This document shows, one piece after another, positions 1 through 48,091 of a stretch of 48,091 bases of DNA. The position numbers and the translations under genes were made by a program. This DNA is from Thermoplasmata archaeon (lineage in GTDB: Archaea > Thermoplasmatota > Thermoplasmata > Lutacidiplasmatales > UBA184). Where the stretch lies: assembly GCA_021826685.1 (NCBI GenBank), contig JAKAYT010000008.1:1-48091 (forward strand), in the 5' to 3' direction. Position 1 is the stretch's first letter, and each line of letters opens with the position of its first letter. The notes beneath the pieces are model-generated. The model saw only the letters and a program-made list of their open reading frames with translations. It was not told where the DNA came from and ran no database searches.

Positions 1-259
1 AGACTCGAGGCACGATGGCTAGGACGCAAGTGGGATTATATGAGGATCTACCATACTCACAAATACAGCACATATACCCTCTCCTCTTTTCGGGCAACGG
101 CACCCTCGCCCGCGTCCGCGGTCATGTTCTCGAAGTACCGAACGGGATCGAAGACCGCCGAGAGACCTTCGCAACCGATCGGCGCCCGTTCGACTCGCTC
201 GCCGTCGAGCGCAGCGTGGGAGTCGGGAAACGAGCCCGGCTATCGGGCGTCGTTGCGCG
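1..259. other. Intergenic, AT-rich left edge
   Basis: No coding region can be supported. The first 80 bases are much richer in A and T than the rest of the window and contain two TATA-like stretches, near 36-42 and 68-74. They may belong to the promoter of a gene beyond the left edge. Open frames here are short and lack protein-like composition. Confidence 0.4.
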
Positions 260-880
260 TCAGAGATTCACCAAGCCCGCGGCCAGGCTGGCCATCACGA
301 AGATCAGGGCCACCTGGAAGACCGCCTGGACGCCCGCCAGCCGCGCGTTGAGCAAGCCGAGCCTCCCGATCTTGCCGACGTCCGGATGCGCCTTGCGCAG
401 CTCGAGCACGATCCTCAGCTCGTTCGGGAGGAAAATGCCGAATCCCTGGCCGGCCAAGATCAGCACGAAGATGCCGGCCAGTTGGATCGCGAGATAGTTC
501 AGCTGGAATATCCCTTCCATCATGGCGAGATAGATGCCCGCCGTGATCGTCACCGAAGCGAGGGCGGGCATCAGGAACAGCATCGTGGGGACGAGGCGCT
601 GGACGAAGTCGGCGCGGGCCGGCCCGGTCATCCGCCCGAGGATCGGCCCGATCACGAGTCCCATGAAGATGTCGATCCCGGTCCAGAGCGCCCCGCTCAT
701 CACGTGGACGTAGTCGAGGAACACGAACTGGTCCAGAAGAAGGGCGACGACGAGCGCACCCACCGGCACGAGGACGAGCGGATAGGCCCGCCACGTCAGT
801 ATCGCCGGGGGTGCCTCCGATGTTGGTTGGGGAAGGCCGGAGAGGTCACGGGCCAGGGGAGATTCCGTGGCCGTGGCCAT
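260..880 (-). CDS. CopD/DUF2269-like integral membrane protein
   Basis: A 206-residue protein with about five hydrophobic segments. The first loop-helix reads HVMSGALWTGIDIFMG, resembling the conserved His and Trp-Thr/Val-Gly segment of CopD- and DUF2269-type membrane proteins (copper or haem-linked, mostly uncharacterised). The N-terminal 25 residues are hydrophilic and Pro/Ser-rich. Helices follow at roughly 33-50, 55-77, 96-120, 125-150 and 180-205. The ATG at 880 is the first start of the frame. Nothing downstream on the same strand appears coupled to it. Assignment to a membrane family is fairly safe; substrate and function are unknown. Confidence 0.75.
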   Translation of the reverse strand: MATATESPLARDLSGLPQPTSEAPPAILTWRAYPLVLVPVGALVVALLLDQFVFLDYVHVMSGALWTGIDIFMGLVIGPILGRMTGPARADFVQRLVPTMLFLMPALASVTITAGIYLAMMEGIFQLNYLAIQLAGIFVLILAGQGFGIFLPNELRIVLELRKAHPDVGKIGRLGLLNARLAGVQAVFQVALIFVMASLAAGLVNL

Positions 881-2013
881 CGCATGGAGTTATGCCCGAT
901 GCTGGGCTAAGCCCGTTTAGTTCGTACCCTACACCCCCGGACGGACCGAGGTGTAGCCATCGATTACTCCGGCGCCAAAGGGCGTCATGCGATCTAGCCC
1001 CGGGGTCTCGGCAAGGTGAACCGCCCCCGTTCGGCATCGTGTCGGCGCGGGAGGCTGAACCAGGCCACACATGCGAACAAAGTCGCGGGGCTGATTGGCG
1101 GTTCAATCCAGGCGACGCCGACCCCAATCAGGAAGAGGGGGGTCACCAAGATAGATCGAGGGCGCGCGAGACGGCCCCGACCGGATGCGTACCACCACAC
1201 GAGGGTGTACGTTCCGGCCATCGTCATCGTCGTGATCCCTCAGAGGACCATCGCCCCGGACGGAGCCGCGGTGCCGGCGAGGCTCACTCCGAGGAAGGCG
1301 GTCGCGAGCGACAGGAACGCCACGGCCATCAGTTCAGCTTCCTCGCCGCGGTCGTCGGGACGACGGAAGGCCTCGGATCGGGTCTCCCGGATTGGACGTT
1401 CCGATTTCGTGATGACAACGATTTCGGACTGGGTCCCGAGGTGACCTCATGCCTGCTGGAATAGGAGTTCGCAGCCGCCCGCCGCGACGCGAGGGACTCC
1501 TTCGGTGTGGTCGATGAGATCGACTTGGCGGAGCAGACGACCCACGGGCTCGACTTCGACCACGACACCATCCGGGCTTTTGTGCTCCGCCTGCCGACTG
1601 AGGACCGGAAGCAAGTGATGGAGGGCTATCCAGGCACATCGCGAGGAGGACCGCTGGAAGTAGGCCCCCATCCGTGAGTGGGGGGATGGCCAGAATTGCT
1701 CAAGGCTTGGCACCGCCGGTGAGATAGAGGAGAGGCGAATACGCGCGACCGCTTACTGAATCATGCGAGACCCGGGCCGATTTCTGATGGCTGAGGAGGC
1801 GCCCAAGGGCTGCCTCCGCGAATCGTCCCATATGGTGCGCCGGAGCGTAGGCCAGTTCAGCGCGACGGTGCGGTAGCTCACGATCAGCGAGAACAGGACC
1901 TCGGTCTCTCCACGACGGGAGCGAACGTGACGCAGAAATCGCCCGAGGCGGGGTCGACTGCCCTAGTGGCCGCGACGAGCGGGTGCAGGGAACTCCCACT
2001 GCTCCCAGTTCGA
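881..2013. other. Gene-poor region with degenerate remnants
   Basis: About 1.1 kb without a convincing intact gene. Minus-strand frames between roughly 1700 and 2120 show short hydrophobic, protein-like stretches separated by frame changes and stops, for example a piece reading FSLIVSYRTVALNW near 1840-1885. A plus-strand frame at about 1466-1678 has codon use like the neighbours (mostly G or C at third positions) and an acidic, helical-looking product, but it starts directly after a stop with no good start codon. The region looks like decayed accessory DNA. Confidence 0.45.
994..1329 (-). pseudogene. Small membrane protein interrupted by an in-frame TGA
   Basis: Read on the minus strand from the ATG at 1329, a hydrophobic start (MAVAFLSLATAFLGVSLAG) runs 29 codons to a TGA at 1242-1240. 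It continues in the same frame from an ATG at 1227 into a second hydrophobic portion (VTPLFLIGVGVAWIEPP and ATLFACVAWF). Joined across the stop this would be a protein of about 111 residues with three to four helices. The shared frame and hydrophobicity suggest one gene broken by a nonsense mutation. Two short ORFs or chance are possible. No family recognised. Confidence 0.35.
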
Positions 2014-2829
2014 TCAACGAGGCGGTTTTGATGGTGAAGATGGCGCGTACCCTTGTAGATTCCGACCAGCGCTCCCGGACTCCATGGATGCCTGCGAGAA
2101 CGAAGGACGGTCCTCCCACGCGGGGTGGTCGTTGCGCACATCCGCCGCGTAGAACAATCGTATCGGAAAGTCCTGGGCGCCCTCCAATCGATCCTCGCGC
2201 GCGAAGGAAGAGAACGCGCCCCGCCGGAGTCGGCGTGCGTAGGCTCGCGAGAAGAAGTGCATCGTGGAGCCGTGCGGTCGGAGGTCAAAGGTGTCGGGGC
2301 CGGTGCGTCGACCCCGACCGTACCACGGGTCGCTCGTGGAACGCACCGAGTACAGATGAAACCCCCCCGGTCGAAGCACTCGAGCTACCTCGGCAAAGAG
2401 GCGCACGTGCTCCGCTTCGGTGAAGTCCATGTTGTAGAACATGTTGGAGTACACCACGTCCACACTCTGACCGGGGATCTGAGCCAGGAAAGAATTGGCG
2501 TCGCCGAGAACGATCTCCGGTGCCCGAAGGACGGCCGGGCGCCGTCGACGACGCGCCAGCGCCACCCCTACGCCGGAAGCATCCACGCCGCGAACGACAA
2601 ACCCGCATCGTTGGAGGTACCGCAGGTCCCGGCCGTATCCGACGCCGAGTTCGATACACACTCCCCGGCGAATCCCCGCCTGCCGAAGCACGTCGCGCGC
2701 CCATCGGGCGAAGGGGCTTCGTCCGGCACCGAACAACTCGGGATCCCCCCGATAGCGGCGGTTCCAGAAAGCGCGCTGGCCTGCGAGCCGAGTCGACACG
2801 GGGCTCCGGCGCGAGGAGGCTTTCGGCAC
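2014..2829 (-). CDS. Class I SAM-dependent methyltransferase
   Basis: A 271-residue protein with a Rossmann methyltransferase core. SAM-binding motif I is CIELGVGYGRDLRYL at about residues 58-72, followed by an acidic residue ending strand 2 (VRGVDASG), a motif II-like LGDANSF, and the post-motif LRPGGFHLYSVRS. The substrate is unknown; the fold matches the ubiE/Methyltransf_11 group. The start is a GTG at 2829, directly after the TGA of the upstream PadR gene (stop at 2833-2831), so translation is very likely coupled. The last 30 or so residues are low-complexity and may not be part of the fold. A PadR regulator and a small Cys-rich protein upstream suggest an inducible response operon. Confidence 0.8.
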   Translation of the reverse strand: MPKASSRRSPVSTRLAGQRAFWNRRYRGDPELFGAGRSPFARWARDVLRQAGIRRGVCIELGVGYGRDLRYLQRCGFVVRGVDASGVGVALARRRRRPAVLRAPEIVLGDANSFLAQIPGQSVDVVYSNMFYNMDFTEAEHVRLFAEVARVLRPGGFHLYSVRSTSDPWYGRGRRTGPDTFDLRPHGSTMHFFSRAYARRLRRGAFSSFAREDRLEGAQDFPIRLFYAADVRNDHPAWEDRPSFSQASMESGSAGRNLQGYAPSSPSKPPR

Positions 2830-2830
2830 T

Positions 2831-3184
2831 TCAGATCCTCTCCCAGAGTCGATACAACGACCTCAACTCGTCGCGCCCGGATCGTCGCATATTCTCCCAT
2901 TCACCCGCCACTTGTCGCCCCTTCGGAGTGAGCGAGTACGCGCGGGGGAGACCGGGACCGCCCGTAGCTCGATGGATGTATCCCTCCTCCTCCAGCCTCC
3001 GAAGGGCGGGGTAGATCGCGGCCGGACCGGGAGTCCACTGCCCATCCGTGCGCCGCGCGACCTCGTGGATCAACGCGAATCCCGTCTTGGGCCCCTCGAG
3101 CAACACCCGTAGGAGTAGGGGCCGCAAAATTCCGGGTGGAAAGAACCGGACCCGGAATGGGCCGCAGCAACACCGAGGGGCCAA
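2831..3184 (-). CDS. PadR-family transcriptional regulator
   Basis: A 117-residue winged-helix protein. The PadR core begins around residue 18: ILRPLLLRVLLEGPKTGFAL, then the recognition helix and wing with the diagnostic PAAIYPALRRLEEEGYI and the turn YSLTPKGRQV. The length fits the short PadR subfamily. The start is a TTG at 3184, preceded by GGAGGG about 15 bases upstream. The N-terminal PRCCCGPF is an unusual three-cysteine cluster that could bind metal or sense redox. It is the middle gene of an operon with the Cys-rich protein upstream and the methyltransferase downstream. PadR proteins commonly repress their own operon; the inverted repeat at 3435-3450 is the candidate operator. Confidence 0.85.
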   Translation of the reverse strand: MAPRCCCGPFRVRFFPPGILRPLLLRVLLEGPKTGFALIHEVARRTDGQWTPGPAAIYPALRRLEEEGYIHRATGGPGLPRAYSLTPKGRQVAGEWENMRRSGRDELRSLYRLWERI

Positions 3185-3217
3185 TGCCCGCCCGTCCCTC
3201 CGAATCGAGTTCGGAGC

Positions 3218-3436
3218 TCAGTCCTTCTCGGCGGCCCGCTCTTGGAGGATCCGCTCGACCCGTTGGGTTTCGAAGCGAAGATCCTCGATGTAGTCCTTCA
3301 GGTCATCGGGAGCCGACGCTCGCAGGTAGCCCCGTGGCGCCCGCACTGCTCCTCCCGAGCCGCAACACCCGCGTCCTCCGCCCCGTCTCGGTCCGTTTCC
3401 TTCACATCCGCATTGGTCGCACATCGTTTGCACCAT
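3218..3436 (-). CDS. Small Cys/Gly-rich protein, DUF5320-like
   Basis: A 72-residue protein: a cysteine- and glycine-rich N-terminus (MCDQCGCEGNG then GRGCCGSGG, five Cys in the first 26 residues) and a charged C-terminal helix of about 30 residues (DDLKDYIEDLRFETQRVERI) likely to form a coiled coil. This architecture resembles DUF5320 proteins, which often sit near iron-sulfur or PadR genes. The frame stays open far upstream, but the ATG at 3436 lies about 24 bases from a TATA box (3457-3463), so a leaderless start there is most likely. An alternative ATG is four codons later. First gene of the PadR operon. Function unknown; metal binding is inferred from the cysteines. Confidence 0.65.
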   Translation of the reverse strand: MVQTMCDQCGCEGNGPRRGGGRGCCGSGGAVRAPRGYLRASAPDDLKDYIEDLRFETQRVERILQERAAEKD

Positions 3437-3450
3437 ATCAGCAGTGATAT
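3435..3450. promoter_or_regulatory. Palindromic candidate operator at the start of the PadR operon
   Basis: A perfect inverted repeat ATATCA-GCAG-TGATAT lies between the TATA box (3457-3463) and the start codon of the Cys-rich protein, overlapping the first bases of that ATG and the expected transcription start. A protein bound here would block initiation. With a PadR gene second in the operon, autoregulation is the simplest reading. That this is the PadR site is inference. Confidence 0.5.
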
Positions 3451-3456
3451 CGTTTG

Positions 3457-3463
3457 TATAAAA
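3457..3463 (-). promoter_or_regulatory. TATA box of the Cys-rich/PadR/methyltransferase operon
   Basis: TTTTATA on the minus strand, centred about 24 bases upstream of the ATG at 3436, which is the usual archaeal distance to the transcription start. This implies a leaderless mRNA. Confidence 0.6.
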
Positions 3464-3971
3464 CGTACCCGCCTCAGTCTCCCGTGCCTCCCCGGAACTC
3501 GTTAGAGCCCCAAGGTCGTGGGATGGGCCGGAGCCAATCCTTCGCACGCCGCTGTCTTCGGTGAAGGAACACCCTCGGAAGCGTCGTTCCGCGAGTAGGT
3601 CGCTACGGGCTTCGCACTCTATGCCGGGAACTTTTCGGATGGGAGATCGATCTCTATGAGGGGGCCCCGCGGCTCCAGCCCGGGGACCGGATGTGTTCCC
3701 AGGACGGACGGCTCTGTGGCCGTTCCTCCATCCGGCACAGGGCTTTGACCCGAGTCGCGCCGAGTCCGATCGATGCGGGCCTTCCGCCATCACCGAGCCA
3801 CTGGGGGACCGGACGGAAACCAGCGATGGGATCCTGCCATTGTGAAGTGGACGCGGCAGGAGGTGCGGCGTAGTGCACCTTTCGGAAAAGGGAGACCCCC
3901 TCATCCCGGAGTTTACGGATCTTGAGCCGCGCAATCGGTCCAACAACGTTAAGGAGGGGCGGCCCCCATCG
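3464..3971. other. Divergent intergenic region upstream of ribA
   Basis: About 500 bases between the leftward PadR operon and the rightward ribA. No ORF here has convincing composition. A TATA-like GTTAAGG at 3948-3954 lies 18-24 bases before the chosen ribA ATG and overlaps a GGAGGGG stretch that could serve as a ribosome site. No FMN-type riboswitch fold was recognised. Confidence 0.4.
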
Positions 3972-4769
3972 ATGGCCGAGTCGCCTCTCCCGCACGCGGG
4001 GGCATGTACTTTGGACGCATCGGATCCCTCGGACAGTGCGCTTCATCCGGTCGATGGCGGACCGGAGGTCCGCTCGCATCGCGAGAACGCTCCCCTTCGG
4101 ATCAGTGCGACCGCCCAGCTTCCCACTCGGTTCGGGGAATTCCGGGTCGTCTCGTTCCACGGGCGACCGGACGCGAAGGAGCCGGCGGCCCTCGTTCGAG
4201 GACAGGTGGCCGGTCAGTCCGGTGTCCCGGTACGGATCCACTCGGAGTGCCTGACCGGCGACGTGTTCGGCTCGCTGCGCTGCGACTGCCGCGAACAGCT
4301 CGAGCTCGCTCTCACCAAGCTCGGCAAGATGGAGCGCGGGATCCTCCTCTACCTGCGTCAGGAGGGCCGCGGGATCGGGTTCGAGAACAAGATCAAGGCC
4401 TACCGACTGCAAGAGATGGGTCTCGACACGATTGAGGCCAACGAGGCCCTCGGTTTCCGTCCGGACGAACGCGACTATGAGATCGCCGCCCGCATGCTCG
4501 AGGTGCTCGAGGTGCGCTCGATCCGGCTGCTCTCGAACAATCCGGATAAGATCGCCTCGCTCCGACGCCACGGAATCGTCGTCGAAGGGCGGATCCCCCT
4601 GGCCGTGCGACCGAACCGGTACAACGCGCGCTACCTCGAGACGAAACGTGTGCGGGCCGGCCACCTGCTCGATCCGATCTGGCCGGCCGTTCCGGAGCAG
4701 GTCGATTGCCTCACCTGCCCACCAACCGAGAAAGAGATCCCCGCCCCTCGCGTCAAGCGCGGAAAGTAA
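3972..4769 (+). CDS. ribA: GTP cyclohydrolase II (riboflavin biosynthesis)
   Basis: A 265-residue protein catalysing opening of GTP to 2,5-diamino-6-ribosylamino-pyrimidinone phosphate, the first step to riboflavin. It carries the zinc site SECLTGDVFGSLRCDC (three Cys ligands), the catalytic YLRQEGRGIGF segment, and the LLSNNPDKI motif that matches the TNNPxK signature. It is a stand-alone RibA without a fused DHBP synthase domain. About 60 Pro/Ser-rich residues precede the catalytic domain. The frame extends upstream to 3873, but the ATG at 3972 sits close behind TATA-like and GGAGGGG sequences and is preferred. Most archaea use the unrelated GTP cyclohydrolase III, so a bacterial-type enzyme suggests transfer or lineage-specific replacement. 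The C-terminal CLTC pair is not part of the known active site. Confidence 0.9.
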   Translation: MAESPLPHAGACTLDASDPSDSALHPVDGGPEVRSHRENAPLRISATAQLPTRFGEFRVVSFHGRPDAKEPAALVRGQVAGQSGVPVRIHSECLTGDVFGSLRCDCREQLELALTKLGKMERGILLYLRQEGRGIGFENKIKAYRLQEMGLDTIEANEALGFRPDERDYEIAARMLEVLEVRSIRLLSNNPDKIASLRRHGIVVEGRIPLAVRPNRYNARYLETKRVRAGHLLDPIWPAVPEQVDCLTCPPTEKEIPAPRVKRGK

Positions 4770-4793
4770 AATCCTTCGTGGGATGCCGACCGC

Positions 4794-5489
4794 GTGACGG
4801 CGTTCTCGGTCGGCGCGTTGATCCTCGCGTTCCTCGTCACGCTGATCGAGTACTCCGAGGTCGTCATTCTCATCTACGCACTGGGCGCGGAGCGCGGAGC
4901 GCTCCGCTACGCGTCGATCGGCGCCGCGGCGGGTAGCGCCGTCGTGGCGGCTATCGCGATCGGAGCGGGCAGCGCCCTCGTGGCCCTTCCGTCGAGCGAG
5001 CTCCTCGGTGCCTCGGCGATCGTTCTCTTCGCCTTCGGGATATTCCTGTTCCGGAGCACGTTGCGCAGCTACCGTCGCGCGCGCGCTCCCCCCTCGATCC
5101 CCGGCCCGAAGATCGCGCCGCCCGTACACTTCGCGGGAGGTTTCACAGTCGGGGCGATCGAGACGACCGAGGCGGTCGCGGTGCTCCTGCCGCTCGCCGC
5201 GGGCGGACAGCAGGTGGCGGCCGTTGTCGGAGCGCTCGCGGCGGGGCTGAGCCTCGCGATCGCCGTGGCGCTCGTGCACGAACGGATTCGCCGGATCAAG
5301 ACTCCATGGCTCAAGCTGGGGGCGACCTCGCTGATCTTCTCGTTCGCGACCTTCTGGGCCGGCGAGGCGCTGCGGGTGCCATGGCCGTACGGTGAGGTCT
5401 TCCTGATCCCGCTCTTCGTCGTAGCCCTCCTCATCGTTCGCGGAGCGATCGAGGCGGGACTCCGGAGGACCCGCCCGGTTCCCGCGTAG
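4794..5489 (+). CDS. Membrane protein with duplicated ExxE motif (COG4280-like)
   Basis: A 231-residue protein with six to seven hydrophobic helices. Each half begins with a related motif: LIEYSEVVILIYALGAERG near residue 17 and GAIETTEAVAVLLPLAAGG near residue 121, giving ExxE in a membrane helix twice. An internally duplicated layout with acidic intramembrane pairs resembles FTR1 iron permeases, GDT1/TMEM165 cation exchangers and the uncharacterised COG4280 family, to which I would tentatively assign it. The GTG start at 4794 lies 24 bases after the ribA stop, so it is probably co-transcribed with ribA. A metal or cation transport role is inference. Confidence 0.75.
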   Translation: MTAFSVGALILAFLVTLIEYSEVVILIYALGAERGALRYASIGAAAGSAVVAAIAIGAGSALVALPSSELLGASAIVLFAFGIFLFRSTLRSYRRARAPPSIPGPKIAPPVHFAGGFTVGAIETTEAVAVLLPLAAGGQQVAAVVGALAAGLSLAIAVALVHERIRRIKTPWLKLGATSLIFSFATFWAGEALRVPWPYGEVFLIPLFVVALLIVRGAIEAGLRRTRPVPA

Positions 5490-5715
5490 GTCGTTGGGGT
5501 GACAAGGTCCCTCGATAGGTTAGGTCTCCTCGGTTCAGGGAACGGGGCGGAACCTACCGGGAGGGGAGGCTCGGGCAGGCATCGGAGATAGCCCGGAACG
5601 GTTGGTTAACCTGGCTCCCGGAGGCCCGTGACCGTAGCGCAACGGTGAGCTCCTCGGGCCGAACCCGCTCCTTAGGCGTGATCCGGGACCCGTTCGAGCG
5701 TTCGATCTGGTTCGC
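5490..5715. other. Convergent intergenic region
   Basis: A 226-base gap between a rightward membrane protein gene and a leftward zinc-ribbon gene. No gene is seen. It contains the palindrome GGTTAACC (5604-5611) and a nested inverted repeat (5623-5660), both plausible transcript-end structures. No tRNA-like T-arm with pairing stems was found. Confidence 0.45.
5623..5660. terminator. Nested inverted repeat in convergent gap
   Basis: GGCCCG (5623-5628) pairs with CGGGCC (5655-5660), and inside it ACCGT (5631-5635) pairs with ACGGT (5642-5646) around a six-base loop. It lies between two convergent genes, so a bidirectional 3'-end structure is plausible. There is no T tract, so the terminator role is uncertain. 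Confidence 0.3.
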
Positions 5716-6063
5716 TCACGGTGGCGGGCCAGGGTACCGGCCGACGACGACCTTGCACGTTCGACATATCCAACCCGGGACCTCCGCCGGGTCCCCGGGC
5801 CGGAAGGGCCGTCGTTCGGCGAGGATCGAATCCTTGGGCGCGACAAAAGCCGGCTTCTCTCCCTCGTTGAGCCAGATCAGCGCGCACGCGCCTCGGGTCG
5901 CGAACAGCCTCATGGAACCGCGTACCATGGGATTTCCGCAGAGAGGACACGTGGAAGGCAGGTCCGGCGCAGCGGACACGAGAGGCCCCTCCGGAGTCAC
6001 GATACGGAACCCGGCCCCGCAGCCATATGCCTTCCCTGCCCGAGCATCCATCGTATCCGGCAT
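5716..6063 (-). CDS. Zinc-ribbon protein (PF20097/DUF6487-like)
   Basis: A 115-residue protein with two CxxC knuckles far apart: CPLCGNPMVRG at about residues 39-49 and CRTCKVVVGRY at about 100-110, separated by a segment with a conserved-looking IWLNEGEKPAF. This spacing and the CPxCG-xM-xxG opening resemble the small PF20097 zinc-ribbon proteins, whose function is unknown. The chosen ATG at 6063 gives a compact protein; the frame continues upstream but would overlap the promoter of the divergent SixA gene. An extra Cys at residue 15 lies before the first knuckle. Confidence 0.7.
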   Translation of the reverse strand: MPDTMDARAGKAYGCGAGFRIVTPEGPLVSAAPDLPSTCPLCGNPMVRGSMRLFATRGACALIWLNEGEKPAFVAPKDSILAERRPFRPGDPAEVPGWICRTCKVVVGRYPGPPP

Positions 6064-6146
6064 CGACGATACGTGGCGGTTGCCCCCGCGGGTCTCCTCA
6101 CGCGCGACCGAACGTTCATGCGCCGGTCTACCCTGACGGTGGGACC

Positions 6147-6656
6147 GTGGAGCTCTTCCTCGTCCGTCATGGCCCAGCCGTTGCGCGCAATCCCGCCCGA
6201 TGGCCGGACGACTTCGGACGACCCCTGTCGGCCGACGGGGTCCGCGAAACGCGTGCGGCCGCGAGAGCGTTCGCCGCGGAGGTCGAAGAGATCGGCCGCA
6301 TCGCGACCAGCCCGTTGCGTCGCGCGGCCCGTACCGCCGAAATATGGGCCGAGGCGTTCGATCCACCGGTGCGCGTTCTCGAGTGGCCCGAGCTTCGTCT
6401 CGAGGGTGACCCGTCGGCGGCGCTGGCCCGGGTGGCCCGAGAGTGGAAAGGGGTCTCGTTCGGGGTTCTCGTCGGTCACGAGCCCGGGCTCGCCGAAATT
6501 CTCGGTCTCGCGTTGACCGGGGAAGCGATGCCGGTGGCCCGCCTGTCGCGGGCGGGGACGGCGGCGCTCGAATTCCCGCAAAAAGTCGCGCCGGGAGGAG
6601 CCCGCCTGAGGTGGCTGCTCACGCGGAAGCAGTGGATGGCCCGGGGCGAGACGTAG
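6147..6656 (+). CDS. sixA: SixA-like histidine phosphatase
   Basis: A 169-residue histidine-phosphatase superfamily protein. The catalytic motif LFLVRHGPAVA starts at residue 3, the SPLRRAARTAEIW segment supplies the second Arg, and VGHEPGLAEIL holds the second catalytic His. Short length and lack of a large insertion match SixA phosphohistidine phosphatases rather than phosphoglycerate mutase. The GTG at 6147 places the RHG motif where it normally lies; upstream in-frame sequence is low-complexity. The 3' end overlaps the convergent thymidylate kinase gene by 38 bases. Confidence 0.85.
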   Translation: MELFLVRHGPAVARNPARWPDDFGRPLSADGVRETRAAARAFAAEVEEIGRIATSPLRRAARTAEIWAEAFDPPVRVLEWPELRLEGDPSAALARVAREWKGVSFGVLVGHEPGLAEILGLALTGEAMPVARLSRAGTAALEFPQKVAPGGARLRWLLTRKQWMARGET

Positions 6657-7368
6657 GCGGAGGGAAGGATCGACGCCGCTTCGGCGACGTATAGAGGGGC
6701 AGCACCCGCTTGAGGACGTCCTCGTGGACCAGATCCGGATGGCGGTTCGCATCGACCACAGAGAAGCCGTACACCTCCACCATCCAGCCGAACTCGCGCC
6801 GTAGGCGCGCCTGGTACTCGAGGAAGCTCTCGAACCGATCCGGTGAGATCGACAGGTCCATGCCGGATTCCCAGTAATCCAGGCTCCCGTACTTCGAGAT
6901 CGCGCGGTGCATCAGGATCTCCGGACGCGCGTCCAAGAAGATCGTGAGGTCCGGGCGCAGGGCGAATCCGTAGAGCTGTTGAGCCCACTGTCGGGAGGCC
7001 CCGCGGACCACCGCGCGGGCCGTCAGGGTGTAGATGTACCGGTCCGCGAGGACCGTGCTCCCGCCCGCGAGCGCCGGGATGATCTTGTTCTCGAGCTGAT
7101 CGGCGAAGTCGGTGGCGTAGAGGAGGGCCATGGTCGTGGCCGCGAGCGTGTGGCCCTGCTTCGCGAGGTCGATCCGCTCGCTGACCAGAGTGGAACGGCG
7201 CAAGCCGGTATCGACGATCGAGTGCCCCTCGATCTCGAGCGCTTCTTTCAGACGCTCGGCCTCGGTCGTGCGTCCGGATCCGTCGGCGCCCTCGATGACG
7301 ATCAGCTTCCCCGGCAGATTCTCGTCCAGCATCCCGGGCAGCGGCGTTCCGTACGTCCTATCCCTCAT
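6619..7368 (-). CDS. tmk: Thymidylate kinase paralogue with Arg in Walker A
   Basis: A 249-residue dTMP kinase-family protein, distal member of a tandem pair. The P-loop reads GADGSGRTT (residues 27-35), so the invariant lysine of GxxxxGK(S/T) is replaced by Arg33. The rest is well preserved: LYATDFADQLE, the DRYIYTLTARA motif that positions the nucleotide, and LRPDLTIFLDARPE. Because the Walker lysine contacts ATP phosphates, activity may be low or the protein may work with its intact neighbour. The ATG at 7368 overlaps the upstream tmk stop by 11 bases. The last 20 residues are Pro/Ser/Arg-rich. Another substrate (dUMP or another nucleotide) is possible. Confidence 0.85.
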   Translation of the reverse strand: MRDRTYGTPLPGMLDENLPGKLIVIEGADGSGRTTEAERLKEALEIEGHSIVDTGLRRSTLVSERIDLAKQGHTLAATTMALLYATDFADQLENKIIPALAGGSTVLADRYIYTLTARAVVRGASRQWAQQLYGFALRPDLTIFLDARPEILMHRAISKYGSLDYWESGMDLSISPDRFESFLEYQARLRREFGWMVEVYGFSVVDANRHPDLVHEDVLKRVLPLYTSPKRRRSFPPPTSRPGPSTASA

Positions 7369-8056
7369 GCTGGAGCCTCTCCCCGGTGGGGAACCCGTCG
7401 AGGACGGGCCGAAGGTCCTCGCGGAGTTGCTGCTGGATTTCCTCCACCGTTCCCTTCGCGTCGATCACGGTGAAGCCGTCGGTATCGGACATGCGGTCGT
7501 ACTCCTGCTTCAGCCGGGCCTGGAACAATTTGTAGCTATCCTCGACGTTGTCCGCGAGCCCCAAGTCCATGCCGGCCTCGTAGTAGGAGATCTTCATTCG
7601 GGACGCTTGCTTCCGGCGGAACGTGACGGCCACCGGGACCCGGAAGTAGTAGGTACGGTCCGGTCGCGGCGCGAACTGGTAGATGTTGCGCACCCAGGCC
7701 GGCGCACACCCCCGCGCCGAGTCCCGGGCGAACGCCGTGAACGAGTAGCGATCGCACACGACCACGTAGCCCGCACGCAGGGGGGGGAGGATCTGGCGCT
7801 CGAATCGATCGGCAAAATCGGTCGCGTGGAGCAGGCTGAAGGTGGTCGGGGTCAGCAGGCCGCGCTTCTTCCCGCGACGGATCGTGTCGCTGACGAGGTC
7901 GGAGGAGTTCCACTCGGTCAAGAAGACGCGATACCCTCGGGCCGCCAGCCACTTGCCCAGGAGGCGGGCCTGGGTCGACTTCCCGCTGCCGTCCAACCCC
8001 TCGAGAACGATAAGGCGCCCGGGATAGCCCCGCGGCGGCGCAGCCGGGTCAGCCAT
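7358..8056 (-). CDS. tmk: Thymidylate kinase
   Basis: A 232-residue dTMP kinase that phosphorylates dTMP to dTDP. It has an intact P-loop GLDGSGKST (residues 20-28), LLHATDFADRFE, the VVCDRYSFTAFARD motif and a mobile-lid region rich in Arg/Lys (FRRKQASRMKISYY). The ATG at 8056 overlaps the upstream ppx gene in an ATGGCTGA arrangement, and its stop overlaps the next tmk, so the three genes form one coupled operon. This copy is the likely functional enzyme, since its Walker lysine is present. Confidence 0.92.
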   Translation of the reverse strand: MADPAAPPRGYPGRLIVLEGLDGSGKSTQARLLGKWLAARGYRVFLTEWNSSDLVSDTIRRGKKRGLLTPTTFSLLHATDFADRFERQILPPLRAGYVVVCDRYSFTAFARDSARGCAPAWVRNIYQFAPRPDRTYYFRVPVAVTFRRKQASRMKISYYEAGMDLGLADNVEDSYKLFQARLKQEYDRMSDTDGFTVIDAKGTVEEIQQQLREDLRPVLDGFPTGERLQHEG

Positions 8057-9590
8057 CCCGGAACCTCACCTCGATGTCGAGTTCGCGTTCGATGGGCTTG
8101 CGGGCCTTCTCCATGGTCCGGGGAGGAAGGGTCGTACCCGCGGGACGGGAAAAGCTCACGGCAAGGACCTTGCCCCCCGCCGCGAGGGAGAACCGAGGGT
8201 CCGCCGGGGCGAGGAGGCCCGCCAGCTGCAGGATCGTGCCCAACTGGCGCGCGGTCGTTCCGTCGCTCGGCCGAAGGATCGGGGCGAATCCCTTGCGCAT
8301 CCCGGACGGGAGATCGTCCCCGGCGTGGAGCGCGACGATCGAGGCGGCGAGGAGGGTCTCGCGGTGCGTGAGTCCCCAGATCGGGTAGTTGCGGATCAGG
8401 TAGGCGGAGTGGTGCGCGTGGCGCCACAGGTCGATCGAGACCCCGGCGTCGTGCATCTCCGCCGCGACCCGCAGGGAGAGCCGTTCGCTCGGGCCCCAAT
8501 GGTGGGCGTCGGCGAAGAGGTCGAATAGCCCCACGGAGAGTTCGGCGACTTCCCTACCCCGCTCGCGGGAAAAACTGAAACGCTCCGCGGCCGCGGTCGT
8601 CGAGCGGATCGCGAGGACCTCGTTGGGGACCGGTAGCTCCGCCCGGATCGCCTCGAGCGCGAGGCCCTCGCGGATCCCGGTGCCGCTCACCGCGATCTCG
8701 TCGGCCTTGGACGAGCGTAGGATCTCCGAGAGGACGATGAGGCCGGCGTCCATGACGTCCGCTCGCTCCACCCCGATGCCCGGGATCGCGCGCCGCTTGG
8801 CTGTGGGCATCTCGGAGATCAATTCAGTCAACGCTTCGAGGTCGTGGTCTCGGATCGGGTAGCCGTGGACCCGGGGAATCGGGTACTCTCGTAGTTCGAT
8901 CGCGGCGCGCGCGACCGCCCGCACCGTTCCCCCGATCCCGAAGACGCGATAGTTCGATCCGCCGAAAGCTGCGATGGCCGAGCGGACCGCATCGCGCACG
9001 TACTCGCGCAGGTCGTCGATCTCGCGTTCCTTCGGCGGGTCGTGACGGACGAAGCGCTGGGTGAGGCGGAGCCCACCCAACGGAAGGCTCACCGAGTTCG
9101 CCAGGGCGCCGAGCCGCGTCTCGACGACTTGGAGCGACCCTCCGCCCAAGTCGATGACCAGGTCGTTTCCCAGCGCCCATGCACTCGCCACGCCCAGATA
9201 GCCGTAGCGCGCTTCCTCAGCCCCGGTCAGCACGCGCAAGAGAATGCCGGTCTCGCGAGCGATGGTGCGAACGAATTCCGCGCCGTTCGGGGCGTCCCGG
9301 ACGGCGCTCGTCGTGACGGTAAGCGTGCGCGGGACCCCGAGGGACTTCAGCGCGCGCGCGAAGCGACCCAGGGATTCGATTCCGCGCGCGAACGCCTCGG
9401 GAGAGAGGGAACCGTCCGGCCCGGTCCCGGCTCCGAGACGCGGGATCTCCTTGAGTTCGAAGACCGGGCGCACGACGCCGACCGGGTTCGTATCGAACAC
9501 GACGAGGCGGGCCGTGTTCGATCCGACGTCGACGACGCCGATCGCGTTCGGCTCGCGTATCGGAGGTGCGGCCGTTGCACGCTCGGACAT
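8049..9590 (-). CDS. ppx: Ppx/GppA exopolyphosphatase-family protein
   Basis: A 513-residue protein of the ASKHA fold. The N-terminal half has phosphate-binding motifs GVVDVGSNTARLVVFD (residues 18-33), VIDLGGGSLQVVE and FGIGGTVRAVAR. The C-terminal half has an HD-like domain with AEMHDAGVSIDLWRH and HAHHSAYLIRN, as in two-domain Ppx enzymes. It removes terminal phosphate from polyphosphate or hydrolyses pppGpp. The ATG at 9590 directly precedes conserved sequence; the upstream frame is Arg/Ser-rich and not coding. It faces a divergent CHAD gene across 113 bases; CHAD domains bind polyphosphate, which favours a polyphosphate role. First gene of the operon with the two kinases. Confidence 0.9.
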   Translation of the reverse strand: MSERATAAPPIREPNAIGVVDVGSNTARLVVFDTNPVGVVRPVFELKEIPRLGAGTGPDGSLSPEAFARGIESLGRFARALKSLGVPRTLTVTTSAVRDAPNGAEFVRTIARETGILLRVLTGAEEARYGYLGVASAWALGNDLVIDLGGGSLQVVETRLGALANSVSLPLGGLRLTQRFVRHDPPKEREIDDLREYVRDAVRSAIAAFGGSNYRVFGIGGTVRAVARAAIELREYPIPRVHGYPIRDHDLEALTELISEMPTAKRRAIPGIGVERADVMDAGLIVLSEILRSSKADEIAVSGTGIREGLALEAIRAELPVPNEVLAIRSTTAAAERFSFSRERGREVAELSVGLFDLFADAHHWGPSERLSLRVAAEMHDAGVSIDLWRHAHHSAYLIRNYPIWGLTHRETLLAASIVALHAGDDLPSGMRKGFAPILRPSDGTTARQLGTILQLAGLLAPADPRFSLAAGGKVLAVSFSRPAGTTLPPRTMEKARKPIERELDIEVRFRDG

Positions 9591-9703
9591 TTCGAGCCTC
9601 GATCGGGCCACGAGTCCCCCAACTCCTCCTGGGCTTTGAACCATCGGCTCCGACCGCGGGAACCCCGCGGAGCTTTGGGGGTGAACGCCGTGGGGAGACG
9701 ACC

Positions 9704-10663
9704 GTGCTCGCTCGGAAGCAGACCTCCAAATCTCCGGGCCACCACCGGGGCAGCACATCCCCCCTCGGCCGATATGCTCGGGAGGAGATCGCACGCACCC
9801 GATCCCGCACCGATACCGTGATCGGACATCCCGAGCCCTCCACCGAAGAGCTGCACGACTTGCATCGGCACCTCCGACGCCTTCGGATCCTCATACGATG
9901 GTGGTCAAGAACGGGCCCCCGGCCGCGGCGGGAGGAGCTCCGAATCCTCGCCGGCCGAGTGCGCCATCTGACCCGGCTCGCGGGATCGGTCCGGGACCTG
10001 GATGTGGAGCTCGATCTGTGGGAGGGGCTCGTCGGCCCGGACCGCGCCAAGACGACCGAACCGTGGGCGACATTCGGGCGTCACCTGCGGGACAGCGCTC
10101 GCACGGGTCGGGAACTGCTACGGGCGGCGTTACGCACCGAAGAGGCGGCCGGGATCTTCGAAGAGCTCGAGGCGTCGTTGCGAGGGATCGGGTCGATCGC
10201 GCGGCTCATCGCACTGACCCAAGAGCTGACGCGAGAACGGCGGAGATTGGCCATCGCCGCGAGCAAAGCTCGGAGACGAGCGTTGAAGTCGCCGTTGCCG
10301 GAGCGGATGCACGCGCTAAGGATCCGGGTGCGTCAGCTCCGGTATCTTACTGACCTAGAAGACGCTCTTTCGGGGGCGCGGGCCTCCACGTTCCCGCCTC
10401 GGTACGCGAGGCTCCAGCGACGGTTGGGGGAGCTCCACGACCGGGACGTGCTCGCAGAACAGCTCGCGCGCCTCGACCCTAAGCGGGCGGTGCCGGCCTG
10501 GCGGGTCCGATTCGACCGGGAACGGGAGACGTTACGGCAAGAGCTGGTCGCGGAGATCCGCGAGCTGCGGCCCCGCCGGAACCTGGCGCGGCGCCGCGGA
10601 CCCGAGATCGTAGTCCCCCGTCCGGTCCGACGGACCTCAACGCCTTCGGCGATATCCCCATAG
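9704..10663 (+). CDS. CHAD-domain protein
   Basis: A 319-residue, very basic, helical protein. Conserved histidines and basic residues of CHAD (conserved histidine alpha-helical domain) are visible in two repeats: EELHDLHRHLRRLRILIRWW near residues 48-67 and LPERMHALRIRVRQLRYL near residues 199-216, plus a LGELHDRDVLAEQL segment. CHAD proteins bind polyphosphate and localise to polyphosphate granules in bacteria. The GTG at 9704 is preceded by GGGGAG with six bases spacing. The divergent ppx neighbour strongly supports a polyphosphate-linked function. The C-terminal 30 residues are Arg/Pro-rich and probably disordered. Confidence 0.85.
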   Translation: MLARKQTSKSPGHHRGSTSPLGRYAREEIARTRSRTDTVIGHPEPSTEELHDLHRHLRRLRILIRWWSRTGPRPRREELRILAGRVRHLTRLAGSVRDLDVELDLWEGLVGPDRAKTTEPWATFGRHLRDSARTGRELLRAALRTEEAAGIFEELEASLRGIGSIARLIALTQELTRERRRLAIAASKARRRALKSPLPERMHALRIRVRQLRYLTDLEDALSGARASTFPPRYARLQRRLGELHDRDVLAEQLARLDPKRAVPAWRVRFDRERETLRQELVAEIRELRPRRNLARRRGPEIVVPRPVRRTSTPSAISP

Positions 10664-10687
10664 CGCGAGCCGTCTCTCGCGTCCGGC

Positions 10688-12220
10688 GTGGCAGGAGCGA
10701 GCGCCGACGTGCGCACGGCATTGGCCGAGTCCGGAGCGCTCGGAGCGACCGTGCGGCAGATCGCTCGTCGTTTGGGCGCAGCCGTCGCGAGCGTAGATTC
10801 CGACCTTCGCGGCCTCGCGAGCCGCGGCGAGGTCGTCCGCATGGGTCGGGGGCTCTGGGTCCTCCAGGACTTCGATCGGCTCGAGCTACGAGAGGACTTC
10901 ACCGAACCGGCGGTCTACGCCGAGCGCTTCGCCCTCGAGGACGGCATCCCGTTAGGAACGTACCGTGGCCCGATCACCTTCCGCTCGAACGAAGGGCTGC
11001 CCTTCCATCGTTGGTGGCCCTACGTCCAGGGGTACTCTGCGGAGTTTGTCTCGAACCTGCTCCGTTCCGAGGGCCTGCGTCGTGGTTCGACGGTCCTCGA
11101 TCCCTTCGCCGGAAGCGGGACGAGCCTGATCGAAGCCCAGCGGATCGGCGCGCGCGCGATCGGCTACGAGCTGATGGCCCCGGCGGCGCTCGCGGCGCGC
11201 GTCAAGACGGACATCGACCTCGCGCCGGGGGATCTGGAACGCGCCGCGGCGGTGCTCCTTCGCACGGCGCAGCACGCGCCGATGGCCGCGCTGCCGTTCC
11301 TTCGGGAGACGCGGCGCCAGTTCTCGCCCGAGGCACTGGCCCAACTTCGTCGGATCCGCTCCGTCCTTCCGGCCGCGGATGCCCGAGGCGTCACCGACGC
11401 GCTTCGTCTCGCCTTCGCCGCGACCCTCGTTCCGGTAAGTCGCCTACGACGGAGTCCCTGCCTTGGCTACGACCCCGTCGACCGAGAGCGCCCGCTCCCG
11501 TTCGTCCAGTACGCGGGCGTGATCCGGACCATGGTCGAGGACCTGCGCGCACGGGCGCGATCCTCCGAGTCGTGGGGTCCGCCGGCGGAGGTCCGCTCGG
11601 GCGATTCCCGGTCGATCGACCTTCCCGCCCAGAGTGTGGACCTCGCGATTACCAGCCCGCCGTACGTCAATGGTCTCGACTATGTGATGAACTACAAGCT
11701 CGATCTCGCCTGGCTCGGCTACGTGAATTCCTACTCGGAACTATCGGCCCTGAGGATCGCGGAGCTCGCCTGCGACAACCTCCCGCGGACCGCGACCCGC
11801 GATTACTTGGGTACGAACCGGACCCCGGATCCCTGGTTGGAGGAGATCCTTCCCCGGATCCGCGAGAACGTCGCGCGCAAGGGCACCTACCGTCGCAACG
11901 ACATGCACGGAGTAGTCCACCGGTACTTCCGCGACCTCGCCGATGTACTGCGGGGCGTATACCGAGCGCTGCGTCCGGGCGGACGGTTCGTGCTCGTGGT
12001 CGGCGATTCGTTACTGGCCGGTACCTACGTCCCGGGCGACCTGCTGACCGCCCGCATCGGACGGAGCCTCGGCTTCCGGATCGAGAGCGTGGATGTCGCC
12101 CGTGCCCGCCATTCCGGCCAGCGTCGGCAGTTCCTGCTGCGGGAGTCGATCGTCACGCTGACGCGACCCAACGGCCGGGAGCCGCAAGGAAAGCGCCGCT
12201 GGAAGCAAACCCTTAGGTAG
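10688..12220 (+). CDS. Winged-helix DNA (N4-cytosine/N6-adenine) methyltransferase
   Basis: A 510-residue protein. Residues 5-60 form a winged-helix-like segment (TVRQIARRLGAAVASVDSDL, wing GEVVRMGRGLWVL). The catalytic domain has the SAM-binding motif LDPFAGSGTSLIEAQRIGA at about 137-155 and the catalytic motif TSPPY at 322-326. SPPY is typical of amino-methyltransferases making N4-methylcytosine, though N6-adenine cannot be excluded. Motif I precedes motif IV. The C-terminal LRPGGRFVLVVGDS strand completes the fold. GTG start at 10688, 24 bases after the CHAD gene. No restriction endonuclease is nearby, so this is an orphan or housekeeping methylase. Confidence 0.85.
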   Translation: MAGASADVRTALAESGALGATVRQIARRLGAAVASVDSDLRGLASRGEVVRMGRGLWVLQDFDRLELREDFTEPAVYAERFALEDGIPLGTYRGPITFRSNEGLPFHRWWPYVQGYSAEFVSNLLRSEGLRRGSTVLDPFAGSGTSLIEAQRIGARAIGYELMAPAALAARVKTDIDLAPGDLERAAAVLLRTAQHAPMAALPFLRETRRQFSPEALAQLRRIRSVLPAADARGVTDALRLAFAATLVPVSRLRRSPCLGYDPVDRERPLPFVQYAGVIRTMVEDLRARARSSESWGPPAEVRSGDSRSIDLPAQSVDLAITSPPYVNGLDYVMNYKLDLAWLGYVNSYSELSALRIAELACDNLPRTATRDYLGTNRTPDPWLEEILPRIRENVARKGTYRRNDMHGVVHRYFRDLADVLRGVYRALRPGGRFVLVVGDSLLAGTYVPGDLLTARIGRSLGFRIESVDVARARHSGQRRQFLLRESIVTLTRPNGREPQGKRRWKQTLR

Positions 12221-12262
12221 GGCCGCCCCGCTGAAATGGGGTGGACGGGGGGGGGACGAGGG

Positions 12263-13030
12263 ATGCCCGTGCGCCAAGCGGAACCGCGGTTCCTGGATCC
12301 CATGCTCGGGATCGTCTTCGACTTGGACGGCACCCTGATCGTCTCTCAGCACGACTTTTACCGAATGCGGCGGGAGGTGATCCGGCTCGCCGAGCGCTAC
12401 GGGGTCGGGCCCGGAGCCCTGTCGGTGGAGATGCCCATGCACCGGATCTTGGAGGTCGCGCGAGATAGGATCCTTGCCGGCGGGGCCCCCGAGACGGTGG
12501 TCATGCGCTTCGAGGCCGAGTTCCACCGCCTCATAGACGGGATCGAGATGCAGGCGCTCGAACGGACCACGATCCGCGGAGGCGCGAAGGACCTGGTACG
12601 GGGTCTCGTGGGACGCGGGTTTCGCATCGGGATCCTGACGCGGAGCTCCGAAGCGTTTGCCCGCGCCGCCCTCGTGCGGACGGGCCTGGCCGAGTACTTC
12701 CCCTACTTGCGCTCGCGTAGCTCCCCGGGGCCGGCAAAGCCGTCCCCCGAAGCGTTGTGGTACTTGTTGAAGGAAATGGGGGTCCCGATCGGACGGGCCC
12801 TGTACGTCGGCGATCACCTGATCGATGCCGAGTGTGCGACGCGCGCGCAGGTCCACTTCTACGCCGTCCTGCCCGACGCCCGGGAGACCTCGATGTCGCC
12901 GATGACGGTCGATCGTTTCCTCGCCGCCGGAGCGGAGGCGGTCGCCACCGATCTCTTCGAGCTGGCGCGCCAGCTCAACGTGGCCGAGTCCCCGAAGGAC
13001 GCCCCCCCGCGTATCGCTCCCGCGAACTGA
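12263..13030 (+). CDS. HAD-superfamily hydrolase (phosphoglycolate phosphatase-like)
   Basis: A HAD phosphatase of about 255 residues. Motif I is VFDLDGTLIVS with the nucleophile Asp, motif II GILTRSS, motif III the lysine in GPAKPSPEAL, and motif IV YVGDHLIDAE. An all-helical cap lies between motifs I and II, as in the phosphoglycolate phosphatase/Gph group. The start is uncertain: ATG at 12263 follows a G-rich stretch, an ATG at 12236 would add nine residues, and an ATG at 12302 lies just before motif I. Substrate unknown. The C-terminal 15 residues are Pro-rich. Confidence 0.85.
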   Translation: MPVRQAEPRFLDPMLGIVFDLDGTLIVSQHDFYRMRREVIRLAERYGVGPGALSVEMPMHRILEVARDRILAGGAPETVVMRFEAEFHRLIDGIEMQALERTTIRGGAKDLVRGLVGRGFRIGILTRSSEAFARAALVRTGLAEYFPYLRSRSSPGPAKPSPEALWYLLKEMGVPIGRALYVGDHLIDAECATRAQVHFYAVLPDARETSMSPMTVDRFLAAGAEAVATDLFELARQLNVAESPKDAPPRIAPAN

Positions 13031-13031
13031 G

Positions 13032-14030
13032 CTACAGGTAGTAGCCGTAGGCGTGGATGATCGCCCGCTCGGCGGTCGCCCATGCTTCGGGGATCTGATT
13101 CCAGCCGTTCCGCAGGTCCCCGACGCAGTAGAGGCCCGGGATCGGGCTCCCGTCCGGATCCGCGATCGCACGGCAGTCCTCGTCGGTGACCACGTAGCCT
13201 TCGCTGTCGATGCGACAACCGAGAGATCGGGGCAAGTCGCTGTGCTGATCGTACCACCCAAGGGCGCTGAACCCCTTGTCGTAGACCCGACGCGAGCCGT
13301 CCGCAAACTTCACGCCGAAGCGCCGCTCGCGGATCTCGTCGAACCCCGCGACCTCGGCCTCCACATGCGTGACGCCGCGCTCGGTCAATTGGCGCATGAG
13401 CTCGCTCCGCTCGCCGTCCGGGCTGCCCTCGAGCAAGGGTCGTCCGAGCGTGAGGATCTCCACCGATTTCGGCCGGAAGTGCAGGAGGTCGATGGCCGTT
13501 CGCACGGCGTAGGCGTCGTTCCCGAGAACTCCGACCGACCGGTCCGGCAGCGTGTGGCCGTCGCACAGAACGCAGAAATCCACGATCCCGAAGTTCGCCC
13601 ATGGGAAGATGGGGTCGATCTTCCCCCCGATCACGGGCATCCGGTCCACGACGCCGAGCGCCAGGACGGCGGCGCGCCCGCGCGCCGTGTGGCTGCGCTT
13701 GAGCCACTCGAACGCGGCCTCGTACTCTCCGCTGGAGAGCCGGGTGAGACCGGTCGCGGTCGCCGGGGTAACGTACGTCACGGACGACTCGACCTCTCGG
13801 AGAGCGGCGATCTGGAGGTCGAGGAGCTTGTGGCCCGATATCCCTCCAGGGAAGCCGGGGATGTTGTCCATCTTCGGTGCGTAGTACGAGCGGCTGTACT
13901 TCGGCCCGCGGTCGATCAGGAGCGCGGTGTAGCCCAACAACCCCGTCTTGAGCGCGGCGGCCAAGCCGGCGTGACCACCGCCCAGGATGACGACGTCGTA
14001 TGCTTCGCGCAGACGGGGGAACCCGGGCAT
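13032..14030 (-). CDS. trxB: Thioredoxin reductase-like flavoprotein
   Basis: A 332-residue class II FAD/NAD(P) oxidoreductase. The FAD-binding motif VVILGGGHAGLAAALKTGLL starts near residue 12, the redox-active pair is FCVLCDGH (CxxCDG, usually CATCDG), and the second FAD motif is GLYCVGDLRNGWNQIPEA near the C-terminus. The NAD(P) Rossmann segment VGVLGNDAYAVRTAI has GxxxxA rather than GxGxxA, so cofactor preference is unclear. An ATG at 14111 would add 27 residues but lies almost on the divergent carA promoter; the ATG at 14030 is preferred. It probably reduces thioredoxin or a glutaredoxin-like protein. Confidence 0.88.
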   Translation of the reverse strand: MPGFPRLREAYDVVILGGGHAGLAAALKTGLLGYTALLIDRGPKYSRSYYAPKMDNIPGFPGGISGHKLLDLQIAALREVESSVTYVTPATATGLTRLSSGEYEAAFEWLKRSHTARGRAAVLALGVVDRMPVIGGKIDPIFPWANFGIVDFCVLCDGHTLPDRSVGVLGNDAYAVRTAIDLLHFRPKSVEILTLGRPLLEGSPDGERSELMRQLTERGVTHVEAEVAGFDEIRERRFGVKFADGSRRVYDKGFSALGWYDQHSDLPRSLGCRIDSEGYVVTDEDCRAIADPDGSPIPGLYCVGDLRNGWNQIPEAWATAERAIIHAYGYYL

Positions 14031-14112
14031 CGCGAGCGCAGGGATACCCGCGTATTTCGCCCCTCGCGTCGCGCGCTCCTCGGCCGAGGAGCAGGGAATG
14101 TCGTGGCGCAAC

Positions 14113-14119
14113 GCTTATC
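14113..14119 (+). promoter_or_regulatory. Possible TATA element for carAB
   Basis: GCTTATCC-like sequence about 43 bases before the carA GTG, in the short divergent gap between trxB and carA. It would give a leader of roughly 15-20 bases. Weak match. Confidence 0.3.
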
Positions 14120-14158
14120 CAAAACGCCATTCCTCTGGACCTTCGGGTTCCACCAGCC

Positions 14159-15307
14159 GTGTCCCGAACGCCGGGGAACGACGCTCTGAGGGGGACTCTA
14201 TTTCTCGAGGACGGAAGTCGATTCGATGGGGTCGGCTTCGGCCGCGCGACCCGCCGGGTCGGCGAGGTCGTCTTCACCACCGGGATGGTCGGCTATCCCG
14301 AATCGCTGACCGATCCATCGTTCCGGGGTCAGATCCTCACGTTCACGTACCCTCTGCTGGGGAACTACGGCGTCCCGGACCCGAAAGCGCGGGATCCGCT
14401 GGGTCTCCCCCTCGGCGTGGAATCCGACGAGATCCAGGTTCGGGGGATGATCGCGCGCGGAGCGACGACCCCCCACCATTGGAACAGCGAGGAACCCCTG
14501 GACCAGTGGCTGGATGCCGAAGGAGTTCCCGGGGTTCTCGGGATCGATACCCGCCAGCTCACCGAGCACCTGCGCGAGCGGGGAGTTGTCCGGGGGGTCA
14601 TCGACGTAGGATCGGTCGACCGTCGTCCGAGCGATGACGAGCTTGCGCGCGCGATCCGCGACGCGCCCGCTTACGCCGACGAGAACTACATGGCCGAGGT
14701 CGCCGCAAAGGAAGCGCACCTCCTCGGACCCCGAAACGCGCCGGTGGTGGCCGTTCTCGACTGCGGCGTCAAGGCGAGCATTTTGCGCGCGCTCCTCGAC
14801 CGTCGCCTCGCGGTGCTCCGACTCCCGTACGACGCCCCGATCCCCGAGAAGTTCGAGGGACGGCACGTCGCCGGGCTCCTGGTCAGCAACGGGCCCGGCG
14901 ACCCGGCGCAGCTCGAGACCTCGGTGGCCGAGCTCGCGCGTCCATCGGTGCGCGCCCTCCCCACGCTCGGGATTTGCCTCGGCGTGCAGCTTCTCGCGAT
15001 GAGTCGGGGCGCGTCGACGTTCAAGCTCAAGTTCGGGCATCGAGGACAGAACAAGACCGTTACCTTCCCGGACGGCCGCGCGCTCATCGTCAGCGAGAAC
15101 CACGGTTACGCGGTCGATCCGAAGACGCTCGTCGGCACGGGGCTCGAGCCGTGGGCGTTCAACCCGGACGATGGGACGCTCGAGGGGGTGCGGGACGCGA
15201 CGGGCCGCCTGATCGCGCTCCAGGGCCATCCCGAGGGCCACCCCGGTCCGCAGGAGGCGGGGTTCGTCTTCGACATCTTTGCGGCGAAGGTGCGGCGACG
15301 CTCATGA
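14159..15307 (+). CDS. carA: Carbamoyl-phosphate synthase small (glutaminase) subunit
   Basis: A 382-residue subunit supplying ammonia from glutamine to CarB for carbamoyl phosphate (arginine and pyrimidine synthesis). The N-terminal CPSase_sm domain carries GEVVFTTGMVGYPESLTDPS. The class I amidotransferase domain has GLLVSNGPGDP, the nucleophile Cys273 in LGICLGVQLLA, SENHGYAVD and the His-Glu pair in QGHPEGHPGP. The GTG at 14159 gives the usual family length; upstream in-frame sequence overlaps trxB on the other strand. The stop overlaps the carB start (ATGA). Confidence 0.95.
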   Translation: MSRTPGNDALRGTLFLEDGSRFDGVGFGRATRRVGEVVFTTGMVGYPESLTDPSFRGQILTFTYPLLGNYGVPDPKARDPLGLPLGVESDEIQVRGMIARGATTPHHWNSEEPLDQWLDAEGVPGVLGIDTRQLTEHLRERGVVRGVIDVGSVDRRPSDDELARAIRDAPAYADENYMAEVAAKEAHLLGPRNAPVVAVLDCGVKASILRALLDRRLAVLRLPYDAPIPEKFEGRHVAGLLVSNGPGDPAQLETSVAELARPSVRALPTLGICLGVQLLAMSRGASTFKLKFGHRGQNKTVTFPDGRALIVSENHGYAVDPKTLVGTGLEPWAFNPDDGTLEGVRDATGRLIALQGHPEGHPGPQEAGFVFDIFAAKVRRRS

Positions 15308-18300
15308 CGCCCGAGATCCCTCGCAAGGCGGTCCTCCTCGGGTCGGGGGCCCTGAAGATCGGGGAGGCGGGCGAGTTCGACTACTCCGGCTCTCAGTGCC
15401 TGAAGGCGCTGGAGGAAGAGGGAGTCTACACCGTTGTCGTCAACCCGAACATCGCGACGTTGCAGACCGATCCACCGCGCAACGGGCGCGTGTACTTCCA
15501 GCCCCTGATCCCGGAGTTCGTCGCGCCGATCCTCGAGGCTGAGCGGCCGGACGGGATCCTGCTCGCCTTCGGGGGCCAGACCGCCCTCAACTGCGGTATC
15601 GGTCTCTCGGACTCCGGGGCCCTGCGCGCGACCCAGACCGAAGTCCTGGGTACGCCGCTCTCGGGGATCCGCGCCACGGAGGACCGCGCGAAGTTCGTCC
15701 GCGCCATGGAACGGGCGAAGGTTCCTACCCTTCCGAGCCGAGCCGTCTACTCGATCGAGGAGGCCCATCGTGCGGCGTCGGAGCTCGGCTATCCACTGAT
15801 GGTGCGCGTCGCCTACACGCTCGGCGGCAAGGGCGGCGGCGTCGCGCGCACGCCGGACGAGCTCAATGAGGTCGTGGGCCGGGGCCTGCGGGCCAGCCCC
15901 GTGGGGCAGGTGCTCCTCGAGCGGTACGTCGGCGCGTTCAAGCAGCTCGAGTACGAAGTCGTGCGGGATCGACTCGGCAACGCGCTCACGGTCTGCAATA
16001 TGGAGAACGTGCTCTCCATGCGGGTGCACACGGGCGATAACATCGTCATCGCCCCCAGCCAGACCCTGGACGACGCCGAGTACCAGATGCTCCGCCAAGC
16101 GGCGCTGCGGGCGGTGGAGACCGTTGGGGTCGTGGGCGAGTGCAACATCCAGTTCTGCCTCAACCCGGACAGTCGAGAGTACTACGCGATCGAGATCAAT
16201 GCCCGGCTGTCGCGTTCGAGCGCGCTCGCGTCGAAAGCGACCGGGTACCCGCTCGCCTACGTCGCCGCCAAGCTCGCGCTCGGTTACACGCTGCCCGAGC
16301 TCAAGAACCGGGTCACGGGCGTCACGAGCGCGTGCTTCGAGCCGGCGCTCGACTACGTCGTCGTGAAGCACCCGCGATGGGACCTCGACAAGTTCTCGCG
16401 CGCCGACCGTCGCCTCGGCCCGTCGATGAAGTCGGTCGGCGAGGTCATGGGCGTCGGCGCGTCGTTCCCCGAGGCGCTCTCGAAGGCGGTGCGGATGTGC
16501 GATCCGCGCTCCGACCTGCTTCCTCCCGCGACGATCCGCCCGAAGGAGGAGATCCTCGCCGACCTGAGCGCTCCGACGCCCGATATCCTGTACAAAGTTC
16601 TCGAGGCACTGCGCGCCGGCATCGACGTTGTGACGATCCAGCGTACTTCCTACATCGACGCCTGGTTCCTGGAACGCCTCGCCGAGATCGAGCAGTGCCA
16701 GCGCGAACTGATCGCTTCCGCCTCCGCGCCGCCCGAGCCGGGGATGGTCCGGCGCGCCAAGGAACTCGGGTTCTCCGACCGGGCGATCGCGCGCGCCCGT
16801 GGGCGCGACGAGGAGGAAGTGCGCACCCAGCGGATCGGGGCCGGCATCCGTCCCCGGGTCCGGATGATCGACACGCTCGCCGGCGAGTGGCCGAGCCGTA
16901 CGAACTATCTGTACCTCACCTACCGGGGCGACGCCGACGACGTCGCCCCCGCGCCCCCCGGCTCGATCCTTGTTCTGGGTGCCGGGCCGTACCGTATCGG
17001 CTCGAGCGTGGAGTTCGACTGGTCGACGATGAACCTCGCCGACGGACTGAAGGCCGAGGGGGTTCCGACCGTCGCCGTGCTGAACTCGAACCCCGAGACC
17101 GTCTCCACCGACTACGACCGATCCGACCGCCTCTACTTCGAGGAGATTACGCTCGAGCGGGTGCGCGACATCCAGGAGTTCGATCGGTACCAGGGGATCG
17201 TGACGTGCGTCGGTAGCCAGCTCGCGCAGAACCTGACGCCGCTCCTCAACGCCTGCGGGATTCCGATCCTCGGCACGTCCTCCGAGTCGATCGACACGGC
17301 CGAGGACCGGGCGCGGTTCGCGCAACTCCTCCAGCGTCGGGAGATCCCCCAACCGGCGTGGAAGGCGTTCACGACCGTCGCCGAGGCCGAGGCGTTCGCC
17401 GATGAGGTCGGCTATCCGGTGCTGGTGCGACCTTCCTACGTGCTCAGCGGCCAGGCGATGCGGGTCATCCCGGGACGGGCCGATCTCGCGGATTTCCTCC
17501 ACCAGGCGGCGCGCGTGTCGCCGGAGCACCCGGTCGTGATCACCAAGTTCGTGGAGGGCGCGGACGAGGTCGAGCTGGACGCGGTCTCCGACGGAGAGCG
17601 GCTCCTCGTCGGGGGGATCCTCGAGCACGTGGAGCGGGCCGGCGTCCACTCCGGCGACGCGATCTTCTGCCTGCCCCCCCGCCACACCTCGCTCGAGGTC
17701 CAACGCGACCTGGTGGACGCGGCGCGCACGCTCGCGCGGGAGCTCTCGATCCGCGGACCGTTCAACATCCAGTTCCTCGTGAAGGACGGCGCCTACCAAA
17801 TCATCGAGCTCAACCTTCGAGCGAGCCGGTCGCTACCGTTCCTGACGAAGGCCACGGGCGTGCCGCTGCTCCGCGAGGCGGCCCGGGCGATGCTGGGCCG
17901 ACCGATCTCGAGAGACGGCATCGCGCCGCTCCCTCCGGGGCGTTGGGGGGTCAAGGTACCGCAGTTCTCCTTCGTCCAGCTGAGCGGGTCGGATCCCGTT
18001 CTCGGCGTCGAGATGCAATCGACGGGCGAGGTCGCGTGCTTCGGACCGACGTTCAGCGACGCGCTCGTCAAGGCGCTGCTCGCGACCGGGGTCCGGCTCG
18101 TTCCGAGGACGGGAACGGCGTTCGTGAGCGTGGGAGGTCCCGAGCTCAAGGAGCGCCTCCTGCCGATCGCTCGCCGTCTCACGGAGATCGGCATGCGCGT
18201 CGCGGCGACCGAGGACACGGCGATCTATCTCACCGATCGCGGGGTCCGCAACGTCCGCGTCCTGTACAAGGTGAGCGAGCGCGAGCGGCACCCGAACGTG

Positions 18301-18645
18301 CTCGACGCGCTCGACGGCGGTGAGGTCGATCTCCTCCTCAACATCCCCAGCTCCCTCACCCAGGACAAGCTCGAGCGGATGCTCGAGGACGACTACGTCC
18401 TCCGCCGTCGGGCGGTGGAGCTCGCGATCCCGTTGTTCACGAGCTTGGAGACGTTCGGCGCGTACGCCGAGGGGATCTCGTGGTTGAGCGAGCACGCGCT
18501 CACCGTCGAAGCCCTCTACGGGACCCCCGAGCCGGCCGCCGCACGCGTCGCCCGGATCCCGCGCGCCGTGCAGCCCAACCGCGCCCGCCGACGCGTGCGG
18601 CGCCGGGCGCCGAAGACGCGGGGGGCGAACCGGGCCCGGCGCTAG
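15304..18645 (+). CDS. carB: Carbamoyl-phosphate synthase large subunit
   Basis: A 1113-residue synthetase with two homologous ATP-grasp halves. The first opens with VLLGSGALKIGEAGEFDYSG and the second with LVLGAGPYRIGSSVEFDWS near residue 555. Each half has its ATP-grasp core (for example MVRVAYTLGGKGGGVA and VLVRPSYVLSGQAMRVI). A C-terminal MGS-like allosteric domain follows, and the last 30 residues are Arg-rich. The ATG at 15304 overlaps the carA stop. The 3' end overlaps the convergent gene by four bases. Length is slightly above the roughly 1070 residues common in the family because of the basic tail. Confidence 0.96.
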   Translation: MTPEIPRKAVLLGSGALKIGEAGEFDYSGSQCLKALEEEGVYTVVVNPNIATLQTDPPRNGRVYFQPLIPEFVAPILEAERPDGILLAFGGQTALNCGIGLSDSGALRATQTEVLGTPLSGIRATEDRAKFVRAMERAKVPTLPSRAVYSIEEAHRAASELGYPLMVRVAYTLGGKGGGVARTPDELNEVVGRGLRASPVGQVLLERYVGAFKQLEYEVVRDRLGNALTVCNMENVLSMRVHTGDNIVIAPSQTLDDAEYQMLRQAALRAVETVGVVGECNIQFCLNPDSREYYAIEINARLSRSSALASKATGYPLAYVAAKLALGYTLPELKNRVTGVTSACFEPALDYVVVKHPRWDLDKFSRADRRLGPSMKSVGEVMGVGASFPEALSKAVRMCDPRSDLLPPATIRPKEEILADLSAPTPDILYKVLEALRAGIDVVTIQRTSYIDAWFLERLAEIEQCQRELIASASAPPEPGMVRRAKELGFSDRAIARARGRDEEEVRTQRIGAGIRPRVRMIDTLAGEWPSRTNYLYLTYRGDADDVAPAPPGSILVLGAGPYRIGSSVEFDWSTMNLADGLKAEGVPTVAVLNSNPETVSTDYDRSDRLYFEEITLERVRDIQEFDRYQGIVTCVGSQLAQNLTPLLNACGIPILGTSSESIDTAEDRARFAQLLQRREIPQPAWKAFTTVAEAEAFADEVGYPVLVRPSYVLSGQAMRVIPGRADLADFLHQAARVSPEHPVVITKFVEGADEVELDAVSDGERLLVGGILEHVERAGVHSGDAIFCLPPRHTSLEVQRDLVDAARTLARELSIRGPFNIQFLVKDGAYQIIELNLRASRSLPFLTKATGVPLLREAARAMLGRPISRDGIAPLPPGRWGVKVPQFSFVQLSGSDPVLGVEMQSTGEVACFGPTFSDALVKALLATGVRLVPRTGTAFVSVGGPELKERLLPIARRLTEIGMRVAATEDTAIYLTDRGVRNVRVLYKVSERERHPNVLDALDGGEVDLLLNIPSSLTQDKLERMLEDDYVLRRRAVELAIPLFTSLETFGAYAEGISWLSEHALTVEALYGTPEPAAARVARIPRAVQPNRARRRVRRRAPKTRGANRARR

Positions 18646-19325
18646 ATCGCGAACTTCGTGATCGTGTACTCGGGGACCAGTGTCGAGGTGTCCACGATGT
18701 CCGGCAGCGAGCGGATCTTGTCCGTCACGAAATCGATGACCTCGCGCTTGCGGGATTGGGCCGACGGGAACTCGAGGACCACGAAGATGTCCCAATCGCC
18801 GGTCAGGAAGTGCAGCTCCTTGACCTGGGGGAGTGCGACGAGAACCTCACGGATCCGGTCGAAATCGCCGCCCTTCACCTTGACGTAGGTGAACGCCCGG
18901 ACGCTCCGGAGCTCGGTCGGCATGAGCTCGCAGACCGCATCCTCCGTGAACGCGGTGGGCCCTTCGAGCCGCATCCCGATCGGACTGACCAGCGCCGGCA
19001 ATTGCGAGACCCCGCGCAAGCGCTCCGTCACGAGGCGTTCGAGCCGTCCGGTCTTGGCGATGTCGACGACCTTGACGTGGTATCCCCGACGCTTCGCAAG
19101 ATCCTCGGTGAAGGCAACGCAACGGGCGTGCTCATCCGATAGGAAGAAGACCGACTCGCCGAGCGAGCTGGAAGTGTCGCCCCCTCGAGTGTCGGCGGTC
19201 GTGGGGAGAGGGTTGTTGCCCACTTGGGCCGTTGCCGGAGCGAGGGAGCCCGCGCGGTAGAAATGGGTGACGGCCTTCTTCGACTCCACGTACAGCGTCA
19301 GCTCTCGCGACTCGTCGTCGGGCAT
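18642..19325 (-). CDS. Glutaredoxin-like fold fused to an Lrp/AsnC effector (RAM) domain
   Basis: A 227-residue protein with an unusual layout. Residues about 55-130 look like a thioredoxin/glutaredoxin-type fold: a first strand SVFFLSDEHARCVAF with a helix, VKVVDIAK, then QLPALVSP with a Pro before a strand and GPTAFTEDAVCELMP. There is a single Cys (C68) where a CxxC would sit. Residues about 140-227 match the AsnC/Lrp ligand-binding domain (FTYVKVKGGDFDRIREVLVA, then TGDWDIFVVLEF). No helix-turn-helix is present, so it is probably not a classical regulator. It has its own TATA box (19353-19360) 27-35 bases upstream, suggesting a leaderless or nearly leaderless mRNA. Fold assignment of the N-terminal part is tentative. 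Confidence 0.65.
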   Translation of the reverse strand: MPDDESRELTLYVESKKAVTHFYRAGSLAPATAQVGNNPLPTTADTRGGDTSSSLGESVFFLSDEHARCVAFTEDLAKRRGYHVKVVDIAKTGRLERLVTERLRGVSQLPALVSPIGMRLEGPTAFTEDAVCELMPTELRSVRAFTYVKVKGGDFDRIREVLVALPQVKELHFLTGDWDIFVVLEFPSAQSRKREVIDFVTDKIRSLPDIVDTSTLVPEYTITKFAI

Positions 19326-19352
19326 GCTCGGACGAAAGGGACCGGCTCGAGG

Positions 19353-19360
19353 TATAAAAA
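19353..19360 (-). promoter_or_regulatory. TATA box of the glutaredoxin/RAM gene
   Basis: TTTTTATA on the minus strand, centred about 31 bases upstream of the ATG at 19325. A strong match to the archaeal TATA consensus in GC-rich surroundings. Confidence 0.6.
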
Positions 19361-19378
19361 CAATCGATGGAGCGGGCG

Positions 19379-19415
19379 CCCCTCCCCGAAGGGAGGGGAG
19401 CCGAAAGGGTTCGGC
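19379..19415 (-). terminator. Two consecutive hairpins after the SSB gene
   Basis: On the minus-strand transcript a 6-bp stem GCCGAA/TTCGGC (19415-19400) is followed by an 8-bp stem CCCCTCCC/GGGAGGGG capped by a TTCG tetraloop (19398-19379). A run of T (TTTTTA at 19360-19355, also the TATA box of the next gene) lies about 20 bases further. Position directly after the SSB stop suggests a 3'-end or stability element. Confidence 0.5.
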
Positions 19416-19433
19416 CGTGCGGGTGGGCAGATC

Positions 19434-19955
19434 CTAGTACCGGTTGTAGCTGCCCGAGCGGTCTCGTCCACCGCTCGATCCACCGCTGCCACCGCCGCCG
19501 TAGCTTCCGCCACCGCCGCCGCCACCGCGGTAGCCTCCGCCACCACCGCCACCACCGCCGCGGTAGCCCCCGCCACCGCCGTAGCTGCGGCGCTCGCTCT
19601 CGAACTCTTGCTGGCTCATGTCGAGAGAGCTGTTCACTTCGGCAATCGCTTCCGTCGACTTCGTGAGGTTCCCGTAGCGGCCGACGTTAAGGCGCATGTG
19701 GCCCCGAACGAGGCTCACGTACCCGTTGTCAATCAGCACCACTTCGTCCTTCGCAATCGATCCAATCTGCTCGTTCCACAGGGAAAGGATGATCGTGGCC
19801 GTGTCGTCGCCGACAATGGCCTCCGCCACTTTCCGTGGGTCGCCGAACTTACCCATCACTTCCTTGGATTCGCCGACGTTCACCACTTTCGCGAGAACGT
19901 TGACTTGTTTCGAGCTCGGCGTCAGGTCGCGCACTTTCGTCAGGGTCTTCTCCAT
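19434..19955 (-). CDS. OB-fold single-stranded nucleic-acid-binding protein with RGG tail
   Basis: A 173-residue protein. Residues 1-110 form a single OB fold of the archaeal SSB/RPA/SOSS-B type: KVRDLTPSSKQVNVLAKVVN, then VGDDTATIILSLWNEQIGSI and GYVSLVRGHMRLNVGRYGNL. The aromatic/basic positions for single-strand binding are present. Residues about 125-173 are almost only Gly with Tyr, Arg and Ser (YRGGGGG repeats), as in the flexible tails of bacterial SSBs and eukaryotic RGG proteins. It may bind RNA as well as DNA. The ATG at 19955 begins the conserved domain. Confidence 0.9.
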   Translation of the reverse strand: MEKTLTKVRDLTPSSKQVNVLAKVVNVGESKEVMGKFGDPRKVAEAIVGDDTATIILSLWNEQIGSIAKDEVVLIDNGYVSLVRGHMRLNVGRYGNLTKSTEAIAEVNSSLDMSQQEFESERRSYGGGGGYRGGGGGGGGGYRGGGGGGGSYGGGGSGGSSGGRDRSGSYNRY

Positions 19956-20104
19956 CTCGTTTGCCTCTTCGCTTTCTTTCGCGTTGGTCTCGAACGAACG
20001 TTGGGCTCCCGCCTATCCTCGCGAACAACCTGTTCGAAAAATCAAACCGGCGGGCCGCTCGAAATCGGCGAGGCTTTCCGTTCCTTCGACCGATGGACCC
20101 AGTC

Positions 20105-21316
20105 TCACCTATATAAGCTTGGCGAGGGGGACCCTTCCCGGGATGTCGAGGGTTTACGGTCCCATCCCTCGGGCTTGGGCGGCTGGGTGATGATGAGCTC
20201 CTCGGCGTGATCGCGCGCTCGCTCCCGCGCCGCCTGATGGGTCGTATAGAACGCCTGTACCCGTTCGATGAGCTCTCCCTTGCAATCCCCGCAAAGGAGC
20301 GCGCCGGAACGGCAATCGCGGGTCACCTGCTCGAACTTTCCGTCGTTCTCGGCGAAGCGGGTCCGCCATAATGCCCACACAGAGCAGATCTCGGGGGTCG
20401 CTCCGAGACGACGCTGCTCCTCGACCGAGGCCCGTCCCCCGGTGAATGCCTTTCGGATCTTCCGCTCGACGGTCTTCGGGGGATCGTTGAGGAAGAGTGC
20501 GTTGTCGGCCGCGTTGCCACCGGTCGTGGACATCACACCCTCACCGAGAAGCCCGGGAATCATCTGGCTGTGAATGAGCGCGGGCTTCGGGTATCCGAGC
20601 GACTCGGCGATGTCCCGCGTCACTCGGAAGTGAGGGTCCTGGTCGATCCCGCAGGGGATGAGACACGGGACGCTACGGCCGCTCTCCCAGGACGGGTAGA
20701 GCGCGGGCACGGTTTGCAGGGCCGTGTAGAACACGAGGCCGATGTTGGTGCTGGGGGCAAACCCGAACACCGCCTTGACCGTCGAGTACGGGATCTTGCG
20801 GGCGACCCGGACCGCGAGCGGATACATCGCGGCGATCGAGCGGGAGTCGAAGAAGACGTGCGTTCTCTTCCGGTCGAAACCTACGGCGAGGATGTCGAGA
20901 AGGTTCTCGTAGCCCCAGCGGATCGAGTCCTCCCGGGTGAGCTGGCTCCGCGCCCAGAACTTCTCGTCATCCGTGATCTGGATGTACATCGGGGCATCGA
21001 ACTTCTCCTGCAGCCAACGGCACAGCTCGAACGACACCAGGTGGGAGAGATGGAGGGGGCCCGACGGCCCACGGCCCGAGTATAGGAAGAAGCGCTCTCC
21101 CTTTCGGTACTGCGCGAGGAGGACCCCCAGGTCCCGATGCGAGTAGTAGACCCCCCGCTCGATCAACGGATGGAGGGTGCCGCCCGCGGCTTCCCGGAGC
21201 TCTTCGAGGACCGGCCCGGAGAGCTCCTGTGTTCCGAATTGCTTTCGAAGCCGCTCGTAGTCGATGCGGCCCCGTACCTCGTAGGGGGTGACGATGAACG
21301 ATTCCTTCTCGGGCAC
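20105..21316 (-). CDS. trpS: Tryptophanyl-tRNA synthetase, archaeal/eukaryotic type
   Basis: A 403-residue class Ic synthetase charging tRNA-Trp. The HIGH-like motif is GRGPSGPLHLSHL; further archaeal/eukaryotic signatures are QITDDEKFWAR, LIPCGIDQDPHFRVTRD and GYPKPALIHS. The position of the KMSKS loop reads GVMSTTGGNAADN, so the usual lysine (KMSxS) is Val and the serine Thr. A C-terminal C-x7-CGDC cluster could bind zinc. The start is a GTG at 21316. The final 25 residues are Ser/Pro-rich; a TATATAAG near 20110 inside this end may be the promoter of the downstream SSB gene. Confidence 0.93.
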   Translation of the reverse strand: MPEKESFIVTPYEVRGRIDYERLRKQFGTQELSGPVLEELREAAGGTLHPLIERGVYYSHRDLGVLLAQYRKGERFFLYSGRGPSGPLHLSHLVSFELCRWLQEKFDAPMYIQITDDEKFWARSQLTREDSIRWGYENLLDILAVGFDRKRTHVFFDSRSIAAMYPLAVRVARKIPYSTVKAVFGFAPSTNIGLVFYTALQTVPALYPSWESGRSVPCLIPCGIDQDPHFRVTRDIAESLGYPKPALIHSQMIPGLLGEGVMSTTGGNAADNALFLNDPPKTVERKIRKAFTGGRASVEEQRRLGATPEICSVWALWRTRFAENDGKFEQVTRDCRSGALLCGDCKGELIERVQAFYTTHQAARERARDHAEELIITQPPKPEGWDRKPSTSREGSPSPSLYR

Positions 21317-21406
21317 GCTGCTTCCGCACCCCCAGGTTCGCTGGAGGTATGAGGTCGGCGATGGGCGTGGATCCGCCCGGTTCGGAGGACCCTCTCGCCG
21401 GCGAGG

Positions 21407-21415
21407 CTTAAGTAC
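21407..21415 (+). promoter_or_regulatory. TATA-like element of the uS15 operon
   Basis: CTTAAGTAC centred about 28 bases before the GTG at 21439, consistent with a leaderless mRNA for uS15. Confidence 0.45.
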
Positions 21416-21438
21416 AGGACCTCAATCCGCGCGGAGCC

Positions 21439-21894
21439 GTGTCGCGCATCCACTCGAGCCGCAAGGGACGGGCCGGTTCTCACCGCCCGTACCCAGCGAC
21501 CAAGCCTGCTTGGGTCTCTCAGACCCGGGAGGAGGTCGTCGAGCAGGCCGTATCCCTGTCCAAGACCGGGCTCACCGCGGCGCAGGTCGGCCAGCGTTTG
21601 CGCGATTCCTACGGAGTCCCCTCGGTCCGTGCGGTCACGGGCGAGCGGATGACGGACCTGCTGAAGGCGCAAGGGATCCAGACGGAACTTCCCGAGGACC
21701 TTCAGGCCCTTCTCAAGCGGGTCGTCCATCTCCAGCGCCACCTACAGACTCACCCGAAGGACCTGGCGAACCAGCGGGGCCTGTCGCTCATCGAGTCCCG
21801 GATCCGCCGTCTGGCCCGCTACTACCGCGACCACAAGGTCCTTCCCGAGACGTGGCGCTACTCCGCCGCGGGGGCTGCCCTCCAGGTGGAGTGA
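21439..21894 (+). CDS. rps15: Small-subunit ribosomal protein uS15
   Basis: A 151-residue archaeal uS15. The N-terminal archaeal/eukaryotic extension (RIHSSRKGRAGSHRPYP, then KPAWV) precedes the S15 core, whose helices are evident in LKRVVHLQRHLQTHPKD and ESRIRRLARYYRDHKVLP. The length matches the archaeal family. The GTG start lies one TATA distance from 21407-21415. Its stop overlaps the next ATG (TGATG), so it is coupled with the RecJ-like gene, an arrangement seen in other archaea. Confidence 0.95.
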   Translation: MSRIHSSRKGRAGSHRPYPATKPAWVSQTREEVVEQAVSLSKTGLTAAQVGQRLRDSYGVPSVRAVTGERMTDLLKAQGIQTELPEDLQALLKRVVHLQRHLQTHPKDLANQRGLSLIESRIRRLARYYRDHKVLPETWRYSAAGAALQVE

Positions 21895-23288
21895 TGCCAC
21901 AAGGGCCCGAAGATTTCGTTTCCGATACCCGCTACGGTGAGGAGTTCGCCCAGGCAAAGGGCCTCGTGCTCGAACACCCGGGGCGCTGGCGGGTCATCTA
22001 CCACTACGACGGAGACGGGATCGCGAGCGCCTCGAGCGCGCTGCGCGCCTTCGCGCGGCTCGGCTATCCGACGCAAGCGACGGCCCTGCTCGGGGTCGAG
22101 CGGGAACGGATGGCTGACCTGATGCGAGCCACGTCGGGGCCTCTCCTCGTGGTGGACACGGGAGCGAGCTGGCTCGATCTCCTCGCTGAGCACCCTCACC
22201 CCGTCGTTGTCCTCGACCACCACCGTTACTCCGACCCTCCCCCACGGACCGGACGGATTGCCCACGTGAACCCTCTGGACTGGGGGACCGATGGGATGAG
22301 CGAGATGTGCGCGGCGACGCTCACATGGTTGTTCACGATCCACCTCGACGGCCGGAACTGGGACAACGCCCCGTGGGGACTCTCGGGAGCGATCGCGGAT
22401 CGGCAGCACGTCGGCGGCTTCCGGGGCCTCAACGCCGAGCTCGTACGGGAGGCGATCCACCGATCCCTCATCACTTCGCATCGGGGCCTCGCGCTCCGCG
22501 GACGGAACGTCGCTACCGCGCTGGAGACGAGCGTCGATCCGTTCGTCCGAGGCATCTCGGGTCATCCGGAAGGCGTTCGGGACCTCCTTGCCGGACTTGC
22601 GATCGACGGTAATCGCCCCCCCCAACGGCTCGCTCCGGAGGAAGAGGACCGGCTCGCGCAGGCCCTCATGGACCGTTTGCGGGCCTCCGGGGTCAACGAG
22701 ACCTACACCGCGATGGTCCGGCGAGAACGGTGGTGGATCCCTTCGTTGGGAATGGATGCCGAGGAGCTGGCCGACCTCCAGAACGCGTGCGGACGGGCCG
22801 GCGAGCCCGGCACGGGGGTCGCGATTGCCCTTGGGGACGCGGCCGCCGTGGATCGCGCGCGGGCCGCCGAGGAACGTTGGCGTCGAGGGCTCCTTGAGGG
22901 CCTCCTTCGCCTGGAAGCGGGGGGCATAAATTCGATGCGGTCTCTCCAGTGGTTCGAAAGCCCGGAGACTACGCTCGCGGGCACGCAAGCAGGACTCGCG
23001 ATGAACTATCTCCTCGATCCGCAGCGCCCGGTCTTCGCGTTCTCGCACGAGGGTGCCGGACCGATCAAGGTCAGCGGGCGCGGGACGACGGAGCTCGTCG
23101 CTCGAGGGCTGGACCTCGCGAGCGCGTGCCGTACCGCCGCCCAGGAGGTACGCGGGGAAGGGGGAGGCCATCGGATCGCCAGCGGCGCCACAATCCCCGA
23201 CGGCTCGCGCGACGCCTTTCTCGCCGTCCTCGACCGCGAGATCGCAGGTCAGCTCGCGCCCCGACCGTCCGCCGGAGCCGCTCCATGA
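21894..23288 (+). CDS. Archaeal RecJ-like DHH phosphoesterase/nuclease
   Basis: A 464-residue DHH-family protein. Motif I is [14 protein letters not shown] (Asp39, Asp41), motif II VVDTGAS (Asp88), motif III the signature LDHHRYSD (108-114), and a further Asp in [10 protein letters not shown]. The C-terminal DHHA1 domain ends with [14 protein letters not shown], the GGGH signature. The archaeal relatives are single-strand exonucleases or Cdc45/GAN-like replisome components. The metal-binding acidic residues are all present, which favours an active nuclease. It starts at the overlapping TGATG after uS15 and ends overlapping gyrA (ATGA). Confidence 0.9.
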
Positions 23289-25867
23289 CCGATCCGGGGC
23301 CCCCGACCCTCGAGACCGAGGGCGCGGCGGACCGGGTCCGCGATCACCCGCTGGAGCGCGAGATGCACCGGTCTTACATCGACTACGCGATGAGCGTAAT
23401 CATCGGTCGGGCCCTGCCGCTCGGCCGAGATGGCCTGAAACCGGTCCAGCGCCGCATCCTGTGGTCGATGTGGGAATCCGGTGCGACGCACGACAAGGCG
23501 TTCCGCAAGAGCGCGCGCACCGTCGGTGAGGTGCTGGGGAAGTACCACCCGCACGGCGATCTCTCGGTCTACGATGCGCTCGCGCGAATGGCGCAGTCGT
23601 TCAGCCTGCGCTACCCGCTGGTCGAAGGGCAGGGAAACTTCGGATCGATCGACGGGGACTCGCCGGCCGCGATGCGGTACACCGAGGCCCGTCTCTCCCG
23701 GCTCGCCGAAGAGCTGCTGCAGGACATCGAGAGCGACACCGTTGCGTGGAGCGACAACTTCGATGGGACCCTCAAGGAACCGAGCTACCTTCCCGCGAAA
23801 CTCCCCAATCTCTTGATCAACGGCTCGGCCGGGATCGCCGTCGGCATGGCGACCAACATGCCGCCGCACAATCTCGGCGAGATTGTCGACGGGCTCCTGC
23901 TGCTGCTGAAGAAGCCGCAGACGGACCTCGACGAGCTGATGAAACTCATCCCCGGGCCCGATTTCCCTACGGGAGGAGCCCTGAGCCGGGAAGGGATCCG
24001 CGAGGCCTACGAGACCGGCCGCGGGATGATCCACATCCGGGGAACCGCCGAGACCCGGGAGCGGGACGGCAAGGAAGAGATCGTCATCACCGAGATCCCC
24101 TACGAAGTTAACAAATCGAACCTGCTCCTTTTGATCGCCGATCTCGTCAAATCGAAGCGAATCGACGGGATCACCGACCTTCGGGACGAGTCCGATCGGA
24201 ACGGAACGAGCGTAGTGCTCGAGCTGCGGCGCGACGTGCCCGCCGAGATCGTGCTCAACCGCATCTACGAGCACACGCCACTCGAGTCGAGCTATGGCGT
24301 GATCAACCTGTGCATCGTCGACGGTCGACCGCGCGTCCTGCCACTGCGGGACCTGCTCCAACTGCACATCGACCAGCGCCGGGAGGTCCTCACCCGGCGC
24401 ACGCAGTTCGAGCTGAAGAAGGCCGAGGAGCGGCTCCATCTCCTCGAGGGCTTTCTCACCGCAATCGATCACATCGACGAGGTGATCCGGGTCATCCGGC
24501 GGTCCAAGGACGCCGCCGCGGCCGAGGCGTCGCTCATGGGGAAGTTCCTCCTCTCGAGCGAGCAGGCGAAAGCGATCCTCGACATGCGCCTCGCCCGGCT
24601 CACCGCGCTCGAGCGCGAGGCGATTCTGAAGGAGAAGGAGGAGAAGGAGACGCTCATCCGTCGACTGAAGGCGATCCTCGCCTCGAAGACGGAGCTCGAC
24701 GGGCTCATCGTCACCGAGCTGACCGAACTCAAGCAGAAATTCGGCGACCCGCGCCGTACGCGGATCGTTCCCGCGTTCACTGCCCGTACGCTAGAGGACC
24801 TGATCCCGGACACCGACGTGGTGGTGGTGGTCACGCGGGACGGATACATCAAGCGCCTTCCGCTCGACCAGTACCGACGCCAGCGCCGGGGCGGACGCGG
24901 CCTGGTCCAGATGGAGACGAAGGAGGAGGATTTCGTCATCCGGACGTTCGTGACCCGGACCCACGACGACGTGCTCTTCTTCACGAACTTGGGGCGGGTC
25001 TACCGACTCAAGGCCTACGAGCTGCCCGAGGGGAGTCGACACTCCAAGGGCAAGGCAGTGATCAACCTCCTTCCCAAGCTCAAGGACGGCGAGCGGATCC
25101 AGACGTTGCTGCCGGTCCGCGACATGACCGCCGAGGCGTCGTTGCTCTTCGCGACCCGCACGGGGCTCGTGAAACGGACCGCGCTCGCCGACTTTCAGAA
25201 CATACGTACGAGCGGCATCCAGGCGATCCTGCTCGAGAACGACGAGCTCGTCGACGTGGCGTTGATCGACGACCCGTCGGTCGAGGTGATCCTGGCGACC
25301 CACGCCGGGCAGCTGGTCCGCTTCCCGCTCTCGGACGTGCGCCCGATGGGCCGGGTGACCTACGGCGTGATCGGGGTCCGCCTGAGCGGCGAGAAGAACG
25401 ACCGGGTCGTCGCGATGGCCCCGGTACGAGCGCAGCTGCCCTACCTCCTCTCCCTGACGAGCCAGGGATACGGCAAGCGCACGCCGATCGAGGAGTATCG
25501 CAAGACCCAGCGAGGAGCGAAGGGTGTCCGGACGATCGCGACCGGCGGTCGGAACGGATCCGTCGTTGCCGTCCTCCCGACCAGCGAGGATGCGGAGGTC
25601 CTCGTGACGACGCGGAACGGCATCACGATCCGCGCGCCGGTGAAGGGGATCCGCTCCCAGGGACGCAGCACGATGGGCGTCCGTGTCATTCGCCTGGACG
25701 AGGGTGACGAGGTCCGGGACGCGGTCGTCCTTGCCGGTAGCGTCGACCCCGACAACGGAGCCGAAGCCCCCGAGGATCCCGAGGCGCTTACGGCACCTCG
25801 GGCGGACGGCGGCCGCGGTTCGGCGCAGGGGCCCGGCGCGGACGGGGGCGGCGATGAAGCATCGTAG
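23285..25867 (+). CDS. gyrA: DNA gyrase subunit A
   Basis: An 860-residue type IIA topoisomerase subunit. The N-terminal winged-helix/tower part has [20 protein letters not shown] and QRRILWSM, with the catalytic tyrosine at 132 in [10 protein letters not shown]. The GyrA box QRRGGRG at 533-539 identifies gyrase, able to wrap DNA, rather than topoisomerase IV. A six-bladed beta-pinwheel forms the C-terminal third, followed by an acidic/Gly tail. Negative supercoiling by bacterial-type gyrase is known in Thermoplasmatota and several other archaeal groups. The partner gyrB is not in this window. The ATG overlaps the RecJ stop. Confidence 0.95.
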
Positions 25868-26054
25868 GTCCCTGGACCCTCGCGATACGATCCTCCTTTG
25901 CCCCCAGTGCCGCTCCGCCCGGCTCGTCTTCGAAGCGGGGTTGATCACCGGGCAGGTGTACCGCTGCCAGACGTGCGGCTACATGGGATCGTTCGTGATC
26001 GAGATGGACACGCCCGATCCGAACGCTCCGCTGGACGAATCGAAGATTCCCTAG
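25854..26054 (+). CDS. Small zinc-ribbon protein
   Basis: A 66-residue protein with two CxxC knuckles, [14 protein letters not shown] and [15 protein letters not shown], 23 residues apart: a compact zinc ribbon like those of transcription or tRNA-modification accessory proteins in archaea. The start overlaps the end of gyrA by 14 bases, so it belongs to the same operon. The 3' end overlaps the convergent dihydropteroate synthase gene by four bases. Function unknown. Confidence 0.8.
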
Positions 26055-27310
26055 TACCCCGGCGGCTCGGGGCGTGCGTGCGCGGCCTCCGCGACCCGCG
26101 CGACCACGGCGAGCGCTCGGACGGTGGGCGCGACGTCGTGGGTCCGTATGACCTCGACCCCGCGCATGGCAGCGATCACGGCGGCCGCGATCCCCGCTTC
26201 GAGCCGGGACGCGTACCCGACCGAACCGAGCGCCCACCCCAGCATCGACTTGCGCGAGGCGCCGAGCACGACCGGATAGCCGAGGCTGCGCAGCTCGCCC
26301 GAGTGCGCGAGGAGCTCCAGGCTCTGCTCCGGGGTCTTCCCGAAACCCAGTCCCGGGTCGATCAGGAGCCGGTCCGCCGAGATCCCATCGCGCAGGGCCG
26401 CGTCGGTTCGGGCCGCGAGCGTGGAGAACACCTCGCCCCGCAGGTCCGCGTACCGGGTGTCGTTCTGCATCGTGGCGGGTTCGCCGCGCATGTGCATCAC
26501 GATCGCCGCGGCCTTCCCTTCACGGACGACCCGTCGCATCTCGGGGTCCGCAAGACCGCTGACGTCGTTGATCATGTCCGCCCCCGCTTCGAGCGCCCGC
26601 TCGGCTACGCTCACGTGACGCGTGTCGACGCTGATCGGCACCCGCTGCTCCTGGGCGAGAGCGTGCACCACGGGGGCGATGCGCCGCCACTCTTCCTCCG
26701 GATCGACCGACGTGGCCCCGGGCCGGGTCGACTCCCCCCCGATGTCGAGCAGGTCCGCCCCTTCGTCGATCAACCCCCGGCCGTGCGCGATCGCCCGTTC
26801 CGGATTGAGGAACTCGCCTCCATCGCTGAAGGAGTCCGGGGTCACGTTCACCACGCCCATCACCCGGGGCCGATCCCCGACGACGAGCGAGCGGTGAGCC
26901 CCCGGGACGGTTCGAGGGCCGTGCCGCACGTAGGCTCGAAGCGCGGCCTCGACCTCGGCCCCGAGCGCACGCAACTGGAACGGCTGTCGTTCGAGCTTCT
27001 CGATAAGCCGCCGGTATTGGGCCCAGGTCGCGAGCAGGACGACCGAGGTCTCGGTCACCGAGTGGTCCGCGATCCCGCGGGCGTGGGCGGAGTCTGCGCC
27101 CACGGCGAGGGCCTCCTGTTTCAGGAGGGGCGCCGCCCGAAGCGAGACGCGATCGAGGCGCACCGCGTAGATGCGCCCTTTCTGCGTCATGATCCCGACG
27201 CCCTCCGGGTCCGAGGCGGTCCGGCTCAGCTCGCGGGCGAGCTCGGAGGAAGTAGGGCTCTCCACCACGCGAGCGGAGAAGCGGTGGCGCCCTTCCCATT
27301 CGCCGGGCAC
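26051..27310 (-). CDS. folP: Dihydropteroate synthase-family protein
   Basis: A 419-residue protein. Residues from about 145 form the pterin-binding TIM barrel: MGVVNVTPDSFSDGGEFL, DLLDIGGESTRPGA, SVDTRHVSVAE, MINDVSG, LLIDPGLGFGKT and VVLGASRKSM. These residues bind the pterin diphosphate. The N-terminal 140 residues (LLKQEALAVGADSAHARGIAD, TETSVVLLATWAQYRRLI) form the extra domain found in long DHPS homologues of many Firmicutes and archaea. The GTG at 27310 is chosen because a TATA-like CCTTATGC lies about 27 bases upstream. In archaea the product may be a methanopterin or folate intermediate. Confidence 0.9.
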   Translation of the reverse strand: MPGEWEGRHRFSARVVESPTSSELARELSRTASDPEGVGIMTQKGRIYAVRLDRVSLRAAPLLKQEALAVGADSAHARGIADHSVTETSVVLLATWAQYRRLIEKLERQPFQLRALGAEVEAALRAYVRHGPRTVPGAHRSLVVGDRPRVMGVVNVTPDSFSDGGEFLNPERAIAHGRGLIDEGADLLDIGGESTRPGATSVDPEEEWRRIAPVVHALAQEQRVPISVDTRHVSVAERALEAGADMINDVSGLADPEMRRVVREGKAAAIVMHMRGEPATMQNDTRYADLRGEVFSTLAARTDAALRDGISADRLLIDPGLGFGKTPEQSLELLAHSGELRSLGYPVVLGASRKSMLGWALGSVGYASRLEAGIAAAVIAAMRGVEVIRTHDVAPTVRALAVVARVAEAAHARPEPPGY

Positions 27311-27332
27311 GCGGACGCGACCGTGCCCGAGC

Positions 27333-27340
27333 GCATAAGG
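27333..27340 (-). promoter_or_regulatory. TATA-like element of folP
   Basis: CCTTATGC on the minus strand, centred about 27 bases from the GTG at 27310. It supports that start over longer upstream versions of the frame. Confidence 0.4.
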
Positions 27341-27384
27341 GCGCGGAGCCGGTACGCCTATCCTCCGGGGCGCGTGGAGGGACG

Positions 27385-28077
27385 ATGCCCGCCGGCCGGA
27401 TCGTCGCGATCGATGGACCGTCGGCCTCGGGTAAGACCGAGCTCGTGCGGCGTCTCGGGATGATCCTCGGATGGACCCCGCTCGACGAGGCGTATCGATT
27501 GGGCACGGCCTTGTCGCTGCGATACCGAACCCCGGCCGAACTCGCGCTCCTGGAGCATCGGTTGATCCGACGGGAAGTTGCACGGTGGAAGCGGGCGGTC
27601 CGGCTCGCATCGTCCGGGGAGGATGTGATCCTAGACACGGGCCCCTGGGGACCGTGGACCTACACTACGGGCCTCGTCGTCGCCGGCTTCGCCCCGAAAT
27701 GGGTGCTCGCGCGAGTCCGGACGGAGTTCTCCCGCCTCGAGCGCCGTGGCCAGATCGGATGGCCCCACCGGACGTTCTACCTCGACGTCCCGGTGCGCGA
27801 GAGGGACCGGCGCGCCCGGCTCGACCGGCGCGGTCATCCGGCGCGGCTCTACGAGCGGCATGCGCGGGTGGCCCCTACCGAACGCTCGCTCGCGACCGGA
27901 GCCTGGGGTCGGCGTCGCGGCATTCGCCGCATCCGCGTCGGCGCGGGGGAGTCACCGGAGGCGCTCGCGAGACGCTTGGTCCCGCGCTTGAACGCCGTGC
28001 CCCGACCCCCGCGTTTAGAGCGTTCTCGCCCATCCGACGTGACGCGTCGGCGCCGTCCGGCCGCGAGGCAACGTTAA
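27385..28077 (+). CDS. P-loop nucleotide/nucleoside kinase-like protein
   Basis: A 230-residue P-loop NTPase. Walker A is IDGPSASGKTELVRRL (residues 9-24), and a DTGPWG segment near residue 82 resembles the DxD/DR motif of kinases such as dTMP or deoxynucleoside kinases. An Arg-rich lid (RERDRRARLDRRGH) follows, then a very basic, probably disordered tail from about residue 205. GGAGGG lies just before the ATG at 27385. The substrate is unknown; the fold matches small-molecule kinases. It is divergent from folP across 74 bases. Confidence 0.75.
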   Translation: MPAGRIVAIDGPSASGKTELVRRLGMILGWTPLDEAYRLGTALSLRYRTPAELALLEHRLIRREVARWKRAVRLASSGEDVILDTGPWGPWTYTTGLVVAGFAPKWVLARVRTEFSRLERRGQIGWPHRTFYLDVPVRERDRRARLDRRGHPARLYERHARVAPTERSLATGAWGRRRGIRRIRVGAGESPEALARRLVPRLNAVPRPPRLERSRPSDVTRRRRPAARQR

Positions 28078-28133
28078 AATCAGGGGGTCGGTGAGCGACC
28101 TCCCCGAGCGACGGACGCTCAACGAGGACGACA

Positions 28134-28295
28134 ATGGGAAAGGGAACTCCGTCCCGCCGAGGCGGGAAGATCGTGCACGTCATTTGCCGCCGGTGCGGCA
28201 GCCACTCCTACCACCGCCAGAAAGGCGTCTGCGCCTCCTGCGGATTCGGCGACAACTCTCGCCGGCGCAGCTACGACTGGGCTAAGCTGAAGTAG
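28134..28295 (+). CDS. rpl37e: Large-subunit ribosomal protein eL37
   Basis: A 53-residue zinc-binding ribosomal protein shared by archaea and eukaryotes. It begins MGKGTPSRRGGKIVHVICRR and has the two knuckles CRRCGSHSYH and CASCGFGDNSRRR, ending SYDWAKLK as in the family. This is a little shorter than the typical archaeal length of about 60. A TATA-like TTAAAAT (28074-28080) lies about 56 bases upstream. In many archaea an LSm gene precedes eL37; none is seen here. The 3' end overlaps the convergent glycosylase gene by 14 bases. Confidence 0.93.
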   Translation: MGKGTPSRRGGKIVHVICRRCGSHSYHRQKGVCASCGFGDNSRRRSYDWAKLK

Positions 28296-28860
28296 GGCGC
28301 TTTCTCGCGGGACCCGCCCACGGGCGCGGAGAGGAAACGTATCGAGATCCTGCCTCGGCGAACCGTAATGGCCGTTCCACCGCGCGGGAGATCCCGATGC
28401 GCGGTCCGCTCACGATCGCGCGGGGTCGACGGCGCCGAGGCCAAAAGCGGATGCGAGTGCCCGCGGCCGCGTCGGTCCCATCGTCCGCGATCGTGATCCC
28501 CAATGCGCGGCACAGCCGGCCCGGACCCCCCGCCCGAAGTTCGCGCGTCCCTGCCAGGGGTTCCCCCGCGCGGATCAGTACGGCCTGCCCGGGACGGGTG
28601 ACGACGTTCGCGCAGACCACCCGGTGGATGCGGTAGACGTAGAGCGTCCCGGGAGCGCCGAACATCGAACGATTGCGTCGGGTCATCCCCCGGTTCGCGT
28701 GGTTGGCTTCGTCGCGGTCGACGTACGCTTCGGTTTCCACAATCCGTACGCCGCGCTCGACGCCCGGGCCGAGCGTCCAGAGCTCGCACCCAATCAGTTG
28801 CCGCGCTACGATGCGCGTCGGACGAGCGAAGAACGAACGCCCGAGACGCGTGACGGTCAT
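28282..28860 (-). CDS. Alkyladenine (3-methyladenine) DNA glycosylase, AAG/MPG type
   Basis: A 192-residue base-excision repair enzyme that removes alkylated purines. Family signatures: IVETEAYVDRDEANHANRGM with the catalytic Glu in ETEAY, then RNRSMFGAPGTLYVYRIHRV and VCANVVTRPG, and the GGPGRLCRALGI segment lining the pocket. The ATG at 28860 is the natural start. The C-terminal 25 residues are Pro/Arg-rich. It sits next to the polymerase/RecA-like DNA-repair cluster but is separated from it by about 230 bases. Confidence 0.92.
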   Translation of the reverse strand: MTVTRLGRSFFARPTRIVARQLIGCELWTLGPGVERGVRIVETEAYVDRDEANHANRGMTRRNRSMFGAPGTLYVYRIHRVVCANVVTRPGQAVLIRAGEPLAGTRELRAGGPGRLCRALGITIADDGTDAAAGTRIRFWPRRRRPRAIVSGPRIGISRAVERPLRFAEAGSRYVSSPRPWAGPARKRPTSA

Positions 28861-29098
28861 CCTCGATCCGGGGAACCGGGAGCGAGTCTTAGCGCTTCAC
28901 GGCCGGCCGGTAGGAGGGTTGCGAGGGCCCCGACCCGATATCGAACGCCGAGAGACGGGGTCCGACCGACCTCGCGCGGCCGAGCGGCTCGGTGGGTACG
29001 TCGCATGCGGGCTCCGCAGCGGGCGGGCGCGGGCCGAAGCACGATGGGACCTCGCCGGGGGGCTCTCCCTCGTCCCCGTGGCGTGGGCCCGAGCCTAG
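28850..29098 (+). CDS. Doubtful small Arg/Gly-rich ORF
   Basis: An 82-residue frame from a GTG at 28850 fills the gap between the glycosylase start and the end of the glycosyltransferase-like gene. Its product is Arg/Gly-rich with no recognisable domain. It overlaps the divergent glycosylase start by 11 bases and the convergent gene end by four. In GC-rich DNA such frames arise by chance. Listed because otherwise 28861-29094 has no gene. Confidence 0.2.
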   Translation: MTVILDPGNRERVLALHGRPVGGLRGPRPDIERRETGSDRPRAAERLGGYVACGLRSGRARAEARWDLAGGLSLVPVAWARA

Positions 29099-30393
29099 GT
29101 CGCCTGCGTTCGCATGACGGATCGGTGAGCGGCCCCCCGCAGGTCTCGAACGAAGATGCCGCTGGGTTGCGGCGTTCGCTCCCACGCTCGCGCGATTCGT
29201 ACGACGAGCGCGCCCGCGTCCCCCCACTCGGGCGCGAACTGCCCACGCACGTGCTCGCGGAAGCGAGCCGGGAGTCGGGGAGGGTCCCGAAGGGCGCGCT
29301 CCACGACGGCCTCGACGCGGCGGCCCCGCGCAAAATCGGAAAGATCGCGGCGGGCCGGTCGCGAAAGGCGGGCGACCTCCCGCAGGCCGTCGATCTTCTC
29401 GGGCCGGTGGCGTCGTGTAGCGCTTCCCGCGCCCAAGATGCCGTTGAAGTAGAGGAACGGCCCGCCCTGCACGATCGCCTCGAGCAGCGTTCGGCTTCCG
29501 GTGACGACCCTCAGCTGCGCGCGGTCGAACTCACTCCTCCACGCGGACGGCGAGCGGAGCTCGAGCTCGAGCGCTCCGAGACGGGGATCGATGGACCGCG
29601 GCCAAGGGCGGGGCGAGCGGATGCACAGGAACGGAGGGGGGTCGGACCGCGCAAGGGTCCGGAGCACCCGCTCTGCGATGCGCTCGGCGCTCGCAGGGCT
29701 CGCGTACCAGACCCAGCGCGCGCGTCTGTTCGTAGCGGGCGCCGGCCCGGTCGGCCGGATCGGCCAGAGGGGACCGGACTGGATCGCCTCGGGGAACTCG
29801 AGGGCAAAAGCGCGATCCGGCCGGAACGTCGCGTAGAGATGGACCACGTTCGCTCGATCGAAGGCCCGGAACCGTCGGTACAATGCATGGAAGCGTGCGG
29901 CCTCCCGGGCGAACGAACGACGTCGCGCGCGGCGTCGGATCTCGCGCGAAGGTATCCCTCCTTCTCGCCAGCGCTCCCTCACCTCTCGCCGCGAGGTCAA
30001 CGTACGGGCGAACTCCTCCAAGCTCAGATGGATCGTCGCGTCGGGACCGTAGGCCCGCTCGATCTTCCCCGCCTCCTCCTCCCACGGTCCGCCCCGACCG
30101 TACGGCTCGTCGCGCGAAGGCGCGGCGCTGATCCCCCACGCCGGAGCGATCGTCAGCGCCTTGGGCGCCCGACGGACGAGACGATCCGTTCGCGTGTGCG
30201 GGGGCCAACTCCACGGACCGTCGACGCTCCGGGGAAAAGGTCGTCCTCGCGCGCGGTAGAGCGTGAGGGGGAAGCCGGCGTCGGCGAGGTACCGACCCGC
30301 GCACAGTACCTCGTCGATGTCGCCGAGGCCCCCTCCGACGACCGCGGGGAGAAGGTAGACGTCCAGTTGGGCCGGCGGGCGTCTCCTAGGCAT
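29095..30393 (-). CDS. Uncharacterised protein, glycosyltransferase-like
   Basis: A 432-residue, Arg-rich protein. The N-terminus LDVYLLPAVVGGGLGDIDEV resembles the first strand and glycine-rich loop of GT-B glycosyltransferases, and a late GSRTLLEAIVQGGPFLYFNG resembles the nucleotide-sugar binding region of that fold. The intervening part gives no clear match. The ATG at 30393 overlaps the end of the GNAT gene by eight bases (ATGCCTAG), so it is coupled to the polymerase operon as its last gene. No catalytic residues can be assigned with confidence. Confidence 0.6.
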   Translation of the reverse strand: MPRRRPPAQLDVYLLPAVVGGGLGDIDEVLCAGRYLADAGFPLTLYRARGRPFPRSVDGPWSWPPHTRTDRLVRRAPKALTIAPAWGISAAPSRDEPYGRGGPWEEEAGKIERAYGPDATIHLSLEEFARTLTSRREVRERWREGGIPSREIRRRARRRSFAREAARFHALYRRFRAFDRANVVHLYATFRPDRAFALEFPEAIQSGPLWPIRPTGPAPATNRRARWVWYASPASAERIAERVLRTLARSDPPPFLCIRSPRPWPRSIDPRLGALELELRSPSAWRSEFDRAQLRVVTGSRTLLEAIVQGGPFLYFNGILGAGSATRRHRPEKIDGLREVARLSRPARRDLSDFARGRRVEAVVERALRDPPRLPARFREHVRGQFAPEWGDAGALVVRIARAWERTPQPSGIFVRDLRGAAHRSVMRTQAT

Positions 30394-31342
30394 GCGCCGC
30401 CGAACGATACAGGGTGCGCAGCCGGTGCGCGATCGAGAATCCGGCGCGCTCCAATGCCTCGACCGAGCGTCGGTGCTCGAGCGGAGTCTGGCAGACGATC
30501 CGCGCCGCTCCCCGGCGGGCGCACCACTCCACCCCGGTACGAAGCAGCGCATCGACCTGCGTGGGATCGGCCGATTCGCCGACGATCGGAGACGATAGGC
30601 CCGCCGCCTCCATCGCGTCGGAGACCGTCACCGAGGACCACGCGACGGGAGCGCCGTCCTGCTCGAGGACCCAGCTCTCGCTCTCGCTCGAAAGTATCCG
30701 ATCCAACGAGTACGAGCCGTCCAGGGCCCGACGGTTCAGCGGCAGCACCTCGGCGACGGCCGTCGGCATCGTCCGGGCCGCGATCGCGACGAGCGCGTCG
30801 CGATCCCTCGACCGGTAGGGGCGCAGACCCGGAGGAAGGGGGAGCACGGGAGTCGCGTCGACCGGAGCCACGGGAGGGAGGACGCGCGAGAACAGCCCCA
30901 CCTCGCGCAGGTCCTCGTAGCCGAGCGAGCGGTAGAGCGCGATCGCGGGAGCGTTGTCGGCGAGAACGTCGAGCGCCACGTAGCGTCGATGCGCCTTTTC
31001 GGCGGCCTCCCGGGCGCGTTCCATGAGCGCACGCGCGTACCCCCTCCCGCGAAAGGGCGTGTCGACCATCACCATGCTGATGTAGCCTGCCCGCGGGGTG
31101 AACGAGACGATCGTGGTCGCGACGATCCGTCCGTCCACCTCCACGGTGAAGAAGCGGAAGATCGGTCGTCCCAGGGCTCGCATCAGCCCGACCAGGACCC
31201 GGACGTCCCAACGGTAGATTCGGCGGACGACCCGACTCCACGCGCCCGGGCGGCTCCCATAGAGCGCCTCTTCCTCGGGAAAGTTCTCCTTCAGCAGCTC
31301 GAAGAGGCGGTCGGATTCCGACGGCCGGAACTCCCGGATCAT
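30386..31342 (-). CDS. Two-domain GNAT-family acetyltransferase
   Basis: A 318-residue protein. The N-terminal GNAT domain (residues 1-150) has the acetyl-CoA-binding loop VDTPFRGRGYARALMERARE and the following helix with VLADNAPAIALYRSLGYED. The C-terminal half, with TGVEWCARRGAARIVCQTP and RSVEALERAGFSIAHRLRT, looks like a second, degenerate GNAT domain. The substrate is unknown. Its ATG overlaps the HEAT-repeat stop (ATGA), and its end overlaps the next gene, so it is translationally coupled on both sides within the PolB2 operon. Confidence 0.85.
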   Translation of the reverse strand: MIREFRPSESDRLFELLKENFPEEEALYGSRPGAWSRVVRRIYRWDVRVLVGLMRALGRPIFRFFTVEVDGRIVATTIVSFTPRAGYISMVMVDTPFRGRGYARALMERAREAAEKAHRRYVALDVLADNAPAIALYRSLGYEDLREVGLFSRVLPPVAPVDATPVLPLPPGLRPYRSRDRDALVAIAARTMPTAVAEVLPLNRRALDGSYSLDRILSSESESWVLEQDGAPVAWSSVTVSDAMEAAGLSSPIVGESADPTQVDALLRTGVEWCARRGAARIVCQTPLEHRRSVEALERAGFSIAHRLRTLYRSAAHA

Positions 31343-32787
31343 CCACCCTCGGTGCGGGATCCGTCGGGCAGGGCGAGCTCGAAAAGGTCCCGTAGCGTCG
31401 GAGGACGCGAAATCCCCTCGACCTCGACGCGCGGGAGCCGGGCGACGCGATCGAGCTCCTCCTCAGAGAAGAGCGCCCTCGCATCCCAGAGCGCCTCCTC
31501 CACGAACGGGTCCTCCTCGGGGTGACGGAGCCGCCCCAATGCCTGCACCGCGGTGTCGAAGATCCGGTCCTCCGCGTCCGCCGCCCTTGCGGCCGCCGCG
31601 TCTCCCTCGGCGTCGGGGACGAGGGGGTCGGGGTGGGCAAGGGTTGGTTCGAGCAAGCGAACGAGGTTCGCGCGCGACGCATCGTCCCGCAAGCGCCCGA
31701 GCGTCCAGATCGCTGCCAAGCGGACCTCGGGAGCCGCGTGGAAGAGCTCCTCTCGGACCCGAGGGATCGCCTCGATGAGGCCGAGCCGACCGATGGCATA
31801 GATCGCCGCGCTGCGCGGCCACGGGTGCGGGTCCTCGACCAGGCGGAACAGCACGGGCAGGTCCGTCGGGGTACCGACCTCGCCCAGGCAGATCGCTGCG
31901 GCTCCTCGTACCGCGTGCTCGGGGTCGGACACGTGCTCGAGCGCGACCGCGCGGGCGCGGGTCCCGCGCATCTCTCCCAAGGCGTGCAACGCGCAGACGC
32001 GTACGGAGTGGGACGGGTCCTCGGCGGCGCGCACGAGCGTCACTTCGGCGCGGCGATCGCCGATCCGCCCGAGCGCGACGAGGGCGGCCGGGCGCTCCGC
32101 CGGATCGCCTCCCCCGGCGCGTTCGAGCAGGACGGAAACGCTCGGCCGATCCCGACGGCGCCCCATCACGATGGCGGTCGCGTTGCGCACGGTACGCGCC
32201 TCGTCGGCGAACATCGATCGGAGGCGGTCCGACACGGCCGGATCCTCCGACTCGCCCAACGCGATCACGGCCCCGCGTCGGACCCGCTCGTTAGGGTCGC
32301 TCAGCGCGAGCAGGAGGGCGCGCGTGGCCGCGGGGTCCCGCATACGCCCGAGCCCTCCGGCCGCCGTCAAGCGGACCTCGGAGGCAGGATCGGTCATGCA
32401 CCGAATCAGCGGGTCCAGCGAACCCGGGTCCCCTATGCGCCCGAGCGCCCATGCCGCCATCTCGCGGACCCGCGGGTCCGGATCGTCCAACGCCCTTTCG
32501 ATCGCTCCGTGACTCTCGGACCGCCCGATCTGGCCGAGCGCCTTCGCGGCGCTCGCGCGGACCGCCGGCTCCGGGTCGACGAGCGAGGGGACGAGGGCGC
32601 TTGCCGCCCGCGGGTCGCCCCGGTCCCCCAGGACCTTCGCGACGGTCCGTCGGACCCGCGGGTCCGGGTCGCTGAGGGCCCGGATCATCGGCGCGAGATC
32701 CTCTTCGCCGTAGCCCGCGCTCGCCCGGGGCCGGGGAAGCGTTCGCGTTCGGGTCTTGGGTTTCGCGCGACGGACCGAGCGGGTCAC
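31339..32787 (-). CDS. HEAT-repeat (PBS-lyase type) protein
   Basis: A 482-residue alpha-solenoid. About ten or more repeats of some 31 residues can be read from residue 33 on, each with a pattern such as DPDPRVRRTVAKVLGDRGD, DPEPAVRASAAKALGQIG or DPDPRVREMAAWALGRIGD. The C-terminal 130 residues depart from the repeat and are acidic. Such solenoids are protein-interaction scaffolds. The GTG at 32787 follows the polymerase stop by 31 bases; about 30 basic residues precede the repeats. Its place directly after the PolB2-like polymerase suggests a scaffold or processivity partner; that role is inferred. Confidence 0.88.
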   Translation of the reverse strand: MTRSVRRAKPKTRTRTLPRPRASAGYGEEDLAPMIRALSDPDPRVRRTVAKVLGDRGDPRAASALVPSLVDPEPAVRASAAKALGQIGRSESHGAIERALDDPDPRVREMAAWALGRIGDPGSLDPLIRCMTDPASEVRLTAAGGLGRMRDPAATRALLLALSDPNERVRRGAVIALGESEDPAVSDRLRSMFADEARTVRNATAIVMGRRRDRPSVSVLLERAGGGDPAERPAALVALGRIGDRRAEVTLVRAAEDPSHSVRVCALHALGEMRGTRARAVALEHVSDPEHAVRGAAAICLGEVGTPTDLPVLFRLVEDPHPWPRSAAIYAIGRLGLIEAIPRVREELFHAAPEVRLAAIWTLGRLRDDASRANLVRLLEPTLAHPDPLVPDAEGDAAAARAADAEDRIFDTAVQALGRLRHPEEDPFVEEALWDARALFSEEELDRVARLPRVEVEGISRPPTLRDLFELALPDGSRTEGG

Positions 32788-32818
32788 GTCCCGACGAGCG
32801 GGGTCGAGACGAAAACCT

Positions 32819-35107
32819 CTAGCCTGGCGCCAGCCGCAGCTGGTGCGGACGACTCGGAGAGGCATACCGGTCCCGCGGTGGGGCGGCACGGGCCCCCCAA
32901 CGAGCGAGCAGATCCGCGCGGGTGACGCCGAACGGAGCAAGGAGGGTCTCGACCTCTCGCGCGAGCAGATCGAGGTAGGCGCCGACGTCGTAGCGCTCGT
33001 CGCCCTGCATGGTTGCGGCGAGGCGGACCCGATTCCGCCAGGAACGGGAGCGGCGGTCGAGGACGACGTAGCGCGCCTTCTCCCCCGGCGCCAAGAGCCG
33101 GCCGATCGCCCGGGACTGGTACAGGGCGCTGACGGTATCGGTGAAGACCGCGTAATCGTCAACCGCGGCGGTCGTGCGCCGGGTGATGACCAGTTCAGTC
33201 CACGGCCAGTCCCCGGCCCGAAGACGTTCGGCGAACCGGTCGGCCCGGGCGAGGGCGCGAGGGAGGAGATGGCGGAACTCGGCAGCGTCCCGCGCCGGGG
33301 CGAGGATCTGGAGGATCTCCCCTTCGAGGCGCCGGGCGACCCCGGTCGTGTCGTGGCGGCGTCCGCCGATCCCGCGGAGCTTGAACTCGCCCGTTTCGTA
33401 GATCCCGTAGTAACGGTTCGGCACGCCGAATCCGTCGGAGACGGTTGGCAGGAAGACGATCCATCGGTACCGACCCTCGTAGCCGAGCGGGAGACGGTAG
33501 CGCTTGCCGATCGCCCGGACGAACTCCTCCGTAGGGATGCACCCCGGACCCGGGGCGAGCCACATCGAGTCGACGATCCCGTGGACGAAGCGGTAACCAG
33601 CCCGCTCCGCCTCTCGGACCATGTCGGCGAACAGCTCGCGCGCGTAGGCGTTGATCGCCTCGTGGCACTCGATCCGCCCGAAGCGCGCGTTGCGGTAGCC
33701 TTGGTAGCCGAACGCGGTCACGAGAATCCACTTGAGCATCTTCACGCGGCCGTGGAGGCGGCGACGCTCCGCCGAGCCGAGAGGGCTCGCGCGCATGGCC
33801 GCCTTGAGCGCGGTTCGACGCCGGAGCAGCGGGAGCAGCGTCCGCGGCAGGAGGCCGACACGCTTCGTGCAGGAGCGGTAGCCGAGGCCGGGAGCGACGT
33901 GCGGGCTTCGGGGGCAGCACCGGCAGTCGAGCGTCTCCGCGGAGAGGTTGTGACGGACCATGATCTGGGGGAAGAGGCTCGCGAAATCGAACTCGTCCAG
34001 GTGGTCGTGAACGCCGACGGGTGGCCGCAGGATCGTACCGCCTCGGTCCGCCGTGACCAGGTGATCGGCCGGCCGAAAACGCTCGGGCCGGTTCTTCTTC
34101 CAAGGGACCCGGACACCGGAACGGATCGCTTCGGCGATCTCCATCGCACTGAAGCTCGTCCCGGGAGATTGCCGCACGACCGACTGGAGGCTTAGGCGAG
34201 AGAGACGGGCGGCGTCGATGAGGCCGGGCAGCTCGGTGTCCTCGAAGAGAAAGGAGTTCTCCCGGTCGATATGGAAACGGCCGGGGAGGTTGAACGCGGC
34301 CGCCGAGTGGAGGACCCGGCCGTAGCTCATGTACGACCGGGCGCCCCGTGCCGGGGTCCATCGGGACGGGGTGCGCCCGAGAACGAACTCCGCGTCGGTG
34401 AGACCGCAGCGGGCCGCTCCCTCGTACAGCCACGGGAGGTCGAGCGCATCCCCCCCGTCGGTGAGCACGACGTCGGGATCCTGCTGGGCGATCGCGGAGG
34501 GGAGGATCCGCAGGAGCTCCGCCTCCGGCCCCTCGAGACGATCGGGACCGAGACATATCTCCGCGATCCGATCCCCGGGACCCGGCCGACGCGCGCCTCC
34601 CGTCCCTCGGACCTCGAGTCGCGCGAGACGGAGCGGGGGGAGTTCGTAGTCGACGGTCTCCGCCGGCTCGGTCGCGACCCAACCACCGTCCCTCCGGACG
34701 ATCGGAGCGAAGGGGTAGAGATCGGTCGTCAGATAGCAGAGCTGGGGCGCTGTGAGGTCGACATCGTAGAGCGTGTAGCGGTGGAAGTTCCCGCGGCGAT
34801 CGATCCGTTCCGCGAGGGCCCGACGGGACCGATTCGATCGGGGACGGACCGCGAGCAGCGTGACCGGCCGGGCGTCGAAGAGCGAGGGGCGCTCCGTCTG
34901 CTCGATGACCTCGTCGACGAGCGGGTCGTTGCGCAGGTCGCGTGCGAGCCCACGGCGCTCCGCGCGCGGCGCGGCGACGTAGAACGGCGGCCGGAACGCG
35001 ACCGCCTCCGAACGCACCGATCCGCTCCTACGTTCCTTCGTCCACAATAGGACGGATCGTCCGTCGCTCGCGTCGGTGATGTCGAGCAGCCAGCCCTCTG
35101 CGGACAT
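32819..35107 (-). CDS. polB2: B-family DNA polymerase, PolB2-type, with altered motif C
   Basis: A 762-residue B-family polymerase. Motif A is EFDFASLFPQIMVRHNLS (about 372-389) with the metal-ligand Asp374 kept. Motif B is reduced to KMLKWILVTAFGYQGYRNA (Lys456; NSxYG replaced by TAFGY). Motif C reads HGIVDSMW (509-516), so the YxDTDS signature keeps the second Asp (Asp513) but has Ile at the first. The exonuclease region (about 155-230) lacks the DxE and NxxxFD residues, so proofreading is probably lost. These are the marks of archaeal PolB2, once thought inactive and now linked to translesion synthesis in Sulfolobales. The preceding 81-aa gene ends 14 bases upstream. Confidence 0.88.
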   Translation of the reverse strand: MSAEGWLLDITDASDGRSVLLWTKERRSGSVRSEAVAFRPPFYVAAPRAERRGLARDLRNDPLVDEVIEQTERPSLFDARPVTLLAVRPRSNRSRRALAERIDRRGNFHRYTLYDVDLTAPQLCYLTTDLYPFAPIVRRDGGWVATEPAETVDYELPPLRLARLEVRGTGGARRPGPGDRIAEICLGPDRLEGPEAELLRILPSAIAQQDPDVVLTDGGDALDLPWLYEGAARCGLTDAEFVLGRTPSRWTPARGARSYMSYGRVLHSAAAFNLPGRFHIDRENSFLFEDTELPGLIDAARLSRLSLQSVVRQSPGTSFSAMEIAEAIRSGVRVPWKKNRPERFRPADHLVTADRGGTILRPPVGVHDHLDEFDFASLFPQIMVRHNLSAETLDCRCCPRSPHVAPGLGYRSCTKRVGLLPRTLLPLLRRRTALKAAMRASPLGSAERRRLHGRVKMLKWILVTAFGYQGYRNARFGRIECHEAINAYARELFADMVREAERAGYRFVHGIVDSMWLAPGPGCIPTEEFVRAIGKRYRLPLGYEGRYRWIVFLPTVSDGFGVPNRYYGIYETGEFKLRGIGGRRHDTTGVARRLEGEILQILAPARDAAEFRHLLPRALARADRFAERLRAGDWPWTELVITRRTTAAVDDYAVFTDTVSALYQSRAIGRLLAPGEKARYVVLDRRSRSWRNRVRLAATMQGDERYDVGAYLDLLAREVETLLAPFGVTRADLLARWGARAAPPRDRYASPSRPHQLRLAPG

Positions 35108-35121
35108 CGCGCCGGGGCGTC

Positions 35122-35367
35122 CTACTCCGCGGGGGCGTCGCGGGGAGGAAGGCGTTGGGCGATGTCGAGCAGGACGGAGAGCAGGATCGACTCCAATAGA
35201 TCCGGGCTCCCGACCTGGGTCGCTTGGGCGACGTAGCGTCGCGCTCCGGACCGAAGAAGGCCGAACGCCTCCCGCTCTTCCGGGGTCGTCAGGAGACGCT
35301 CGAACGCCTCCCAGCGCTTCAGCCGTTCGTCCAGTGCCTGACGGTAGGTGGGCGCGGTGCGGCCCAA
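35122..35367 (-). CDS. Small helical protein of the PolB2 cassette
   Basis: An 81-residue, all-helical, soluble protein: QALDERLKRWEAFERLL, then PEEREAFGLLRSGARRYV and DLLESILLSVLLDIAQRL. No known domain is recognised. The start is a TTG at 35367, chosen because GGAGGTGATC (35379-35370), the exact complement of the usual 16S rRNA 3' tail, lies just before it. This makes the ORF overlap the end of the RecA-like gene by 49 bases. Small genes of similar size accompany PolB2 in other archaea as I recall it; that recollection needs checking. A partner or regulator of the polymerase is the natural guess. Confidence 0.72.
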   Translation of the reverse strand: MGRTAPTYRQALDERLKRWEAFERLLTTPEEREAFGLLRSGARRYVAQATQVGSPDLLESILLSVLLDIAQRLPPRDAPAE

Positions 35368-36191
35368 GGGATCACCTCCGGTCCTTCGGCGCGGTCGTCG
35401 GCGAACTCCTCCATCCCGCGCTGACCGTCCCGTCGCCGGACGAGGTGGACCCGCGCGTCGTCGCGGTACGCGCGCAACGCGAGGCCCCGCGGATGACGGC
35501 GGAACGCGATGAGGTCGGCGAATCGTGGCCCGGTCTCGAGAAGGCCCGGAAAACGGTCGAAGCCGCCATCCAGCGCGACCAGCAACGGGTAGGGAGCGCG
35601 ATCGACGACCGTTCGCAGCGTCCGGGCGACGTGCCGCAACAGCGCGTCGCGCTCCTCGGGCCGTATCTCCGCGGTCTCGAACAGGGTGGGGAGCTCGTGG
35701 GCCACGAGGAGCGTGGGACGGCGCCGTCGGGCCTCGATCGACCACCCATCCACGAGGGCGACGAGCTGGTGCGCGGTGAATGCCCGAGCGAGCCGAATCC
35801 GCTGGAGGACCTCCTCGGGAGGGACCCCGAAGTCGCGGCCGAGCTCACCGATGCGGAACGGATGGAAGCGGTTCGCGCCCTCGATCAGGGAGATCTCCCC
35901 CTCGACCGACGCGCTACCCGCGTAGACGAGCTCGAGGAGAGGGGTGACGGCCGAAGAGGGGCCGAGCCAGATCGTCGCTTCGCCGGGTTGGAAGCGGCGG
36001 GCGAGCCAGGCGAGGATCCCCGGGGACTCCGGAAGCCGTGGTCGAACGTGCGCGCTCGTGGGGGCGGCGGGCGTACGGGCGCGAGCGCTCGGGTACCTCG
36101 GGATCGCTTCGCTCCGCACCGGCGCTTCGACAAACTCGTCCGCCGAAGGCACGAAGCTCGGAAGCGGGGAGGTCGACGGGATCGCGCTCAT
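35319..36191 (-). CDS. RecA/RadA-like protein without Walker A lysine
   Basis: A 290-residue protein with a RecA-like core. SLIEGANRFHPFRIGELGRD (101-120) matches the strand after Walker A in RecA-like folds, and VLQRIRLARAFTAHQLVALVD (128-148) matches the typical (V/I)RxARAF segment of RadA relatives; a Walker B-like PTLLVAHELPTL follows. The P-loop position (76-84) reads LGPSSAVTP, with no GK(S/T), so ATP binding is doubtful. The first 50 residues are Pro/Ser-rich. It starts the PolB2 operon, like the inactive RecA-like ImuA beside bacterial mutagenic polymerases. ATG at 36191 lies about 29 bases from a TATA-like sequence. Confidence 0.75.
   Translation of the reverse strand: MSAIPSTSPLPSFVPSADEFVEAPVRSEAIPRYPSARARTPAAPTSAHVRPRLPESPGILAWLARRFQPGEATIWLGPSSAVTPLLELVYAGSASVEGEISLIEGANRFHPFRIGELGRDFGVPPEEVLQRIRLARAFTAHQLVALVDGWSIEARRRRPTLLVAHELPTLFETAEIRPEERDALLRHVARTLRTVVDRAPYPLLVALDGGFDRFPGLLETGPRFADLIAFRRHPRGLALRAYRDDARVHLVRRRDGQRGMEEFADDRAEGPEVIPWAAPRPPTVRHWTNG
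35370..35379 (-). promoter_or_regulatory. Perfect Shine-Dalgarno deciding a TTG start
   Basis: GGAGGTGATC on the minus strand, followed by two bases and the TTG at 35367. The GGAGG core is seven bases from the start. Most genes in this window are leaderless or have weak sites, so this full-length match is unusual. Confidence 0.65.
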
Positions 36192-36215
36192 GGCGACGGG
36201 TTCACGTCAATTCGC

Positions 36216-36223
36216 CTCTAAAG
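36216..36223 (-). promoter_or_regulatory. TATA-like element of the PolB2 operon
   Basis: CTTTAGAG on the minus strand, centred about 29 bases before the ATG at 36191. This is the only gap (112 bases) upstream of the five downstream genes, so it is the best promoter candidate for the whole operon. Confidence 0.35.
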
Positions 36224-36303
36224 CGACGGGACGAGGGTACGTGAAACGCCCAGGGGACAGCGTTCCGGCTTCGCCGACCGGCACGCAGAGACGGGAGGCG
36301 CGA

Positions 36304-37068
36304 TCAGTCGAGGCGCGAACGCCACGACGGGGGCGATAGGCCGAGGAGCTCGGTGAGGGAGGCGCAGTTCGCGGCGGCGTCGCCCCGGAAATGGTTGTTG
36401 AAGAACCCGTAGACGGTCGGGGCCTTTTCGGCCACCTCTCGCACGCGGGGAACCCACGCCGCGAGCTCGTCGGCGGAGTAGGTGTAGTCGTACCACACGT
36501 TCGACCCGTGGCCGTGCCAGCGCACGTAGGCGAACGGAGCGGTCGTCTCCAGCTGGATGGGGAGATGGGGCTCATCAACGATCACGTAGGCGAGGTGGAA
36601 CTCGCGCAAGAGATCAAACGATTCCGGTGCGAGCCACGACGGCTCGCGGAACTCGACGGCGACCGGTAAATCGGCAGGGAGGCTCTCGTAGAAGGAGCGC
36701 ACGGTGCCCGGGACAAACTTGAGCGAGGGGGGAAGCTGGAGGAGCGCGGCGGCGAACTTTCCGGCCTCGCGCACCGGCCTCAGAACGGCGAGGAACTGGC
36801 GCAGTTCCTCCTCGGCCCCGACCAGCTCCCGCTCGTGGGTGATCGATTGGGGAAACTTCGCGGCGAAACGGAAGCGGGAAGGGGTGCGACGGACCCAGGA
36901 GGCGGCTACCGCGACGGAAGGGAGGTGGTAGAAGGTCGAGTTGACCTCGACGATCGGGAACCGGCCGGCGTAGTAGCGGAGCTTGTCCTCGGCCCCCCGC
37001 TTCGGGTAGACCGACCCGACCCACTCGGGGTAGTCCCACCCGCTCGTCCCCAACAGGATGTCGGCCAT
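36304..37068 (-). CDS. DUF72-family protein
   Basis: A 254-residue protein of the DUF72 TIM-barrel-like family (YecE in bacteria; function not established). It starts MADILLGTSGWDYPEWVGSV, where GTSGWxYxxW is the family hallmark, followed by EVNSTFYHLPS, FRFAAKFPQSITHE, the ALLQLPPS segment, AVEFREPSW and YVRWHGHG, ending with YGFFNNHFRGDAAANC. The ATG at 37068 begins at the conserved domain; the longer frame upstream runs antisense into the ATPase A gene and is not coding. A minus-strand TATA-like GTATAAC lies near 37112-37118. Confidence 0.92.
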   Translation of the reverse strand: MADILLGTSGWDYPEWVGSVYPKRGAEDKLRYYAGRFPIVEVNSTFYHLPSVAVAASWVRRTPSRFRFAAKFPQSITHERELVGAEEELRQFLAVLRPVREAGKFAAALLQLPPSLKFVPGTVRSFYESLPADLPVAVEFREPSWLAPESFDLLREFHLAYVIVDEPHLPIQLETTAPFAYVRWHGHGSNVWYDYTYSADELAAWVPRVREVAEKAPTVYGFFNNHFRGDAAANCASLTELLGLSPPSWRSRLD

Positions 37069-37197
37069 CGGCGTCCGATTCGGTACGTTCTCGTCCGTTA
37101 AGGAGGTAGTTATACAAGGGCGGTCCGGCCGCCCCGCCCCAGGGCCCCGGGCCGGTTCCCCGCAGGCGATGCGGGGCCCCCCGGGCGCCCGAAACCG

Positions 37198-37205
37198 TAA
37201 ATATC
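37198..37205 (+). promoter_or_regulatory. TATA element of the ferredoxin gene
   Basis: TAAATATC centred about 39 bases before the ATG at 37240. The expected transcription start near 37226 falls after the alternative GTG at 37213, so it supports the shorter ferredoxin. Confidence 0.5.
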
Positions 37206-37239
37206 GCGTCCTGTGGTGGCGCGGCCGGAGACGGACGAG

Positions 37240-37518
37240 ATGGTCCAAGTCGACATTGTAATCGAGAAGTGCACCGGTTGCGCCCACTGCCGTGACGTGT
37301 GCCCGGTGAATGTCTTCGAGCTCAAGCCCCGCGACCAATTCCCGAACGTGGTCGACGATGCCACCGTCGGGGCGAAGTTCCAGTTCCGCGGAGAGAAGTC
37401 GGTCGCGGTGAACGGCCCGGAATGCATCGTCTGCGAAGCGTGCCTCTTCGAGTGCGAAGGGGAGTGCATCGACATCACGGACGACGAAGGGCACGTCCAC
37501 CACTCGACGTACAAGTAG
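37240..37518 (+). CDS. Ferredoxin with two [4Fe-4S] clusters
   Basis: A 92-residue electron carrier. The first cluster motif is KCTGCAHCRDVCPVNVF (CxxCxxCxxxCP) and the second CIVCEACLFECEGECID (CxxCxxCxxxC), with about 35 residues between, longer than in clostridial ferredoxins. The insert (PRDQFPNVVDDATVGAKFQF) resembles that of archaeal dicluster ferredoxins. It lacks the N-terminal zinc-binding extension of Sulfolobus-type ferredoxins. The partner oxidoreductase is not in the window. The start at 37240 is supported by the TATA position; a GTG at 37213 would add nine residues. Confidence 0.9.
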   Translation: MVQVDIVIEKCTGCAHCRDVCPVNVFELKPRDQFPNVVDDATVGAKFQFRGEKSVAVNGPECIVCEACLFECEGECIDITDDEGHVHHSTYK

Positions 37519-37530
37519 GGAGCTGAGAGG

Positions 37531-37568
37531 CGCCCGCCGGGCGGCTTTCCGGGGACGTTTTTTCGTCC
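37531..37568 (+). terminator. Hairpin plus T-tract terminator after ferredoxin
   Basis: A GC inverted repeat CGCCCG-C-CGGGCG (37531-37543) is followed by GGACG-TTTTTT-CGTCC (37553-37568), a short stem whose loop is six T. Archaeal polymerase terminates at T-rich runs. It separates the ferredoxin from the ATPase operon, whose TATA lies 14 bases further on. Confidence 0.55.
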
Positions 37569-37581
37569 GTCCTGATGGCGT

Positions 37582-37587
37582 TAAATA
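37582..37587 (+). promoter_or_regulatory. TATA box of the rightward ATPase operon
   Basis: TAAATA within GTTAAATAGG, centred about 28 bases before the atpF GTG at 37612. A leaderless transcript is expected. Confidence 0.55.
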
Positions 37588-37611
37588 GGCCCGTTCCCCG
37601 CCGACGCCGCC

Positions 37612-37953
37612 GTGCCGGAGTCGAGCGTACGCACAGGCCGTACTGCGGTCGTTGGCGAGCGGGAGCTGGCCATCGGATTCCGATTGATCGGCATCCAGGA
37701 TGTCTTCGAGGTCACCGCCGAGAACTCGATGAAGGAGTTCTTCCGCGTGCTCGCGAGCGACGAATACAGCCTGGTCGTCGCGAGCCAGACGATCCGGTCC
37801 CGATTGACGGAAAGCCAACGCGCGCACGCGGACGCGTCGCTCCACCCGCTCGTCGTCTTCGTACCGACCCCGGGAGCGCCGGGAGCCGAGACGGAGGGGA
37901 TCGAGTCGCTCGCGAAGCGAGTGCTCGGTATCTCGCTCTCCGTTCCTCATTGA
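37612..37953 (+). CDS. atpF: A-type ATP synthase subunit F
   Basis: A 113-residue subunit of the central stalk. The family pattern is clear: VVGERELAIGFRLIGIQDVF, then EFFRVLASDEYSLVVASQTI and LHPLVVFVPTPGAP. F binds subunit D inside the A3B3 head and affects ATP hydrolysis. The GTG at 37612 is placed by the TATA box. First gene of the rightward operon; atpA begins 21 bases after its stop, with AAGGAG about eight bases before the atpA ATG. Confidence 0.92.
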   Translation: MPESSVRTGRTAVVGERELAIGFRLIGIQDVFEVTAENSMKEFFRVLASDEYSLVVASQTIRSRLTESQRAHADASLHPLVVFVPTPGAPGAETEGIESLAKRVLGISLSVPH

Positions 37954-37974
37954 GCTAACGCAAGGAGAACAACG

Positions 37975-40900
37975 ATGGGAGTGGTGGCAAGGGTTTCCGG
38001 TCCGGTCGTCATCGCCGAGGGCCTGGAGAACGCGAAGATGTTCGACGTCGTTCGCGTCGGCGCCCAGGGGCTGGTCGGAGAGATCATCCGGCTGGTCGAG
38101 AAGACCGCCACCGTCCAAGTGTACGAGGACACGACGGGCGTGCGCCCGGGAGACCCGGTGGAGAACACGGGACAGGCGCTCTCGGTCGAACTCGGACCCG
38201 GTCTGTTGAAATCCATCTATGACGGGGTCCAGCGCCCGCTCGACGTCCTGCAGAAAAGCTTGGGGGATTTCATCACCCGCGGATTCGTCGCTCCGCCACT
38301 GGACGAGTCGAAGAAGTGGGACTTCACGGCGACCGCCCATGCGGGCGACCACGTCACGCCCGGTACGGTCCTCGGCACCGTTCAGGAGACGCCGCTCATC
38401 CTCCACAAGATCATGGTCCCTCCCGGTGTGGAAGGGACGATCGAATCCCTGAAGGGCGGGTCGTTCACGATCCGCGAACAGATCGGTTCGCTCGCGACGG
38501 ACCACGGCAAGGTACCGCTCTACCTGAGTCAGAAGTGGGTCGTCCGCATCCCGCGGCCGGTGAGTCAGAAGCTCCCGCCCAGCATCCCGTTGGTCACCGG
38601 CCAGCGAGTCATCGACTCGTTCTTCCCCGTCGCCAAGGGCGGTTCCGCGTGCATTCCGGGACCGTTCGGATCCGGCAAATGCGTCGCGGGCGAGACGCCG
38701 GTGGTCCTCGGAAGCGGCGAGGTGCTCACAATGGAGGAGCTTTACGAGCGCTCGAAGGCCGACGGGGAGGTCTCCCTTGACGGATCCGACGAGTGGATCC
38801 GGCCGAAGGAGCCGCTGCCATTGTACTCGTGGGTCGGAGATCGACTCGTACCGAGCGAAAGCCGGACCTTCTACAAGGGAAAGAGCGACCTGCTCGTGCG
38901 AATTCGCACGCGGAGCGGGCGTACCGTACGAGTCACTCCGATCCACCGTCTCTTTACCTTCCGGCCGAACGGAGAACTCCGCGAGACCGCGGCCTCCGAG
39001 CTCGCGCCGGGCGACTACATCGCATCGGTCCATCGGATACCCGGACCGGCCCACGACCGGAGGCTGGATCTGCGCCCACCTAGGTCTCCACAAACGGGGA
39101 GGATCCTTCGAGCACCGAACACGATGACCCGCGAACTCGCCGAGTTCTTGGGTTACTTCGTCGCCGAGGGATGTTCACGAGAGGAGGAGGCAATCGCATT
39201 CTCCAGTTCGGACCCGACTCTTCTCGAGCGGTTCCTCTCACTGGGCCGGGAGCTCTTCGGACTCGAAGGGTACATCGAGCGTCCGAAGGACCGGGCTCCG
39301 AGCGCCGTCCTCCGTAGTGCTGAGCTGGTCGAGGTGTTGCACCAGCTCGGGACCGGCGGGTCGGCGGCGGAACAGCGGATCCCGCCGTCGGTGCTCGGCT
39401 CGAGCAACCGTGTCCTCGCATCGTTCCTGCTCGGTTACTATCTCGGGAGCGGGGCTGCCCGCGAAGGTGAAGTCGCGTTCCGTGCCGCGAGCGCGCGGCT
39501 CCGTACCGAGCTTACCTACGTGCTGGCCCGATTCGGGATCCTATCGACGCTCGGCCAGCGAACGATCGACGGGACCGATTCCTATCGCCTTTCCATCCCG
39601 GGCCCGGTCAGCCTCCGACGGCTCGGAGAAGTCCTCGCGTCGAGCGCGCCCCGGGCCGCTTCGATCCCGGACGACATTCCGTTCGGGCGCGCCCGCGACG
39701 TCGCCGTCGATGGGGCTCCGCTCGCTCCCCCTCCAATCGGGTGGGAGCCCCGGCTGCCCTCGAGCCCTCTCCGTAGCGGAGGGCAGATCTACCACGGTAC
39801 GGAACGCGAAGGGCGTTTGGGCGCAACGATGTTCACGACGCCCGCGTACCCCGGGGAAGACGGGGCGACGGGGGGCCACAGCGAGCTCGATGCCGATCGG
39901 CTCTGGAGAGTTCGCGATGACTTGTTCTACGACGAGGTCGTGGAGACCGCGGTCGAGCGCGCCGGACCGTACGACGTGTACGATGTGTCGGTGCCCGGCT
40001 ACGGCAGCAACTTCGTGGGGGGTGTGGGCGGCATGCTCCTCCACAACACCGTCACGCAGCAACAACTCGCCCGGTGGGCCGACTCCGACGTGGTCGTATA
40101 CGTCGGATGTGGAGAGCGGGGCAACGAGATGACCGAGGTGCTCGCCACCTTCCCGAACCTCACCGACCCGAAGACGAAGCGTCCGTTGATGGAGCGGACG
40201 ATCCTGATCGCGAACACCTCGAACATGCCGGTCGCGGCACGGGAGGCGAGCGTGTACACCGGGATCACGATCGCGGAGTACTACCGCGACATGGGCTACG
40301 ATGTCGCGTTGATGGCCGACTCCACGAGCCGATGGGCCGAGGCGATGCGCGAGATCTCCGGCCGCCTCGAGGAAATGCCCGGCGAGGAAGGGTACCCCGC
40401 CTACCTCGGACGCCGTATCGCCGAGTTCTACGAGCGCGCCGGGCGCGTGGTGACGCTCTCTCCCGATCGGCGGACCGGTTCGGTGACCGTGGTCGGGGCC
40501 GTGAGCCCCCCGGGCGGCGACTTCTCCGAGCCCGTCAGCCAGAACACCTTGCGGGTCACGCGCGTGTTCTGGGCCCTCGATGCGGCCCTCGCTTCTCGAC
40601 GCCACTTCCCCTCGATCAACTGGCTGCAGAGCTATTCGCTCTACATCGGCGATCTCGAGCCGTGGTACCGCAGCGAGCTCTCTCCGGAGTTCGTGACGCT
40701 GCGGCAACGTGCCCTGGAGGTCCTCCAGAAGGAGTCCGAGCTGCAGGAGATCGTCCAGCTCGTCGGCGTCGACGCGCTCCCCGAGCGCGAAAAGGGAACG
40801 CTGGACGTCGCGCGCATGATCCGGGAGGATTACCTCCAGCAGAGCGCGTTCGACGACGTCGACACCTACACCTCGATCCAGAAGCAGTTCCGGATGCTGC

Positions 40901-41103
40901 GGGCCATCCTCTCCTTTGGGGACCAAGAGCAGCAGGCGATTGGCAAGGGAGCGACCGTCGCCCAGCTTCAGGCGCTCCCGGTGCGCACGAAGCTCTCGCG
41001 CATGAAGTGGATCCCCGAGGCCGAGGCTCCGACGCAGTTCGACGCGCTGGAGACCGAGATGACCCAAGCGATCGGGCAGGTCGCCGCGACGGGAGGTGCC
41101 TGA
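37975..41103 (+). CDS. atpA: A-type ATP synthase catalytic subunit A with intein
   Basis: A 1042-residue precursor. Residues 1-235 and 692-1042 are the catalytic subunit; residues 236-691 are an intein. Removing it leaves a 586-residue protein of normal family length, and the joined P-loop reads GPFGSGK-TVTQQQL. Other marks are the non-homologous region with [47 protein letters not shown] and [16 protein letters not shown]. Without splicing the nucleotide site cannot form, so assembly of active enzyme depends on the intein. Located between atpF and atpB. Confidence 0.96.
38680..40047 (+). mobile_element. Intein in atpA at the Walker A site (VMA-b position)
   Basis: A 456-residue intein inserted between Lys and Thr of GSGK-T, the site used in ATPase A subunits of Thermoplasma and Pyrococcus. 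Block A is [10 protein letters not shown] with Cys1, block [11 protein letters not shown] with TxxH, block [16 protein letters not shown], and block G MLLHN with the terminal His-Asn; the +1 residue is Thr. A LAGLIDADG endonuclease is present: FLGYFVAEG near precursor residue 392 looks intact, while the second helix LLGYYLGSG near 486 lacks the acidic residue. Splicing residues are complete, so it should splice; the homing nuclease may be inactive. Confidence 0.95.
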
Positions 41104-41105
41104 CC

Positions 41106-42518
41106 GTGGCGGGCACGAGCGCGAACGTCCCTCGCATCCCGATCGACTACCGAACCGTCGACCGGGTCACCGGTCCCCTCCTCTTCGTGCGCGACGTCAC
41201 GAACGCCGCCTACGGAGAGATCGTCGAGATCGAGGTTCCCGGCGGAGAGCGACGGCAGGGCCAGGTGCTCGACTCGCGCAAAGGGCTCGCGATCGTTCAG
41301 GTGTTCGGCCCCACGATGGGCATGAACGTCGAGCAGACGAGCGTGAAGTTCCTCGGCGAGGTCGCGCGGCTCGCGGTCTCGGACGAGCTGCTCGGCCGCG
41401 TTTTCAACGGGCTCGGTGAGCCGCGCGATGGCGGGCCGAAGATCGTCAGCGAGCGCCGCTACGAGATCGTCGGGAACGCGATGAACCCGTACTCGCGCGA
41501 AGAGCCGAGCGAGTTCATCCAGACCGGCATCTCGACCATCGATGTCAACAACACGCTGGTGCGCGGCCAGAAGCTCCCGATCTTCTCGGGCGCGGGTCTT
41601 CCGCACAACCAGATCGCCGCCCAGATCGTTCGTCAGGCGAAGCTGAGGAACTCCTCCGAGAGCTTCGCGGTCGTCTTCGCCGCGATGGGAATCACGAGCG
41701 AGGAGGCCAACTACTTCCTGCGCGAGTTCGAGTCGACCGGGGCGCTCGAGCGCGCGGTCGTCTTCCTCAACCTCTCGAGCGACCCCTCGATGGAGCGCGT
41801 CGTCACGCCGCGGATGGCGCTCACCGCCGCCGAGTTCCTCGCCTACGAGCGCGACATGCACATCTTGGTCGTGCTCACGGACATGACCAACTACTGCGAG
41901 GCGCTCCGCGAGGTCGCTTCCGCCCGGGAGGAGGTACCGGGTCGCCGCGGCTACCCCGGATACATGTACACCGACCTTGCGACGATCTACGAACGCGCCG
42001 GGAAGATCCACGGACGCAAGGGATCGATCACCCAGCTCCCGATCCTGACGATGCCTGCGGACGACGTGACGCACCCGATCCCGGACCTGACCGGGTACAT
42101 CACCGAGGGCCAGATCTACGTGAGCCGCGAGCTCCAGCGCCGGGGGGTTTACCCTCCGATCGACGTCCTTCCTTCGCTCTCGCGCCTCATGAACCAGGGG
42201 ATCGGCAAGGACCGCACGCGCGAGGATCACCGCGGGGTCGCCGACCAGCTCTTCGCCGCCTACGCGACGGGAAAGGACCAACGCGCCCTCAGCGCGATCG
42301 TCGGCGAGGAGTCGCTAAGCCCCACCGACCGGATCTACCTCAAGATCGCGGACCGGTTCGAGACGGAGTTCGTCAACCAGCGGCCCGACGAGGACCGCTC
42401 GATCGACCAGAGCCTGGGGATCGCCTGGGAGATCCTGAGCGATCTTCCCGATTCCGAGCTCAAGCGCATTCGACCGGAGTTCGTGCAGAAGTACCGGGTT
42501 GCGAAGAAGGCCGCGTAG
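41106..42518 (+). CDS. atpB: A-type ATP synthase subunit B (non-catalytic)
   Basis: A 470-residue nucleotide-binding but non-catalytic head subunit. Signatures: [20 protein letters not shown], the degenerate P-loop [29 protein letters not shown] and [20 protein letters not shown], then [18 protein letters not shown]. The GTG at 41106 is preceded by GGGAGGTG at about eight bases and lies two bases after the atpA stop. Confidence 0.96.
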
Positions 42519-42543
42519 GGACGGAAGAGGGAGGAGACGCGCG

Positions 42544-43188
42544 ATGCCCCCGGAGAATGTGCGGCCGACCCGGCTCGTCCTGTTGCAAACGCGCCGGCGC
42601 ATCGGGCTCGCGAAGCGCGGGCTCAATCTCCTCAAGCTCAAGCGCTCTGCGCTGATCGCCGAGTTCTTCGATCTTTCCAAGGAGGCGATGCGCCTGCGCG
42701 GGGACCTCGCGCAGCGCGTCGCCCGCGGCTACGAGGCGATCCGCGTCGCCGAGATGATGGAAGGAACGACCCGGCTCGAGAACATCTCGCTTCTGTTGCC
42801 CGAGATCACCCCGATCGGAGTGTCGACGAAGAACGTGATGGGCGTCAAGACCCCCCAGGTCCAACGCGGCGCCTACGCTCCGGTCCCCTCGGCCGCGCTG
42901 CTCGACCTGCCGACGTCGATTCACGAGGCGATCCACCACTTCCAGGGGATCTACCAGGTCGTGCTCGACATCGCGGAAAAGGAGAACGCGCTGCGCCGCC
43001 TGCTACTCGAGATCGAGAAGACCAAGCGCCGCGCCAGCGCCATCGAGAACGTCCTGATCCCTCGCCTTCAGGACACCGTACGCTACATCAAGTTCCGATT
43101 CGATGAGATGGAGCGCGACTCGTTCAGCATGCTCAAGACGGTGAAGCGGAAGATGGAACAGGAGGAAGCCGCCGGTGTGGGCGCCTAA
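42544..43188 (+). CDS. atpD: A-type ATP synthase subunit D (central stalk)
   Basis: A 214-residue coiled-coil rotor shaft subunit. N-terminal PTRLVLLQTRRRIGLAKRGL with LLKLKRSALI, and C-terminal RRASAIENVLIPRLQDTVRY, are the characteristic antiparallel helices; the middle part (PQVQRGAYAPVP) is a short non-helical insertion. ATG at 42544 follows GGGAGGAG. The stop lies inside the start of the 48-aa membrane protein gene. Confidence 0.95.
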   Translation: MPPENVRPTRLVLLQTRRRIGLAKRGLNLLKLKRSALIAEFFDLSKEAMRLRGDLAQRVARGYEAIRVAEMMEGTTRLENISLLLPEITPIGVSTKNVMGVKTPQVQRGAYAPVPSAALLDLPTSIHEAIHHFQGIYQVVLDIAEKENALRRLLLEIEKTKRRASAIENVLIPRLQDTVRYIKFRFDEMERDSFSMLKTVKRKMEQEEAAGVGA

Positions 43189-43321
43189 TCCGATCCACCC
43201 CGTCGCCGCGACGCCCGCAGCGCGTCGCTTCCGCGCGGTCTGGGTCCTCTCCTGGGCGTGGAAGATCGCCGCCGCGGTCCTCTTCCTGGCCCTCCTCGTC
43301 AAGCTATCGGGAGGCCTGTAG
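43175..43321 (+). CDS. 48-residue single-helix membrane protein in the ATPase operon
   Basis: A small ORF with GTG start at 43175, preceded by GGAGGA at about eight bases inside the end of atpD, which it overlaps by 14 bases. The product has a basic, Pro-containing N-terminus (APNPIHPVAATPAARRF) and one membrane helix of about 20 residues (VWVLSWAWKIAAAVLFLALL). It ends 9 bases before atpH. The fixed spacing, ribosome site and hydrophobicity argue that it is translated. It matches no standard A-ATPase subunit (A-F, H, I, K). It could be an accessory or assembly subunit, like the small e subunit of eukaryotic V-ATPase, but that is conjecture. Confidence 0.6.
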   Translation: MWAPNPIHPVAATPAARRFRAVWVLSWAWKIAAAVLFLALLVKLSGGL

Positions 43322-43330
43322 TAGGAACCC

Positions 43331-43699
43331 ATGGCCGCGAACGCATCCCCCTCTACGGTCGTCGGCTCGCTGGACGAACTCAAGCGCGTCAAGGACGTCG
43401 AACGCGAGTGGGACGAGCGCGTCCGCGACGCTCACGCGCGGGCGGACACGGCGCTCCAGCACCTGCGCGAAGACGCGGACGCCCGCATCGCTCTCGCGCG
43501 GACGGCGGCCCGCCAGTCCCGCGAGGAACGCGTCCGGGCCGCCCAGCAGGAGGGCGATCGCGAGGCTGCGCAGATCCTCGCTGCGGGAGCGGCCGAGGCG
43601 GAGCAGGTCGCCGCCGGCACCGGTTCGGCGCCGGCCGAGCAGCGAGAGGCGATCCTCCGCGCCGTGCTCGGGGAGTTTCTCACCGACGGTTCCGTGTAG
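43331..43699 (+). CDS. atpH: A-type ATP synthase subunit H (peripheral stalk)
   Basis: A 122-residue, charged, Ala-rich coiled-coil protein (VDEREW-type heptads; ADTALQHLREDADARIALAR, then AARQSREERVRAAQQEGDRE). This length, composition and place directly before atpI fit subunit H (also called G), which pairs with E in the peripheral stalks. Identification rests on context and coiled coil rather than on a motif. Confidence 0.85.
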   Translation: MAANASPSTVVGSLDELKRVKDVEREWDERVRDAHARADTALQHLREDADARIALARTAARQSREERVRAAQQEGDREAAQILAAGAAEAEQVAAGTGSAPAEQREAILRAVLGEFLTDGSV

Positions 43700-43721
43700 G
43701 TAGCCTTCGGAGAGGGGTGCG

Positions 43722-45731
43722 ATGGGGATCCTGCGACCGGAGCCGATGCGCAAGGTCGGCGTCCTCGGCCTTACGGACGACCGGGAAGCGGTGCTCACCG
43801 CGCTCCACGACCTGCGCGTGGCCCAGATCGAGCCGGTCTGCGCCGAGACGCTCCAGTACCTCGAGCCCGAACGCGCGAGCGAGACCCAGCGTTCTGTCGG
43901 CGACGAGGCCCTTCGGTTCCGGGGCCTGAAGGCGGCCCTCCCCTCGGTCCCCGTACCCCAGCCGATGCGGTTCCAGGACCTTCCGGCGATCCTCGCCGCC
44001 GCGCGGACCGTTCCGATCGATGCCGAGGTCGGCGCGCTCGTGCGGGAGGACGATCGCCTCCAGACGGAGCTCAAAGGGCTCCGGGAGACGGTCACACTCC
44101 TCGGGAAGCTCTCCTTCTATCACGACCCGCTGGACGACCTGTCGACCCGGACCTACCTACCGTTCCTCGCCGAGGGTCCTTTGGATCTGGTCGATCGGCT
44201 GCGAGCGACGTATCCGGCGGAGACGGAGGTCGTGACGGTCGCCGCGCCGGACCCGGCCCGGGCGATCGTCCTCTTCCCCCGCAGCCACGCGGACCTCGTC
44301 GGTCGAGTGCTCCCCTCCAGCGGGATCCGGTTGACGGCGGTGCCGACGCTCGCCCGGAGCGTCCCGGAGGAGACCGCCCGCCTCGAAGAGGAGAGCGCGC
44401 GCGTGACGCGACGGCGCGCCGAGATCCGGGCCCGGCTCGCCGAGATCTCGAAGGAGTGGTACCCTCTCGTCGCCGCGCTCGAAGAAGCGCTCTCCATCCA
44501 GAACCGGCTCTTCGAGGTCTACACCAAGCTCGGCCGAGGGCCGAACACCTTCGCGGTGGAGGGATGGGTCCCAAGGCGCGAACTCGATCGACTGCGCGCG
44601 GCCATCGAGCGCGTGAGCTCGGGCCGCGCGTACTTCTACCTCGTCCCGACGCGCGAGGAGCCGCCGACCCTGATGCGCAACCCCGCGGGCGTGCGGCGCT
44701 ACGAATTCTTCATCCGGTTCTACTCGCTCCCTCAGGCCACGGAGTGGGACCCGACGATCGTCTTCGCGATCGTCTTCCCCATCTTCTTCGGCCTCATGCT
44801 CGGCGATTGGGGCTACGGCCTCGTCATCCTCGGCATCAGCCTCTGGATGATCGGCGGGTTCCCCGGGGGCCGCTACGTCCCCCGAGCGCTGCGCAACTTC
44901 GTCACGAGGATCATGAGCCCGCCGGCGATGCGTCAGCTCGCCTACGCCCTCCTCCCCGGTTGCGCGATCGCGATCGGCCTCGGCCTCTACTTTGACGAGT
45001 TCTTCGGCTTCGCGGTGCTCCATACGCTGTTCGGCTACACCGCCCCGTTCTCGCCGCTCGCGAACGTCGGGACGCTCCTGGTCATCGCGGGATACATCGG
45101 CGTCGCGATGGTCACGTTCGGCTTCCTGCTCGGGGCCATCAAGGAGACCCTCCACCACCACCCGCGCGAGGCGGTCGCGAAGGTCGGCGGGATCATCTTC
45201 ACCTGGGGGATCGCCTTGTTCGGGCTCTACGTCATTCACCAGCACGGCTTCTCGGGCTCGCTCCTCTACCCGTACCTCGGGGTCGTGATCGCCGGGCTCG
45301 TGGTCCTCCTCGTCGGAGAGGGAGGCTTCGGGATCATGGGGCTCATCGAGATCGTGAGCCACATCCTGTCCTACACGCGTCTCGTGGGCATCCTGCTCGC
45401 GAGCGTCGTTCTCGCGAGCGTCATCGACCTCATCGGGACGCACCTGCCGCACCACTTCCCGGCGGAGTTCGTGGCCGTGGGGATCTTCGTCGGCGCGATC
45501 ATCCTCGTTATCGGCCAAGCGTTCAACGTCGTCCTCGGCGTCTTCGAGCCGGGGATCCAAGGGGCGCGTCTGATCTTCGTCGAGTACTTCTCGAAGTTCT
45601 ACACGGGCAACGGCCGGCCGTTCCGCCCGTTCGGCTCGGAGCGCGCCTACACCGCCCCTCCCGAGCCGCCGGGCGGCACCCCTTCGGGCGCGAGTCCCCT
45701 CGGCCCGATCCTGCGGGCCCCGGAGCCGTAG
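43722..45731 (+). CDS. atpI: A-type ATP synthase subunit I (a subunit)
   Basis: A 669-residue stator membrane subunit. The N-terminal cytoplasmic half (1-340) contains MRKVGVLGLTDDREAVLTAL and coiled coils and binds the peripheral stalks. The C-terminal half has about seven to eight helices, including FPIFFGLMLGDWGYGLVIL and the key SHILSYTRLVGILLASVVLA, whose Arg faces the ring carboxylate during ion transfer. The ending FVEYFSKFYTGNGRPFRPF is typical; a Pro-rich tail of about 35 residues is extra. AGGGG precedes the ATG. Last gene of the rightward unit, seven bases from the convergent atpC stop. Confidence 0.95.
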   Translation: MGILRPEPMRKVGVLGLTDDREAVLTALHDLRVAQIEPVCAETLQYLEPERASETQRSVGDEALRFRGLKAALPSVPVPQPMRFQDLPAILAAARTVPIDAEVGALVREDDRLQTELKGLRETVTLLGKLSFYHDPLDDLSTRTYLPFLAEGPLDLVDRLRATYPAETEVVTVAAPDPARAIVLFPRSHADLVGRVLPSSGIRLTAVPTLARSVPEETARLEEESARVTRRRAEIRARLAEISKEWYPLVAALEEALSIQNRLFEVYTKLGRGPNTFAVEGWVPRRELDRLRAAIERVSSGRAYFYLVPTREEPPTLMRNPAGVRRYEFFIRFYSLPQATEWDPTIVFAIVFPIFFGLMLGDWGYGLVILGISLWMIGGFPGGRYVPRALRNFVTRIMSPPAMRQLAYALLPGCAIAIGLGLYFDEFFGFAVLHTLFGYTAPFSPLANVGTLLVIAGYIGVAMVTFGFLLGAIKETLHHHPREAVAKVGGIIFTWGIALFGLYVIHQHGFSGSLLYPYLGVVIAGLVVLLVGEGGFGIMGLIEIVSHILSYTRLVGILLASVVLASVIDLIGTHLPHHFPAEFVAVGIFVGAIILVIGQAFNVVLGVFEPGIQGARLIFVEYFSKFYTGNGRPFRPFGSERAYTAPPEPPGGTPSGASPLGPILRAPEP

Positions 45732-45738
45732 GCCCGGC

Positions 45739-46818
45739 CTACGCGAAGCGGGGGTTTGTGAGCATGCGGCCGAGCCTTTCCGACGGGATGCCGTAGAGAA
45801 CCCCGTAGGTCACGCGCCGTAGGTCGGAGCGTTCCAGCTCGGCGATCAAGAGGTAGGCGAAGATCCCGCCCAAGCTCATCGGGTAGCTCGAGAGGCGCCG
45901 GAGCTCGGCCGCGGCCCGCTCGCGCTGGAGGTGGACGTCGTAGTGTGCGAGGCTCTGCGCCTCGGAGTACGCGGCGTTGCCCTCGGAGAGCGTGGGGTAA
46001 TGGGGCGAGAGGCGGTCGACGAGTTCCGGCACGGAGCGCGCGGTGTAGAGGTCGGTCGCCTCGTGGGCCGGGATCGATCCTCCCTCGATCCACCGGCCCT
46101 GGACGTCCTCGAGAGGGAGGTCGGAGTCCTTCCCCTTCAGGAGCACGAGCACGTTGCCGACGTCGATCTCGCTCCGGACGAGCTGGCGGACGATCCACTC
46201 ATCGCCCTGGAAGAAGCGGGCCGCCTCGAGGAGGCCCGCGTAGTACTGGATCCGCAAGGCATGCAGGAACGGGAAGATGTCCCGCGTGCGGCGGAACTCC
46301 TCGAGGAGCGGAAGGAGCGGACCGCCGTAGCCGAAGCGCACGAGGTCGGTGATGACCGCGTCGATCGTCGGTTGCCCTACCAGGTTGCGCAGGTCGTCCA
46401 GCGAGAGGGTACCGGCGATGAGACCCGCCGGGATGTCGCGGCTGCTGACGAGTTCGGTGTCGGAGAGCGTGAGCGGGCGGCTCTGCGCCTTGCTCGCGAG
46501 GATGGCCCCGATGTTCTCGATGTCCCAGCGCTTCAGATACGCGGCGATGACGAGGCGGCCGGCGAAGGGCGTCGCGTCGAAGGCGTGTCGGTTGCGCCGC
46601 ACGAGCGTGCGGTTGACCGCCGCTTCGATGAGCGGGAGCCCGGAGTAGGCCGCGCGGGCCTGATCCAGCTCGAAGGCGTACGGGGTCAGGGCGAGCTGTT
46701 TCGCGATCTCGTCGACGGAGGTCGCGGAGAGGAACGGGGCGAATGACTCCTTCGTGAGGAATGAGATGCCGTCGGCTTTGAGGCGGCCGAGGGAGCTCGC
46801 ATAGGGGCTGCCGGCCAC
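45739..46818 (-). CDS. atpC: A-type ATP synthase subunit C (d subunit)
   Basis: A 359-residue, all-helical funnel that couples the central stalk to the c ring. The three-fold repeat is visible through similar helices such as YLKRWDIENIGAILASKA, RIQYYAGLLEAARFFQGDE, VRSEIDVGNVLVLLKGKDSD and ERSDLRRVTYGVLYGIPS. ATG at 46818 follows the atpE stop by 15 bases. Last gene of the leftward K-E-C unit. Confidence 0.94.
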   Translation of the reverse strand: MAGSPYASSLGRLKADGISFLTKESFAPFLSATSVDEIAKQLALTPYAFELDQARAAYSGLPLIEAAVNRTLVRRNRHAFDATPFAGRLVIAAYLKRWDIENIGAILASKAQSRPLTLSDTELVSSRDIPAGLIAGTLSLDDLRNLVGQPTIDAVITDLVRFGYGGPLLPLLEEFRRTRDIFPFLHALRIQYYAGLLEAARFFQGDEWIVRQLVRSEIDVGNVLVLLKGKDSDLPLEDVQGRWIEGGSIPAHEATDLYTARSVPELVDRLSPHYPTLSEGNAAYSEAQSLAHYDVHLQRERAAAELRRLSSYPMSLGGIFAYLLIAELERSDLRRVTYGVLYGIPSERLGRMLTNPRFA

Positions 46819-46833
46819 GAGCGCGTCCCTCCG

Positions 46834-47385
46834 CTACGCGAGGAGCTCGCGGACGCGGTCTTCGCGCAGGCGCAGAAGCTCGTTGAAGGAGAGGTCGAGC
46901 TGGCGGCTCCCGTCGGGGGTCTCGGCGATGAGGCCTCCCACGATGGGGATGGGGTTCGGATCGACGCGCCCCGGAGCGATGCGCTTCAAGGCCGCGGCGT
47001 CCTCGGCCCGACCTTTGAGACGCACGTCCGGGCCGAGGGCCCCGGTCGCGTAGCGGTACATGCGCTCGAGGACCTTCGGGTACTCCGGACGGGTCGTGTA
47101 GTCGGCGAGCAGTTGGTGGGTGGCGCCGAGCGAGGACTTCAATCGCGCCTCGCGCGCCTCATACAGGCGCTGCCGGGACCGAAGCTTCGCGGCGGCGACC
47201 CGCTGCACGCGCTCGTGGTTCGCCTCGATGGTCCCCGCGCGCTCGGACTCTTGCTGTATCTCGAGAATGCGCCGGTCTCGATCGGCCGCGATCTTGGCCG
47301 TCTCGATCGCGGCGTTCTCTTCGATGGAGCGGACCTCGGCCTCGCCTCGGGCGCGAATCTCTTCGACGAGGCGGTCTAGGCTCAT
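46834..47385 (-). CDS. atpE: A-type ATP synthase subunit E (peripheral stalk)
   Basis: A 183-residue protein: N-terminal coiled coil (SLDRLVEEIRARGEAEVRSI, then AAIETAKIAADRDRRILEIQ) and a C-terminal globular head-binding domain with GGLIAETPDGSRQLDLSFNE, matching the GGxxxxxxDG pattern of subunit E. The ATG at 47385 begins at the family's normal start; the frame is open further upstream but overlaps the end of atpK. Confidence 0.95.
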   Translation of the reverse strand: MSLDRLVEEIRARGEAEVRSIEENAAIETAKIAADRDRRILEIQQESERAGTIEANHERVQRVAAAKLRSRQRLYEAREARLKSSLGATHQLLADYTTRPEYPKVLERMYRYATGALGPDVRLKGRAEDAAALKRIAPGRVDPNPIPIVGGLIAETPDGSRQLDLSFNELLRLREDRVRELLA

Positions 47386-47405
47386 CGCGCCCCGCTCGTC
47401 CCGGA

Positions 47406-47624
47406 CTACAGGATCCCCAGCAGCAGGATGATCCCGAGCACGAACCCGATGATCCACAGCGTCTCGGGGATGACGAAGAAGAAGAGCACCTGACCGAACT
47501 TCTCGGGCTTCTCGGCGATGATCCCCATACCGGCGGCGCCGATCCCGGACTGGGCCATGCCCGTCCCGATCAGGCCTCCGGCGATTGCGATACCCGCGGC
47601 GAGCACGGCGTAATCCGATACCAT
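47406..47624 (-). CDS. atpK: A-type ATP synthase subunit K (c-ring proteolipid)
   Basis: A 72-residue two-helix hairpin. Helix 1 is AVLAAGIAIAGGLIGTGMAQ with a polar Gln, the loop is IIAEKPEKFGQ, and helix 2 LFFFVIPETLWIIGFVLGII has the ion-binding Glu54 in PETL. Gln in helix 1 plus Glu-Thr in helix 2 resembles sodium-binding rings, but proton coupling is equally possible from sequence alone. The ATG at 47624 lies about 50 bases from the strong TATA at 47671-47677, giving a leader of roughly 20 bases. Confidence 0.94.
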   Translation of the reverse strand: MVSDYAVLAAGIAIAGGLIGTGMAQSGIGAAGMGIIAEKPEKFGQVLFFFVIPETLWIIGFVLGIILLLGIL

Positions 47625-47670
47625 CTTCGATCGACCTCGGGGCGAGCCCGGCGGGCCGATTTGGGTCGCC

Positions 47671-47677
47671 TATATAA
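47671..47677 (-). promoter_or_regulatory. TATA box of the leftward ATPase unit
   Basis: TTATATA on the minus strand in the 77-base gap between the VKOR-family gene and atpK. The transcription start is expected near 47647, 23 bases before the ATG. Confidence 0.6.
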
Positions 47678-47701
47678 CGCAGAGCCGACCGCCGGTTCGG
47701 G

Positions 47702-48091
47702 CTACGGTTCGTCTTCGTTTTCGTCGGAGTCGTTGGGGGTCTCGGGAGGGGCGCGGGCGAGGGCGATCGCGCCGCCCCAAGCGATGAATCCCATCGCGTA
47801 CGCCGAGGCGCAGACGACGCAAACCGCGTGGATCACGGACAGTTCTACGTAGAGGAAGTACAGGGCCAAGGCGATTCCGATGGTCGTGAGCGCGATGAGT
47901 CCGTAGACGTAGCGCCGGTCCTTGGGATTCCGCTCGGCCAGGCTAGCCACGACGAGGATCAGTATGAATCCGAGCACTCCCCAGAGCCAGTCGGGGAGGT
48001 AGAGCGTGGTCGTATGGCCGCTGTTGGCCACCGCTGCGCACGAGAAGAACGTGTTGATCGTGCAAAGCTTGGTCAGCCCTGCATCGATCAC
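47702..48091 (-). CDS. VKOR-family disulfide oxidoreductase, 5' end outside window
   Basis: At least 129 residues of a vitamin K epoxide reductase homologue; the gene runs past the right edge, and the first helix is probably missing. The loop-cysteine pair is CTINTFFSCAAVANSG (Cys and Ser-Cys as in VKOR), and the active-site CxxC is IHAVCVVCASAYAMGF at the start of the last helix. In prokaryotes VKOR reoxidises DsbA-like thiol oxidases using quinone. The C-terminal tail is acidic (DENEDEP). No DsbA-like gene is in the window. Confidence 0.88.
   Translation of the reverse strand: MIDAGLTKLCTINTFFSCAAVANSGHTTTLYLPDWLWGVLGFILILVVASLAERNPKDRRYVYGLIALTTIGIALALYFLYVELSVIHAVCVVCASAYAMGFIAWGGAIALARAPPETPNDSDENEDEP

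Follow-up and report, generated by a model that had tools for sequence, protein, structure and literature searches.

The window analyzed here, a 48,091-nucleotide stretch of a Lutacidiplasmatales (Thermoplasmatota) metagenome-assembled genome (MAG), carries an A-ATPase operon; its best relatives, one of them Candidatus Lutacidiplasma silvani, are MAGs of Thermoplasmata. On the plus strand, atpF (37612..37953; PF01990) is followed by atpA (37975..41103), which contains an in-frame intein with a LAGLIDADG domain (PF00006, PF14890, PF14528), and by atpB (41106..42518), which was assigned from its position and the gene order (PMC9287336) and whose start was placed by inference at a GTG with GGGAGG upstream. 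Next come atpD (42544..43188; PF01813, E = 7e-48), encoding the central rotor stalk, an atpH-like gene for a peripheral-stalk subunit (43331..43699; TIGR02926 AhaH, E = 1.2e-5, below the curated cutoff), and atpI (43722..45731; PF01496, with V-type subunit I structures in the PDB), encoding the membrane stator subunit. The genes atpC (45739..46818; PF01992), atpE (46834..47457; PF01991), and atpK, encoding the proteolipid (47406..47624; PF00137), lie on the minus strand and form a block (45739-47624) that converges on the plus-strand series F-A-B-D-small-H-I; the listed atpE and atpK ORFs overlap. This arrangement, F-A-B-D-H-I / C-E-K, agrees with the FABDH/GICEK order given for Lutacidiplasmatales in passages of PMC9287336. 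A ferredoxin-like 4Fe-4S ORF (37213-37518) lies directly upstream of atpF, and a VKOR-like ORF (47702-48091, minus strand), which has a weak NCBIfam match below the curated cutoffs, adjoins the atpK-E-C block.

The plus-strand series also includes a small membrane-protein gene (43175..43321) encoding a protein of 48 amino acids and 5.2 kDa. It starts with GTG, which is separated by an 8-nt spacer from a GGAGGA ribosome-binding site (43161..43166) situated within the atpD coding sequence, and it ends with a TAG stop codon at 43319-43321. The first 14 nt of the ORF (43175..43188) overlap the 3' end of atpD, whose TAA stop codon occupies 43186-43188, and atpH starts at 43331, 10 nt past the end of the small ORF. 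The encoded protein consists of a Pro/Ala-rich N-terminal tail, an RRF motif at residues 17 to 19, a helix at residues 14 to 44 with Lys30 near its middle (11 positions past the motif Phe; F+11), and a C-terminal end in which Lys43 is followed by a GG tail; it has a single hydrophobic segment. When we reread the sequence, the length, coordinates, frame, GTG start, GGAGGA site, and single hydrophobic helix were all as described in an earlier account made without database searches (here referred to as the sequence-only reading). That account placed the gene between atpD and atpH, which is accurate on the atpH side and inaccurate on the other, where the ORF runs into atpD.

The genome is GC-rich and contains many spurious ORFs, which would favor reading the small ORF as a product of chance. 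The Lutacidiplasmatales loci surveyed extended to at most 10 kb each. At 67 of 72 atpD stop codons in them, an ORF of 28 to 100 aa with a transmembrane (TM)-grade segment began; the same criterion applied to six other atp genes of these loci (A, B, F, H, I, and C) gave 0 of 361 3' ends. The start lay 8 to 23 nt ahead of the atpD stop codon in all distinct Lutacidiplasmatales ORFs collected (71/71). A profile of this family (set A1) matched 61 of the 78 genomes of the genus that were searched, usually once each; every match for which the position of atpD was known touched atpD (49/49), and two genomes with two atpD genes carried two copies of the small gene. We also compared synonymous and nonsynonymous changes in related genomes, using the 11 closest disjoint pairs, which were chosen as nearest pairs by atpD identity (90 to 99% at the nucleotide level). 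The pooled dN/dS was 0.36 (bootstrap 95% interval, 0.26 to 0.49), indicating purifying selection, and the control values were 1.36 and 2.89 for the two other sense frames and 1.69, 0.53, and 3.13 for the three antisense frames. The value for atpD in the same 11 pairs was approximately 0.08, so the small gene is faster evolving yet constrained; its sequence conservation within the genus is modest. An all-pairs version of the calculation was discarded, because with high GC3 the synonymous sites seem saturated already at low values and distant pairs gave ratios above 1. The ORF counts, the dN/dS of 0.36, and the genome-wide profile matches found only beside atpD refute a chance origin, to which we give practically no weight. 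We conclude that a genuine gene occupies 43175-43321. The sequence-only reading is thus borne out where it takes the protein to be real, unannotated, built around one helix, and linked to the A-ATPase operon, and both the helix and the reading frame are conserved in close relatives.

An AlphaFold model computed with 52 relatives contained one predicted helix, spanning residues 14 to 44, with a mean pLDDT of 82 and values above 90 in the core. The net charge is approximately +3 on the N-terminal side of the helix and +0.4 on the C-terminal side, an excess from which the positive-inside rule predicts that the N terminus should face the cytoplasm. Both membrane insertion and this topology are predictions. 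Conservation peaked at helical periodicity in three separately analyzed sets (P = 0.066 to 0.088 each, individually not significant), and the conserved face common to the three comprises F+4, F+7, F+11, F+14/15, and F+18. Such a face is what a helix lying against a second membrane protein would be expected to show.

The ORFs collected outside the Lutacidiplasmatales were placed in three further sets: A2 (Nitrososphaeria), A3 (Thermoplasmatales), and A4 (other Thermoplasmatota). In V-type operons of Nitrososphaeria, an ORF of 41 to 80 aa was present at the D-H junction in 30 of the 30 loci examined. Its start codon fell within -38 to +4 of the atpD stop codon in 29 of them; in locus L212, the first ATG, GTG, or TTG start was at +85. 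The best-conserved Nitrososphaeria form is MPNFVNQQQRKFFLIIRAFKLGNILGTVALALYAGKHFFGV, and dN/dS among these ammonia-oxidizing archaea was 0.14. Profile alignment with hhalign gave a probability of 85% for A1 with A2 (E = 6e-6), 55% for A1 with A3, and 45% for A2 with A3; one Thermoplasmatales contig (L286) carries a 56-aa member. The pattern taken to mark these three sets is an [RK][RK]F motif followed, 11 positions past its Phe and inside one helix, by a polar residue (K, R, or N), with a start near the atpD stop codon; the window protein shows this pattern with R18, F19, and K30. The profile alignments line this residue up between lineages: at F+11, Lutacidiplasmatales have Lys or Arg in 90% of cases, Nitrososphaeria have Asn in 65% and Lys or Arg in 29%, and Thermoplasmatales have Asn in 73%. 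Judged by these profile and motif comparisons, the small gene is spread over two archaeal phyla.

Family A4, whose 40-row alignment shows a TPEKKA-like motif and one glycine that never varies, lies after atpD in most other Thermoplasmatota. It resembles the window ORF in position, size, and single helix and is under purifying selection (dN/dS, 0.13), but its profile comparison with the Lutacidiplasmatales set gave only a 5.5% probability of relation and serves as a negative control. One A4 member (L141:3267-3389) scores above the cutoff for PF13396 (PLDc_N; E = 8.5e-6), probably through hydrophobic-helix similarity. A small ORF followed atpD in 25 of 34 loci in one scan and in 48 of 69 in another, counts that include Thermoplasmatales. 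A TM ORF at the atpD stop codon was found in none of 30 Thermoproteota loci, selected for the highest-scoring A-type D genes, and in none of three bacterial loci. Five A-type Thermoproteota loci (L184, L187, L196, L199, and L200) carry a soluble, coiled-coil-like ORF of 43 to 48 aa exactly at the atpD stop codon, which we presume may be the Sulfolobus-type epsilon subunit. Alternatively, this ORF may bear on the subunit H described as missing in neutrophilic ammonia oxidizers in passages of PMC6863869.

Within the groups that carry the small gene, some lineages lack it. In L081, L087, and L116 to L118, D runs straight into H with the junction intact, and two Thermoplasmatota families (f34 and f40) are largely without the gene; no relocated copies were detected in the loci examined from genomes without it. 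The five named loci represent natural loss lineages. Because the gene is absent from relatives that keep the operon and an intact D-H junction, it is dispensable and not a core subunit. A4 is also present where atpD ends the operon, and from the occurrence of a small ORF after an operon-terminal atpD it follows that the gene tracks atpD and not atpH. The sequence-only reading had proposed tight coupling with both D and H; the coupling to atpD stands, and that to atpH does not, given that in many Thermoplasmatota the small ORF follows atpD even as the last gene of the operon.

Since operon rearrangements leave the gene beside atpD, the rotor/A0 unit (D, C, and the K ring) or AtpI would be a more natural partner than H, and a partner of this kind favors an accessory A0 component. 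Our preferred reading, to which we assign a probability of about 55%, is that the small protein is an accessory, noncatalytic, nonessential single-pass component of the membrane A0 sector that is translated in coupling with atpD; its association with the enzyme complex is suggested by genomic linkage. Translation of the microprotein would be tightly coupled to that of its constant neighbor, and the product would be dedicated to the A/V-type ATPase. The single helix, with its N terminus in the cytoplasm, would pack the conserved face against a membrane subunit, placing near mid-helix a polar residue that is Lys or Arg in Lutacidiplasmatales and Asn in ammonia oxidizers and Thermoplasmatales. 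The helix may thereby stabilize the rotor/A0 unit or tune its assembly, and the gene may have moved between phyla together with the acid-type operon.

The main rival holds that the protein is a transient A0 assembly factor, comparable to AtpI of F-type operons or to Vma21: it would assist in building the proteolipid ring or in attaching D/C to that ring and would not be kept in the finished enzyme. A product that is small, dispensable, fast evolving within the genus, encoded in the operon, and coupled to the rotor gene D would suit such a helper, but a conserved helix face with a polar mid-helix residue suits a lasting contact equally well or better, and we regard a transient role as possible, though less likely than that of a lasting component. 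A regulatory microprotein of the KdpF or AcrZ type, which would modulate the ATPase or a neighboring transporter, for example by gating under acid stress, would also have a single-pass architecture, and the acid-adaptive V-type operon treated in passages of PMC6863869 is accompanied by homologous members. However, the same position is filled by A4 in many other Thermoplasmatota, so a role specific to acid is conjectural, and a regulatory role seems unlikely.

Two further explanations would tie the small gene to atpH. The sequence-only reading suggested, among other roles, that the protein might be a membrane anchor, here for the peripheral-stalk subunit H or for E/H, and the gene is indeed directly 5' of atpH both in the window and in the V-type operons of Nitrososphaeria. 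This role is weakened by the small ORFs that follow an operon-terminal atpD: other Thermoplasmatota carry a small TM gene after atpD without H next to it (gene order as given in passages of PMC9287336), and L116 to L118 and L087 retain D-H without the small gene. We consider an anchor for H slightly less probable still than a regulator. The overlap with atpD and the proximity to atpH could also reflect a leader ORF that sets atpH expression, or serves translational coupling, through an inert peptide. Against that explanation, purifying selection acts on the amino acid sequence in each of three lineages, and where no atp gene follows, a conserved TM protein is nevertheless present; both results disfavor an inert leader, which we consider very improbable. 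Overall, the interpretation offered by the sequence-only reading is partly supported, being right in kind but too local and narrow.

In searches of curated families and structures, the window protein had no Pfam or NCBIfam match over the curated cutoffs and no sequence match to any PDB chain, including the small subunits of eukaryotic and bacterial V-ATPases. The solved V/A-ATPases that we found, which are Thermus-type, Enterococcus, and eukaryotic enzymes and none from these archaea, contain no matching chain. Several small membrane proteins of rotary ATPases invite comparison. In the V-type Na+-ATPase operon of Enterococcus hirae, a small gene, ntpH, has been reported after ntpD. In the one Enterococcus atp locus examined (L205, on a plasmid of E. 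gallinarum), the scan detected no TM ORF beginning at the atpD stop codon; a 57-aa hypothetical ORF lies approximately 330 nt past D. The eukaryotic V-ATPase subunits e and f, ATP6AP1, ATP6AP2, and Vma21 are small or single-pass proteins of V0 or its assembly, but they differ from the window protein in topology and size, and no similarity of the window protein to any PDB chain was detectable. The AtpI/AtpZ-type proteins of F-type operons are small, operon-encoded membrane assembly helpers, usually with two or more helices; they belong to another enzyme class, and no similarity to the window protein was found.

The closest known counterpart is AhaG, likened here by its described position, size, and hydrophobicity. 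The sequence-only reading saw no place for such a protein among the standard A-ATPase subunits and so overlooked AhaG, a 6.3-kDa hydrophobic protein of the Methanosarcina mazei A1A0 enzyme whose gene follows ahaD and which yielded one very hydrophobic tryptic peptide (PMC4350412). Its participation in the Methanosarcina enzyme was never settled, and its role was disputed because homologues seemed absent elsewhere (PMC4350412). In Methanothermobacter, ahaG is listed beside ahaD (PMC3087415). As with AhaG, the window ORF directly follows the D gene of an A-ATPase operon (PMC3087415, PMC4350412), and its 5.24-kDa product with a helix at residues 14 to 44 parallels the size of approximately 6 kDa and the strongly hydrophobic stretch of AhaG. 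According to PMC3750248, neither Thermoplasma acidophilum nor the Thermoplasmatales of acid mine drainage have AhaG; in contrast, a small TM ORF follows atpD in the Thermoplasmatales examined here. By this comparison of descriptions, the window gene is an unannotated relative in kind of the known but neglected AhaG-like, D-linked microproteins, and, going by the loci surveyed, membrane genes of this small, D-linked type seem to be far more common than the AhaG literature implied.

Rotary ATPases are among the best-studied machines. Given that the gene is real, under selection, and recurrent at the same spot in many other archaea, it is probable that standard annotation has overlooked a small additional part of these enzymes. 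The acid-type operon, for which passages of PMC6863869 list nine subunits, is credited there with having let ammonia-oxidizing archaea spread to the deep sea and to acidic soils; the main-text passages of PMC6863869 and PMC9287336 make no mention of the small gene. A published V-atp construct from Nitrosotalea okcheonensis, codon-optimized for heterologous expression, improved growth at pH 4.5 to 5.0 (PMC6863869). We tentatively propose, as a possibility below even odds, that acid-type archaeal V/A-ATPases have a tenth, hitherto unrecognized stoichiometric subunit, a single-pass helix of 36 to 80 residues encoded at the atpD stop codon, whose mid-membrane Lys, Arg, or Asn would contact the stator or the proteolipid ring and tune proton coupling or assembly. 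This subunit would have crossed between phyla together with the operon, and comparable D-linked helices (A4 and AhaG) would be widespread in archaea. Because every one of the 30 V-type Nitrososphaeria loci examined carries this conserved extra membrane gene, a part may be missing from reconstructions, from heterologous expression, and from structural studies of these enzymes. The gene also allows the unsettled question of AhaG to be approached by comparison between lineages and by a direct genetic test.
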